Origin: an uncultured Gammaproteobacteria bacterium
Lineage (GTDB): Bacteria > Pseudomonadota > Gammaproteobacteria > Nitrosococcales > Methylophagaceae
DNA length: 39,609 bases
NCBI GenBank assembly: GCA_937900515.1
Contig: CALCCU010000017.1
Location: 1-39,609 of the forward strand
Direction of reading: 5' to 3'
The notes under the pieces were generated by a model. It saw only the letters and a list, made by a program, of their open reading frames with translations. It was not told the origin of the DNA and searched no databases. How positions within the stretch are numbered: the stretch's first letter is position 1; the number at the start of each line of letters is the position of its first letter. The position numbers were made by a program, and so were the translations under genes. This document shows positions 1-39,609 of the stretch, piece after piece.

Positions 1-33
1 TCTGCAATTGTACCAATTTTTAGGAGCATGGCG
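1..33. repeat. Direct repeat, copy 1 (at least 33 bp)
   Basis: Identical to positions 1613-1645, where the same bases form the leader, the AGGAG ribosome-binding site and the first base of the start codon of glgA. Here the copy is followed directly by the zwf terminator and not by a glgA coding start. Since the window opens on the repeat, its true left end is unknown. The two copies bracket zwf with its terminator. Confidence 0.85.
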
Positions 34-35
34 AA

Positions 36-74
36 CAAAAAAGCCAGATTCAGTTTCCTGAATCTGGCTTTTTA
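36..74. terminator. Bidirectional rho-independent terminator, zwf end
   Basis: A perfect inverted repeat pairs 38-53 with 58-73 around a TTTC loop. The GC-containing core is GCCAGATTCAG. It is flanked by an A-run on the left and a T-run on the right, so it can act in both directions. On the minus strand it lies about 20 bp past the zwf stop codon and ends zwf. On the plus strand it would stop any transcript entering from the left edge. Confidence 0.9.
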
Positions 75-94
75 TCTTTTATAATGAGGAAGTC

Positions 95-1564
95 TTAAAC
101 TTCGTTACGCCATTGATGACATTCATCATCAAAGATTGTACTTACTTCTTCTGGGCCCCATGTGCCTGCTTCATATTTATGCACGAAGTCTTGTTCTTTT
201 GACCATTTTTCAATGATTGGGTCAACGGCTTTCCACGCAAGATCTACTTCATCTGAACGTAGGAATAATGAACGGTCGCCTAAGATAGCATTGAGGATCA
301 TTGCTTCATAAGCATCTAATTTATGAGCAGGATCTTCATCTTCATTAGTTTCTAAGCCGACTTTGTGGGCTTTGATTTCTAAGCCTGGCTCTTTCGCTTG
401 CAGTTCAATACGTAGTGTATTGTCAGGTTGTAAACCCATTGTGATCCAGTTTGCATGGCTGTTGCCAATGTCTGTGCCTTTAAACAATTCTTGAGGTGGC
501 TTTTTGAAACGGATAGCAATCATTGCTTTTGATTCTGGCATGCATTTACCTGTACGTAGGTAAAATGGCACATCGCGCCAGCGCCAGTTATCAATATAAA
601 CCTTCATGGCTGCATAGGTTTCAGTCACACTGTTTTCTGGAGCATCATCTTCTTCTAGGTAGCCTTTTTGCTCTTGGCCATCAACAGTACCCGCAGCATA
701 TTGACCACGGAATGCATGGCTATCAACCATGTCTTCTGTGATTGGACGAATTGATTTAAGTACTTTTACTTTTTCATCACGTAGTGATTCATCGTTTAAA
801 TCTGCTGGTGGCTCCATTGCTATCAATGTCATTACTTGTAGTAGATGACTTTGGATCATGTCGCGCATTGCGCCTGAACCATCGTAATAACCCGCACGGC
901 CGCCCACACCTTGTTGTTCAGCATGTGTGATTTGTACGTGGTCGATGTAGTTACGGTTCCATAACGGTTCTAATAATAGGTTAGCAAAACGGAATACAAA
1001 GATGTTTTGTACTGTGCCTTTACCTAGGTAATGATCGATACGGTAAGTTTGTTCTTCGGTGAAGTTTTTGCGTAAAACACTTTCAAGTGCTGCGGCACTT
1101 TTTTGATCGTAACCGAATGGTTTTTCAACAACTAGATTACGCCATCCTTTATCTTCTTTATTTAGGCCTACAGCAGCAAGGTTATCGCCCACTACGCCGA
1201 ATAGAGATGGACTGATTGATAAGTAGAATACGATATTGTCAGAGAATCCATTCGCAGGATCATCTAATAATGTTTTTAAGTCTTGGTAAGAGGCTGCATC
1301 ATTGATATCGTTTTTGAAATAGCTGATTTTATCTAAGAAATCAGCTAATGCATTTTCACTAGCGCCAGCGCGTGCTTTTGCTGATACATAGCCTTCTACG
1401 AGTGATTTCCAATCGTCTTGGTCTTGTTCTCCGCGACCCATGCAGATGATTTTTGTGTCAGCAGTTAGGCGATTTTCTACATCTAAGTGGTAAAGTGCTG
1501 GTAGCAATTTTTTCTTAGAAAGATCGCCAGTAGAACCAAAGATGATGATAGTACAAGGTTTCAT
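95..1564 (-). CDS. zwf: Glucose-6-phosphate 1-dehydrogenase
   Basis: Oxidises glucose 6-phosphate to 6-phosphogluconolactone with NAD(P)+ and opens the oxidative pentose-phosphate and Entner-Doudoroff routes in the cytosol. The N-terminus has the Rossmann motif [20 protein letters not shown]. The substrate-binding and catalytic motif is RIDHYLGKG, and VEKPFG precedes it. The length of 489 residues is normal for the family. The reading frame is open a further 40 codons upstream, but the ATG at 1564 is preceded by GGGAG at good spacing, and homologues start just before this Rossmann strand. It is divergent from glgA with an 80 bp shared regulatory region. Identification is secure; cofactor preference cannot be read here. 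Confidence 0.97.
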
Positions 1565-1605
1565 TTTTTCTCCCGTTGCAGGCTGTGATTTTGCCCGTGA
1601 CCGTA

Positions 1606-1630
1606 TATAATTTCTGCAATTGTACCAATT
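1606..1630. promoter_or_regulatory. zwf/glgA divergent control region with a small palindrome
   Basis: TATAAT at 1606-1611 is a good -10 for glgA, although no convincing -35 lies upstream. Just downstream, AATTG-TAC-CAATT (1618-1630) is a perfect 5+5 bp inverted repeat, placed where a repressor could block glgA initiation or, read the other way, zwf. It does not match the HexR consensus known for zwf in other gammaproteobacteria. A second copy of the palindrome lies at 6-18 inside the direct repeat. Regulatory function is inferred from position and symmetry only. Confidence 0.4.
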
Positions 1631-1645
1631 TTTAGGAGCATGGCG
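1613..1645. repeat. Direct repeat, copy 2, overlapping the glgA start region
   Basis: Exact match to positions 1-33. It contains the palindrome at 1618-1630, the AGGAG Shine-Dalgarno sequence at 1634-1638 and the G of the glgA GTG start. Because this copy is joined to an intact gene, it is probably the parental one. Confidence 0.85.
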
Positions 1646-3120
1646 TGCGAAAAATTCTTTTTGCGAGTAGTGAGGTTCATCCATTAATTAAGACTGGTGG
1701 CTTAGCAGATGTCTCAGCTAGCTTGCCTATAGCGCTTCACGCACATGGTCATGATGTACAAATTATATTGCCTGCATATCGTCAATGTTTAGAAGCATTA
1801 ACTGAAATTCGTACAGTTGCGACTGTCAAATTGGATGGCTATCACTCGCCAATAGAAATTATTCAATCTACTCTACCAGGCAGTGATGTCACTATTTTGT
1901 TAGTGCATTCGCCTGAACATTTTGATCGTGATGGTGGTGCTTATGGTCCTACTTCAGGTGGAGATTGGGATGATAATGCGGCTCGATTTGCATTGTTTTC
2001 ACGTGCGGTTGCTGCTGTAGCAATGAATGAGACTGAGCTAGATTGGCAGCCTGATATCTTACATTGTAATGATTGGCAAACAGGCTTAGCACCTGCGTTA
2101 ATTGCTGATTTACCTCGCCGTCCAGCGACTATTTTTACTATTCATAACTTGGCGTATCAAGGTCTATACCCTAAAGAAACCTTTGGGATGCTCGATTTGC
2201 CAGAGCGCTTATGGCACAGCAATGGCCTAGAGTTTTACGATATGTTGTCGTTCATGAAGGGCGGTTTGATCTATTCTGATCACATCACCACGGTGAGTCC
2301 AACCTATGCTGATGAAATTTGTACTTATGAATTTGGTTATGGTCTTGAAGGCTTATTAGCGGAGCGTGCTAAAGAGGGTAGGTTAACGGGGATTATCAAT
2401 GGGATTGATCTTGATGATTGGAACCCTAAGACGGATGCTGCAATCAGCAAGAATTATTCAGCCAAAACAGTAAAAAATAAATACGACAATAAAATAGCAA
2501 TTCAGCAACATTTCGGCTTGCCTGTTAAAAGTGATGCTGTCGTCTTTGGTTTGATTAGTCGGTTGGTCGCTCAAAAAGGCGTGGATTTAACCATTGATGC
2601 GATTGCTACCTTATTAGACGAAGGCGAAAATCTTCAGCTGGTTTGTTTAGGTAGTGGTGAAGCAGGTTTTGAACAAGACTTACGTGTATTAAGAGCTCGT
2701 TACCCAGATAAAGTAGGCGTAACGATTGGTTACAGTGAGGAATTATCACATCAAATTGAAGCTGGGGCTGATGTATTCTTAATGCCGTCACGCTTTGAGC
2801 CATGTGGTTTAAATCAGCTTTATAGCTTGCGTTATGGCACCTTGCCATTGGTGCGAAATACCGGTGGTTTGGCCGATAGTGTAGTGGATGCATGTGGTGA
2901 CGATTTAAAACATAACTTTGCAACGGGCTTTAAGTTTGATGCTGCAACAGCTGAGGCATTGGAAGAAACTATTCGTCGCTCAATTACTTTATTTAAACAT
3001 CCTCGAGTTTGGCGACGCGTGATGTTAAAGGCGATGGAACAAGATTATAGTTGGAAAAAAAGTTCGCAATCTTATGAGCTTTTATATGATAGTTTGAGAG
3101 CAAAGTTAGCTCGTAACTAG
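1645..3120 (+). CDS. glgA: Glycogen synthase (ADP-glucose, GT5 family)
   Basis: Transfers glucose from ADP-glucose to a growing alpha-1,4-glucan. The N-terminal domain starts with [20 protein letters not shown], whose KTGGL is the ADP-glucose-binding signature. The C-terminal GT-B domain has [10 protein letters not shown] and the active-site stretch [18 protein letters not shown] with the conserved glutamate. At 491 residues it is full length. The GTG start is chosen because AGGAG sits 6 nt upstream, while an ATG at 1640 is out of frame and too close to the ribosome-binding site. No glgB, glgC or glgP is present in the window, so any glycogen operon continues elsewhere. Divergent zwf suggests joint control of hexose-phosphate partitioning, which is inference. 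Confidence 0.97.
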
Positions 3121-3194
3121 AAGGGAAGCGCTATATCGCATACCTTTAAGTCTGCTACAATATAAAAGTACTTGAATGGAAAATTCGTCTCCTT

Positions 3195-3295
3195 TACGAC
3201 ATAAATAAATGTGTCGTAGAGTAATGATAACTGCCATTTCGCAGAACTACGGATAGGGAAACCTGTCCGATGTCCAATAGTGATATTCATCACTA
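3195..3295 (+). promoter_or_regulatory. Hairpin-rich leader upstream of ppc
   Basis: Four consecutive stem-loops can be drawn in the 211 bp gap between glgA and ppc. TACGACA (3195-3201) pairs with TGTCGTA (3212-3218). CTGC (3231-3234) pairs with GCAG (3241-3244). GGATAGG (3251-3257) pairs with CCTGTCC (3262-3268) around a GAAA tetraloop. TAGTGAT (3278-3284) pairs with ATCACTA (3289-3295) around ATTC. None carries a T-tract, so these are not simple terminators. No known riboswitch consensus was recognised. A weak -10-like TACAAT lies at 3156-3161. It may be a structured 5' leader or a small RNA; function unknown. Confidence 0.4.
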
Positions 3296-3331
3296 AATTA
3301 TTTGTAAATTTATTTAGCAGAGAGTGCCATT

Positions 3332-6154
3332 GTGACTGAGCATCAAAACGACATTACGCCTTTAACAGATCAAGAATTAAGAAACCATGTTCGATTAATT
3401 GGCCAGATTTTGGGTGATGTTATCCAAAGTCATGCTGGCCCTGATGTCTATGATGCGGTTGAATCCTTACGGCAGGGCTATATTAGCCTTCGACGTGAAG
3501 ATGAATCTGAGCTTCGACAAACGTTGCTCAACTTAATTTCAGAACTCGATGATGAAGCGTTAACCGACGTTATTCGTTCATTTAACCTGTATTTTGGTTT
3601 GGTTAACACGCTTGAAGAATCTCATCTTCACCATAATCGACAAATTCAATTACGTAATAATAAAACGCTTTGGGAAGGCTCACTGAGCGATACGTTTGCA
3701 CAATTTAAACAGCAAGGAATGAGCTTAGCTGAAGTACAAGCTGTACTTGAAAAAGTGAATTATATCCCTGTGTTTACCGCACATCCAACCGAGTCGAAAC
3801 GTCGGACAATTATGGAAGGCCTGCGTCGAATTTTCTTATTAGATGAGCAGTTGGCGCAAGGTGACTTAACGGAGTCTGATAAACGAAAAGTCAAATTACA
3901 GTTAAAAACACAGATCCAAATTTTATGGGGTACAGACGAAGTACGAACGGTTAAACCAACCGTGCGAGACGAAGTGAAAAACGGACTGTTTTATTTCAAT
4001 ATGAGTCTGTTCGATGCTGTTCCTAAAACGTATAAGAATATGCGTGCTGCACTTGAACGTGTTTATGCCGATGAGCTGCAACAAGGCCAAACCATTACTA
4101 TTCCTAATTTCATGAAATTTGGTTCATGGATTGGTGGTGATCGTGATGGTAATCCATTTGTGACGGTTGATACCACTGAGATGGCAGTGCAATTACAAAC
4201 TCGCACTATTTTACGTCGCTATTTAAACGATGTGACTGAACTTAGTCATGTTCTCACTCACTGTGAAACAGTCTGTGGCATTAGCCAAGACTTGATAGAT
4301 GATATCGCTCAAAATGAAGGTCAATATGTAACGGCTTTTGGAGCGAATCCTAACCGTTTTAGTACCGAACCTTATCGTCGTAAGCTCTATATGATGCGCC
4401 ATCGTTTAGAAGATAACTTACGTGTGAGTGAAGATTTCTTTTCTAATACTGAAAGCAAACCTTCTTTAGGTGTAGCTTATGAAACAGAAGATCAGTTTTT
4501 AGCTGATTTGAACTTGATTAAAGCGTCTTTATGTCAAAATGGTGATGAATTGATTGCCAATGATGAACTACAGGACTTAATCAGATTAGTTGAAACCTTT
4601 GGTTTTTATTTGCTTCAACTTGATATTCGGCAGGAGTCTACACGTCATAGTGAAACAATTGCCGAGTTATTACAGAAGCTTGATTTAACGGATAATTATT
4701 TAGAGAAAAGTGAAGAAGAACGCTTTGCTTTGCTTGTGCAATTATTGAATATTAAATCATCACCACAGATTACTGACGACTTAGCATTAACAGAAAATAC
4801 GGCTGAAACCTTTGCTGTATTTAAGTTAATGAAGCGTTTAATGGGGCAAATTAGTGCTGATATGTTTGGCACTTATGTTATCTCGATGACCCACGAAGCC
4901 AGTCATATTTTAGAAGTATTATTATTGGCTAAATTTGCTGGATTATGTGGAAAAACAATTGATGGCGAATGGTTCTGTGATATTAAAGTCTCACCATTAT
5001 TTGAAACAATTGCCGATTTAGCTCGCATTGAAGATGTGATGACTAACTTGCTGGATGAATCACTTTATAGAAGCCTCTTAGCAGCGTCTGGTGATCTACA
5101 AGAGGTGATGCTTGGGTATTCTGACTCATGTAAAGATGGTGGTATTTTGGCCTCTGGTTGGAGCTTGTATAAAGCTCAACGCAGTATTGCCAAACTAACC
5201 CGCAGCCGTAATGTGGAATGTCGTATGTTTCATGGTCGTGGTGGCACAATTGGTCGCGGGGGCGGTCCAACATACCAAGCGATTAAGGCGCAACCTGCAT
5301 CAACGGTAGATGGGCAGATTAAATTTACCGAGCAAGGTGAAGTACTGTCTTATAAATACAGTAATAGTGAAACTGCTGCCTATGAATTAGGTTTAGGTGT
5401 GTCGGGCTTATTGTATGCGATTACTAATCATAACTCGAAATCTGCTGAATACAGAGACATGATGGAACAGTTCGTCCAGCTTGGTGAGCAGAGCTACCGT
5501 GAGCTAACAGAACAGTCAGAAGGTTTCTTAGATTATTTCTACGAGGCAACGCCTGTCTCCGAAATAGGCATGATGAATATTGGTTCGAGGCCATCACATC
5601 GCAAAAGTGGTGACCGTTCCAAAAACTCTGTTCGTGCGATTGGGTGGGTATTCTCATGGGCACAATCACGTCAAACATTACCTGCTTGGTATGGTATCGG
5701 CAGTGCTTTAGAAAGTTTGTGTGAAGGTAATGACGATAACTTTGAGCTATTGCAAAAAATGTATCACAACTGGGACTTCTTACGTGCTCTGTTTAGTAAT
5801 ACACAAATGGCATTATCAAAAGCGGATATGGGTATTGCTGAGCAATATGCGGCTTTGTGTAAAAATCCTGAAGTTGGTGAGCAGGTTTTTTCTGTCATTA
5901 AAGCAGAGCATGAACGTACGATTAAATGGATCACCAAATTAATAGGCAGTAATAACTTGTTGGAAGATAACCCAACATTAGCATTGTCGTTTGAACGTCG
6001 TAATCCTTATTTAGACCCGCTTAACTACATTCAAATCGAGTTATTGAAGCGTTTCCGTGATGAAGATAAATCTGATGCGGAACGTGAGCATTGGCGAGCG
6101 CCTTTATTACGAACTATTAGTGCTATTTCAACGGGTATGAGAAATACAGGCTAG
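3332..6154 (+). CDS. ppc: Phosphoenolpyruvate carboxylase
   Basis: Carboxylates phosphoenolpyruvate with bicarbonate to oxaloacetate, the anaplerotic feed of the TCA cycle, and in serine-cycle or other methylotrophs a carbon-fixing step. Signatures include VFTAHPTES with the catalytic histidine near residue 150, GSWIGGDRDGNP near 265-276, and the glycine-rich loop FHGRGGTIGRGGGP near 633-646. The C-terminus ends in the conserved MRNTG. The 940 residues are slightly longer than the enterobacterial enzyme. The start is a GTG with only a weak AGAG upstream, which may mean low or leader-controlled translation. It is followed by a hairpin at 6161-6194. Identification is certain. Confidence 0.98.
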   Translation: MTEHQNDITPLTDQELRNHVRLIGQILGDVIQSHAGPDVYDAVESLRQGYISLRREDESELRQTLLNLISELDDEALTDVIRSFNLYFGLVNTLEESHLHHNRQIQLRNNKTLWEGSLSDTFAQFKQQGMSLAEVQAVLEKVNYIPVFTAHPTESKRRTIMEGLRRIFLLDEQLAQGDLTESDKRKVKLQLKTQIQILWGTDEVRTVKPTVRDEVKNGLFYFNMSLFDAVPKTYKNMRAALERVYADELQQGQTITIPNFMKFGSWIGGDRDGNPFVTVDTTEMAVQLQTRTILRRYLNDVTELSHVLTHCETVCGISQDLIDDIAQNEGQYVTAFGANPNRFSTEPYRRKLYMMRHRLEDNLRVSEDFFSNTESKPSLGVAYETEDQFLADLNLIKASLCQNGDELIANDELQDLIRLVETFGFYLLQLDIRQESTRHSETIAELLQKLDLTDNYLEKSEEERFALLVQLLNIKSSPQITDDLALTENTAETFAVFKLMKRLMGQISADMFGTYVISMTHEASHILEVLLLAKFAGLCGKTIDGEWFCDIKVSPLFETIADLARIEDVMTNLLDESLYRSLLAASGDLQEVMLGYSDSCKDGGILASGWSLYKAQRSIAKLTRSRNVECRMFHGRGGTIGRGGGPTYQAIKAQPASTVDGQIKFTEQGEVLSYKYSNSETAAYELGLGVSGLLYAITNHNSKSAEYRDMMEQFVQLGEQSYRELTEQSEGFLDYFYEATPVSEIGMMNIGSRPSHRKSGDRSKNSVRAIGWVFSWAQSRQTLPAWYGIGSALESLCEGNDDNFELLQKMYHNWDFLRALFSNTQMALSKADMGIAEQYAALCKNPEVGEQVFSVIKAEHERTIKWITKLIGSNNLLEDNPTLALSFERRNPYLDPLNYIQIELLKRFRDEDKSDAEREHWRAPLLRTISAISTGMRNTG

Positions 6155-6160
6155 CTAGAT

Positions 6161-6194
6161 AAGTAGTGAGGTAAATTTATCTGCCTCACTACTT
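6161..6194 (+). terminator. Hairpin after ppc, likely terminator
   Basis: AAGTAGTGAGG (6161-6171) pairs perfectly over 11 bp with CCTCACTACTT (6184-6194). It starts just after the ppc stop codon. Only a broken T-run (TTTGATGTTTTA) follows, so termination may be partial. The remaining roughly 130 bp up to the convergent gene at 6323 shows only a small CGCT-AA-AGCG hairpin and no coding signal. Confidence 0.65.
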
Positions 6195-6322
6195 TGATGT
6201 TTTATCCCATCTGTATTTGAGTTGAATATGTCCTTGCTGGGCGGGGACTTGTGTTCTTTTGGTTCCGAAAAATAGACAGCCGGATTTAATTTATGAGCTG
6301 AGCAAACGCTAAAGCGAAGTAA

Positions 6323-7057
6323 TCAGTTCAGAATTAATAATAGTAAAGCGAGTAATGCTGGTAACGCTTGAATAAATACAATACGTTTACTAACTGTTAT
6401 GCCACCAAAAATTCCAGCAATAGCGATACAGCTTAAAAAGAATAATAAAATAGCGGTTCCTTGGCTACTCATCATAAGCCCCCAAAGAAGCCCTGCAGCT
6501 AGAAAACCATTATACAAACCCATATTGGCTGCTAATACTTTTGACTGCTCTGCATAGGCCTCACTGAGCTTGAAGGTTTTTCTTCCCAGTGGTTTCGTCC
6601 ATAAAAACATCTCAAGCACTAAAAAGTAACTGTGTAATAAGGCGATGAACCCAATCAGAATATGAGCGATCGTGAGTTGAGTAGAGGCCATTTTCTTATC
6701 ATCATTTTGATAGCCATGAGGATAAGACCAGCCGTAGCCCCAACGAAATGCTGTCGGCCAGTAGGGGGAACCACCCACACGTACACCTGATAACATCAGT
6801 TCTGCAATGACAGGCTCACCTATTGCTGAGACACAGTTTTTTAAGGTCAAGTCAGCATCGAGTCGTTGTTGATAACTGCCGCCTTGCCAATAGGCTTTGT
6901 CATGCTCGGTGCAACATGATAACCATAAGTTTTGCTGTTGAGGTGTGCCATCAGGAAATGCACTACAACCGTCAGACTCGAATGGTTTAATTTGTTCTGC
7001 ATGAACAGGGTTCATCAGCAGTGTAAAAAACAGAGCAGTAATTATTAAGCGGATCAT
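6323..7057 (-). CDS. Fusion: secreted phospholipase A2-like domain plus DUF1304 membrane domain
   Basis: A signal peptide (residues 1-20, ending PVHA) is followed by a phospholipase A2-like domain. It has FESDGCSAFPDG, then CCTEHDKAYWQGG with a His52-Asp53 pair like the PLA2 catalytic histidine-calcium aspartate, and further cysteines. From about residue 123 (MASTQLTIAHILIG) the protein becomes a DUF1304-type integral membrane domain with about four helices and the family-like stretch LAANMGLYNGFLAAGLLWGL. Both parts are normally separate proteins. The internal methionine at the junction fits the DUF1304 start, suggesting the genes fused by loss of a stop codon. The ATG overlaps the upstream stop in TAATG, so translation is coupled. 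Lipase activity is unproven; the PLA2-like part would face the periplasm. Confidence 0.8.
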   Translation of the reverse strand: MIRLIITALFFTLLMNPVHAEQIKPFESDGCSAFPDGTPQQQNLWLSCCTEHDKAYWQGGSYQQRLDADLTLKNCVSAIGEPVIAELMLSGVRVGGSPYWPTAFRWGYGWSYPHGYQNDDKKMASTQLTIAHILIGFIALLHSYFLVLEMFLWTKPLGRKTFKLSEAYAEQSKVLAANMGLYNGFLAAGLLWGLMMSSQGTAILLFFLSCIAIAGIFGGITVSKRIVFIQALPALLALLLLILN

Positions 7058-7572
7058 TACTCGTTAAGTCGCACGACTTGATGGGTTATGAGCATTATCA
7101 ACAGTACAGCACTGCCGAATACATAGAGACCTGTATGGATTTGAATGGTCGCAATTACACCGAGTTTGACGGTGACAATCAGCATAGCAACTACCATCAC
7201 ATCTAACATCGCCCAACGTCCATAATCATGCATCATATGCAGTAGTTTTTTACGGCGTTTGGGCTCAGAGGTATTGGGATGAAGCAGGTTGAATAATAAG
7301 GCGACTTTGAAAACAGGCAGCACAATACTAAAGCAGCTGATGAGAATAAATAAGAATAGTTGCCCATCTTGGAGTAGTTGCCACACGCCTGAAACGATTG
7401 AGAATGAATGATCAAACAGTATGAATTGAGTGATGGTCATCATCGGCATAACAAAACCTGCTGCTAATAACAGTGAGGTTATTAGCAGCAGCCAGCGTAG
7501 CAAGATCAGATTGTTTAGCAGTGATTTAGTCACTATCTTTCTTGCTTTCGGTTCGGTCTTTTTTAGAAACAT
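7057..7572 (-). CDS. PqiA-like (paraquat-inducible protein A family) membrane protein, single domain
   Basis: Four predicted membrane helices surround family-like motifs: the middle segment FSIVSGVWQLLQDGQLFLF, then GRWAMLDVMVVAMLIVTVKLG. PqiA of Escherichia coli has two such domains and works with the MCE protein PqiB in lipid traffic across the envelope. This protein has one domain and no MCE partner nearby. The start is uncertain. The ATG at 7572 lies inside the helicase gene without a good ribosome-binding site, while a GTG at 7533 overlaps the helicase stop and would give a 158-residue protein that still keeps all helices. It is translationally coupled (TAATG) to the next gene. Confidence 0.8.
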   Translation of the reverse strand: MFLKKTEPKARKIVTKSLLNNLILLRWLLLITSLLLAAGFVMPMMTITQFILFDHSFSIVSGVWQLLQDGQLFLFILISCFSIVLPVFKVALLFNLLHPNTSEPKRRKKLLHMMHDYGRWAMLDVMVVAMLIVTVKLGVIATIQIHTGLYVFGSAVLLIMLITHQVVRLNE

Positions 7573-8761
7573 AACGCGGTTTATTAGCGTCTTTTTTCTT
7601 TTTAGACTTCGCTTTATTCATTTTCGCCTTTGGTTCTAGGCCTTTGATTTTAGATACTGGTAATTTAGTGTCTAAATGAAACTCGATGCGTTCAAGATTC
7701 TTTAAATCATGGTGTTCAACTAGGTTAATAGCGGTACCTTCTTGATCTCCACGACCCGTACGACCAATGCGGTGAATATAAATTTCACCTTTGAATGGCA
7801 CGTCATAGTTAATAACATGGCTAATATTGGTTAAATCTAAACCACGAGCAGCAACATCTGTGGCAACCATCACTTTAACCTGACCAATACGGAATTTACG
7901 CGTTTTATCACGACGTACTGCTTGGTCAAAATCACCATGCATGACTTGTGCTGAGATATTGCGAGATTGTAGCCATTCAGTGACTTCTTCAGCACGTTCA
8001 CGTTTATTACAAAAGACTAAAGCGCTGCTACATTTTTCATCATTAATAGTCGCTAGCAACAAGGCTTGTTTATGCTCTTTATTATCAGCGTAATAAATGG
8101 TTTGTGAGACTTGTGCTGACTTTTCATTAGCACCATGAATTTGAATAATTTCAGCATCTTGCAATAATTCTTCAGCAAATATTTCTACACCGCTACCAGC
8201 AAGTGTTGCTGAAAATAAACAGGCTTGGAAACCATCAGAAATCGTTGAAAGTAGAGCAAGAACGTCAGGTCCTTGTCCCATATCCAACATGCGATCTGCT
8301 TCATCAATGATCACCATATCAATATCTGATAAATCAATAGCTTCATCCGAAACAAGGTTTAATAAACGGCCCGGCGTAGCGATGATAATATCGCATGCTT
8401 GTTGGGCGTAGTTGGCTTGTTTTGATTGAGAAAAACCACCTGTGACAATCGCCGTGTTTACATCGATGTTTTTAGCCAGTTGAGTAATAACATGCTGAAT
8501 TTGAAATGCTAACTCACGGGTTGGTGCGAGTATTAATATTTTCGGATCTGGGCCGTTGTTTGGCTCATCAATCAACAGTTGTAAGGCTGGCAAGCCAAAG
8601 GCTGCTGTTTTTCCTGTTCCCGTTGCTGCGCCAGCTAGCACGTCTTTTCCTTCTAAAATAAAAGGAATCGACTCTGCTTGTATTTCAGTTGGAGTAACAA
8701 ATTTCATTGAATCAAGTGCATCAAGCAACTTGTCATCAAGCATAAGATCATCAAAGGTCAT
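7526..8761 (-). CDS. srmB: DEAD-box RNA helicase, SrmB-like
   Basis: An ATP-dependent RNA helicase of the cytosol; SrmB helps early 50S ribosomal subunit assembly. Visible motifs in order are the Q motif (PTEIQAESIP), Walker A ATGTGKT, APTRELA, ATPGRLL, IDEADRMLDMG, FSATL, and in the second RecA domain [27 protein letters not shown] and HRIGRTGRG. A lysine-rich tail (KMNKAKSKKKKDANKP) follows, as in SrmB. The 411 residues and overall resemblance, including the LLDALDSMKF start, favour SrmB over DbpA, DeaD or RhlE, but assignment among DEAD paralogues is by eye. It starts 5 nt after the upstream beta-propeller gene, so it is cotranscribed with it. Confidence 0.88.
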   Translation of the reverse strand: MTFDDLMLDDKLLDALDSMKFVTPTEIQAESIPFILEGKDVLAGAATGTGKTAAFGLPALQLLIDEPNNGPDPKILILAPTRELAFQIQHVITQLAKNIDVNTAIVTGGFSQSKQANYAQQACDIIIATPGRLLNLVSDEAIDLSDIDMVIIDEADRMLDMGQGPDVLALLSTISDGFQACLFSATLAGSGVEIFAEELLQDAEIIQIHGANEKSAQVSQTIYYADNKEHKQALLLATINDEKCSSALVFCNKRERAEEVTEWLQSRNISAQVMHGDFDQAVRRDKTRKFRIGQVKVMVATDVAARGLDLTNISHVINYDVPFKGEIYIHRIGRTGRGDQEGTAINLVEHHDLKNLERIEFHLDTKLPVSKIKGLEPKAKMNKAKSKKKKDANKPRYVSKKDRTESKKDSD

Positions 8762-8766
8762 AAAGC

Positions 8767-9666
8767 TTACTTCTTAATTTCAAAGGCAATGAGGTTGCCA
8801 GTTAACATCATTGGAATAATGACTAAATTTTGTTCGAGCAATACAGTGTGATCAGCACTACCTTGTGGTAGAGCAATCAAGGTAGTGCTTTTACCTTTTG
8901 GCGTAATATATAGCAGCTTGCCTTGCATCCAATCAGTAACAAAGTAATTGTTCTGACCATCTGCTTCGACACCATCAAGGTTACCAGCAGGAGTTTTATC
9001 ACCTAAACTCTGAATCTTTTTGTTACTGATATTGATTGTTTTAAGGTGACCAGCAATCTCGGTTGCAAAACCATCGGTCATTACGCCCCAGCTACCAACA
9101 ATTAAATTATCACCTTCTACCAGCAAGCCATTCGGTTGCTCTAATTGAGCATCATCTAGCCAGATCTCAAATTTGTCGTCGGCTAAGCGATAAATGGTAT
9201 TGGTCAAAAAACCCGAGACATATATATTACCTTGGCTATCAGCGGCTACATCATTCAGGAATTTTGCTTTTGGTGCTTTATAACGATTAATGATTTTCTT
9301 TTGTTTAGTATTAATAACAACTAATTCATTAATATCAGCAACATAAAGTGTGCTGCCAACTAACGCTAAACCTTTAGGTGCATTTAGGCCGTCAAGCCAA
9401 TGTTGATTAATCACTTGCCCATCAAGCGATAAGGTAGAAATATAGCCATTACTATCCACATCATTTGGATTACCATTTACATTTGATACAAATAACAGCT
9501 TTTGTTGCGCATCATAGACAACTGATTCAGGCCCTTCGAGTACTGCTTCTGATTCCCATGCAGGCACTAACAGTGGCTGTTCAGGAACGAAAGCTGGGTT
9601 AGCAGCGACGGTTAAGCTTGATAACATCAAAGATGTGATGGATAACCAAGTAGATAAAGGTTTCAT
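8767..9666 (-). CDS. Secreted SMP-30/gluconolactonase-like six-bladed beta-propeller
   Basis: Signal peptide at 1-21 (cleavage after TVAA). The mature protein is built of repeated propeller blades such as LEGPESVVYDAQQKLLFVSN, LNDVAADSQGNIYVSGF and LDGVEADGQNNYFVTDW. Acidic and asparagine residues at blade tops (PES, LND, PNG, LDG) resemble the calcium-binding site of SMP-30/gluconolactonase proteins. It is probably periplasmic. The substrate cannot be inferred. It heads the four-gene minus-strand run with the helicase and two membrane proteins. The ATG at 9666 has a G-rich ribosome-binding site (GGGGG) 4 nt upstream. Confidence 0.8.
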   Translation of the reverse strand: MKPLSTWLSITSLMLSSLTVAANPAFVPEQPLLVPAWESEAVLEGPESVVYDAQQKLLFVSNVNGNPNDVDSNGYISTLSLDGQVINQHWLDGLNAPKGLALVGSTLYVADINELVVINTKQKKIINRYKAPKAKFLNDVAADSQGNIYVSGFLTNTIYRLADDKFEIWLDDAQLEQPNGLLVEGDNLIVGSWGVMTDGFATEIAGHLKTINISNKKIQSLGDKTPAGNLDGVEADGQNNYFVTDWMQGKLLYITPKGKSTTLIALPQGSADHTVLLEQNLVIIPMMLTGNLIAFEIKK

Positions 9667-9738
9667 AATACCCCCAGAAAGTTCATGATTTTAAACGGCA
9701 ATGATACCAGTGTTTTGTTTGTTCGACTAAGTTTGGCG

Positions 9739-9767
9739 TTGACCTGCAAGCACTAGCCAACTACGAT
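9739..9767 (+). promoter_or_regulatory. Predicted sigma-70 promoter of nnrS
   Basis: TTGACC (9739-9744) and TACGAT (9762-9767) are separated by exactly 17 bp, putting the transcript start about 30 bp before the nnrS start codon. No FNR/DNR-type TTGAT-N4-ATCAA box was seen nearby, although nnrS genes are often nitric-oxide-regulated. Confidence 0.55.
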
Positions 9768-9803
9768 GTGTAGACTTATATTTGCCAACTGAGCGAGTTC
9801 CTT

Positions 9804-11003
9804 ATGCAACAGCCTACACTTCAGCCTGAACCTGTTAAAAAGTTTGCTCTGTTTGAACTGGGATTTAGAACCTTTTTTTTATTAGCCTGTGTGTTTTCTA
9901 TTGTTTTAACAGGGCTTTGGTTAGCTAATTATATCTTTGCTTGGCCGTTGCCTTTGGCGACGATAACGCCTATTGCTTGGCATGGACATGAAATGGTGTT
10001 TGGTTATACCGTTGCTGTCATTGCGGGCTTTTTATTAACTGCCGTTCGTAACTGGACTGGGGTGCAGACCATTAAGGGCTTACCCTTAGCCTGCTTGGCA
10101 TTGTTGTGGCTAATGGCGAGAACATTGCCTTTAAGCAATTCTGCTGAATTATTGGAATGGGCCATGATTTCAGAACTGCTATTCTTTATCGGTTTAATCA
10201 TGGCGATAGTGCATCCCTTAGCCAAAGTGAAACAGTGGAAACAGCTAATCATTGTTGCCTTATTAAGCCTTATTTTTGCTGCAGATGTGCTGTATTTTCT
10301 AGGTGTATTTGGCATCGTTAATCAAGGTGTATCTTGGGGACTATTCTCTGGTGTCTATTTGATTATGGCAGTGATATTTATTCTTGCTCGACGTGTGATG
10401 CCCTTTTTCATAGAGCGTGGCCTAGGTGGTGGGGTAGCGTTGAAGAACTGGCCAATGGTTGACTCAATGAGCCTAGTATTTTTAGCGGCACTTTGGATTA
10501 GTGATGTGTTTTTCAACCAAACTATGCTGGTTATAGCATTTTCAAGTGTATTAGCTGTTTTACATAGTATCCGATTGTTTGGTTGGTATAACAAAGGCAT
10601 TTGGAAAAAACCGCTGTTATGGGTGTTATTTTTTGGCTATAAAATGTTTATTCTTGGGTTTATCTTAAAAGCGTTGAGTAGCTTTAATTGGTATCCAACA
10701 ACAATACCGTTGCACGCATTTACTTATGGTGGAATTGGTATGATGACTTTGGGGATGATGGCGAGAATATCTTTGGGTCATACAGGCCGAAATATCAATG
10801 AACCACCAAAAGCGCTTACGTGGATATTTTTATGTTTATTTATTGGTGCTGTAATTAGAGTCATTGTGCCTATTTTCGTACCTACAGCCTACCTACATAT
10901 TATTGGTACGGCACAGTTATTATGGATTATTGCCTTTACATGGTTCTTTGCACATTACCTGATGATATTTATCCGTCCTAGAGTGGATGGTCAGCCTGGT
11001 TAA
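9804..11003 (+). CDS. nnrS: NnrS family haem-copper membrane protein
   Basis: A polytopic protein of about twelve hydrophobic helices. The first conserved block, FELGFRTFFLLA, is followed by the histidine-bearing IAWHGHEMVFGYTVAVIAGF, which is characteristic of NnrS. A later HTGRNI motif is also typical. In other proteobacteria NnrS binds haem and copper and protects cells from nitric oxide stress or is co-expressed with denitrification genes. No denitrification gene is nearby here, so a stand-alone NO-tolerance role is the likelier reading. It is 399 residues, full length. It converges on the YqaA-like gene with a 3 bp gap and no room for a terminator. Confidence 0.92.
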   Translation: MQQPTLQPEPVKKFALFELGFRTFFLLACVFSIVLTGLWLANYIFAWPLPLATITPIAWHGHEMVFGYTVAVIAGFLLTAVRNWTGVQTIKGLPLACLALLWLMARTLPLSNSAELLEWAMISELLFFIGLIMAIVHPLAKVKQWKQLIIVALLSLIFAADVLYFLGVFGIVNQGVSWGLFSGVYLIMAVIFILARRVMPFFIERGLGGGVALKNWPMVDSMSLVFLAALWISDVFFNQTMLVIAFSSVLAVLHSIRLFGWYNKGIWKKPLLWVLFFGYKMFILGFILKALSSFNWYPTTIPLHAFTYGGIGMMTLGMMARISLGHTGRNINEPPKALTWIFLCLFIGAVIRVIVPIFVPTAYLHIIGTAQLLWIIAFTWFFAHYLMIFIRPRVDGQPG

Positions 11004-11006
11004 AAT

Positions 11007-11450
11007 TTATGGCTGTCCTGCCAAGATGGTTTGAGTAATAAGCCAATATCGGCCAAATTTACCGATGGTCACTAGTAGTAGAAATAGCCCAAAATTTACT
11101 TTTAGCATGCCTGCAAAGAGAGTGAGGGGATCACCAATAATAGGTACCCATGCTAAGAGTAAGCTCCATTTGCCATAGCGGTTAAAATGCATTTCGGCTT
11201 TATTGGTCTGTTGTTCAGAAAGCCTAAACCAGCGATGCAGTAATGTGTCAGCGCCCCAGCGACCTAATAGATAGTTAACGACCGAGCCTAGAACATTTGC
11301 TACCGTGGCGACGAGTAGTAGGGTTGAAGGTGTGCCACCTGATAATAATAAGCTGGAAAGCACCAACTCAGAACTCAGCGGAAGTATCGTTGCAGCTAGG
11401 AACGAAGCTAAGCCAAGACCTAAAAGGCCTAGTGATTCAAAATCTATCAT
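11007..11450 (-). CDS. YqaA-type small DedA/VTT-like membrane protein
   Basis: At 147 residues with four hydrophobic segments it matches the YqaA branch of the SNARE-associated (VTT/DedA) superfamily. The start SFLAATILPLSSELVL, the segment ANVLGSVVNYLLGRWG, and the motif KAEMHFNRYGKWSLLLAWVPIIGDPLTLFAGML with its proline and Gly-Asp are typical. DedA-type proteins are linked to lipid carrier flipping, but the role of the YqaA group is not established. It is convergent with nnrS. The 137 bp upstream of its start shows no further gene. Confidence 0.85.
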   Translation of the reverse strand: MIDFESLGLLGLGLASFLAATILPLSSELVLSSLLLSGGTPSTLLLVATVANVLGSVVNYLLGRWGADTLLHRWFRLSEQQTNKAEMHFNRYGKWSLLLAWVPIIGDPLTLFAGMLKVNFGLFLLLVTIGKFGRYWLITQTILAGQP

Positions 11451-11587
11451 GGTTGAATATTATAAAGAGTCATGTCCTATTTTAATTAATATGGAATGAG
11501 GAGACTGTCAGTCTATTGGTTTGATTGCCATGCTACTAGTTGGTATCAGGTTAAATAGAATAATGTAACGCGATAGCAATTGATAAT

Positions 11588-12460
11588 CTAAGCTTGAATA
11601 ACCAATAAACTGCCTAGCACCATAATCAAACTAGCTATTAGCCTGCGCACAAGGTGCTTTTCATTAAAGATATGCCAGCCAAGGAAGACTTGCAACACCA
11701 TGCCGAGTTGAAACAGAGCCAATGAGTAGGCAATGATAAATTCAGAGAGAACTAACATGGTCATATACTGCATTAAAAACATTGATAGACCCAGATACAT
11801 AAACCGGTAAACCTGTGATTTAGATTGTAGAGTGTCTCGTTGGAAGCTGCCTTTAATAAATAGGCTATGGGCAAGAATTGAAAGAGGAAAGCCAATTAAA
11901 CACCAGAATACGGTGGTTGAGATGGCATCACCTGCTACTACAGCATTTTTAAGGGGCAGGGTGCCGATAGAAAATAAAAGGATCGATAGAAAGCGGTATT
12001 GAACACCTCGATTGAGTAATAGCTGTTTAATTCTATCGATGCCAACATTATTACTGGGTGGAAAGAGTAAAAAGCTGCCAACAAGAATAATTGCTACACC
12101 TATAAACCCTTGGCTGCTTGGAATTTCTCCAAGAAAGATCATCGCTAAGATCATTGAGATAACGACTTTATAAGCGTTAAGTGGGCCGAATACTGATAGA
12201 TCTGTTTTCGATAAGGACATGACTAGAAATAAGGTGCCCGCCATATCTAGTAAGGCTGCAAAGAAGATATTAGCCCAGAATGTGTTGCTCAGCGAGAACG
12301 GATTGAAGGTCCATAATAACGGTACACAAATAATGCTGAGCACCAGGTACGATGCCATGACGATAAAGAACGGGTGTAGGCCATGATTGGCGAGTTGCTT
12401 CTGAAATACATTGGCTGACGATGAAAAGATCAACCGTCCAAAAACAAACAGTAATTCCAC
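11588..12460 (-). CDS. EamA/DMT-family transporter
   Basis: Ten hydrophobic helices arranged as two repeats of five, the drug/metabolite transporter fold. The first repeat carries FLGEIPSSQGFIGVAIILVG and the second a matching end, IFNEKHLVRRLIASLIMVLG. The glutamates after the fourth helix of each half are usual in EamA domains. It is an inner-membrane exporter or importer of unknown substrate. The start is a GTG directly abutting the TAA of the DUF411 gene, with GAGAAA upstream, so it is the last cistron of a coupled operon. No terminator was found behind it. Confidence 0.83.
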   Translation of the reverse strand: MELLFVFGRLIFSSSANVFQKQLANHGLHPFFIVMASYLVLSIICVPLLWTFNPFSLSNTFWANIFFAALLDMAGTLFLVMSLSKTDLSVFGPLNAYKVVISMILAMIFLGEIPSSQGFIGVAIILVGSFLLFPPSNNVGIDRIKQLLLNRGVQYRFLSILLFSIGTLPLKNAVVAGDAISTTVFWCLIGFPLSILAHSLFIKGSFQRDTLQSKSQVYRFMYLGLSMFLMQYMTMLVLSEFIIAYSLALFQLGMVLQVFLGWHIFNEKHLVRRLIASLIMVLGSLLVIQA

Positions 12461-12955
12461 TTAATGTTTCTCGTGGCCTTGGTGCTTTAGGTACTGATTA
12501 TGTTCATCGAGTTCATAACGGCTGAATACGCTATATTGCCCAGATTTATCGAATTGAAATACGATAAAAGGATCTTTGCGTTCACCCATTTCCATTCCGG
12601 GTGTACCAAGGGGCATTTGAGGTACAGATAGGCCAGCAATGTCAGGTCGTTCAGTTAATAAGCGGTAAATCTCTTCCGCTGGTACGTGACCTTCAATGAC
12701 ATAACCATCAATAACAGCGGTGTGACAAGAGGCCATTTTTGAAGGTAGTTTAACGGCTGATTTTACTTCAGACATATTTCTCGTGAGCACATCAATGACG
12801 TTAAATTTATTTTGTTCAAGGTGATTAATCCACTTATGGCAACACTGGCAATCAGGATCGCGATAGACCTTGATTTCATGCTGAGCCGGTTCTGCCACTG
12901 ACACAAAACTAGCTAATACCAACTGTAAAAATACAAGTATTGATAACGCTCTCAT
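12461..12955 (-). CDS. DUF411 metal-binding-like exported protein
   Basis: A signal peptide ends near SVAEPA. Next comes the DUF411 signature VYRDPDCQCCHKWINHL, with a C-x-C-C cluster suited to metal or thiol chemistry. SCHTAVIDGYVIEGHVPAEEI and GLSVPQMPLGTPGMEMG follow, both highly typical. The family is often found with copper-handling genes, but its biochemical role is unproven. A C-terminal extension of about 25 residues ends histidine-rich (HQGHEKH). It overlaps the upstream stop by one base in TAATG and abuts the permease gene downstream. Confidence 0.88.
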   Translation of the reverse strand: MRALSILVFLQLVLASFVSVAEPAQHEIKVYRDPDCQCCHKWINHLEQNKFNVIDVLTRNMSEVKSAVKLPSKMASCHTAVIDGYVIEGHVPAEEIYRLLTERPDIAGLSVPQMPLGTPGMEMGERKDPFIVFQFDKSGQYSVFSRYELDEHNQYLKHQGHEKH

Positions 12956-13209
12956 TAATTATATTCCACCAAAATTTCAGCATCTTTTTCAGATTGTTTT
13001 TCGACTAATTCTAAAGCTGTAACAACGCTTTTTTCATCAGAAGGTTTCACAAAAAGTGGCAGTAAATTAACGGTGATATTTGCTGTTGTAAGTTGTGCTG
13101 ATTGCTCCGGCGTTAAAATATCATCATTGACCCATAAGGTTGCTTTATCAGCAATGATGTCATCCAGTGCTTCGGCTAGTCCTGCGTGGCTAAAAATGAG
13201 GTATATCAT
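12955..13209 (-). CDS. Small protein of unknown function (84 aa)
   Basis: Not recognised. It starts MIYLIFSHAGLAEALDDI and has an alternating strand-helix look, with a central hydrophobic stretch NITVNLLPLFV and an acidic C-terminus. The size and opening faintly recall DsrH/TusB sulfur-relay subunits, but the conserved C-terminal tryptophan and charged motif of that family are missing, so this is not claimed. Support for it as a real gene comes from one-base TAATG overlaps on both sides, with the TRAP binding protein and with the DUF411 gene. That arrangement implies coupled translation and a shared pathway. Confidence 0.7.
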   Translation of the reverse strand: MIYLIFSHAGLAEALDDIIADKATLWVNDDILTPEQSAQLTTANITVNLLPLFVKPSDEKSVVTALELVEKQSEKDAEILVEYN

Positions 13210-14306
13210 TATTTTTCTTCTTTCATATCTAAGTAGGCATTTTCAGAAATGTCTGACCATGTATTATTTTTTTGACGGAAGGCATCATAGGCTTCGTATA
13301 CACGTTTAAACTTAGGATTATTAGCTGCTTCTTCAGCTAATGTCTCTTTGGTTAATACTTGTAGCCTGTTCAACACATCATCTGGGAAGCGATGAAGTTG
13401 TACACCCTCACGATCTTTTAATTCTTGTAGTGCTTCGATATTCTTTTGTTCCATTTCTGAGAACATTCGTACATTTTCAGCCATGGCAGCATTTGAAACG
13501 ATAGCTTTTAAATCGGCAGGAAGAGAGTTCCACGCGCGTTCATTAATGGTTAGCTCTAACACTGTTCCAGGTTCATGCCAGCCAGGGTAATAATAATGTT
13601 TTGCTGCTCGGTATAAACCCATACGCTGATCATGGAATGGGCTTAGCCACTCGGTTGCATCAATAGTATTACGCTCTAGGGCTGTATACACTTCACTACC
13701 TGCTAATAAAACTGGGCTACCTCCAGCTTTGGCAAAGACTTTACCTCCTAAACCGGGAATACGCATTTTCAGACCTTGAATATCATCCAATGAGTTTATC
13801 TCTTTATTAAACCATCCGCCCATTTGCACGCCTGTGTTACCAAGTGGGAAAGGGATGACATGGAAAGGTTTATAGACTTCACGCCATAATTCTAGACCAC
13901 CGCCTTCATACAGCCATGCATTCATACCTCGTGCGGTCATACCAAAAGGAACGGTTGAGAATAATTGTGCTTCAGGTACTTTACCTGCCCAGTAATAGGC
14001 ACTGCCGTGCCCCATTTCTACTGTGCCTTGAGAGACTGCTTCAAAAGTTTGTAATGCAGGGATTAATTCACCGCCAGCATAGACTTTAATATTCAAGCGG
14101 CCATTCGACATGGCTTTGATATTTTCAGCAAACTTCTCTGCTCCTTCCTGCAAAATAGGAAAGCCTGGCGGCCATGTTGTGACCATTTTCCAGTTATAGG
14201 TTTTACTATTATTAACTGCCGCTGCTGATGTGTTGCCACTGTCTTCAGAACCGCAGGCTGTGACTAATAAAGAAAGTAGACCAATAAGAACTATACGAGT
14301 GAACAT
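13209..14306 (-). CDS. TRAP-type substrate-binding lipoprotein (DctP/TakP-like), orphan
   Basis: A lipoprotein signal ends in LLVTACGS, so the mature protein is anchored to a membrane through Cys. The body is a DctP-family periplasmic binding protein: KMVTTWPPGFPILQEGAEKF, GLKMRIPG, and ATEWLSPFHDQRMGLYRAAK with YYYPGWHEPG. These resemble the 2-oxoacid-binding TakP group, where the tryptophan and proline region shapes the carboxylate and sodium site. No DctQ or DctM membrane subunits are nearby. The second ATG (14306) is preferred because AAGG lies 8 nt upstream, against 2 nt for the ATG at 14312. It begins 15 nt after uvrD. Substrate is unknown; a 2-oxo acid is a guess. Confidence 0.9.
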   Translation of the reverse strand: MFTRIVLIGLLSLLVTACGSEDSGNTSAAAVNNSKTYNWKMVTTWPPGFPILQEGAEKFAENIKAMSNGRLNIKVYAGGELIPALQTFEAVSQGTVEMGHGSAYYWAGKVPEAQLFSTVPFGMTARGMNAWLYEGGGLELWREVYKPFHVIPFPLGNTGVQMGGWFNKEINSLDDIQGLKMRIPGLGGKVFAKAGGSPVLLAGSEVYTALERNTIDATEWLSPFHDQRMGLYRAAKHYYYPGWHEPGTVLELTINERAWNSLPADLKAIVSNAAMAENVRMFSEMEQKNIEALQELKDREGVQLHRFPDDVLNRLQVLTKETLAEEAANNPKFKRVYEAYDAFRQKNNTWSDISENAYLDMKEEK

Positions 14307-14321
14307 AATCATAACCTTGAT

Positions 14322-16502
14322 TTAAACTGCTTCTAGTTTTGCATAAGCAAGGACTAACCATTTAGTGCCTGCATGTTTGAAATTAACTTGGATCCGTGCA
14401 CTTTTACCTGCACCTTCAGTATCAATAACCGTGCCTGAACCAAACTTCTGGTGATGTACTTGTTGACCAGGGTTAAAGCCTGTTTCATTGATGGCTTTGC
14501 CATGTTTGGGAGCGGTAAAAGTGGATTGACCCGCACCGCTACTGACGACGTTTTTACGTGCTCGAATTTCTTCAATGCGTTCTTTTGGAATTTCTCTTAA
14601 GAATCGAGACGGTGTGGGGGACATCTCTTGACCATAGAGGAAACGAGATTCGGTATGTAATAAATAGAGTTTTTTGCGTGCACGGGTCATGCCGACATAA
14701 CAAAGGCGGCGTTCTTCGGCTAAGCGTGCAGGATCATCACTGGATTTTTGTCCTGGAAATAAACCTTCTTCCAAACCAACCATAAAGACGATTGGGAACT
14801 CTAAGCCTTTAGCGGAATGAAGTGTCATTAGTTGCACACAATCTTCCCATTGATCCGCTTGATTTTCACCTGCTTCTAACGCTGCGTGAGAGAGAAATGC
14901 ATCAAGTAGAGGCATGTCTTCCATTTCTTCGTCATTGGGTTTTTCGAACATGCGTGTAGCACTGATCAATTCATCTAAGTTTTCAATTCGTCCTTGGCCT
15001 TTTTCCGACTTATCTTTTGCGTGATGAGCGCGTAGCCCGGTTTCATCAATTGCCAGTGCTGTGAGCTCATGTAAAGGCATTGAATCATCTTCAGGTGTTA
15101 GAGAATCAATAAGGGTTAAGAATTTACCTAGAGCATTACCTGCACGAGCCGTAAAAAATTCAGCTTTGAGTAAATCAACACAGGCTTGCCACATTGTTTG
15201 ATTTTGTTCGCGTGCATATTGGCGTAATTGAGTGAGTGTTGCAGCACCAATACCACGGGTAGGTGTATTAACGACGCGTTCAAAAGCAGCGTCATCATTG
15301 CGGTTAGCAATAAGGCGTAGATAAGATAATACATCTTTGATTTCAGCACGATCGAAGAAACGAAGACCACCATATACTCGATAAGGCATATTGGCTTGCA
15401 TAAGCGCTTCTTCAACAATACGTGACTGGGCATTGGATCGATATAAAACAGCCGCATCAGAGCGCTGACCGCCTTCATCGACCCACGATTTAATTTGCTG
15501 AACGAGATAACCCGCTTCGTCGCGTTCGTTATAAGCGTTGTAGAGTTGAATTAGTTCGCCATCATCATCTTCGGTCCACAGTTCTTTTCCTAGCCGTTCG
15601 GTATTATTGGCAATAACCGCATTGGCGGCAGCAAGAATATGCCCTGTTGAACGGTAGTTTTGTTCAAGACGAATGGAGCTGGCGTCATCATAGTCATTAT
15701 GAAATTTTTGAATGTTCTCAATTTTTGCACCTCGCCAACCATAGATTGATTGGTCATCATCACCTACGATGAATAAGTGGCCAGTATCACCCGCAAGTAA
15801 CCGTAACCATGCGTATTGAATGGTATTGGTATCTTGAAACTCGTCGACTAATATTTGTTGAAAGCGTTGTTGGTAGCTCGCAAGGATATCTGGACGTTTA
15901 AGCCATAGTTCATGACTTCGAAGCAATATCTCACCAAAATCGATAACGCCAGCTATCTGACAGGCATTTTCATAGGCTTGGTAAATAGCCTGCATTTTTT
16001 GAGAGTAGGGATCGTTGCCGACTTGAACATTGTTTGAACGCATTCCCTCGTCTTTTTGGGCATTGATATACCACTGAGCTTGTTTCGGTGGCCATTGTGC
16101 TTCATCTAATTCCATGCTGCGGATGATACGTTTCAGCATACGGAGTTGATCATCACTGTCTAAAATTTGAAAGCTTTGTGGTAGACCAGCTTCCTTCCAA
16201 TGTGATCGTAGCAGACGATGTGCTAATCCATGAAAGGTACCAACCCACATACCACCAATAGGGTGACCTAAGGTTTCTTCAATCTTAGCGCGCATTTCTT
16301 TGGCGGCTTTATTAGTAAAGGTAACCGCTAAAATATTGGCTGGTGATAGGTTTTCTGCTTGGATAAGCCATGAAATACGGTGTACTAGTACTCGTGTTTT
16401 ACCACTACCTGCACCAGCTAAAATTCGAGCATGGCCCAGCGGAGCAGCTACGGCTTCACGTTGAGGTTTGTTTAAACCATCGAGTAATTCAGACACATCC
16501 AT
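14322..16502 (-). CDS. uvrD: DNA helicase II, UvrD
   Basis: Superfamily 1A 3'-5' DNA helicase used in nucleotide excision and mismatch repair. Walker A AGSGKT is at residues 31-36, VDEFQDT near 220, GDDDQSIYGWRGA near 246-258, and later QLMTLHSAKGLEFP and LCYVGMTRARKKLY. The C-terminal 50 residues form the small Tudor-like domain (HHQKFGSGTVIDTEGAGKSA, ending YAKLEAV) that binds RNA polymerase in E. coli UvrD. It has 726 residues, normal length. It lies downstream of trxA beyond a strong terminator and just upstream of the TRAP lipoprotein. Only a weak ribosome-binding site is visible. Confidence 0.97.
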   Translation of the reverse strand: MDVSELLDGLNKPQREAVAAPLGHARILAGAGSGKTRVLVHRISWLIQAENLSPANILAVTFTNKAAKEMRAKIEETLGHPIGGMWVGTFHGLAHRLLRSHWKEAGLPQSFQILDSDDQLRMLKRIIRSMELDEAQWPPKQAQWYINAQKDEGMRSNNVQVGNDPYSQKMQAIYQAYENACQIAGVIDFGEILLRSHELWLKRPDILASYQQRFQQILVDEFQDTNTIQYAWLRLLAGDTGHLFIVGDDDQSIYGWRGAKIENIQKFHNDYDDASSIRLEQNYRSTGHILAAANAVIANNTERLGKELWTEDDDGELIQLYNAYNERDEAGYLVQQIKSWVDEGGQRSDAAVLYRSNAQSRIVEEALMQANMPYRVYGGLRFFDRAEIKDVLSYLRLIANRNDDAAFERVVNTPTRGIGAATLTQLRQYAREQNQTMWQACVDLLKAEFFTARAGNALGKFLTLIDSLTPEDDSMPLHELTALAIDETGLRAHHAKDKSEKGQGRIENLDELISATRMFEKPNDEEMEDMPLLDAFLSHAALEAGENQADQWEDCVQLMTLHSAKGLEFPIVFMVGLEEGLFPGQKSSDDPARLAEERRLCYVGMTRARKKLYLLHTESRFLYGQEMSPTPSRFLREIPKERIEEIRARKNVVSSGAGQSTFTAPKHGKAINETGFNPGQQVHHQKFGSGTVIDTEGAGKSARIQVNFKHAGTKWLVLAYAKLEAV

Positions 16503-16541
16503 AAGGTATTTAAAGCTAATTTGTTAGGTGGTTAGAGACAG

Positions 16542-16576
16542 AAAAACACTGAACATGAATATCATGCCCAGTGTTT
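16542..16576 (-). terminator. Rho-independent terminator of trxA
   Basis: AAACACTG (16544-16551) pairs with CAGTGTTT (16569-16576). Inside, CATGA pairs with TCATG across a two-base internal mismatch, giving one long hairpin. Read on the minus strand it is followed by TTTTTCTGT. It separates trxA from uvrD, although read-through may still feed uvrD. Confidence 0.85.
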
Positions 16577-16599
16577 CAATGATTTTAGCGTGGACTTGA

Positions 16600-16617
16600 A
16601 ATCACCCGAAGGTGATT
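16600..16617 (-). terminator. Stable hairpin just after the trxA stop
   Basis: AATCACC and GGTGATT form a perfect 7 bp stem. On the minus (trxA mRNA) strand the loop is UUCG, an exceptionally stable tetraloop. There is no T-tract, so it more likely protects the trxA 3' end or assists the terminator at 16542-16576 than ends transcription alone. Confidence 0.5.
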
Positions 16618-16629
16618 AGCAAGCTTTGA

Positions 16630-16956
16630 TTAGATATTACTATCTAAGAATGCCGCTAGTTGTGATTTAGTTAATGCGCCAACTTTAGTTGCTTCAACTT
16701 CACCATCTTTGAATAACATTAGTGTTGGAATACCGCGAATGCCGTAACGAGGTGGTGTTTCTGGATTTTCGTCAATATTAAGCTTACAAACTTTAATTTT
16801 GCCGGCGTATTCAGTACCGATTTCTTCAAGAATAGGTGCAATCATTTTGCATGGTCCACACCATTCAGCCCAGTAATCAACTAATACAGGAAGGTCTGAT
16901 TGTAGTACTTGGCTATCAAAGTCGCCATCAGTCACTTTGGTGACATTTTCGCTCAT
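16630..16956 (-). CDS. trxA: Thioredoxin 1
   Basis: Cytosolic dithiol-disulfide oxidoreductase of 108 residues. The active site WCGPCK sits at about residues 32-37, the aspartate-containing strand VLVDYWAEW lies before it, and the cis-proline loop [15 protein letters not shown] comes after it, all canonical. The frame is open another 33 codons upstream, but the ATG at 16956 has GGAGA at ideal spacing and matches the usual MSENV-like thioredoxin start. It is divergent from rhlB, the same arrangement as in Escherichia coli. Two hairpins lie downstream. Confidence 0.97.
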
Positions 16957-17090
16957 TTTTCTTTCTCCAGTGGTCTGTTTTTTTAAGGAATAAAATGGAA
17001 AAATTTCACTCCTAAGCAATTGGAACGCTATACTCAATCCAATATTAACTAACATTTTTTCCTATCATTAAAGGTAATGCAAGTATTTCT

Positions 17091-18371
17091 ATGAGTACAC
17101 ATTTAACTGAACAGGCTTTTTCGTCATTACCATTACACGAAACACTTCTCAATGGATTACAGGGCGCGGGCTTTGAATTTTGCACGCCAATTCAGGCTGA
17201 GTCATTACCGTTATTGTTGTCAGGGCAAGATGTAGCAGGGCAGGCGCAAACGGGAACGGGTAAAACAATTGCATTTTTATTGGCAACATTTCAGCGTTTA
17301 TTGACTGAGACACCACCAAAAAATTGGGACAAAAAACAGCCAAGAGCATTCATTTTGGCACCAACTAGAGAACTTGCGAATCAAATAGCCAAAGATGCTG
17401 AATTGCTAAATAAAGAAGCTAATTTGCGCATCGCGCTTGCCTATGGCGGTAAAGATTACGAGAAACAAAAAACGGCAATTACTGATGGTGTTGATATTCT
17501 AATCGGTACGCCGGGACGTTTACTAGACTTCCATAAACAGCGTATTTTCAACTTAAAATCGATACAAGTCGTTGTGTTAGATGAAGCTGATCGTATGTTT
17601 GATTTGGGCTTTATTAAAGATGTGCGTTATTTCTTACGTAGAGTACCTGCACCGACATCACGTTTAGGAATGTTGTTCTCTGCGACCTTGAGTTTTAAAG
17701 TTTCTGAGCTTGCCTACGAGCATATGAATAACCCTGTCAAAGTCGAAGTTAAAGCAGGTGAAGCAGCAAGTGATCGTATCGAAGAAAGTGTCTATTACCC
17801 TGCCAATGAAGATAAGATTCCATTATTACTAGCTTTGGTGAAACGTCTTGAGCCACCTCGTGGCATTGTATTTGTGAATACTAAACGTGCAGCAGACCAA
17901 GTATGGGGGTTCTTAGAGGGTAATGGCCATAAAGCAGCATTACTTTCAGGTGATGTACCACAGAAAAAACGTGAACAGTTACTCAAGCATTTCCAAGATG
18001 GAGAATTTCCATTTTTAGTGGCAACGGATGTAGCCGCTCGTGGTTTGCATGTTCCCGAAGTGAGTCATGTATTTAACTTTGATTTGCCGCAAGATGTTGA
18101 AGATTACGTTCATCGTATCGGTCGAACTGCTCGTGCAGGCGCCAGTGGTATAGCGATTAGCTTTGCTTGTGAAGATTATGCCTTTTCATTACCTGATATT
18201 GAGCAGTATATTAAGCATAAATTACCTGTGATGTCGGCCTCGGATGAAAAGCTATTGAAACCGTTGCCAGCGAAGCGACCTGAAAAACGTCCTCCGCCAC
18301 CTTCACATAATAAATCAGCTGGTGGTGGGAAGAAACACCGCAGACCGAGATCTAAGCCAGCATCCAAATGA
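17091..18371 (+). CDS. rhlB: ATP-dependent RNA helicase RhlB
   Basis: DEAD-box helicase that unwinds RNA for the degradosome (RNase E-PNPase-enolase). The start [20 protein letters not shown] followed by [20 protein letters not shown] is characteristic of RhlB. Motifs are [70 protein letters not shown] and [10 protein letters not shown]. The basic, proline-rich tail is where RhlB contacts partners. Its position opposite trxA supports the name. It has 426 residues. It may be cotranscribed with the two unknown genes that follow. Confidence 0.95.
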
Positions 18372-18385
18372 TGTGAGACTAATGA

Positions 18386-18739
18386 ATGCAGATTAATGGT
18401 GCACAATTAGCAACGCTGTATATTTCTAAACCTGTTGGTGTAGAAGATAAAGCACGTACACCTGTTGTAATTGATGGCACTAGCTTTAAAGTTGAAGAAG
18501 TAGATGAACAACAATCCGCTGCCGCTGATCGTAAGCCTATAGCGAGTGCCATTGAGTTTAGTGATGCGCAACAGTCACAGTTTATACGCAGCTTTACGCT
18601 TGGTGAATCATCGCTACCCGCACAAACTCCCAAGCTCACTACACAAACACAACCGTTGCCAGAAAGTGTTCAGCAATATATTCAAATATCTCGCTTAGAT
18701 GATGAGAGTCCCGAACAATTATTTGATGAACGTGCATAG
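18386..18739 (+). CDS. Unknown soluble protein (117 aa)
   Basis: Not recognised. It has no signal peptide or membrane segment. It is rich in Gln, Ser and Ala, with a proline- and threonine-rich linker in the middle (SSLPAQTPKLTTQTQPLP), and it ends acidic (DDESPEQLFDERA). This pattern suggests a largely disordered protein with short helices, perhaps a partner-binding factor. It follows rhlB by 14 bp. Its last 14 bp overlap the start of the following lipoprotein gene in another frame, so the two are coupled. The pair likely works together. Confidence 0.7.
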   Translation: MQINGAQLATLYISKPVGVEDKARTPVVIDGTSFKVEEVDEQQSAAADRKPIASAIEFSDAQQSQFIRSFTLGESSLPAQTPKLTTQTQPLPESVQQYIQISRLDDESPEQLFDERA

Positions 18740-19439
18740 ACTTGTAGTTTTACTTTTATTGTTAGCAGTGAGTGGTTGTAGTCACAACCCTCATGAACCT
18801 CGAGTGGTGGCTGCTGACCCTGATTCTGGTGGCATAGAGCGCTTCGCTAAAAGCGATATTGATGAGGTGGTTGAGCTTCACCAACGCACTGCTATTCGAG
18901 ACTTAAAAACTCTAATGGTTAAGCTTTATAAGCGTAATCCTAATCAGCGACATGACAAACTTTCACGAACAATAGAGCAGAGTGTTGAACTCGTTTTTTC
19001 GATGCCATTAGAGCAACTACACCCTCATTGGACAAACAAGCCAGGATCAGAAATCATCCATATTGCCTTTGAGCAAAGCTATCAGGGTGATCGTGTTTTT
19101 GCTTTTATCGTGGGGTTGAGAAGAATGCTGATGGCATCCTATGATTTCCATACCGAGTTCTATTATTTCACCAGTCTCGATGAGCAAAAGCTTTATAACA
19201 GTGCTAGAAATATTGAAACAGCGGCATGGATGTTAGCTAATAAAAGAGATAAAAATGGTCAACTCTATCTACTAAGTGATGGCTTAGTAAGGGGACAACG
19301 TAATTTAAGTTATCAGCGCTTAATAGGTAAATTGATTGCTACACAAGATAATATCGCCAATATTATTGATCATAAAGAAGGTCGTATTATTAGAACAACG
19401 GTCGTTCGCACCGCTAGCATGGTCTTTCTTCCAATATAA
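18726..19439 (+). CDS. Lipoprotein of unknown function (237 aa)
   Basis: A lipoprotein signal MNVHRLVVLLLLLAVSGCS has its lipobox Cys at residue 18. The frame is open nine codons farther upstream, but the ATG at 18726 gives a proper signal and sits inside the end of the preceding gene, which favours coupled translation. The mature part is mainly helical, with RTAIRDLKTLMVKLYKRNP and a second conserved-looking block GLRRMLMASYDFHTEFYYF. It contains no enzyme motif that I can name. Residue +2 is Ser, so outer-membrane targeting is expected by the usual rule. Cotranscribed with the 117-residue protein and possibly rhlB. Confidence 0.75.
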   Translation: MNVHRLVVLLLLLAVSGCSHNPHEPRVVAADPDSGGIERFAKSDIDEVVELHQRTAIRDLKTLMVKLYKRNPNQRHDKLSRTIEQSVELVFSMPLEQLHPHWTNKPGSEIIHIAFEQSYQGDRVFAFIVGLRRMLMASYDFHTEFYYFTSLDEQKLYNSARNIETAAWMLANKRDKNGQLYLLSDGLVRGQRNLSYQRLIGKLIATQDNIANIIDHKEGRIIRTTVVRTASMVFLPI

Positions 19440-19471
19440 ATACGTTTTTAGTACCAAGGTACAATATAAAG

Positions 19472-19487
19472 TGTGATATGTATCACA
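19472..19487. promoter_or_regulatory. Consensus CRP/Vfr-type operator overlapping a promoter
   Basis: TGTGATATGTATCACA matches the TGTGA-N6-TCACA consensus exactly and has 7 bp symmetric arms. It is followed directly by TATAAT at 19488-19493, with a poor -35 (TATAAA, 19465-19470) at 17 bp spacing, so the operator falls between -35 and -10. If that -10 is used, binding would repress rather than activate. A class II activator geometry would need a start near 19521, for which no -10 was seen. It belongs to the VPLPA-CTERM gene. Confidence 0.7.
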
Positions 19488-19528
19488 TATAATTTACTCA
19501 AGTCTTAAAAATTAGAAGTGAGTAAGCT

Positions 19529-20329
19529 ATGAAACTACATAGTATTTTGTTATCAGCATTATTTTTAGCTGCGATGTCTTTTAATGCATCATCAGCATCT
19601 ATTGATGGAGCCGTTACCTCATCAGAGTACCAGTGGAATACCGATGGTTCGGAAGGTTCTGATAAATGGATGTCTTTCAATAGTAGCGGCGCTTATCAAG
19701 AATATAATGATGCGAGCGGTGGTGATAGCTGGGATCTTAACTACTTAGGAACCAGTGTCAGCAATGGTCAATTTCAATTCGGAGTGATTGGTGGTGAAAT
19801 TCTTGATGGCCAAAAAACGGGTAGCTCATACAGCTCTGGCGCAGGCATTTATTTAAGTGATTTTGCTATTGGCGTCAATGCATCTGCTGATCCAAAACTA
19901 GATTCATCAGGTTTTCAATATGCTATCCGTCTATTAGATATTGTTGGAAGTGTTGCCAATTTTGCTTTACTAGAAGGTGGAACATGGGAAGGTGCCAATA
20001 TTTATGATGGTACTAGTCATGAGAATACACATAAAACTGATACCTATAAAATGGTTAATGCAACATCAACTAAAACATTCAGTGGTGTTTGGACAAATAA
20101 TGGTGGTGATGACAATGTATTGGAAGGTGGTTTCGACATTAAATGGCTAAGCCTATTTGATCCTAGCATTGGTGGAACATTAAGTACTTATATCACTATG
20201 GCATGTGTTAATGATGAAGCATTGGTTCATGCTGACGTCTCACCTGTTCCATTACCAGCCTCATTTTTCTTGATGGCACCAGTTTTAGCGGGTGTTTTAG
20301 GATTACGTCGACGCAAAATGCGAATCTAA
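19529..20329 (+). CDS. VPLPA-CTERM (PEP-CTERM type) exported protein
   Basis: A signal peptide (cleavage near NASSA) is followed by a mature domain rich in Gly, Ser, Asn and Asp with no enzymatic motif. It ends in a sorting tail: VPLPASFFLMAPVLAGVLGL, then RRRKMRI. The VPLPA motif, single hydrophobic helix and arginine cluster are the tripartite signal recognised by exosortases (XrtC/XrtD-type), which cleave and release or anchor surface proteins linked to exopolysaccharide. No exosortase or EPS gene is in the window, so the sorting enzyme is elsewhere. The gene stands alone between a CRP-type operator and a strong terminator, so it is a monocistronic, regulated exoprotein. Confidence 0.9.
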   Translation: MKLHSILLSALFLAAMSFNASSASIDGAVTSSEYQWNTDGSEGSDKWMSFNSSGAYQEYNDASGGDSWDLNYLGTSVSNGQFQFGVIGGEILDGQKTGSSYSSGAGIYLSDFAIGVNASADPKLDSSGFQYAIRLLDIVGSVANFALLEGGTWEGANIYDGTSHENTHKTDTYKMVNATSTKTFSGVWTNNGGDDNVLEGGFDIKWLSLFDPSIGGTLSTYITMACVNDEALVHADVSPVPLPASFFLMAPVLAGVLGLRRRKMRI

Positions 20330-20347
20330 TAATCTAGCAACATTAAT

Positions 20348-20376
20348 AAAAAAAGCAGCTACGAGCTGCTTTTTTT
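20348..20376. terminator. Rho-independent terminator after the VPLPA-CTERM gene
   Basis: GCAGCT-ACG-AGCTGC extended by a seven-base A-run and a seven-base T-run makes a perfect bidirectional terminator, 18 bp after the stop codon. Confidence 0.95.
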
Positions 20377-20428
20377 ATGTCTACAATTTGCTTTATACTC
20401 CAAGTCTACTTGAGATTAGGGGAAGCAT

Positions 20429-20626
20429 ATGTACAAGTCATTAATAGTAGTTTGTTTATCGTCAGTAATAATGAGTGCTTGCTCTGATGATAGTGTTGAT
20501 AAAGTGCAGCAAGATCATGTCTGGAAGGAACAAACGGATATGATTGATAAAGCTAAAAATGTTGAAAACTTACTGCAAGATGCCGCTGCTCTTCAACAAC
20601 AAAAAATTAATGAACAAACTCATTAG
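20429..20626 (+). CDS. Very small lipoprotein of unknown function (65 aa)
   Basis: The signal MYKSLIVVCLSSVIMSACSD has a lipobox ending at Cys18. The mature part is only about 48 residues, charged and helical, probably coiled coil (NLLQDAAALQQQKINEQ). Aspartate after Ser at the N-terminus leaves sorting ambiguous. Good gene signals support it: AGGGGAAG as ribosome-binding site and TATACT at 20394-20399 as -10. Its last 20 bp overlap, tail to tail, the end of ubiI on the other strand. Function unknown. Confidence 0.75.
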   Translation: MYKSLIVVCLSSVIMSACSDDSVDKVQQDHVWKEQTDMIDKAKNVENLLQDAAALQQQKINEQTH

Positions 20627-21821
20627 GTTTAGTTAATTTTGGGTTGGCAAAACGGTGTCCTGAGGCTTGTTGTATAAACAGTTTCCTCAATAGTGAATTT
20701 TGATTAACAGTCTGTAAGCCATAGCGTCTTAACCAGCGGACTGGGGCTGCTTCACTGCCAAATACACGTTTGAATGCATCCATTGTCATTTGCATGGCTA
20801 AATTATCAGCTTTTCTACGACGTTGATATTTGTTCAAGGTATGAAGACTACCAATATTTCTACCTTTACTATGTGCATCTATAATTATTTCAGCGAGGGT
20901 GGCTGCATCCAGTAAACCAATATTCACACCTTGGCCTGCTAGAGGGTGGATTGTATGCGCTGCATCCCCTACAAGTGCAAACCCTGTTTCAACATAGTGA
21001 TCGGCATGACGGAGTTTTAAAGGGAAGCTCGCTCGTTCGCTCAGTTCAGTAATGTCACCTAAACGATGTTCAAAGGCTTTAGCTAAGGTCGCTTTAAATT
21101 GTTCATCATCAAGTTGACACAAAAGCTCAGCTTCTTCGGTTGAGTTTGACCACACTATCGAGCTTTGATGTGGGTCAGCGAGGGGTAAAAAAGCGAGTGG
21201 ACCTTCATGCATAAAGCGTTGTCGTGCTGTTTTTTTATGCGGCAGCTCTGTTTTGACGGTGCAGACAACCGCTGTTTGATCATAATCCCAGCCATGGGTT
21301 TTAATACCTGCCCAATCACGTAACAAGGAGCGAGCACCATCGGCCCCGACAATTAAATCTGCCGTTAATTCTCGACCATCTTCTAAAGTGATGGTATTTC
21401 CTGAGCGAGATTCAGGGACAGCTGGGCTGATAAAAGTAATTGCTTTTAGCTGCTGACAACGAGCAATACAGGCTTGTTGTAGATGCCTATTTTCAACAAT
21501 ATAACCAAGTAATGGCTCACCAACCTCAGCACTATCAAAATGAAGTGTACTTGCCTGTGTTTCCCATACGGTCATATCTGTAAATGGGCTAATGCGACTT
21601 GGAATAAGCTGTTGCCAAATACTAAGGTTTTTAAATAAAGCTTCGCTCGCTTGGGTAAGTGCACTGACTCTTAGATCGGGTTGTTCGGATTCAAGTATAC
21701 GCTGTGGAACGTTAGCTTCAATGACAGCAATAGATAATGAAGCGTGTTCTGCGAGAGCCACTGCTAGTGTTGATCCCACCATTCCACCACCCACAATGAT
21801 GACATCATAGTGATTATTCAT
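20607..21821 (-). CDS. ubiI: Ubiquinone biosynthesis FAD-dependent hydroxylase, UbiI/VisC type
   Basis: Class A flavin monooxygenase that hydroxylates the polyprenylphenol ring in aerobic ubiquinone synthesis; in E. coli UbiI acts at C5. FAD motifs are DVIIVGGGMVGSTLAVALAE at the N-terminus, VGADGARSLLRDWAGI in the middle and FALVGDAAHTIHPLAGQGVN near residue 290. DLRVSALTQASEALF and FDSAEVGEPLLGYIVENR are typical of the UbiI/UbiF branch. Its place directly after ubiH and pepP matches VisC/UbiI of E. coli. It has 404 residues. Its start overlaps the ubiH stop in ATGA. UbiF remains an alternative, as regioselectivity cannot be read from sequence. Confidence 0.9.
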   Translation of the reverse strand: MNNHYDVIIVGGGMVGSTLAVALAEHASLSIAVIEANVPQRILESEQPDLRVSALTQASEALFKNLSIWQQLIPSRISPFTDMTVWETQASTLHFDSAEVGEPLLGYIVENRHLQQACIARCQQLKAITFISPAVPESRSGNTITLEDGRELTADLIVGADGARSLLRDWAGIKTHGWDYDQTAVVCTVKTELPHKKTARQRFMHEGPLAFLPLADPHQSSIVWSNSTEEAELLCQLDDEQFKATLAKAFEHRLGDITELSERASFPLKLRHADHYVETGFALVGDAAHTIHPLAGQGVNIGLLDAATLAEIIIDAHSKGRNIGSLHTLNKYQRRRKADNLAMQMTMDAFKRVFGSEAAPVRWLRRYGLQTVNQNSLLRKLFIQQASGHRFANPKLTKPNEFVH

Positions 21822-23023
21822 AGTGGTATTCCTCTGCTTAGGCGTGGTTGTTTTCCATTGATTCCCATACTGTGTTTTGCTAACCAGTGTTTTGCTGGTG
21901 GAAGCATCTCCATTAAGCTTAGGCCTGCACCGCGGAGATGACCTAGAAATGGGTTGTCATTGCTAAATAAAGACACAAGGCTCGAAGTATATGCAATTAC
22001 CTTATCCTGATCGCTTTGTCGCCATTGTGAATAATCATGCAAAAGTCGGCTATCCCCATAGTCAGCGTGACCATCGGCCAGTACATCTGCAAGGGCGACA
22101 ACATCACGTAAGCCTAAATTGAAACCTTGACCTGCAATAGGATGTAAGCTGTGAGCTGCATTGCCAATTAATACAACACGTCGTTGAATTGGCTGATCAG
22201 CTTGCACGAGTTTTAATGGGTAACTATTACGTTGGCCAACCTGGGTGAGTTTGCCTAAGCGGTAACCAAATCGTTGTTGTAATTGCCCTAAAAAGTCAGC
22301 ATCACTGGATGCAAGTATGGCTGCATCATCACCACTTTTTACTGTCCAAACTAAACTACAGCGGTTATCCGACATTGGGAGGAGGGCAATTGGTCCTGTA
22401 TCGGTAAAGCGTTCATAAGCACAGCCTTTATGGGGGCGCTCAGTACTAATATTAGCTGTGATTGCTGTTTGTTGATAATCACGTTCAAGCGCTCCTAGTC
22501 CCAATAGCTGGCGTAAGGTTGAGTGAGCGCCATCAGCTGCTACGATTAACTGAGCAGAAAGCTGCCGACCATTATCAAGTTGCAGCTGAGCATAGTCATC
22601 AAACTGTTCTAATGAGGTAACTGTCGCTTTCCAAATAGGCTCAAGGTTAGCTTGTTGGGCAATAGCATGATTTAGTACTTGTCCCATATAACGTGCTGTA
22701 ATGACTTGTCCTAATGCGGGGACTTGCTCATCTTGAGCAGATAAACGGGTTACGCCAAAGTGACCACGATCTGAGACATGAATATCACTAATAGCGGTGG
22801 CATAAGTTTTTAGCTGTGACCATAAATCCATTGTTTCGAATATACGTTGTGAACCATACGATAAGGCAATACCTCGGTCATCGTAACTGGGTTGATACTC
22901 GGAACTAGGTTCAGTGGCTTCGATTATCGCAATTTTCATTGCTGTGTTTCTAAGTGCATAGGCGAGGCTTGAGCCGACCATGCCACCACCAACAATAATA
23001 AGGTCGAAGTCTGGTTTAGTCAT
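21818..23023 (-). CDS. ubiH: 2-octaprenyl-6-methoxyphenol hydroxylase UbiH
   Basis: Second flavin hydroxylase of ubiquinone synthesis (C1 hydroxylation in E. coli). It has DLIIVGGGMVGSSLAYALRN, YDDRGIALSYGSQRIFETM (the DxR-type region), VAADGAHSTLRQLLG, and VVLIGNAAHSLHPIAGQGFN. The asparagine in GNAAH, where UbiI has GDAAH, is the usual UbiH difference. It has 401 residues. It overlaps ubiI by four bases and follows pepP by 5 nt, so the three are one operon. It acts at the inner face of the membrane, in the Ubi complex in E. coli. Confidence 0.93.
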   Translation of the reverse strand: MTKPDFDLIIVGGGMVGSSLAYALRNTAMKIAIIEATEPSSEYQPSYDDRGIALSYGSQRIFETMDLWSQLKTYATAISDIHVSDRGHFGVTRLSAQDEQVPALGQVITARYMGQVLNHAIAQQANLEPIWKATVTSLEQFDDYAQLQLDNGRQLSAQLIVAADGAHSTLRQLLGLGALERDYQQTAITANISTERPHKGCAYERFTDTGPIALLPMSDNRCSLVWTVKSGDDAAILASSDADFLGQLQQRFGYRLGKLTQVGQRNSYPLKLVQADQPIQRRVVLIGNAAHSLHPIAGQGFNLGLRDVVALADVLADGHADYGDSRLLHDYSQWRQSDQDKVIAYTSSLVSLFSNDNPFLGHLRGAGLSLMEMLPPAKHWLAKHSMGINGKQPRLSRGIPL

Positions 23024-23028
23024 TGATA

Positions 23029-24342
23029 TTAATGTTCCACAGCTGCCATTAATGCTTCTATTTCATCTACTTCTTTGGGGGCTCTATCAGTGAGCACTTC
23101 ATGTCCTGTTTTAGTAACTAGTACGTCATCTTCAATACGGATCCCAATAAAGTGCCATTCTTTATCAACGTGTTTAGGATCACGAATGTATAGGCCTGGC
23201 TCGACAGTCAGTACCATGCCTGCTTCTAACATTCGCCATTCACCACCGACTTTATAGTCACCCACATCATGAACATCCATGCCTAACCAATGACCAGTAC
23301 GGTGCATGTAAAATTCACGATAGGCATCTTTTTCAATGAGCTGTTCGAGTTTACCTTTTAGCAAGCCGATATCAATGAGACCTTGAGTGATTACACGCAC
23401 TGCTGCTTCATGAGGTTGATTCCAGTGATTACCTGGCTTCACCTCAGCAATAGCAGCTTTTTGAGCGTCTAACACAATATTGTATAAGGCTTTTTGGCAT
23501 TTTCTGAACTTGCCATTAACAGGGAAAGTTCGTGTGATATCAGCAGCATAATAATTATATTCAGCACCAGCATCGATCAACAGTAAGTCATTATTTTTCA
23601 GTTTATGGTCGTTCTCGATATAGTGCAAAATACAGCCGTTTTCACCACCACCGACAATCGATGGATAAGCAGGTGAACGGCAGTCATTTTTCATGAATTC
23701 ATGCACTATCTCTGCTTCGACTTGATACTCCCATTTACCGACTTGAGTATATTGCATCGCTCTTATATGAGCGTCCACTGAAATCTCGGCTGCTTTACGC
23801 ATAGCCTTTATTTCTGCACTACTTTTGTATAAACGAAGCTCATTTAAGCAATGATCTAACTCAATTATTTCATAAGGAGAATGTTTGCCTTGCCTAGATT
23901 CATTACGAAGGTGATTTAACCAGCCAATCATTCGTTGATCAAAAGCAGGGATATTGCCCATGGTGTAATAGACTTGTTCTCTACCTTCTAATAAGCCCGA
24001 TAAAATATCATCGAGATCTGAAATAGGGTAGGAGTCATCAGCACCATACTTTTTAACTGCACCTTCTTGTCCTGCCCGATAGCCATCCCAGATCTCTTTG
24101 GCTAAATCACGTTCTCGACAGAATAAAATATATTCACCATGAGGACGCCCAGGCACAATTACTATGACTGACTCAGGCTCATCAAAACCACTCAAATAGT
24201 GAAAATTACTATCTCCACGATAGCTATGGTCTACGTCTCGATTCCGGTTTTTAACAGTAGCATTAGGCAAAACAGCAATACTGTTTGGCCCCATAATCTC
24301 GATTAAACGTTGGCGGCGAGCGGCAAATTCTTTTTTATTCAT
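23029..24342 (-). CDS. pepP: Xaa-Pro aminopeptidase P
   Basis: Dinuclear manganese aminopeptidase removing N-terminal residues before proline. Metal ligands are visible: LLIDAGAEYNYYAADITRTF supplies the two aspartates, HRTGHWLGMDVHDVGDY the histidine, LTVEPGLYI one glutamate and GIRIEDDVLVT the other. The N-terminal creatinase-like domain carries LSGFDEPESVIVIVPG. It has 437 residues, as in E. coli PepP. It starts 9 nt after ygfB and precedes ubiH, the conserved ygfB-pepP-ubiH-ubiI order. Confidence 0.95.
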   Translation of the reverse strand: MNKKEFAARRQRLIEIMGPNSIAVLPNATVKNRNRDVDHSYRGDSNFHYLSGFDEPESVIVIVPGRPHGEYILFCRERDLAKEIWDGYRAGQEGAVKKYGADDSYPISDLDDILSGLLEGREQVYYTMGNIPAFDQRMIGWLNHLRNESRQGKHSPYEIIELDHCLNELRLYKSSAEIKAMRKAAEISVDAHIRAMQYTQVGKWEYQVEAEIVHEFMKNDCRSPAYPSIVGGGENGCILHYIENDHKLKNNDLLLIDAGAEYNYYAADITRTFPVNGKFRKCQKALYNIVLDAQKAAIAEVKPGNHWNQPHEAAVRVITQGLIDIGLLKGKLEQLIEKDAYREFYMHRTGHWLGMDVHDVGDYKVGGEWRMLEAGMVLTVEPGLYIRDPKHVDKEWHFIGIRIEDDVLVTKTGHEVLTDRAPKEVDEIEALMAAVEH

Positions 24343-24351
24343 TAGTGAGGC

Positions 24352-24897
24352 TTAGTGTTCAGTTTGGTTGTCAGTGGGATCAACAGGCTGTAATTCTCCG
24401 TAAAGTAGGAATAAGCCCATACGTAAATACTCTACTAGCTCTTCGAAGTTTGAATCAGTATCACTATCATCTGTTGCTTCAATATCGATTTGACTGATAT
24501 TAATTACATCGCTGATGTATTCTTTTGAATCTTCAGATAACTCAGTTTCATCTGTGAGACCTGATGTGCCTAAACCGTAAATTAATCCATGACACCAGTT
24601 AACCATAGCCAAAATACGAGAGGCAATAGGCGCATCGTCTTCAGGTAATTCAAGTTGAAGATCAAAATCTAGGCTATTTAAAGATTGGATAGTGTCATCA
24701 AATAGAGCGGTGAGATCGAGAATTTCATCTTCATCTGGATTAAAGTCTTCAAACAAATTTTTATACCAACTTGTGCGGCTGGCCTCAGAGTTTAAGCATA
24801 ATAATCCGCATAATGCGCCTTGCAACTCTGCTGTACTGGATGGACCATCGCCTTCATCATTGTTAGGGCTTAGAGAAGGAAAATACAATTCAGACAT
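24352..24897 (-). CDS. ygfB: UPF0149 family protein YgfB
   Basis: A highly acidic, all-helical cytosolic protein of 181 residues. The opening ELQGALCGLLCLNSEASRTS and the middle ILAMVNWCHGLIYGLG match the UPF0149/YgfB fold. In Pseudomonas aeruginosa YgfB is reported to counteract an antitermination regulator affecting beta-lactam tolerance; whether that applies here is unknown. It is the first gene of the pepP-ubiH-ubiI operon. Its -10 candidate TATAAT (24966-24961, minus strand) overlaps the divergent promoter at 24939-24968. The acidic insertion near residues 135-150 (TDDSDTDSNFEE) is somewhat long. Confidence 0.92.
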   Translation of the reverse strand: MSELYFPSLSPNNDEGDGPSSTAELQGALCGLLCLNSEASRTSWYKNLFEDFNPDEDEILDLTALFDDTIQSLNSLDFDLQLELPEDDAPIASRILAMVNWCHGLIYGLGTSGLTDETELSEDSKEYISDVINISQIDIEATDDSDTDSNFEELVEYLRMGLFLLYGELQPVDPTDNQTEH

Positions 24898-24938
24898 GAT
24901 GATAGGACCTATATTTAAAAAATAGTTTAAGACAAAAG

Positions 24939-24968
24939 TTGACCCGATTACTCGGACACCATTATAGT
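24939..24968 (+). promoter_or_regulatory. Sigma-70 promoter for the TIGR02449-zapA unit
   Basis: TTGACC (24939-24944) and TATAGT (24963-24968) are 18 bp apart. The -10 overlaps a TATAAT on the opposite strand that could serve ygfB, so the two divergent promoters would compete for polymerase. Confidence 0.55.
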
Positions 24969-25004
24969 TAAGCTTTATTCTCGCATAGCTAAGAACTTAT
25001 ATTA

Positions 25005-25214
25005 ATGGAAAATGACGCGATGCAACAATTAGAACTTCAAATAGATGAGCTGCTTCGTGCCAGTCGCCGTCTTCGTGAAGAGAATATGTTATTGAAAGCG
25101 CAGCAGTCCACATGGATAAGTGAGCGAGCGAAATTAGTTGAGAAAACTGAAACCGCACGAACTCGTATTGAGAAAATGGTAAGCCGTTTAAAAGAATTGG
25201 ATAATGACTTATGA
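25005..25214 (+). CDS. Short coiled-coil protein next to ZapA (TIGR02449 family)
   Basis: A 69-residue, almost continuous heptad-repeat helix (QLELQIDELLRASRRLREEN, ending MVSRLKELDNDL). This fits the TIGR02449 family, a short ZapB-like coiled coil encoded directly before zapA in many gammaproteobacteria. A role in organising the FtsZ ring through ZapA is a reasonable inference and not proven. A second in-frame ATG at 25020 has GGAA at better spacing and may be the true start. The stop overlaps the zapA start in ATGA. Confidence 0.85.
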   Translation: MENDAMQQLELQIDELLRASRRLREENMLLKAQQSTWISERAKLVEKTETARTRIEKMVSRLKELDNDL

Positions 25215-25525
25215 GTTCAGCTCCTGTACCTGTTAACGTTAATATCCTAGGTAAGGAATATCAAGTAGCTTGCCCTGCAGAAGAAAAAGCTGCATTAGTA
25301 GCATCTGCCCAACTTCTTCACGATAATATGGAAAAGATCCGTTCATCTGGAAAAATTGTTGGACTAGACCGAATTGCTGTTATGGCCGCCCTTAATTTAG
25401 CGCATGAATTGATCAGTCTACAGAGCGAAGCTGGTAGTGGACTCGATGACATGAATGACAGTATTCTTAAGATTAAAGATAAAGTTAGCGTATTTTTAGA
25501 CGAAGTACGGCAGCTAGAATTATAA
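25211..25525 (+). CDS. zapA: Cell division protein ZapA
   Basis: Binds and bundles FtsZ at mid-cell. The N-terminal globular part has VNVNILGKEYQVACPAEEKA, and the helix DRIAVMAALNLAHELISLQS leads into the C-terminal coiled coil. At 104 residues it is the usual size. It is translationally coupled to the upstream coiled-coil gene and followed after about 40 bp by 6S RNA, the normal arrangement. Confidence 0.94.
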   Translation: MSSAPVPVNVNILGKEYQVACPAEEKAALVASAQLLHDNMEKIRSSGKIVGLDRIAVMAALNLAHELISLQSEAGSGLDDMNDSILKIKDKVSVFLDEVRQLEL

Positions 25526-25532
25526 AAAAGCA

Positions 25533-25560
25533 TTGCGACTAAATAAAATCAGCGTATGAT
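25533..25560 (+). promoter_or_regulatory. Promoter of 6S RNA
   Basis: TTGCGA (25533-25538) and TATGAT (25555-25560) with a 16 bp spacer predict initiation near 25567. This fits the base-paired 5' end of the RNA. The palindrome GGAAC-T-GTTCC (25563-25573) straddles the predicted start. Confidence 0.6.
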
Positions 25561-25566
25561 CTGGAA

Positions 25567-25750
25567 CTGTTCCTGCGGTGTTCGATAGCGACAGTGTGTC
25601 TTGTGCCGATAAGCAAATGCTACGGAGATCGAAATTAGATTGGCGTGCAGGCTCGCGAGACGAGAAGCCCGATATTTAATTAAGATCGCCCCTTGAACCC
25701 CTCTGGTTCAAGAACCCCGTTCGTAACGGCACTGCGGGAGCTTTAATTCC
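25567..25750 (+). ncRNA. ssrS: 6S RNA (regulator of sigma-70 RNA polymerase)
   Basis: A long hairpin RNA of about 180 nt that mimics an open promoter and sequesters the housekeeping polymerase in stationary phase. The closing stem pairs CCTGCGGTG (25572-25580) with CACTGCGGG (25730-25738), allowing G-U pairs. The family-typical 3' half contains CCTTGAACC...GGTTCAAG (25691-25712), and GCCGATA-like and GAGAAGCCCGATATTT segments lie in the middle. Its position just after zapA is the conserved location. Exact ends are estimates. The processing sites and the pRNA template cannot be fixed by eye. Confidence 0.9.
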
Positions 25751-26173
25751 GAAATAGAACTAAATTTCTTAGAGAAAACTCAAGCAGTTTATCTTCTACA
25801 GTTTACTTAATACACGCTCCGTGCTTTCTGTTTTCAGCCTTAAATCCACGTAACAATTACTTCCCAAAACCTCAATCTAAGCAGCTCTGCTGTTGTATGT
25901 CCTAATGCTCGTGCATAAACAGGATTTGTTTGCATGACACTGACATGTACAGCTTTTATAATCATTTTGTAGCAAATTATAAAGGGCCGAGCCAACAAGT
26001 CTTGCTTTTTTCTGACGAGATTATTGTGTTTAACTAAGGCTAAATTAACAGCATTGCTTCAGGCTGAGTCGCCTTATCAAATTTGATGTACTATTTGAGC
26101 TATCTAAACAAAATATTATCTTGGTTTTGAAGCGTTTCACTTCAATAAAGCCATAAGTAGTTTTGGAGATGGA
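25751..26173. other. Gene-poor stretch after 6S RNA
   Basis: About 420 bp with no convincing gene. In many relatives ygfA (5-formyltetrahydrofolate cyclo-ligase) follows 6S RNA; it is absent here. A 41-codon minus-strand frame (25840-25965) is described separately. ATCAAATTTGAT (26076-26087) is a perfect 12 bp palindrome. TTGAAG and CTTCAA flank a 7-base loop near 26129-26147, ahead of the Lol-like operon. These could be operators for that operon, but nothing identifies a regulator. Confidence 0.5.
25840..25965 (-). other. Short frame of doubtful status, possible gene remnant (41 aa)
   Basis: An ATG-to-TAA frame without a ribosome-binding site. Its centre, NPVYARALGHTTAELLRLRF, with WEV after it, looks like real protein rather than noise. 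It is faintly reminiscent of a PAS-domain strand-helix, but is far too short to be a domain. It may be a decayed gene fragment or part of a dispersed repeat. Low confidence. Confidence 0.25.
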
Positions 26174-26182
26174 GTGTTTGAT

Positions 26183-26971
26183 ATGAATAACTTTTTACGG
26201 ACTAAAAGTAGCTACCGTGTACTTTTGTTTCTTCTGCTATCTATCTTTAGTCAATGGATCACGGCTGAGCCAATTGAGCAAGATTCTGAGCGAGTTCATG
26301 ACTTACTGAATGAAGTAGATGACTTATGGCGGGGAAAATCATCCTATGCTATCACCACTATGCAAGTTAAAACTGAGCACTATACGCGTAGTATGAAAAT
26401 GGAAGGCTGGTCGAAAGGCAAAGAGCAGACTTTGTTTAAGGTGGTTGAACCCCTCCGTGAAAAAGGTACCGTGACACTTAAGTCAGGCAATCATATTTAT
26501 ACCTATCTACCTAAAACTGATCGCACAATAAAACTAACCAGTGGCATGATGATGGGATCATGGATGGGCAGCCACCTCACCAATGATGACTTGGTCAAAG
26601 AAGCACGGTTAGAAGAAGATTATGATGCGAGCATTAGTTTTGAAGGTGAGCGTGATGGACAAAACATTATTGAATTTAGTTTAATTCCTAGGCTTGATGC
26701 TGCCGTTGTATGGGGTAAATTGGTTTTAATTGTGTTAGCTGATAGTCATATTCCGCTGGTGGAATATTATTATGATGAAGATATGTTATTGGCTCGTACC
26801 ATCAGTTTTAGCGATATAAAAATGATCGGTGATCGAGAGCGTCCAGCAGTATTACGAGTTGTTCCAGCAGATAAGCCTGATGAGTTCACCGAATTTACTT
26901 ACCTGCATCTTGAGTTTGATTTAGAGCTAAATGATCGTCTTTTTTCCTTATCTAGTTTGAAAAGACGATGA
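26183..26971 (+). CDS. LolA-like periplasmic carrier (outer membrane lipoprotein-sorting protein family)
   Basis: Signal peptide (cleavage near WITAEP). The mature part has the COG2834 pattern: EVDDLWRGKSSYAITTMQVK, TLFKVVEPLREKGTVTLKSG, IYTYLPKTDRTIKLTSGMMM, DDLVKEARLEEDYDASISFE, then strands ending in LFSLSSLKRR. This is the unclosed beta-barrel fold of LolA/LolB, suited to carry an acyl chain through the periplasm. It is not the canonical LolA gene, being longer (262 residues) and first in an ABC operon. The ATG at 26183 has GGAG 8 nt upstream; a GTG at 26174 with its own GGAG is an alternative. The stop overlaps the next start in ATGA. Confidence 0.88.
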   Translation: MNNFLRTKSSYRVLLFLLLSIFSQWITAEPIEQDSERVHDLLNEVDDLWRGKSSYAITTMQVKTEHYTRSMKMEGWSKGKEQTLFKVVEPLREKGTVTLKSGNHIYTYLPKTDRTIKLTSGMMMGSWMGSHLTNDDLVKEARLEEDYDASISFEGERDGQNIIEFSLIPRLDAAVVWGKLVLIVLADSHIPLVEYYYDEDMLLARTISFSDIKMIGDRERPAVLRVVPADKPDEFTEFTYLHLEFDLELNDRLFSLSSLKRR

Positions 26972-28191
26972 AAGTACTTCAACTTGCTAGCCGAAATGTG
27001 ATTCGAAGTAGTCATCGAACCATGGTGACAACGCTAGCGATGGCCTTTGCTTGCGCCATGATGATTGTATTTTCTAGTTTAATGGAAGGCTTCATTGTTG
27101 GTAGCGAACGTAATATTGTGTCGATGAATACTGGTGATATTCAAATTCATCAATTTGGTTATCGTGATGATCCTGATATTTATAAACAAATCGAGCAGTC
27201 GTCTGAATTAGTCGTTGCTATAAGGCAAGCTGGGCTTATGGCGAGTGAGCGATTATTTGCTTATGGTTTGATGGCGAGTGATAACAGCTCTTCTGGTGTG
27301 CAATTACGCGGAATTGACTTGGACTTTGAATCGACCGTTACTCAAATCAATCAGCATATTCAAACTGGCGACTGGTTGGATACAGCAGATCCTCATGGTG
27401 TGGTGATTGGCAAAAAATTAGCGCGTCTACTGGATGTCTCAATTGGTAGCGAACTGGTCTTTGTCGGTCAAACGGCTGATGGTTATATGGCTAATGATAG
27501 TTTTCATATCCGAGGTGTTTTGAAGTCGGTATCAGCTGAGATTGATAATAGCGGCGTCATTATGAGTAATACCATGTTACAAGACTTAATCAGCTTACCC
27601 GATGGCGCTCATGAAATTACCATCATACGATCAGATAGAAACACTGACTTAGACGCGGCTGTGCAAACAATCAACGCGTTAGTTGGGGATGATTTAGAGG
27701 TTTTAAACTGGCAACAGCTAATGCCTGTTATTAGCCAATTTTTAGAAACGGCACAGGTGCAATCATTAATCATGTTGTTATTCACTTATATTGCCGTGGC
27801 ATCAGTTGTACTTAATGCCATGTTAATGAGTGTATTTGAACGTATTCACGAGTTTGGCATTATGAAAGCGGTGGGCGTTCGGCCATGGCAATTAATCAGA
27901 ATTATTTATGCCGAAACATTTATTCAAACCCTATTAGCTAGCATTTTAGGACTGTTATTAGGAGTCAGTATTACTTGGTATTTTGTAAGGTATGGGCTTG
28001 ATTTATCTTCTTTATCTGAGGGGATTTCATTTGCAGGTTTAGCATTAGACCCCGTTTGGTATGCGGCATGGTCGTTCGAATCCTTGTTAAGTCCTATTTT
28101 GTTTTTGTTTGTGATGACGACTGTTGCTGTAATTTACCCTGCAATCAAAGCGGCGGTGATTCGTCCAGTCGATGCCATTCATCACCATTAG
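26968..28191 (+). CDS. LolC/E-type (FtsX-like) ABC permease, first paralogue
   Basis: An MacB/LolCDE-superfamily permease. One helix lies near residues 18-40, then a large periplasmic domain (about 45-255, with VQLRGIDLDFESTVTQI and GVVIGKKLARLLDVSIG), then three C-terminal helices. The conserved cytoplasmic loop MLMSVFERIHEFGIMKAVGV contacts the ATPase. It has 407 residues. It is coupled by ATGA to the LolA-like gene and followed after 9 bp by a paralogue, so the transporter is probably heterodimeric like LolCE. In Lol-type systems such permeases extract lipidated substrates from the outer leaflet of the inner membrane by a mechanotransmission mechanism. Confidence 0.9.
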   Translation: MKVLQLASRNVIRSSHRTMVTTLAMAFACAMMIVFSSLMEGFIVGSERNIVSMNTGDIQIHQFGYRDDPDIYKQIEQSSELVVAIRQAGLMASERLFAYGLMASDNSSSGVQLRGIDLDFESTVTQINQHIQTGDWLDTADPHGVVIGKKLARLLDVSIGSELVFVGQTADGYMANDSFHIRGVLKSVSAEIDNSGVIMSNTMLQDLISLPDGAHEITIIRSDRNTDLDAAVQTINALVGDDLEVLNWQQLMPVISQFLETAQVQSLIMLLFTYIAVASVVLNAMLMSVFERIHEFGIMKAVGVRPWQLIRIIYAETFIQTLLASILGLLLGVSITWYFVRYGLDLSSLSEGISFAGLALDPVWYAAWSFESLLSPILFLFVMTTVAVIYPAIKAAVIRPVDAIHHH

Positions 28192-28200
28192 GTTGTCGAA

Positions 28201-29439
28201 ATGAATTTAAATACTTTAGCTTGGCGAAATTTATGGCGACATAAACGGCGCACGTTGATTACGGCTTCATCGATTGCCTTTGGTGTGTTATTAGCTGTTA
28301 CATTCACTGGCGCAGGAGATTATTTTTACACTCGTATGATTGATGCTGGCGCCAATATGGGCATGGGGCATATTAGCATTATGGCACCCGATTATAACCG
28401 TGCACCGAGCAGTAAAAAAAGATTGCATCAAGCCGAAGCGTTAAAGCAGCGTGTTGAAGAGTTTGATGACGTACAAAGTGTCGCCATGCGAATTCAAGGT
28501 CAAGCTATGTTTGCCAGTGCTCGTAAAAGTATTGGTGGGATATTCTTTGCCATTGATCCACGACAAGAAAACAGTGATAACAATCTATTTGTAAAAGCGA
28601 TGGTGGAAGGGGATATGTTGCCCTCAGCATCCGGTAGCAGTGTTGTTCTAGGTACTGAACTTGCCAAAAAACTGAAACTAAAAATCGGTAAAAAAGTGGT
28701 TTATACGACAACTGATAAAAATGGTGACATTGTCAGTGCGATTGCCCGAGTAGGCGGCTTGTTCAAAACGGGTTCAGATGAGATAGATGGTTCGGTTGCA
28801 ATATTACCTCTACATAAGGTGCAAAAGGTATTGGGTTATCAACAAGATGAAGTCAGTGTATTAGCAGTGGTTTTATCTGACCAACGTTATAGCAATCAAT
28901 TAAGAGACAAGATGCAAGCCTTGCCACAGTTTGCAGATGTTGAAGTATTAAACTGGCAACAAACGCAACCTGATCTGGCTGGCATGATCGCGGTGGATAA
29001 AGGTTCTAATTACATCAGCCAATTATTAATTGCCCTGCTAGTGGCGGCTGGTATTTTAAATACCATGTTAATGAGCGTACTTGAACGTCGTCGTGAATTT
29101 GGTGTGATGATGGCGGTGGGAATGTCACCTAAAAATTTATTTTTATTAGTTATGTTGGAATCATTTTGGTTAGCAATATTAGGTTTAATCATTGGTGTTA
29201 TTGTGACTACTCCTTGGTTTTTGTTTATGTCTCAAACAGGCATTGATCTATCTGCTGCTTATGGCGATGGTTTTAGTTTTGGTGGAGTATTGCTTGATCC
29301 CACTTTCAAACTCCGTTTATTTAAGGAAAGCATTATTGCTATTTTAGTTGGCCTATTTGGCTTGGCTTTACTTTCAGGCGCTTATCCTGCTTGGCAGGCA
29401 GGTAGAGTCGCCCCTGTAGAAAGCTTAAAAACACTCTAA
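28201..29439 (+). CDS. LolC/E-type (FtsX-like) ABC permease, second paralogue
   Basis: Same architecture as its neighbour: an N-terminal helix after WRNLWRHKRRTLITASSIAF, a periplasmic domain, and three helices with the coupling loop MLMSVLERRREFGVMMAVGM. The two share a matching VLNWQQ block before the second helix, showing tandem duplication followed by divergence. It has 412 residues. Its periplasmic domain has a lysine-rich patch (AKKLKLKIGKKV) that the first lacks, so the two subunits may contact different partners, such as substrate and the LolA-like carrier. Part of the 26183-31365 operon. Confidence 0.9.
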   Translation: MNLNTLAWRNLWRHKRRTLITASSIAFGVLLAVTFTGAGDYFYTRMIDAGANMGMGHISIMAPDYNRAPSSKKRLHQAEALKQRVEEFDDVQSVAMRIQGQAMFASARKSIGGIFFAIDPRQENSDNNLFVKAMVEGDMLPSASGSSVVLGTELAKKLKLKIGKKVVYTTTDKNGDIVSAIARVGGLFKTGSDEIDGSVAILPLHKVQKVLGYQQDEVSVLAVVLSDQRYSNQLRDKMQALPQFADVEVLNWQQTQPDLAGMIAVDKGSNYISQLLIALLVAAGILNTMLMSVLERRREFGVMMAVGMSPKNLFLLVMLESFWLAILGLIIGVIVTTPWFLFMSQTGIDLSAAYGDGFSFGGVLLDPTFKLRLFKESIIAILVGLFGLALLSGAYPAWQAGRVAPVESLKTL

Positions 29440-29446
29440 TGAGACG

Positions 29447-30145
29447 ATGATTATGGAATCCGAGATTGTTCAATTAAGGAATGTCAGAAAAATCTATCAG
29501 CAAGGTGAAGTGCAGGTGAATGCCGTTGATGAGGTATCACTTAGCATCCATCAAGGTGACTTTGCAGCACTGTGTGGGCCTTCTGGTTCAGGTAAAACGA
29601 GTATTCTCAATCTGATTGGTGGTTTAGATACGGTAAGCTCAGGCCAAGTGAGGTTGGAAGGCGTAGATTTATCGACATTAAGTAATACGGCTTTATCAGA
29701 AGTACGAAAAAATAGAATTGGCTTTGTATTTCAATCTTATAACTTAATACCCGTGATGACAGCTTATGAAAATGCTGCGTTTGTATTGGATCTGCAAGGT
29801 GCCACTAAGACGGAATGTCATGAAAGGGTAATGAAAACTCTGGCTGATGTAGGCCTGCAAGGGCTGGAAAACCGACGCCCTGATGAAATGTCTGGCGGTC
29901 AACAACAACGTGTTGCGATTGCCCGAGCCATCGTGACGCATCCTGCAATCGTGTTAGCTGATGAACCTACGGCCAATGTTGATTCACATACGGCTGAATC
30001 GTTACTCGATTTAATGCAAACCTTAAATGAGCAACACGGCATTACCTTTTTATTTTCGACCCACGATCAGCGTGTGATTGATCGTGCGAAACGTATTATT
30101 CAAGTACAAGATGGTCAAATCGTGTCGGATGAGCATAAAGCCTAG
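29447..30145 (+). CDS. LolD/MacB-type ABC ATPase
   Basis: Cytosolic ATP-binding subunit for the two adjacent permeases. Walker A GPSGSGKT is at residues 44-51, the Q-loop FQSYNLIPVMTAYENA follows, the signature MSGGQQQRVAIARA is near 148-161, Walker B IVLADEPTANVD near 168-179, and the H-loop STHD after that. The EVQVNAVDEVSL opening and ELIPVMTAYENA-like region are typical of the LolD/MacB/FtsE group. It has 232 residues. A second ATG at 29453 has better spacing from GAG and may be the real start. It is 7 bp after the second permease and 2 bp before the beta-barrel gene. Confidence 0.93.
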   Translation: MIMESEIVQLRNVRKIYQQGEVQVNAVDEVSLSIHQGDFAALCGPSGSGKTSILNLIGGLDTVSSGQVRLEGVDLSTLSNTALSEVRKNRIGFVFQSYNLIPVMTAYENAAFVLDLQGATKTECHERVMKTLADVGLQGLENRRPDEMSGGQQQRVAIARAIVTHPAIVLADEPTANVDSHTAESLLDLMQTLNEQHGITFLFSTHDQRVIDRAKRIIQVQDGQIVSDEHKA

Positions 30146-30147
30146 CC

Positions 30148-31365
30148 GTGTTTAGAATCGTAATCATTTTCTTATTGACTCTGCCTTTAACGGCTCAGGC
30201 CTTTTATCAATGGCAAAGTGATGACAGCGCTCTTGAACTACGAGGTCTGTTACGTGGCACTGGCCTTGCCATTAATAATGCTAACGATGAACTGCTATTT
30301 GAAAAGGATAAGTTTCTAACAGCGGGTGGTTTTGGTCGTTTGATGATTGATGCTCAGACGACAGGAATGAGTATTGAAGCGCATGCCGTGCAAAGTGTGA
30401 TTGACTCAGAGTTACGTACTGGCGGAAGCCGTGTCAGTTCAGTAGTAGCCATTGATCGTAGTGATGCTATGCAGTGGAGCTTTGCTAATCAGCATGCTGA
30501 TTTAATGATTGATAGACTCAATGTGCAATTTAGCGGTGAACGATTCAATATCAAACTAGGCCGCCAAGCCATTAATTTAGCGGCTACATATTATTTTACC
30601 CCCAATGATTTTTATGCCCCATTTGCCGCTCAAACCTTTTATAGAACCTATAAACCCGGCGTTGATGCAGCTAGATTGGATTGGCTGTGGGGCGAGTTAT
30701 CACAATTATCGTTGTACACAGTGTTAACTTACCAAATTGATAATATTTATTCCGCTAAAAGACAAACCTCGCCTGACTGGAGTGACACATCTGTATTAGC
30801 CAGAGCATCCACTTTATTGGGTGATTTTGAATGGGCAGTATTATTAGGTAAAGAGCAAGGTGATAATATTATTGGCGTCGACTTTCAAGGCGAGCTGTTT
30901 GAGTGGCTTGGGGTGCGAGGTGAAGGACATCTAAGGTTTCCTGATGAATTAGACCAATCGAGAGATATTAAATTTTCATTAGGTTTAGAGCACCGGTTTG
31001 AAAATACCCTAACGATACGGATTGAACAGTTTTATCAACGTTCAGGTGCAGATAATGAGCAGCAATATTTGCTAAGTAGGCAAGCGATAAATACGAACAG
31101 TTATTATCTTGCTCAAAACTACACAGCATTGGGTGCTAGTTATGAAATTACGCCATTATTAAATAGTGATGCTGTGTGGATCTACAACCATCTTGATAGT
31201 TCAAACCTTTTAGCTTTATATGGGACTTATTCATTATCCGATGAATCAGAGTTATCAATGGGTTTGAACCTATCCGTAGGTGAACAGTCACATAATGGAA
31301 TGCTAAATAGTGAGTTTGGAAGCTATCCAAAGTCTGTGACCGTGGAATATAGAGTTTATTTTTGA
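30148..31365 (+). CDS. Outer-membrane beta-barrel protein of the ABC operon
   Basis: Signal peptide MFRIVIIFLLTLPLTAQA. The mature protein consists of repeated amphipathic strands (FNIKLGRQAINLAATYYF, LSLYTVLTYQIDNIYSAK, FSLGLEHRFENTLTIRIEQF). It ends SVTVEYRVYF with a terminal phenylalanine, the signal read by the BAM machinery. The length (405) suits a barrel of about 16-18 strands. It is not a recognised specific porin. It starts with GTG 2 bp after the ATPase stop and closes the operon, so it is likely the outer-membrane acceptor or exit for the Lol-like transporter. This last step is inference. Confidence 0.82.
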   Translation: MFRIVIIFLLTLPLTAQAFYQWQSDDSALELRGLLRGTGLAINNANDELLFEKDKFLTAGGFGRLMIDAQTTGMSIEAHAVQSVIDSELRTGGSRVSSVVAIDRSDAMQWSFANQHADLMIDRLNVQFSGERFNIKLGRQAINLAATYYFTPNDFYAPFAAQTFYRTYKPGVDAARLDWLWGELSQLSLYTVLTYQIDNIYSAKRQTSPDWSDTSVLARASTLLGDFEWAVLLGKEQGDNIIGVDFQGELFEWLGVRGEGHLRFPDELDQSRDIKFSLGLEHRFENTLTIRIEQFYQRSGADNEQQYLLSRQAINTNSYYLAQNYTALGASYEITPLLNSDAVWIYNHLDSSNLLALYGTYSLSDESELSMGLNLSVGEQSHNGMLNSEFGSYPKSVTVEYRVYF

Positions 31366-31604
31366 TTAATAGCATGCTTTCAACATTCTAATTTTATTCT
31401 GAAGGTCCTAAAAGGTATTTATAATTCCAATAGAGTGATTATTCAGGCATCAGAATCGACTCAAGTGTACGGACATTACTTGAGAAATCAGAATGATTTA
31501 ACTCAGTACATTTAGAAACAAATTTAGGGGAGCTGAAATTGTTGGGTATGGTAAGTTGGATGAGCCTATGTGGCTATATTAGCTATTTGGTGAGAATTTA
31601 GATT

Positions 31605-32645
31605 ATGGATTCAGTCTCACAAATAGTGCTGGGTGGTGCCGTTGCTTTTGCAGTGGCAGGTAAATCTTCACCGCGTAAAGCCATTCTCTGGGGAGCCGTT
31701 ACTGCCACGATGCCAGATTTAGATGTGTTGGTATCTTATCCCGATGCTATTTCCTCGGTGACTAAGCATCGAAGCTGGTCCCACTCCTGGCTAATTCAAA
31801 CTTTAATTGCACCTGTGCTAGCGTTGCTAATGTATCGACTTGATAAAGTCTTTACGTTTAAGCAATGGTTGCTACTTATTTGGTTATCATTGATTACGCA
31901 TAGCTGTTTAGATGCGCAGACGGTCTATGGTACGCAACTATTTTGGCCATTTATGCCTCCCCCATATTCAGGGGGTAGTGTGTTCATTATTGACCCACTC
32001 TATACGGCTCCATTGTTGATTGGTTTTATTGCCGTGCTTATTCGGCCGCTTAGTGCGGTAAGCCATCGACTGAGTCACGCGGGGCTGATTCTCAGTTCAG
32101 CTTATTTGTTGTGGGCTTTTTCAGTGCAAAGCTGGATATTGTCACAAGTAAAAATAGAACTGGCTGAGAAGAATATTTCGACTGAACAGGTAATGGTAAC
32201 AGCAACGCCATTTAACACATTATTGTGGCGTGTTTTAGTGATTGATGGTGGTGTTTATTATGAAGGTTTTCGTTCGGTGTTCGATGGTGACTCTTCTATT
32301 AAGTTGTCGCAATACCAACGAAATACCAAGCTGCTAGAAAAATTGAAAAATAATGAGTCCCTGCAGAGGCTTGCATGGTTCAGCGATGGCTTTTATTCAG
32401 TTGAGCAAGTTGGCAGAGATTATGTTGCCACTGATTTAAGAATGGGCATGGAGCCCGTGTATTTTTTCCGTTATAACATTGCTGAATCAACAGACATGGT
32501 GATGAACGTCCCATCTAGCAAACGAGTGACCAATGAAAGGCGGACAAAAGAAGGTATTTCTTGGATATGGCAGCGAATCTGGTCAGTCGGTAGTAGCTTT
32601 GGTAATGTCACTTCAGACAATAGCACTACGCATCCTAAGTTATAA
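31605..32645 (+). CDS. Membrane-bound metal-dependent hydrolase (DUF457/YdjM-like)
   Basis: The N-terminus MDSVSQIVLGGAVAFAVAG followed by WGAVTATMPDLDVL, KHRSWSHSW and THSCLDAQTVYGTQLFWPF gives the DUF457 pattern of paired Asp/His ligands between four to five helices. The C-terminal 150 residues are a soluble domain. Family members in E. coli (YdjM) are SOS-induced, but no LexA box was seen upstream. Substrate unknown; a lipid phosphatase-like role is often supposed. The 239 bp gap before it holds no recognisable gene or clear promoter. Followed after 3 bp by an alkyltransferase-like gene. Confidence 0.88.
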   Translation: MDSVSQIVLGGAVAFAVAGKSSPRKAILWGAVTATMPDLDVLVSYPDAISSVTKHRSWSHSWLIQTLIAPVLALLMYRLDKVFTFKQWLLLIWLSLITHSCLDAQTVYGTQLFWPFMPPPYSGGSVFIIDPLYTAPLLIGFIAVLIRPLSAVSHRLSHAGLILSSAYLLWAFSVQSWILSQVKIELAEKNISTEQVMVTATPFNTLLWRVLVIDGGVYYEGFRSVFDGDSSIKLSQYQRNTKLLEKLKNNESLQRLAWFSDGFYSVEQVGRDYVATDLRMGMEPVYFFRYNIAESTDMVMNVPSSKRVTNERRTKEGISWIWQRIWSVGSSFGNVTSDNSTTHPKL

Positions 32646-32648
32646 GTT

Positions 32649-32957
32649 ATGCTGAAAATAGATGAGATAGTTTGGCAACTGGTAGCATCAATACCCAAAG
32701 GGAAGGTGATGACTTATGGTCAGATTGCTAATCAGGCCGGATTTAAAAATTATGCTCGTCATGTGGGAGCTACACTAAAAAAATTACCAATGGATTCTCT
32801 ATTACCTTGGCACCGTGTCGTAAATGCCAAAGGTGAACTGTCTTTTCCAATTGGAAGCCCTTCTTATGAAAAGCAAAAACTATTATTAGAGTCGGAGGGA
32901 ATTAAATTTATAGGTACTAAGTTGTCTTTAGCGGATTATAGGTGGGGAGTTAATTAA
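32649..32957 (+). CDS. atl: Alkyltransferase-like DNA-binding protein (ATL)
   Basis: The C-terminal DNA-binding domain of O6-methylguanine-DNA methyltransferase: IPKGKVMTYGQIANQAG, ARHVGATLKKLP, and LPWHRVVNAKGEL. The active Cys of the PCHRV motif is replaced by Trp (PWHRV), the hallmark of alkyltransferase-like proteins. These bind O6-alkylguanine without repairing it and hand it to nucleotide excision repair. It has 102 residues, typical of the family (E. coli YbaZ). The 3 bp spacing from the DUF457 gene means joint expression. uvrD is also in this window, but far away. Confidence 0.93.
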   Translation: MLKIDEIVWQLVASIPKGKVMTYGQIANQAGFKNYARHVGATLKKLPMDSLLPWHRVVNAKGELSFPIGSPSYEKQKLLLESEGIKFIGTKLSLADYRWGVN

Positions 32958-33058
32958 CGTAATGCTAAGTAGGAGGCTATTCATAATAAAATTGGGAATT
33001 CTATCCCTTCTTTATCCGTATGGATTGATTCATAGTGGTGTTAGCAAGGAGTGTCACG

Positions 33059-33472
33059 ATGAAGATAGAAAAAGATGAAGATACATTTTCTGAATTAAAA
33101 GAGATGGCAGAGGACATTCACCTCCTATCTCGTAATTATAATGATGAAATCATTGGCATTGATTATTATGCTAATTTATCCGTGCTTACCCTTAGCCAGC
33201 TTGAGGAGCTAGAAGCCCTTTGGCACTATAAAGTTGAAACCTGTTACAAAGAAAAGTTAGCCTCTCAGTGGATGATTGTTCAAGTCATTCTGTTTGTAGT
33301 TGCCACAGTCTATATAGCAGCTGTTACGGGCGGTAAATTACCTGGGATTATTGCTGGTGTTTTAGGTTTATTAGCCTTGATTGCAATGCTTGAAGATAAC
33401 CGTGTGAGTATTGCAAAACGTAACTTTTCAGATGCCAAACGAGTTTACGAACATTTGAAAACTTATATGTAA
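33059..33472 (+). CDS. Small two-helix membrane protein of unknown function (137 aa)
   Basis: Not recognised. An acidic N-terminal helical region (KIEKDEDTFSELKEMAEDIH), then two hydrophobic helices (WMIVQVILFVVATVYIAAV and LPGIIAGVLGLLALIAML), and a short basic cytoplasmic tail. The ATG at 33059 is chosen because AAGGAG lies 7 nt upstream; a longer frame from a GTG at 33035 has none. It stands alone between the ATL gene and the AsmA-family gene. The upstream gap has only a weak GGGA/TCCC hairpin near 32995. Confidence 0.7.
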   Translation: MKIEKDEDTFSELKEMAEDIHLLSRNYNDEIIGIDYYANLSVLTLSQLEELEALWHYKVETCYKEKLASQWMIVQVILFVVATVYIAAVTGGKLPGIIAGVLGLLALIAMLEDNRVSIAKRNFSDAKRVYEHLKTYM

Positions 33473-33548
33473 GTCATAGTAATAGTGCTAACTTGCTAAC
33501 AAAATCAATCTATAATGAGTGATGGATTTGTGTTGTCGAGGAAGTTGT

Positions 33549-36500
33549 ATGGTTAAGTTAATTAAGGTTGTCGCTGGAATAGTATTACTTGTCGTTGTTG
33601 CAGTAATTATTTTCTTAGCAACGCTTGATCTTAATCGGCATAAAGAGAAAATCACCCAAATTATTGAAGATGCCACTGGGCGTCAGTTACGTATTAATGG
33701 TGATTTACATTTAGCCTTATCTCTAACTCCGACACTTGTGATGGAAAATGCAAGCTTAAGTAATGCTAGCTGGGGTGCTCAGCCTGAGATGGTCAGCCTA
33801 GATAAATTTGAGGTTGAAGTTGAATTAAGACCATTTCTTTCAGGTGATATTCAAGTTAACCGAATTATCCTTCTGACTCCTACAATCTTACTGGAAACAA
33901 ATGAACAGGGGGTGGGTAACTGGGTATTTGCATCTAATGACGGTACAGAAGATAAACCCGCGGATAAAAAAGATTTACCCAGCCTTCTTTTTAGTGAAAT
34001 ATTAATCAAAGATGCTGTTATCAATTATAAAGATGGTGTCACAGGTGAAGCATACAAAGTCGCTATTGATGAATTGACCGAGCAAACTGCTAATGCTGAT
34101 GCACCATTAATATTGGCGTTGAAATTGATTTATGAAGGTATACCGGTTTCTCTGAATGGCGAGTTTGGTTCTCTTAATCAACTATTTGCTGATAAACCAT
34201 ATCCTATCAATTTGGATGTTCTGACTAATCAGACTAAATTAAGCATTAATGGGCAAATTACCAAACCTATGGCAGGCAGAGGGTTTAATTTAGCCACTCA
34301 ATTTGATGCTGAGTCATTAGATGATATTGCCCAGTTGATAGGAAGCGAGTTACCTGAACTTCAAGCAATAAATCTATCGGCTACATTGACTGATAACAAT
34401 GATATGTATTGGATTAAGACATTGAAATTTAATGTCGGTGACATGGCGCTCTCTGGTGATATTTCAGCAAAACTAAGTGGAAAAACACCTGCTATAGACC
34501 TCAAGTTATACTCAAATAAGCTTGATTTAACCCAATTTATCCCTGAAAGCACCGAACAAGTAGAAATTGAATTAGCTCCTGAATCAGAAGAGCAAGCAAA
34601 GGTTACAGCGACGGAACAAATGGAGCAGCCTCAGGAAAGTTTGAGCATTCCAGCCTTACCTTTTGATGAAATTAAACAGCGATTGTTACTGGTTGATGCC
34701 AATGTTGATGTCTCAGTCAAAGAGTTAATAACGTATGGTGCTACATTCGCTGATACTTCAGTGATGGCTACTTTAAAGACGGGTAACCTATCGGTGAAGC
34801 CTTCAACGACTATTGTTGAACAGGGTCAACTCTCGGCTGATATTACTTTTAATAGTGATAAGTCTGAAGCGAATGCAGTTCTTAATGCTGAGCTTGATTC
34901 CATCGCTAAATTATCTACATTGCTAGGCACTACATTGCCCGAGCTCGGTAAGCTTAAAGTTACTGCTGAAGTGATTGCCGATAAGCAGCACTATGCCGTT
35001 AATAATATGAACTTAAATATTGGAAGTAGTGATTTATCTGGTGAGTTTGCTGCACAAATTGGTGGGCAACGACCAGTCGTGACGGCACTACTGACTTCGA
35101 ATATGATCGATGTTAATCAGCTGATGATTAATCCTAGTGAGAAAGAGCTGAGCACCGGTACAGCCAAGTCAGCTGAAAGTTCTTCTGAAGGTTTTTCATT
35201 AGAAGAGTTAAAAAAGAAACTATTATTACTTGATGGTAATGTGTCTTTAAGTGCAAAAGAAATCAAGACTGGCAGTTCTACACTCACCGATACTAATATT
35301 AAAGTTTATCTTCAAAGTGGTGACTTAAAAGTCGAACAGCTCGATGGCACTATTGATGGAGGGCAGGTTAAGGCGGGGCTGACATTTATTTCATCGGCTA
35401 CGCGCCCAAAGCTCGATATTAGGCTGGGTGTTGATTCCTTAGCTAAATTATCAAAAATAGCTGGAACTGACTTACCTGCTCTTAGTCCAGTGAAACTGAC
35501 TGGTAATATTAACTTTGATAAAGGTAATTACTTAATTGACTCACTAATTTTACAGGCAGGTAAAACTGATCTTTCAGGTAGTGCATCGATTAATATGGCC
35601 AATAAAGTACCGAGTATTAAAGCAACGCTAAGTGCTAACTTAATCGATTTAACAATGTTTGAAAGTAAAGAGAAAGTTAAGTCGGATAAGAAAAAAACGA
35701 AGAATGAACGCATATTTTCAGAAGAACCATTAGATTTACAAGCATTAAGGTCCTTTAACGCCGATGTTTCTCTAAAAGCACAGAAAATTAAAACGAGTAG
35801 TTTAGATATTGCTAAAACAAATATTTCGGTCTCTTTAAATGGCGGTAAATTATTAGTTAAGCCGCTTCAAAGCTTTTTGGCTGGTGGAGAGTTAAGCGGA
35901 ACAGTTGGCTTAAATGCCGCAAAAGAAGTAGCTGTATTATCAAGTGATTTAACAATGAAAGGCTTGCAGCCCAACCAACTGGCTGAGTTAACGGATACGT
36001 TAACAGGTGCAAAAACAGATATAGATATTAATTTATCGGGGCAGGGTAAAAGCGTTAGTCAGATTATGGCTGGTTTGAATGGTCAATTTACAGTCAAAGT
36101 AGAAGATGGTGTTCTGGTAGATTCAGTAATGGGTGCATTGGGTGCTGATGTATTGGCTAAATTAGCAGGCATGTTAAATCCATTTTCTAAGCGAGAGAGC
36201 AACACGGCCTTAAAATGTGCTGTTGTGAATTTTACTATCAAAGATGGCATCGCAACTGCTAAAAATGGAATTGCTATATCGATGGATAAATTAAATATTT
36301 TGGGTGATGGCGATATTAATCTAAAAAATGAAAAGTTAGATATTAGTCTTAAAGCAGAGCCTAAAGAGGGCTTAGGAATTAGTGCAAGTAAGTTTGTATC
36401 TTTGGTTAAATTAGCAGGTACGTTAGCTAACCCTTCGCCTAGTGCTGACCTAGGAGGTGCTTTGTCTACAGGTGCATCAGTCGGTACAGCAGTTGCAACG

Positions 36501-36662
36501 GGTGGGTTATCACTATTAGCAGAAGGCTTATTAGATCGTGTAACGGCAGATGTTGATCCTTGCGCCACTGCATTAGGAATTAGACCAAGTAAGCGAAATA
36601 AACCAGCTGAATTGCCTGCAGCAACGCCATCAATTGATGCTGTTGAAGTTGGCGGGGAGTAG
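33549..36662 (+). CDS. AsmA-family protein with internal repeats
   Basis: One N-terminal helix (VVAGIVLLVVVAVIIFLATL) anchors a long periplasmic protein. It begins with the AsmA motif ATGRQLRINGDLHLALSLTP, then VMENASLSNASWG. Near the C-terminus is the AsmA_2-like region TDIDINLSGQGKSVSQIMAG, then LNGQFTVKVEDGVL, and LDISLKAEPKEGLG. AsmA-like proteins are thought to bridge or regulate lipid flow between the membranes. At 1037 residues it is well above the 617 of E. coli AsmA because a module of about 179 residues is repeated. The ATG at 33549 is preferred since GAGGAAG precedes it. Monocistronic; ends with a small hairpin. Confidence 0.9.
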   Translation: MVKLIKVVAGIVLLVVVAVIIFLATLDLNRHKEKITQIIEDATGRQLRINGDLHLALSLTPTLVMENASLSNASWGAQPEMVSLDKFEVEVELRPFLSGDIQVNRIILLTPTILLETNEQGVGNWVFASNDGTEDKPADKKDLPSLLFSEILIKDAVINYKDGVTGEAYKVAIDELTEQTANADAPLILALKLIYEGIPVSLNGEFGSLNQLFADKPYPINLDVLTNQTKLSINGQITKPMAGRGFNLATQFDAESLDDIAQLIGSELPELQAINLSATLTDNNDMYWIKTLKFNVGDMALSGDISAKLSGKTPAIDLKLYSNKLDLTQFIPESTEQVEIELAPESEEQAKVTATEQMEQPQESLSIPALPFDEIKQRLLLVDANVDVSVKELITYGATFADTSVMATLKTGNLSVKPSTTIVEQGQLSADITFNSDKSEANAVLNAELDSIAKLSTLLGTTLPELGKLKVTAEVIADKQHYAVNNMNLNIGSSDLSGEFAAQIGGQRPVVTALLTSNMIDVNQLMINPSEKELSTGTAKSAESSSEGFSLEELKKKLLLLDGNVSLSAKEIKTGSSTLTDTNIKVYLQSGDLKVEQLDGTIDGGQVKAGLTFISSATRPKLDIRLGVDSLAKLSKIAGTDLPALSPVKLTGNINFDKGNYLIDSLILQAGKTDLSGSASINMANKVPSIKATLSANLIDLTMFESKEKVKSDKKKTKNERIFSEEPLDLQALRSFNADVSLKAQKIKTSSLDIAKTNISVSLNGGKLLVKPLQSFLAGGELSGTVGLNAAKEVAVLSSDLTMKGLQPNQLAELTDTLTGAKTDIDINLSGQGKSVSQIMAGLNGQFTVKVEDGVLVDSVMGALGADVLAKLAGMLNPFSKRESNTALKCAVVNFTIKDGIATAKNGIAISMDKLNILGDGDINLKNEKLDISLKAEPKEGLGISASKFVSLVKLAGTLANPSPSADLGGALSTGASVGTAVATGGLSLLAEGLLDRVTADVDPCATALGIRPSKRNKPAELPAATPSIDAVEVGGE
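34662..35910 (+). repeat. Three-fold internal repeat in the AsmA-family gene
   Basis: Modules start near 34662 (FDEIKQRLLLVDANVDVSVK), 35199 (LEELKKKLLLLDGNVSLSAK) and 35737 (LQALRSFNADVSLKAQ). The steps are 537 and 538 bp. Each continues with a threonine/asparagine-rich strand and a G-DLKV/GNLSV/GKLLV turn. The protein sequences are diverged, so duplication is old. Confidence 0.75.
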
Positions 36663-36685
36663 TAGCCGTTTTATTTAATCGGCTA
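36663..36685. terminator. Small hairpin between convergent asmA-like and dmeF-like genes
   Basis: TAGCCG (36663-36668) and CGGCTA (36680-36685) flank an 11-base AT-rich loop in the 28 bp gap. A weak shared terminator is the simplest reading. Confidence 0.45.
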
Positions 36686-36690
36686 ATTAA

Positions 36691-37626
36691 CTAGCTTTTA
36701 AGACAAGACTCAGCCTCACATTTGTTTATCTCAATCGTTATATGAGATAACTTGTGAAACCGACTCAATTGACGTTTGTAATGCTCAGTAGTCATAGGGT
36801 TATGAGTGACTAAAGCAATGATTGCCGCGTAGTGATTAGCACCTACTTTCCATATATGGATGTCAGAGATAGTCGTATCAGAGTTATCTTCGATTGCTTG
36901 TTTGATTGCTTGTTTATAATCTTCATCAATACTGGCATCGAGTAAGATCGGACCGGTTGATTTCAATAAAGAATATGACCAACGTGAGATGATAATCGCT
37001 CCGACAATCCCCATCATGGGGTCGAGCCAGTTCCAGCCCAGATATTTTCCTGACACTAGTGCAACGATGGCGAGTAAAGAAGTCATCGCATCAGCTAATA
37101 CATGTAGGTAGGCAGCTTTTAAGTTGTGATCATGGTGATGCTCGTGAGAATGATCGTGATCATGGTGATGGTGGTCATCTTTTAAAAGAAGCGCACTGAC
37201 AAGGTTAATGACTAAACCTAAACTCGCAACGAAAATTGCTTCATTAAACAGAATCGTTTGTGGCTCAAGAAATCTATGGAGCGATTCAACTAACATGATT
37301 AGTGCGACAACAAATAAAACGATAGCACTCGTAAATCCACCCAGAACATTAACTTTTCCTGTGCCAAAGGAGTAAGCCGAGTTTTTTGCATTCTGTCGTG
37401 CATATCGATAAGCAAAGATTGCAATAACAAAAGCAGCAACATGAGTACTCATATGCCAACCATCTGCTAGTAGCGCCATCGAACCATAAATGCTACCTGC
37501 AATAATCTCCACGACCATGGTAATGGCGGTTAATAGCAGTACATAGTGTGTTCGTCGTTCACCTTTCTCGTTATGGACTGAGAAATTGTGATTGTGTTGC
37601 CAAGCTTCTATTGAATGTTTATGCAT
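36691..37626 (-). CDS. dmeF: Cation diffusion facilitator, DmeF-like (Co/Ni/Fe-type exporter)
   Basis: Proton-coupled metal exporter with six helices. The N-terminal histidine segment (residues 1-18) and the ADGWHMSTHVAAF motif are typical of the DmeF branch. Likely transport-site ligands are His58 and His62 of helix 2, and His175 and Asp179 of helix 5 (HVLADA). The His58-x3-His62 pair differs from the zinc-specific HxxxD pattern and points to cobalt, nickel or iron. A very histidine-rich loop (residues 152-168) probably collects metal in the cytosol. The 311 residues include the C-terminal regulatory domain. A strong promoter and palindrome lie upstream. Metal identity is inferred. Confidence 0.88.
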   Translation of the reverse strand: MHKHSIEAWQHNHNFSVHNEKGERRTHYVLLLTAITMVVEIIAGSIYGSMALLADGWHMSTHVAAFVIAIFAYRYARQNAKNSAYSFGTGKVNVLGGFTSAIVLFVVALIMLVESLHRFLEPQTILFNEAIFVASLGLVINLVSALLLKDDHHHHDHDHSHEHHHDHNLKAAYLHVLADAMTSLLAIVALVSGKYLGWNWLDPMMGIVGAIIISRWSYSLLKSTGPILLDASIDEDYKQAIKQAIEDNSDTTISDIHIWKVGANHYAAIIALVTHNPMTTEHYKRQLSRFHKLSHITIEINKCEAESCLKS

Positions 37627-37652
37627 ATTAATTTCTTACTTTTTAGCGGATA

Positions 37653-37681
37653 AGTATAGTTTATGTTGAGAGTTATGACAG
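37653..37681 (-). promoter_or_regulatory. Predicted promoter of the dmeF-like gene
   Basis: On the minus strand CTGTCA (37681-37676) and TATACT (37658-37653) are 17 bp apart, about 30 bp before the start codon. A perfect TTGACA also lies at 37728-37723 on the same strand but without a good -10 at normal spacing. Confidence 0.45.
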
Positions 37682-37695
37682 TGGAAGAGAAGTTG

Positions 37696-37722
37696 GTGCG
37701 AATAGTTAACTATTTAACGCAC
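37696..37722. promoter_or_regulatory. Large inverted repeat, candidate operator upstream of the dmeF-like gene
   Basis: AATAGTTAACTATT (37701-37714) is a perfect 14 bp palindrome, nested within GTGCG (37696-37700) and CGCAC (37718-37722). It directly abuts a minus-strand TTGACA. It does not look like the G-tract operators of RcnR/DmeR repressors. A metal- or stress-responsive dimeric regulator is possible; none is encoded next to it. Confidence 0.45.
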
Positions 37723-37821
37723 TGTCAATATATAAAGATAATAGACTACAACTCTTATGGCCTTTAAGCTTAAGGATATAAAATATCCCGAATTTAAGTG
37801 GTTTTAGGCTTGTAAAGGCAT

Positions 37822-37855
37822 GCAGGCTATCTATAAGTAAATATAAATAGCCTGC
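37822..37855 (-). terminator. Hairpin after the Old Yellow Enzyme gene
   Basis: GCAGGCTAT (37822-37830) pairs perfectly with ATAGCCTGC (37847-37855). It lies about 30 bp past the stop codon of the minus-strand gene. There is no clear T-run, so it may be a weak terminator or 3' stabiliser. Confidence 0.5.
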
Positions 37856-37886
37856 TAAATCAAGGAAGAATAGCTTGTTTTAAAAT

Positions 37887-38966
37887 TTACCCTAATCTAG
37901 GGTAATCGGTATAACCTTTAGCGTCACCGCCATAGAATGTGTTTTGATCTGCAACATTTAATTCTGCACCTTGTTTGATGCGTTCAGGTAAGTCAGGGTT
38001 GGCAATAAACGGCACCCCGAATGCAATTAAGTCACTATTATCTTCAGTTAAGCTTTGTTCTGCCGACTTGCCTGTATAACCACCATTTGCAATATAAGCA
38101 CCATTAAATAAACGACGCAGCTGAACAAAATCAAACTCGTTATTACTAGTTACATCACCAAAACGTTCAACTACATGAATATAGGCGAGATTAAATGGGT
38201 TTAATTTTTCAACTAAATAATTGAATAAAGCTTGTGGGTTACTTTCGGTCATTGAGTTGAAGGTGCCTGTAGGCGAAATACGAATACCAACGTGCTCACT
38301 ACCCAAAACATCTGTTACTGCTTGGACTACTTCTAATACGATGCGGGTACGATTTTCGATAGAACCACCGTAAATATCATCACGTTTATTGGTACCGTCT
38401 TTTAAAAACTGTTCGAGTAAATAACCGTTAGCGGCATGGATCTCAACGCCATCAAATCCAGCTTGTTTAGCATTGAGTGCTGCTTGTCGATACTGCTCGA
38501 CAATACCCGAAATTTCATCGGTTTCTAAAGCTCGAGGCGTTTCAAAATCAAGCATACCTTCATAGGTGAATGCTTGGCCTTCAACGGCAATAGCTGATGG
38601 TGCAACGGGTAGGGCATTATTGGGCTGTAATTTGGTGTGAGAAACACGACCTACATGCCACATTTGCAAGAAGATTCGGCTACCACTTGCATGAACGGCA
38701 TCAGTCACTTTTTTCCAGCCAATAATTTGCTCATTAGAGTAAATGCCAGGTGTGAAAGCATAGCCTTTACCTTGAGGTGAAATTTGCGTTGCTTCGCTGA
38801 TAATTAATGCTGCAGTTGAGCGTTGTTGATAATACTCTGCATTCATATCATTAGGTATGTCACCCGGTTGGGAAGATCGCGAGCGGGTGAGTGGGGCCAT
38901 CACAATGCGATGAGGTAATGTTAAATCACCTAATTTGAATTCACTGAAAAGAGTGTCAAAAGCCAT
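37887..38966 (-). CDS. Old Yellow Enzyme family flavin oxidoreductase (NemA-like)
   Basis: FMN-dependent ene-reductase that reduces activated alkenes, quinone-like electrophiles or nitro compounds with NAD(P)H. It is a TIM barrel of 359 residues. It has RIVMAPLTRSR with Thr27, QMWHVGRVSH, and GVEIHAANGYLLEQFLKDGT with the substrate-binding His177/Asn180 pair and Tyr182. NKRDDIYGGSIENR and IANGGYTG follow, with the FMN phosphate site. The His/Asn pair matches yeast OYE, while E. coli NemA uses His/His. Divergent from an HxlR regulator, so likely induced by electrophiles that oxidise or alkylate that regulator. Confidence 0.93.
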   Translation of the reverse strand: MAFDTLFSEFKLGDLTLPHRIVMAPLTRSRSSQPGDIPNDMNAEYYQQRSTAALIISEATQISPQGKGYAFTPGIYSNEQIIGWKKVTDAVHASGSRIFLQMWHVGRVSHTKLQPNNALPVAPSAIAVEGQAFTYEGMLDFETPRALETDEISGIVEQYRQAALNAKQAGFDGVEIHAANGYLLEQFLKDGTNKRDDIYGGSIENRTRIVLEVVQAVTDVLGSEHVGIRISPTGTFNSMTESNPQALFNYLVEKLNPFNLAYIHVVERFGDVTSNNEFDFVQLRRLFNGAYIANGGYTGKSAEQSLTEDNSDLIAFGVPFIANPDLPERIKQGAELNVADQNTFYGGDAKGYTDYPRLG

Positions 38967-39036
38967 AATTGAATCCTTTGTAGAGTAGTCGTCAGGGCAT
39001 GAGTGTAAAAAATATTTATTGTATCATTTATATGTT

Positions 39037-39055
39037 TAGTATACTTTTGTAACTA
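39037..39055. promoter_or_regulatory. Candidate HxlR operator between the OYE gene and its regulator
   Basis: TAGTATAC-TTTT-GTAACTA is an inverted repeat, TAGT(A)TAC against GTAACTA, with one extra base. It overlaps TATACT (39040-39045), a possible -10 of the regulator gene. On the minus strand TACAAT (39023-39018) could be the -10 of the OYE gene. One regulator dimer there could control both directions. Function is inferred from symmetry and position. Confidence 0.45.
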
Positions 39056-39120
39056 TAGAGTGAGTATGAGTGATTAGCAAGTACGCACGATTTTGATATT
39101 TAGTTTCATATAGGTGCCTA

Positions 39121-39507
39121 ATGACAGAAACAATAGCTCAAGCCGAAAAAAATATTCCACTTGAATCATTGGCTCCAGCAGAATGCGATGATATGGATGA
39201 GTGTCCTGTTGCCACAGCGATTGATGTGATTGGTGGAAAATGGAAAGTGATTATCCTGTATCACCTGCGAGGAAAAACGCTTCGATTTGGTGAGTTAAAG
39301 CGGAGCATTCCTCGAGTAACTCAAAAAATGTTGACTACCCAATTACGTGAACTGGAAGCAGATAAGTTGATTACTCGACATGTGTATGCTCAAGTGCCAC
39401 CAAAGGTTGAATATACCTCGACAGAACTTGCTGAAAAACTGAATCCAGCCCTAGATTTACTTTGTGCTTGGGGGAGTGAATATCGACTTGCACACCAGAC
39501 TGAATAG
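39121..39507 (+). CDS. HxlR-family transcriptional regulator, probably redox/electrophile sensing
   Basis: Winged-helix regulator of 128 residues. After a 20-residue tail it reads CPVATAIDVIGGKWKVIILY, then LRFGELKRSIPRVTQKMLTT and QLRELEADKLI, the HxlR recognition helix and wing. Cysteines lie at 22, 28 and 115. Cys28 occupies the position of the sensing cysteine in HxlR family members such as YodB, HypR and QorR, which respond to quinones, aldehydes or disulfide stress. The divergent Old Yellow Enzyme is a typical target. AGGTG lies a few bases before the ATG. Confidence 0.92.
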   Translation: MTETIAQAEKNIPLESLAPAECDDMDECPVATAIDVIGGKWKVIILYHLRGKTLRFGELKRSIPRVTQKMLTTQLRELEADKLITRHVYAQVPPKVEYTSTELAEKLNPALDLLCAWGSEYRLAHQTE

Positions 39508-39533
39508 ATAAATTTAAATATCAGTATGGGGCA

Positions 39534-39609
39534 TTATTTACTGAATGCTCCTAACCACATTATGAGTAGTGCTAAGGTGAGTAGCCAAATAGTGAGAATG
39601 ACGATTACT
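39534..39609 (-). CDS. C-terminal end of a membrane protein, cut by the window edge
   Basis: An open minus-strand frame enters from the right edge and ends in TAA at 39534-39536. The 24 visible residues (VIVILTIWLLTLALLIMWLG, then AFSK) are one strongly hydrophobic helix. They could be the last transmembrane segment of a transporter or a small membrane protein. Too little is visible to name it, and a chance frame is possible. Confidence 0.4.
   Translation of the reverse strand, partial: VIVILTIWLLTLALLIMWLGAFSK

Follow-up and report, generated by a model that had tools for sequence, protein, structure and literature searches.

Among the type VII ABC transporters are YbbAP and LolCDE, for which the extraction of hydrophobic molecules or of lipoproteins has been described (PMC12654888). 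In LolC, the Hook (aa 167-179) recruits LolA (PMC10865981), and in LolE, Tyr248 and Tyr250 clamp the lipoprotein peptide (PMC12846838). The carrier LolA3 has a hydrophobic groove and has been reported to bind LolB only very weakly (PMC13103446). LolA-like proteins are also found with RND and MMPL pumps. Apolar monoterpenes have been proposed as the export cargo of the RND system AmeABCD (PMC6394551), and in P. gingivalis and P. intermedia the expression of TetR-MMPL-LolA-like operons rises strongly under iron or hemin shortage (PMC10470040, PMC10434189).

The locus described here lies in a window of 39,609 nucleotides, the whole stretch of DNA that was analysed. The sequence-only reading had placed a carrier, two permeases, an ATPase and a barrel at 26183-31365, with a 4-base overlap (ATGA) between A and B and gaps of 9, 7 and 2 bases at B-C, C-D and D-E. 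The open reading frames confirm all five genes and Pfam domains the first four, the spacings are exact, and no lipoprotein gene was seen in the operon, as had been claimed. The features are as follows:

25934..25962, + strand: candidate promoter ATGACA-17-TATAAT, assigned purely by consensus match (11/12 positions)
26174 (GTG) or 26183 (ATG) to 26971, + strand: gene A, LolA-like carrier (ORF list; PF17131)
26968-28191, + strand: gene B, type VII ABC permease 1 (MacB_PCD + FtsX)
28201-29439, + strand: gene C, type VII ABC permease 2 (MacB_PCD + FtsX)
29447-30145, + strand: gene D, ABC ATPase of the LolD/MacB/FtsE group (ABC_tran)
30148-31365, + strand: gene E, predicted outer-membrane barrel with 18 wall strands (AlphaFold2 fold, C-terminal Phe)
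30568..30660, + strand: barrel loop after strand 5, residues 141-171 (family conservation)

Promoter-like sites are not enriched in the region, where 6 were found against a shuffled mean of 16.9. The operon probably encodes a dedicated export route across the envelope, which has a type VII (mechanotransmission) ABC transporter as its engine and leads from the carrier to a barrel of its own.

Two objections had been foreseen for this operon, that its gene order might be peculiar to the strain and that the barrel might be a general porin occurring apart from the ABC genes, and neither holds: of the 56 distinct barrel loci with 4.5 kb or more of upstream sequence, 49 have the genes for the carrier, the permease or permeases and the ATPase directly upstream on the same strand. 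The full set is found in Gamma- and Zetaproteobacteria, Nitrospirota and one Deltaproteobacteria bin, and the five-gene set is also present on a Bacteroidota plasmid; a plasmid search for the barrel gave two records, neither covering 80% of the barrel and both with informative neighbourhoods. The arrangement is more than chance, since the five genes are found together in further genera, classes and phyla. At seven of the 56 loci the set is incomplete. At the Mariprofundus locus L026, the barrel gene overlaps a PD40 beta-propeller gene and there is no ABC gene on the 9-kb contig, and the barrel of L112 is likewise without ABC genes nearby. Outside the 56 stand complete loci with less than 4.5 kb upstream (L023, L079, L109) and incomplete ones (L031, L071, L073, L074, L081, L098); L119, which scores 26 bits with the barrel profile and is without ABC genes nearby, was left out of the locus table, L097 lacks a barrel ORF of 80 aa, and the pairs L022/L099 and L025/L115, each lying on one contig, were counted once. 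Many matches fall into one family, f208, a count that comes without the number of f208 genomes searched.

The five genes are a conserved autonomous unit. Across 39 loci, Mantel correlations for all ten gene pairs are 0.84-0.95, which none of 999 permutations reached and which is also expected under plain vertical descent; the carrier alignment excludes the carriers of L072 and L109. The barrel tree and the concatenated A-D tree have their main class- and phylum-crossing groups in common, and the operon has crossed phylum lines as a unit.

The sequence-only reading had also likened the operon to those combining an RND/MMPL pump with DUF1329 and DUF1302 proteins, and this analogy has been strengthened, as the barrel families are homologous and an RND module with a LolA-like protein and a barrel is present in the same genome. 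Between the barrel E family and the RND-linked barrels sampled in the analysis, to which AmeA does not belong, hhalign gives a probability of 97.9 (E 4.1e-13, 259 columns). A rerun gave 2.7e-10, against 0.083-0.66 for reversed and column-shuffled controls, while rotated controls are still significant (2.5e-9 to 5.7e-7), since rotation leaves long blocks intact. The kinship appears only in profile-profile comparison; the single RND-linked barrel of the same genome has no significant match to the E profile, and no Pfam match at 1e-4. Haliovirga encodes a barrel of the E family near an MMPL pump. The window's barrel has no DUF1302 (PF06980) match in Pfam, and such matches occur in 7 of 47 alignment members (best E 5.5e-6, listed to E 0.01 with no cut-off applied).

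Clustering the flanking ORFs of 42 loci gave no widespread cargo or biosynthetic gene beside the operon (at most five loci per cluster); one four-locus cluster was read as phosphoglucose isomerase (L026, L081, L086 and L087, three of them from one family). Among 74 neighbour genes scanned with Pfam, no family has more than three members, and no recurring lipoprotein gene was found in the operon neighbourhoods. As the neighbourhoods offer no widely shared cargo gene, the cargo can only be guessed. TetR regulators are encoded beside eight RND modules and one carrier-barrel pair (L128), nine loci chosen for having a gene of that size, and also beside a Persicobacter ABC unit. This distribution would suit a detoxification pump for hydrophobic toxics (hydrocarbons, terpenes, porphyrins, antimicrobials) without a fixed physiological cargo, as would the crossing of phylum lines as a unit and the monoterpene export proposed for the relative AmeABCD (PMC6394551). 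However, TetR does not recur beside the ABC operons, with at most one member at 1e-5 among the 74 flanking genes, and the many f208 matches, even with the f208 total not given, suggest a steady function in that family. Such a pump is an unlikely explanation.

The carrier exceeds the cut-off of PF17131 (LolA_like) by far (E 7.9e-39, 133.7 bits against 30), and its AlphaFold2 model (pLDDT 90.5) has the half-barrel fold of this LolA superfamily. The best PDB matches are 3bk5, 4z48 (DUF1329), 3buu and 9tp6 (LolA3), with TM 0.71-0.78 on the query, against 0.35-0.45 for classical LolA structures. A signal peptide was judged by eye, and a motif scan found no lipobox-like motif in the window's A and E proteins; of the 39 A and 39 E proteins, two and one, respectively, have such a motif, so that 37 carriers are without it. 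The gene A product is predicted to be a soluble periplasmic carrier, structurally nearest to LolA3 and DUF1329.

Both permeases exceed the Pfam cut-offs for MacB_PCD and FtsX and, together with the separate ABC ATPase gene (ABC_tran, E 6.3e-34), they identify a type VII (MacB-like) transporter; relatives have two separate permeases, a fused one (about 835 aa, at L075-L079 and L104) or a single one. Among the NCBIfam models, each permease scores best with LolCE and the ATPase with LolD, all below the curated cut-offs: B and C reach 111 and 127.6 bits on LolCE (cut-off 362, with 524 bits for the same genome's own LolCE), and D reaches 223 bits on LolD (cut-off 308). The segment aligned to E. coli LolC 163-184, which contains the Hook, has 16 residues in the window's B and C, 16 in all 39 B proteins, and 16 in 36 and 17 in 3 of the 39 C proteins; it has 22 in E. 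coli LolC and 21 in LolE and the host's own LolCE, lengths read from sequence alignment alone, and LolE shows that length by itself does not make a Hook. At the positions of LolE Tyr248 and Tyr250, Tyr is not among the six commonest residues in B or C, and at position 250 Glu is commonest (21/39 B, 23/39 C). E. coli LolC and the host's own LolCE likewise lack these tyrosines.

Canonical LolA, LolB and LolCE are encoded elsewhere in the genome, and a canonical Lol system was rejected for the operon, with the LolCE and LolD cut-offs missed and the Hook shortened. A second dedicated Lol pathway, in which a special subset of lipoproteins would be extracted, carried by A and inserted or flipped to the surface by the barrel, has in its favour the best NCBIfam models and the LolA superfamily fold of the carrier. 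The same missed cut-offs and shortened Hook speak against it, as do the LolE tyrosines not kept in B and C (with the two references just named lacking them too), the lack of a recurring lipoprotein gene nearby, and the finding that LolA3, as far as it has been described, hardly binds LolB (PMC13103446). It is rather improbable.

The AlphaFold2 model of barrel E (mean pLDDT 90.7, pTM 0.86) has 18 wall strands by our count; a signal peptide was recognised by eye, and the last residue is Phe. No Pfam family exceeds its cut-off (best DUF2490, E 0.014), there is no NCBIfam name, and no credible relative was found among PDB sequences, where a profile search brought up no barrel. The structure matches OccK9 (Z 23.7, rmsd 3.1, 307 aligned) and AlgE (Z 23.3, rmsd 3.3, 300 aligned residues), with 9 and 13% identity, respectively. 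The model shares the 18-strand fold with OprD/Occ and AlgE, a likeness of fold alone. OprD/Occ proteins and the alginate exporter AlgE are channels for polar solutes, with OprD/Occ being uptake channels. These nearest folds and the conserved charges among the inward strand residues, which include R64, R123, R257, E259, E293, E333 and R402, argue against a simply greasy pore. The best-conserved long loop of the family is residues 141-171 (consensus pINLAtTfYFTPNDFFAPFAAQtFyRtYKPG), with a mean information of 2.86 bits, whereas strand residues have 2.32 when they face inward and 1.93 when they face outward, and with aromatic consensus positions at 29% against 13% overall.

With many of the nearest folds being OprD/Occ channels, the transport could be thought to run inward, the barrel admitting a lipophilic molecule that A carries to the ABC transporter for use or sensing. 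Uptake systems are also often induced by iron shortage. Such induction is known for the P. gingivalis and P. intermedia operons (PMC10470040, PMC10434189), but it belongs to the RND type and not to the ABC operon, which moreover includes no substrate-binding protein of an uptake system; and the E. coli type VII ABC transporters, in the account used here, extract molecules or act on the periplasmic side (PMC12654888). Import or recycling is quite improbable. An ordinary porin standing by chance behind an unrelated ABC operon would agree with a fold common to 18-strand and other porins and with the L026 and L112 barrels, but it is extremely improbable given the co-inheritance across phyla and the homologous barrels linked to PF17131 carriers with RND engines, and a general porin was rejected in view of the linkage in 49/56 loci and the agreement of the barrel and ABC trees, with no neighbour recurring widely.

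For the export route, the analysis shows the gene content, the conserved order, the inheritance of the barrel together with the ABC genes, the predicted folds of A and E and the homology of the barrel to those of RND/MMPL modules, and from there we infer the direction of transport, the protein contacts and the cargo. The shortened Hook, the Lol genes located elsewhere and the conserved, aromatic-rich barrel loop also speak for this route. The B/C pair with a dimer of D would use ATP to pull a lipophilic molecule from the inner membrane, soluble A would take it across the periplasm in its hydrophobic half-barrel, and A would then dock at the periplasmic mouth of barrel E, from where the cargo may reach the surface or the outer leaflet. 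The barrel would stand in LolB's place. The cargo is most likely a lipophilic small molecule or an unusual lipid, for which the chances are slightly better than even, whereas lipoproteins are improbable. The best reading is one carrier/barrel half that works with exchangeable engines and exports a lipophilic small molecule or lipid.

Somewhat short of an even chance, this may extend to a general class of bacterial exporters, whose common outer half consists of a LolA3-type carrier and a barrel of one superfamily and whose engine is either a type VII ABC transporter, with two separate, one fused or one single permease, or an RND/MMPL pump. The periplasm would be crossed by a soluble shuttle, unlike in a TolC conduit or an Lpt bridge, and the orphan LolA3 proteins for which no lipoprotein-sorting phenotype is known would serve such machines as carriers. 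If so, many genes annotated as 'outer membrane lipoprotein-sorting protein', 'ABC transporter permease' and 'hypothetical protein' would belong to one export architecture that spans several phyla and two engine types, a function would be suggested for LolA3-type carriers as far as these have been described, and there would be an accessible way to study how lipophilic molecules reach the Gram-negative surface. As Mariprofundus and relatives carry the set, one may speculate that the cargo bears on the surface chemistry of iron oxidisers.

Compared with known systems, the operon shares with LolABCDE the type VII ABC transporter with two permease genes and one ATPase gene, the LolA-fold carrier and the presumed extraction from the inner membrane, but it has its own barrel instead of LolB, no LolB-type outer-membrane lipoprotein receptor having been found in it, and its carrier is nearest to LolA3/DUF1329. 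MacAB-TolC, which forms a continuous conduit, has MacB-type permease domains (MacB_PCD + FtsX) as well; unlike it, the operon lacks a MacA adaptor and TolC, encodes permease and ATPase in separate genes and has a shuttle-type carrier. YbbAP-TesA is likewise a type VII ABC system with a proposed extraction of hydrophobic compounds, and the fused-permease variant recalls YbbP with its internal repeat, but its partner is a lipid hydrolase, and no carrier or barrel figures in the account cited here (PMC12654888). Among the matches listed in CC-licensed PMC literature, which mostly leaves out subscription journals and preprints, no paper names an operon of ABC, PF17131 and 18-strand barrel genes. 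The published relatives are AmeABCD and Borrelia BBJ23-BBJ29. The latter differs in its Omp85-type barrel, a single permease (proposed homodimer) and seven genes, and is reported, in the account cited, from Borrelia only (PMC13078400). The RND/MMPL modules with PF17131 or DUF1329 have a carrier of the same superfamily and, in those sampled here, a profile-homologous barrel, and are autonomous like the operon, and among them AmeABCD of Castellaniella, with its DUF1302 barrel, differs in having an RND instead of an ABC engine and two periplasmic proteins (PMC6394551).

The operon at 26183-31365 is a widespread ABC-driven counterpart of the RND modules, in which an RND/MMPL pump is linked to a LolA-like carrier and a barrel. 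All five ORFs lie where the sequence-only reading had placed them, spaced by a 4-base overlap and then 9, 7 and 2 bases. In Pfam, A is a LolA_like protein (PF17131), B and C each match MacB_PCD and FtsX, D matches ABC_tran, and E has no family above the cut-off. The operon and its surroundings are:

25211-25525, 5' of the operon: zapA-like ORF (our own reading)
25567-25744, +: 6S RNA gene (RF00013, 87.2 bits), 5' of the operon, after the zapA-like ORF
26174 (GTG) or 26183 (ATG), +: start of gene A; the ATG, chosen in the sequence-only reading, fits a ribosome-binding sequence by eye
26183-26971, +: A, LolA-like carrier
26968-28191 and 28201-29439, +: B and C, type VII ABC permeases
29447-30145, +: D, ABC ATPase
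30148-31365, +: E, outer-membrane barrel
from 31605, 3' of the operon: YdjM-family gene (ORF and Pfam)

Two kilobases 3' of the operon, an AsmA-family gene (33519-36662, +; PF05170, 7.8e-56) is an envelope lipid-transport candidate. Farther away, the protein of 6323-7057 (-) has only a DUF1304 membrane domain in Pfam and, by eye, a phospholipase A2-like CCTEHD motif in its N-terminal part, and the product of 19529-20329 (+) is secreted, has no Pfam match at 1e-5 and ends in what looks by eye like a PEP-CTERM/VPLPA-like C-terminus.

Among the best 50 matches, the AlphaFold2 model of A (pLDDT 90.5) is closest to the PDB folds 3bk5, 4z48 (a DUF1329 protein), 3buu and 9tp6 (P. gingivalis LolA3) with TM 0.71-0.78, whereas classical LolA reaches only 0.35-0.45 on the query. 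LolA3 is described as having a hydrophobic groove, lacking the marks of LolA and of LolB, and binding LolB very weakly (PMC13103446); for F. johnsoniae, no phenotype is reported on deletion of a protein named LolA3 (PMC11885536). A motif scan found no lipobox-like motif in 37 of 39 A proteins. The predicted model of E (mean pLDDT 90.7) has 18 wall strands by our count and is nearest to OprD/Occ and AlgE (Z about 23, rows within 1 Z being tied), at only 8-14% identity. Its aromatic-rich loop 141-171 is the best-conserved long loop of the family, and several charges are kept at inward strand positions, as assigned by hydropathy parity and not by coordinates.

That the operon is a canonical Lol system was rejected, as the LolCE and LolD cut-offs are missed, the Hook segment is shortened, and true Lol genes lie elsewhere in the genome (LolCE 524 bits against a cut-off of 362, LolB 126 bits, LolA 157 bits). 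With the LolCE model, B reaches 111 and C 127.6 bits, and D reaches 223 bits with the LolD model, all under the cut-off; in a tree, a starred branch sets the B and C proteins apart from LolC and LolE of E. coli and from the host LolCE. The LolC Hook, residues 167-179, is essential and recruits LolA, while no LolA binding was found for the LolE domain (PMC10865981). The aligned segment is 22 residues long in LolC of E. coli and 21 in LolE and the own LolCE, against 16 in 39/39 B and 16-17 in 39/39 C proteins, but its length by itself is no proof, because LolE too has 21 residues and its domain did not bind LolA. B and C also lack the tyrosines found at LolE positions 248/250, but so does LolC.

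Searches with the barrel sequence found it in 19 of 59 genomes, 17 of them from the window's genus (29 genomes searched; own genome and damaged copies counted), and in 12 loci of a contig collection, including Mariprofundus, Nitrospirota, a Deltaproteobacteria bin and Nitrospinaceae. In the class, a 24-row profile matched 36 of 369 genomes, and in the phylum a 47-row profile matched 83 of 398, the weakest of these matches being doubtful and the strong ones mostly in one family code, f208. We read f208 as Mariprofundaceae, since a single contig is listed both as L115 (f208) and as L025 (Mariprofundaceae bacterium).

Neighbourhoods of barrel matches were chosen blind to their ABC genes. A, B/C and D lie on the barrel's strand and no more than 6.5 kb 5' of it in 54 of 68 scored loci (52 distinct), with A-D profiles partly built from these loci, which helps detection but not adjacency. 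Six loci are incomplete with less than 4.5 kb of 5' sequence, L097 has no barrel ORF, and seven lack the full set despite more than 4.5 kb (L026, L032, L095, L096, L103, L108, L112), L096 and L103 appearing decayed. The recurrence of the five-gene order, which the sequence-only reading had put up for checking, is thus borne out: of the 56 distinct loci that have 4.5 kb or more of 5' sequence, 49 are complete.

The order is mostly A-B-C-D-E. It is A-D-BC-E with a fused permease (about 835 aa) in six loci (L075-L079, L104), and D-BC-A-E with a single permease in L117, L118, L159, L162, L165 and, as far as its short contig reaches, L161; in L147 and L151 the PF17131 carrier gene is on the opposite strand from the surrounding ABC genes. 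On a Persicobacter (Bacteroidota) plasmid, all five genes are present in the order A-B-C-D-E and follow a TetR gene (L169:3089-8795). In L033:3328-4594, genes for an ArsP_1-like permease and a class I methyltransferase stand between permease C and the ATPase, and genes alike by similarity only lie 5' of ATPase and barrel in L032:3603-5626, where A-C were not found. The Mariprofundus contig L026:2866-6444 carries two PD40 beta-propeller genes, one of which overlaps the barrel ORF; ABC genes were not found on this contig.

Distances correlate for all ten gene pairs (Mantel r 0.84 to 0.95; 0/999 permutations; 39 loci with five separate genes). Since vertical descent alone could give such a correlation, the barrel and A-D trees were compared; both are quick searches whose within-group detail differs, e.g. 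in the placement of L025, L029 and L065. In both, the window's genus groups with Mariprofundaceae rows. Two Gamma rows, L070 and L072, stand with L114 (f208), another Gamma row, L082, stands with f208 rows, and L029 (Nitrospirota) and L030 (Deltaproteobacteria bin) fall inside the window's larger group. Given the starred branches, the label Gamma must change at least 5 and 7 times in the two trees. These common groupings indicate that barrel and ABC genes move together, crossing the borders of classes and phyla.

The own genome also holds the RND counterpart, a pump, a PF17131 carrier that matches DUF1329 as well, and a 400-aa barrel with no Pfam match at 1e-4 (L001, contig C113). In a sample of 47 PF17131 loci (every second match of ranks 1 to 91, which makes 46, 7 of them also in the earlier set, the window included, plus one extra), inspection by hand showed that 24 have an RND gene close by and 14 have ABC genes (including L161, with the permease alone on its contig), neither being seen in 9; 20 of the 24 RND-linked loci have an RND-type barrel. 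Aligned by hhalign, RND-linked barrels (17 rows) match E (47 rows) over 259 columns with E 4.1e-13 (2.7e-10 in a rerun), against 0.083 to 0.66 for reversed or column-shuffled controls and 2.5e-9 to 5.7e-7 for rotated ones, which keep long blocks; the own-genome RND-linked barrel, as a single sequence against the E profile, was not significant. On a Haliovirga abyssi plasmid, TetR, MMPL, LolA-like and EFR1 ferredoxin genes are followed by an E-family barrel (L168:3362-8819; 132 bits). A second MMPL/LolA-like/DUF1302 set lies near these genes. As the barrels are homologous by profile, and with the Haliovirga MMPL and Persicobacter ABC loci, we read one carrier/barrel half as serving different engines. 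The proposal of an ABC-driven counterpart of RND carrier-barrel operons is upheld by the barrel homology and the RND version in the own genome, and now extends beyond the original finding.

In the simplest reading of the parts, the type VII ABC transporter would extract the cargo from the inner membrane, A would carry it, and E would receive it for delivery. Beside the observed parts, gene order, co-inheritance, predicted folds and barrel homology, we infer the export direction, contact between A and E, and a lipophilic cargo.

No description of an ABC-driven carrier-barrel unit as such was found in the accessible literature searched, and four precedents concern relatives of the operon and not the operon itself. 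In P. gingivalis and P. intermedia, TetR-MMPL-LolA-like operons show some of the highest induction of all genes under hemin/iron shortage (PMC10470040, PMC10434189), a response that may offer a cargo lead for the RND type. In Thalassolituus, an MMPL/LolA-like-domain protein and the next porin gene go up on long-chain alkane (PMC6304351), and for AmeABCD, an RND system that includes proteins of the DUF1329 and DUF1302 families, export of apolar monoterpenes has been proposed (PMC6394551). Borrelia BBJ23-29 combines a MacB-like ABC transporter with a LolA-like protein and a barrel of the Omp85 type (PMC13078400).
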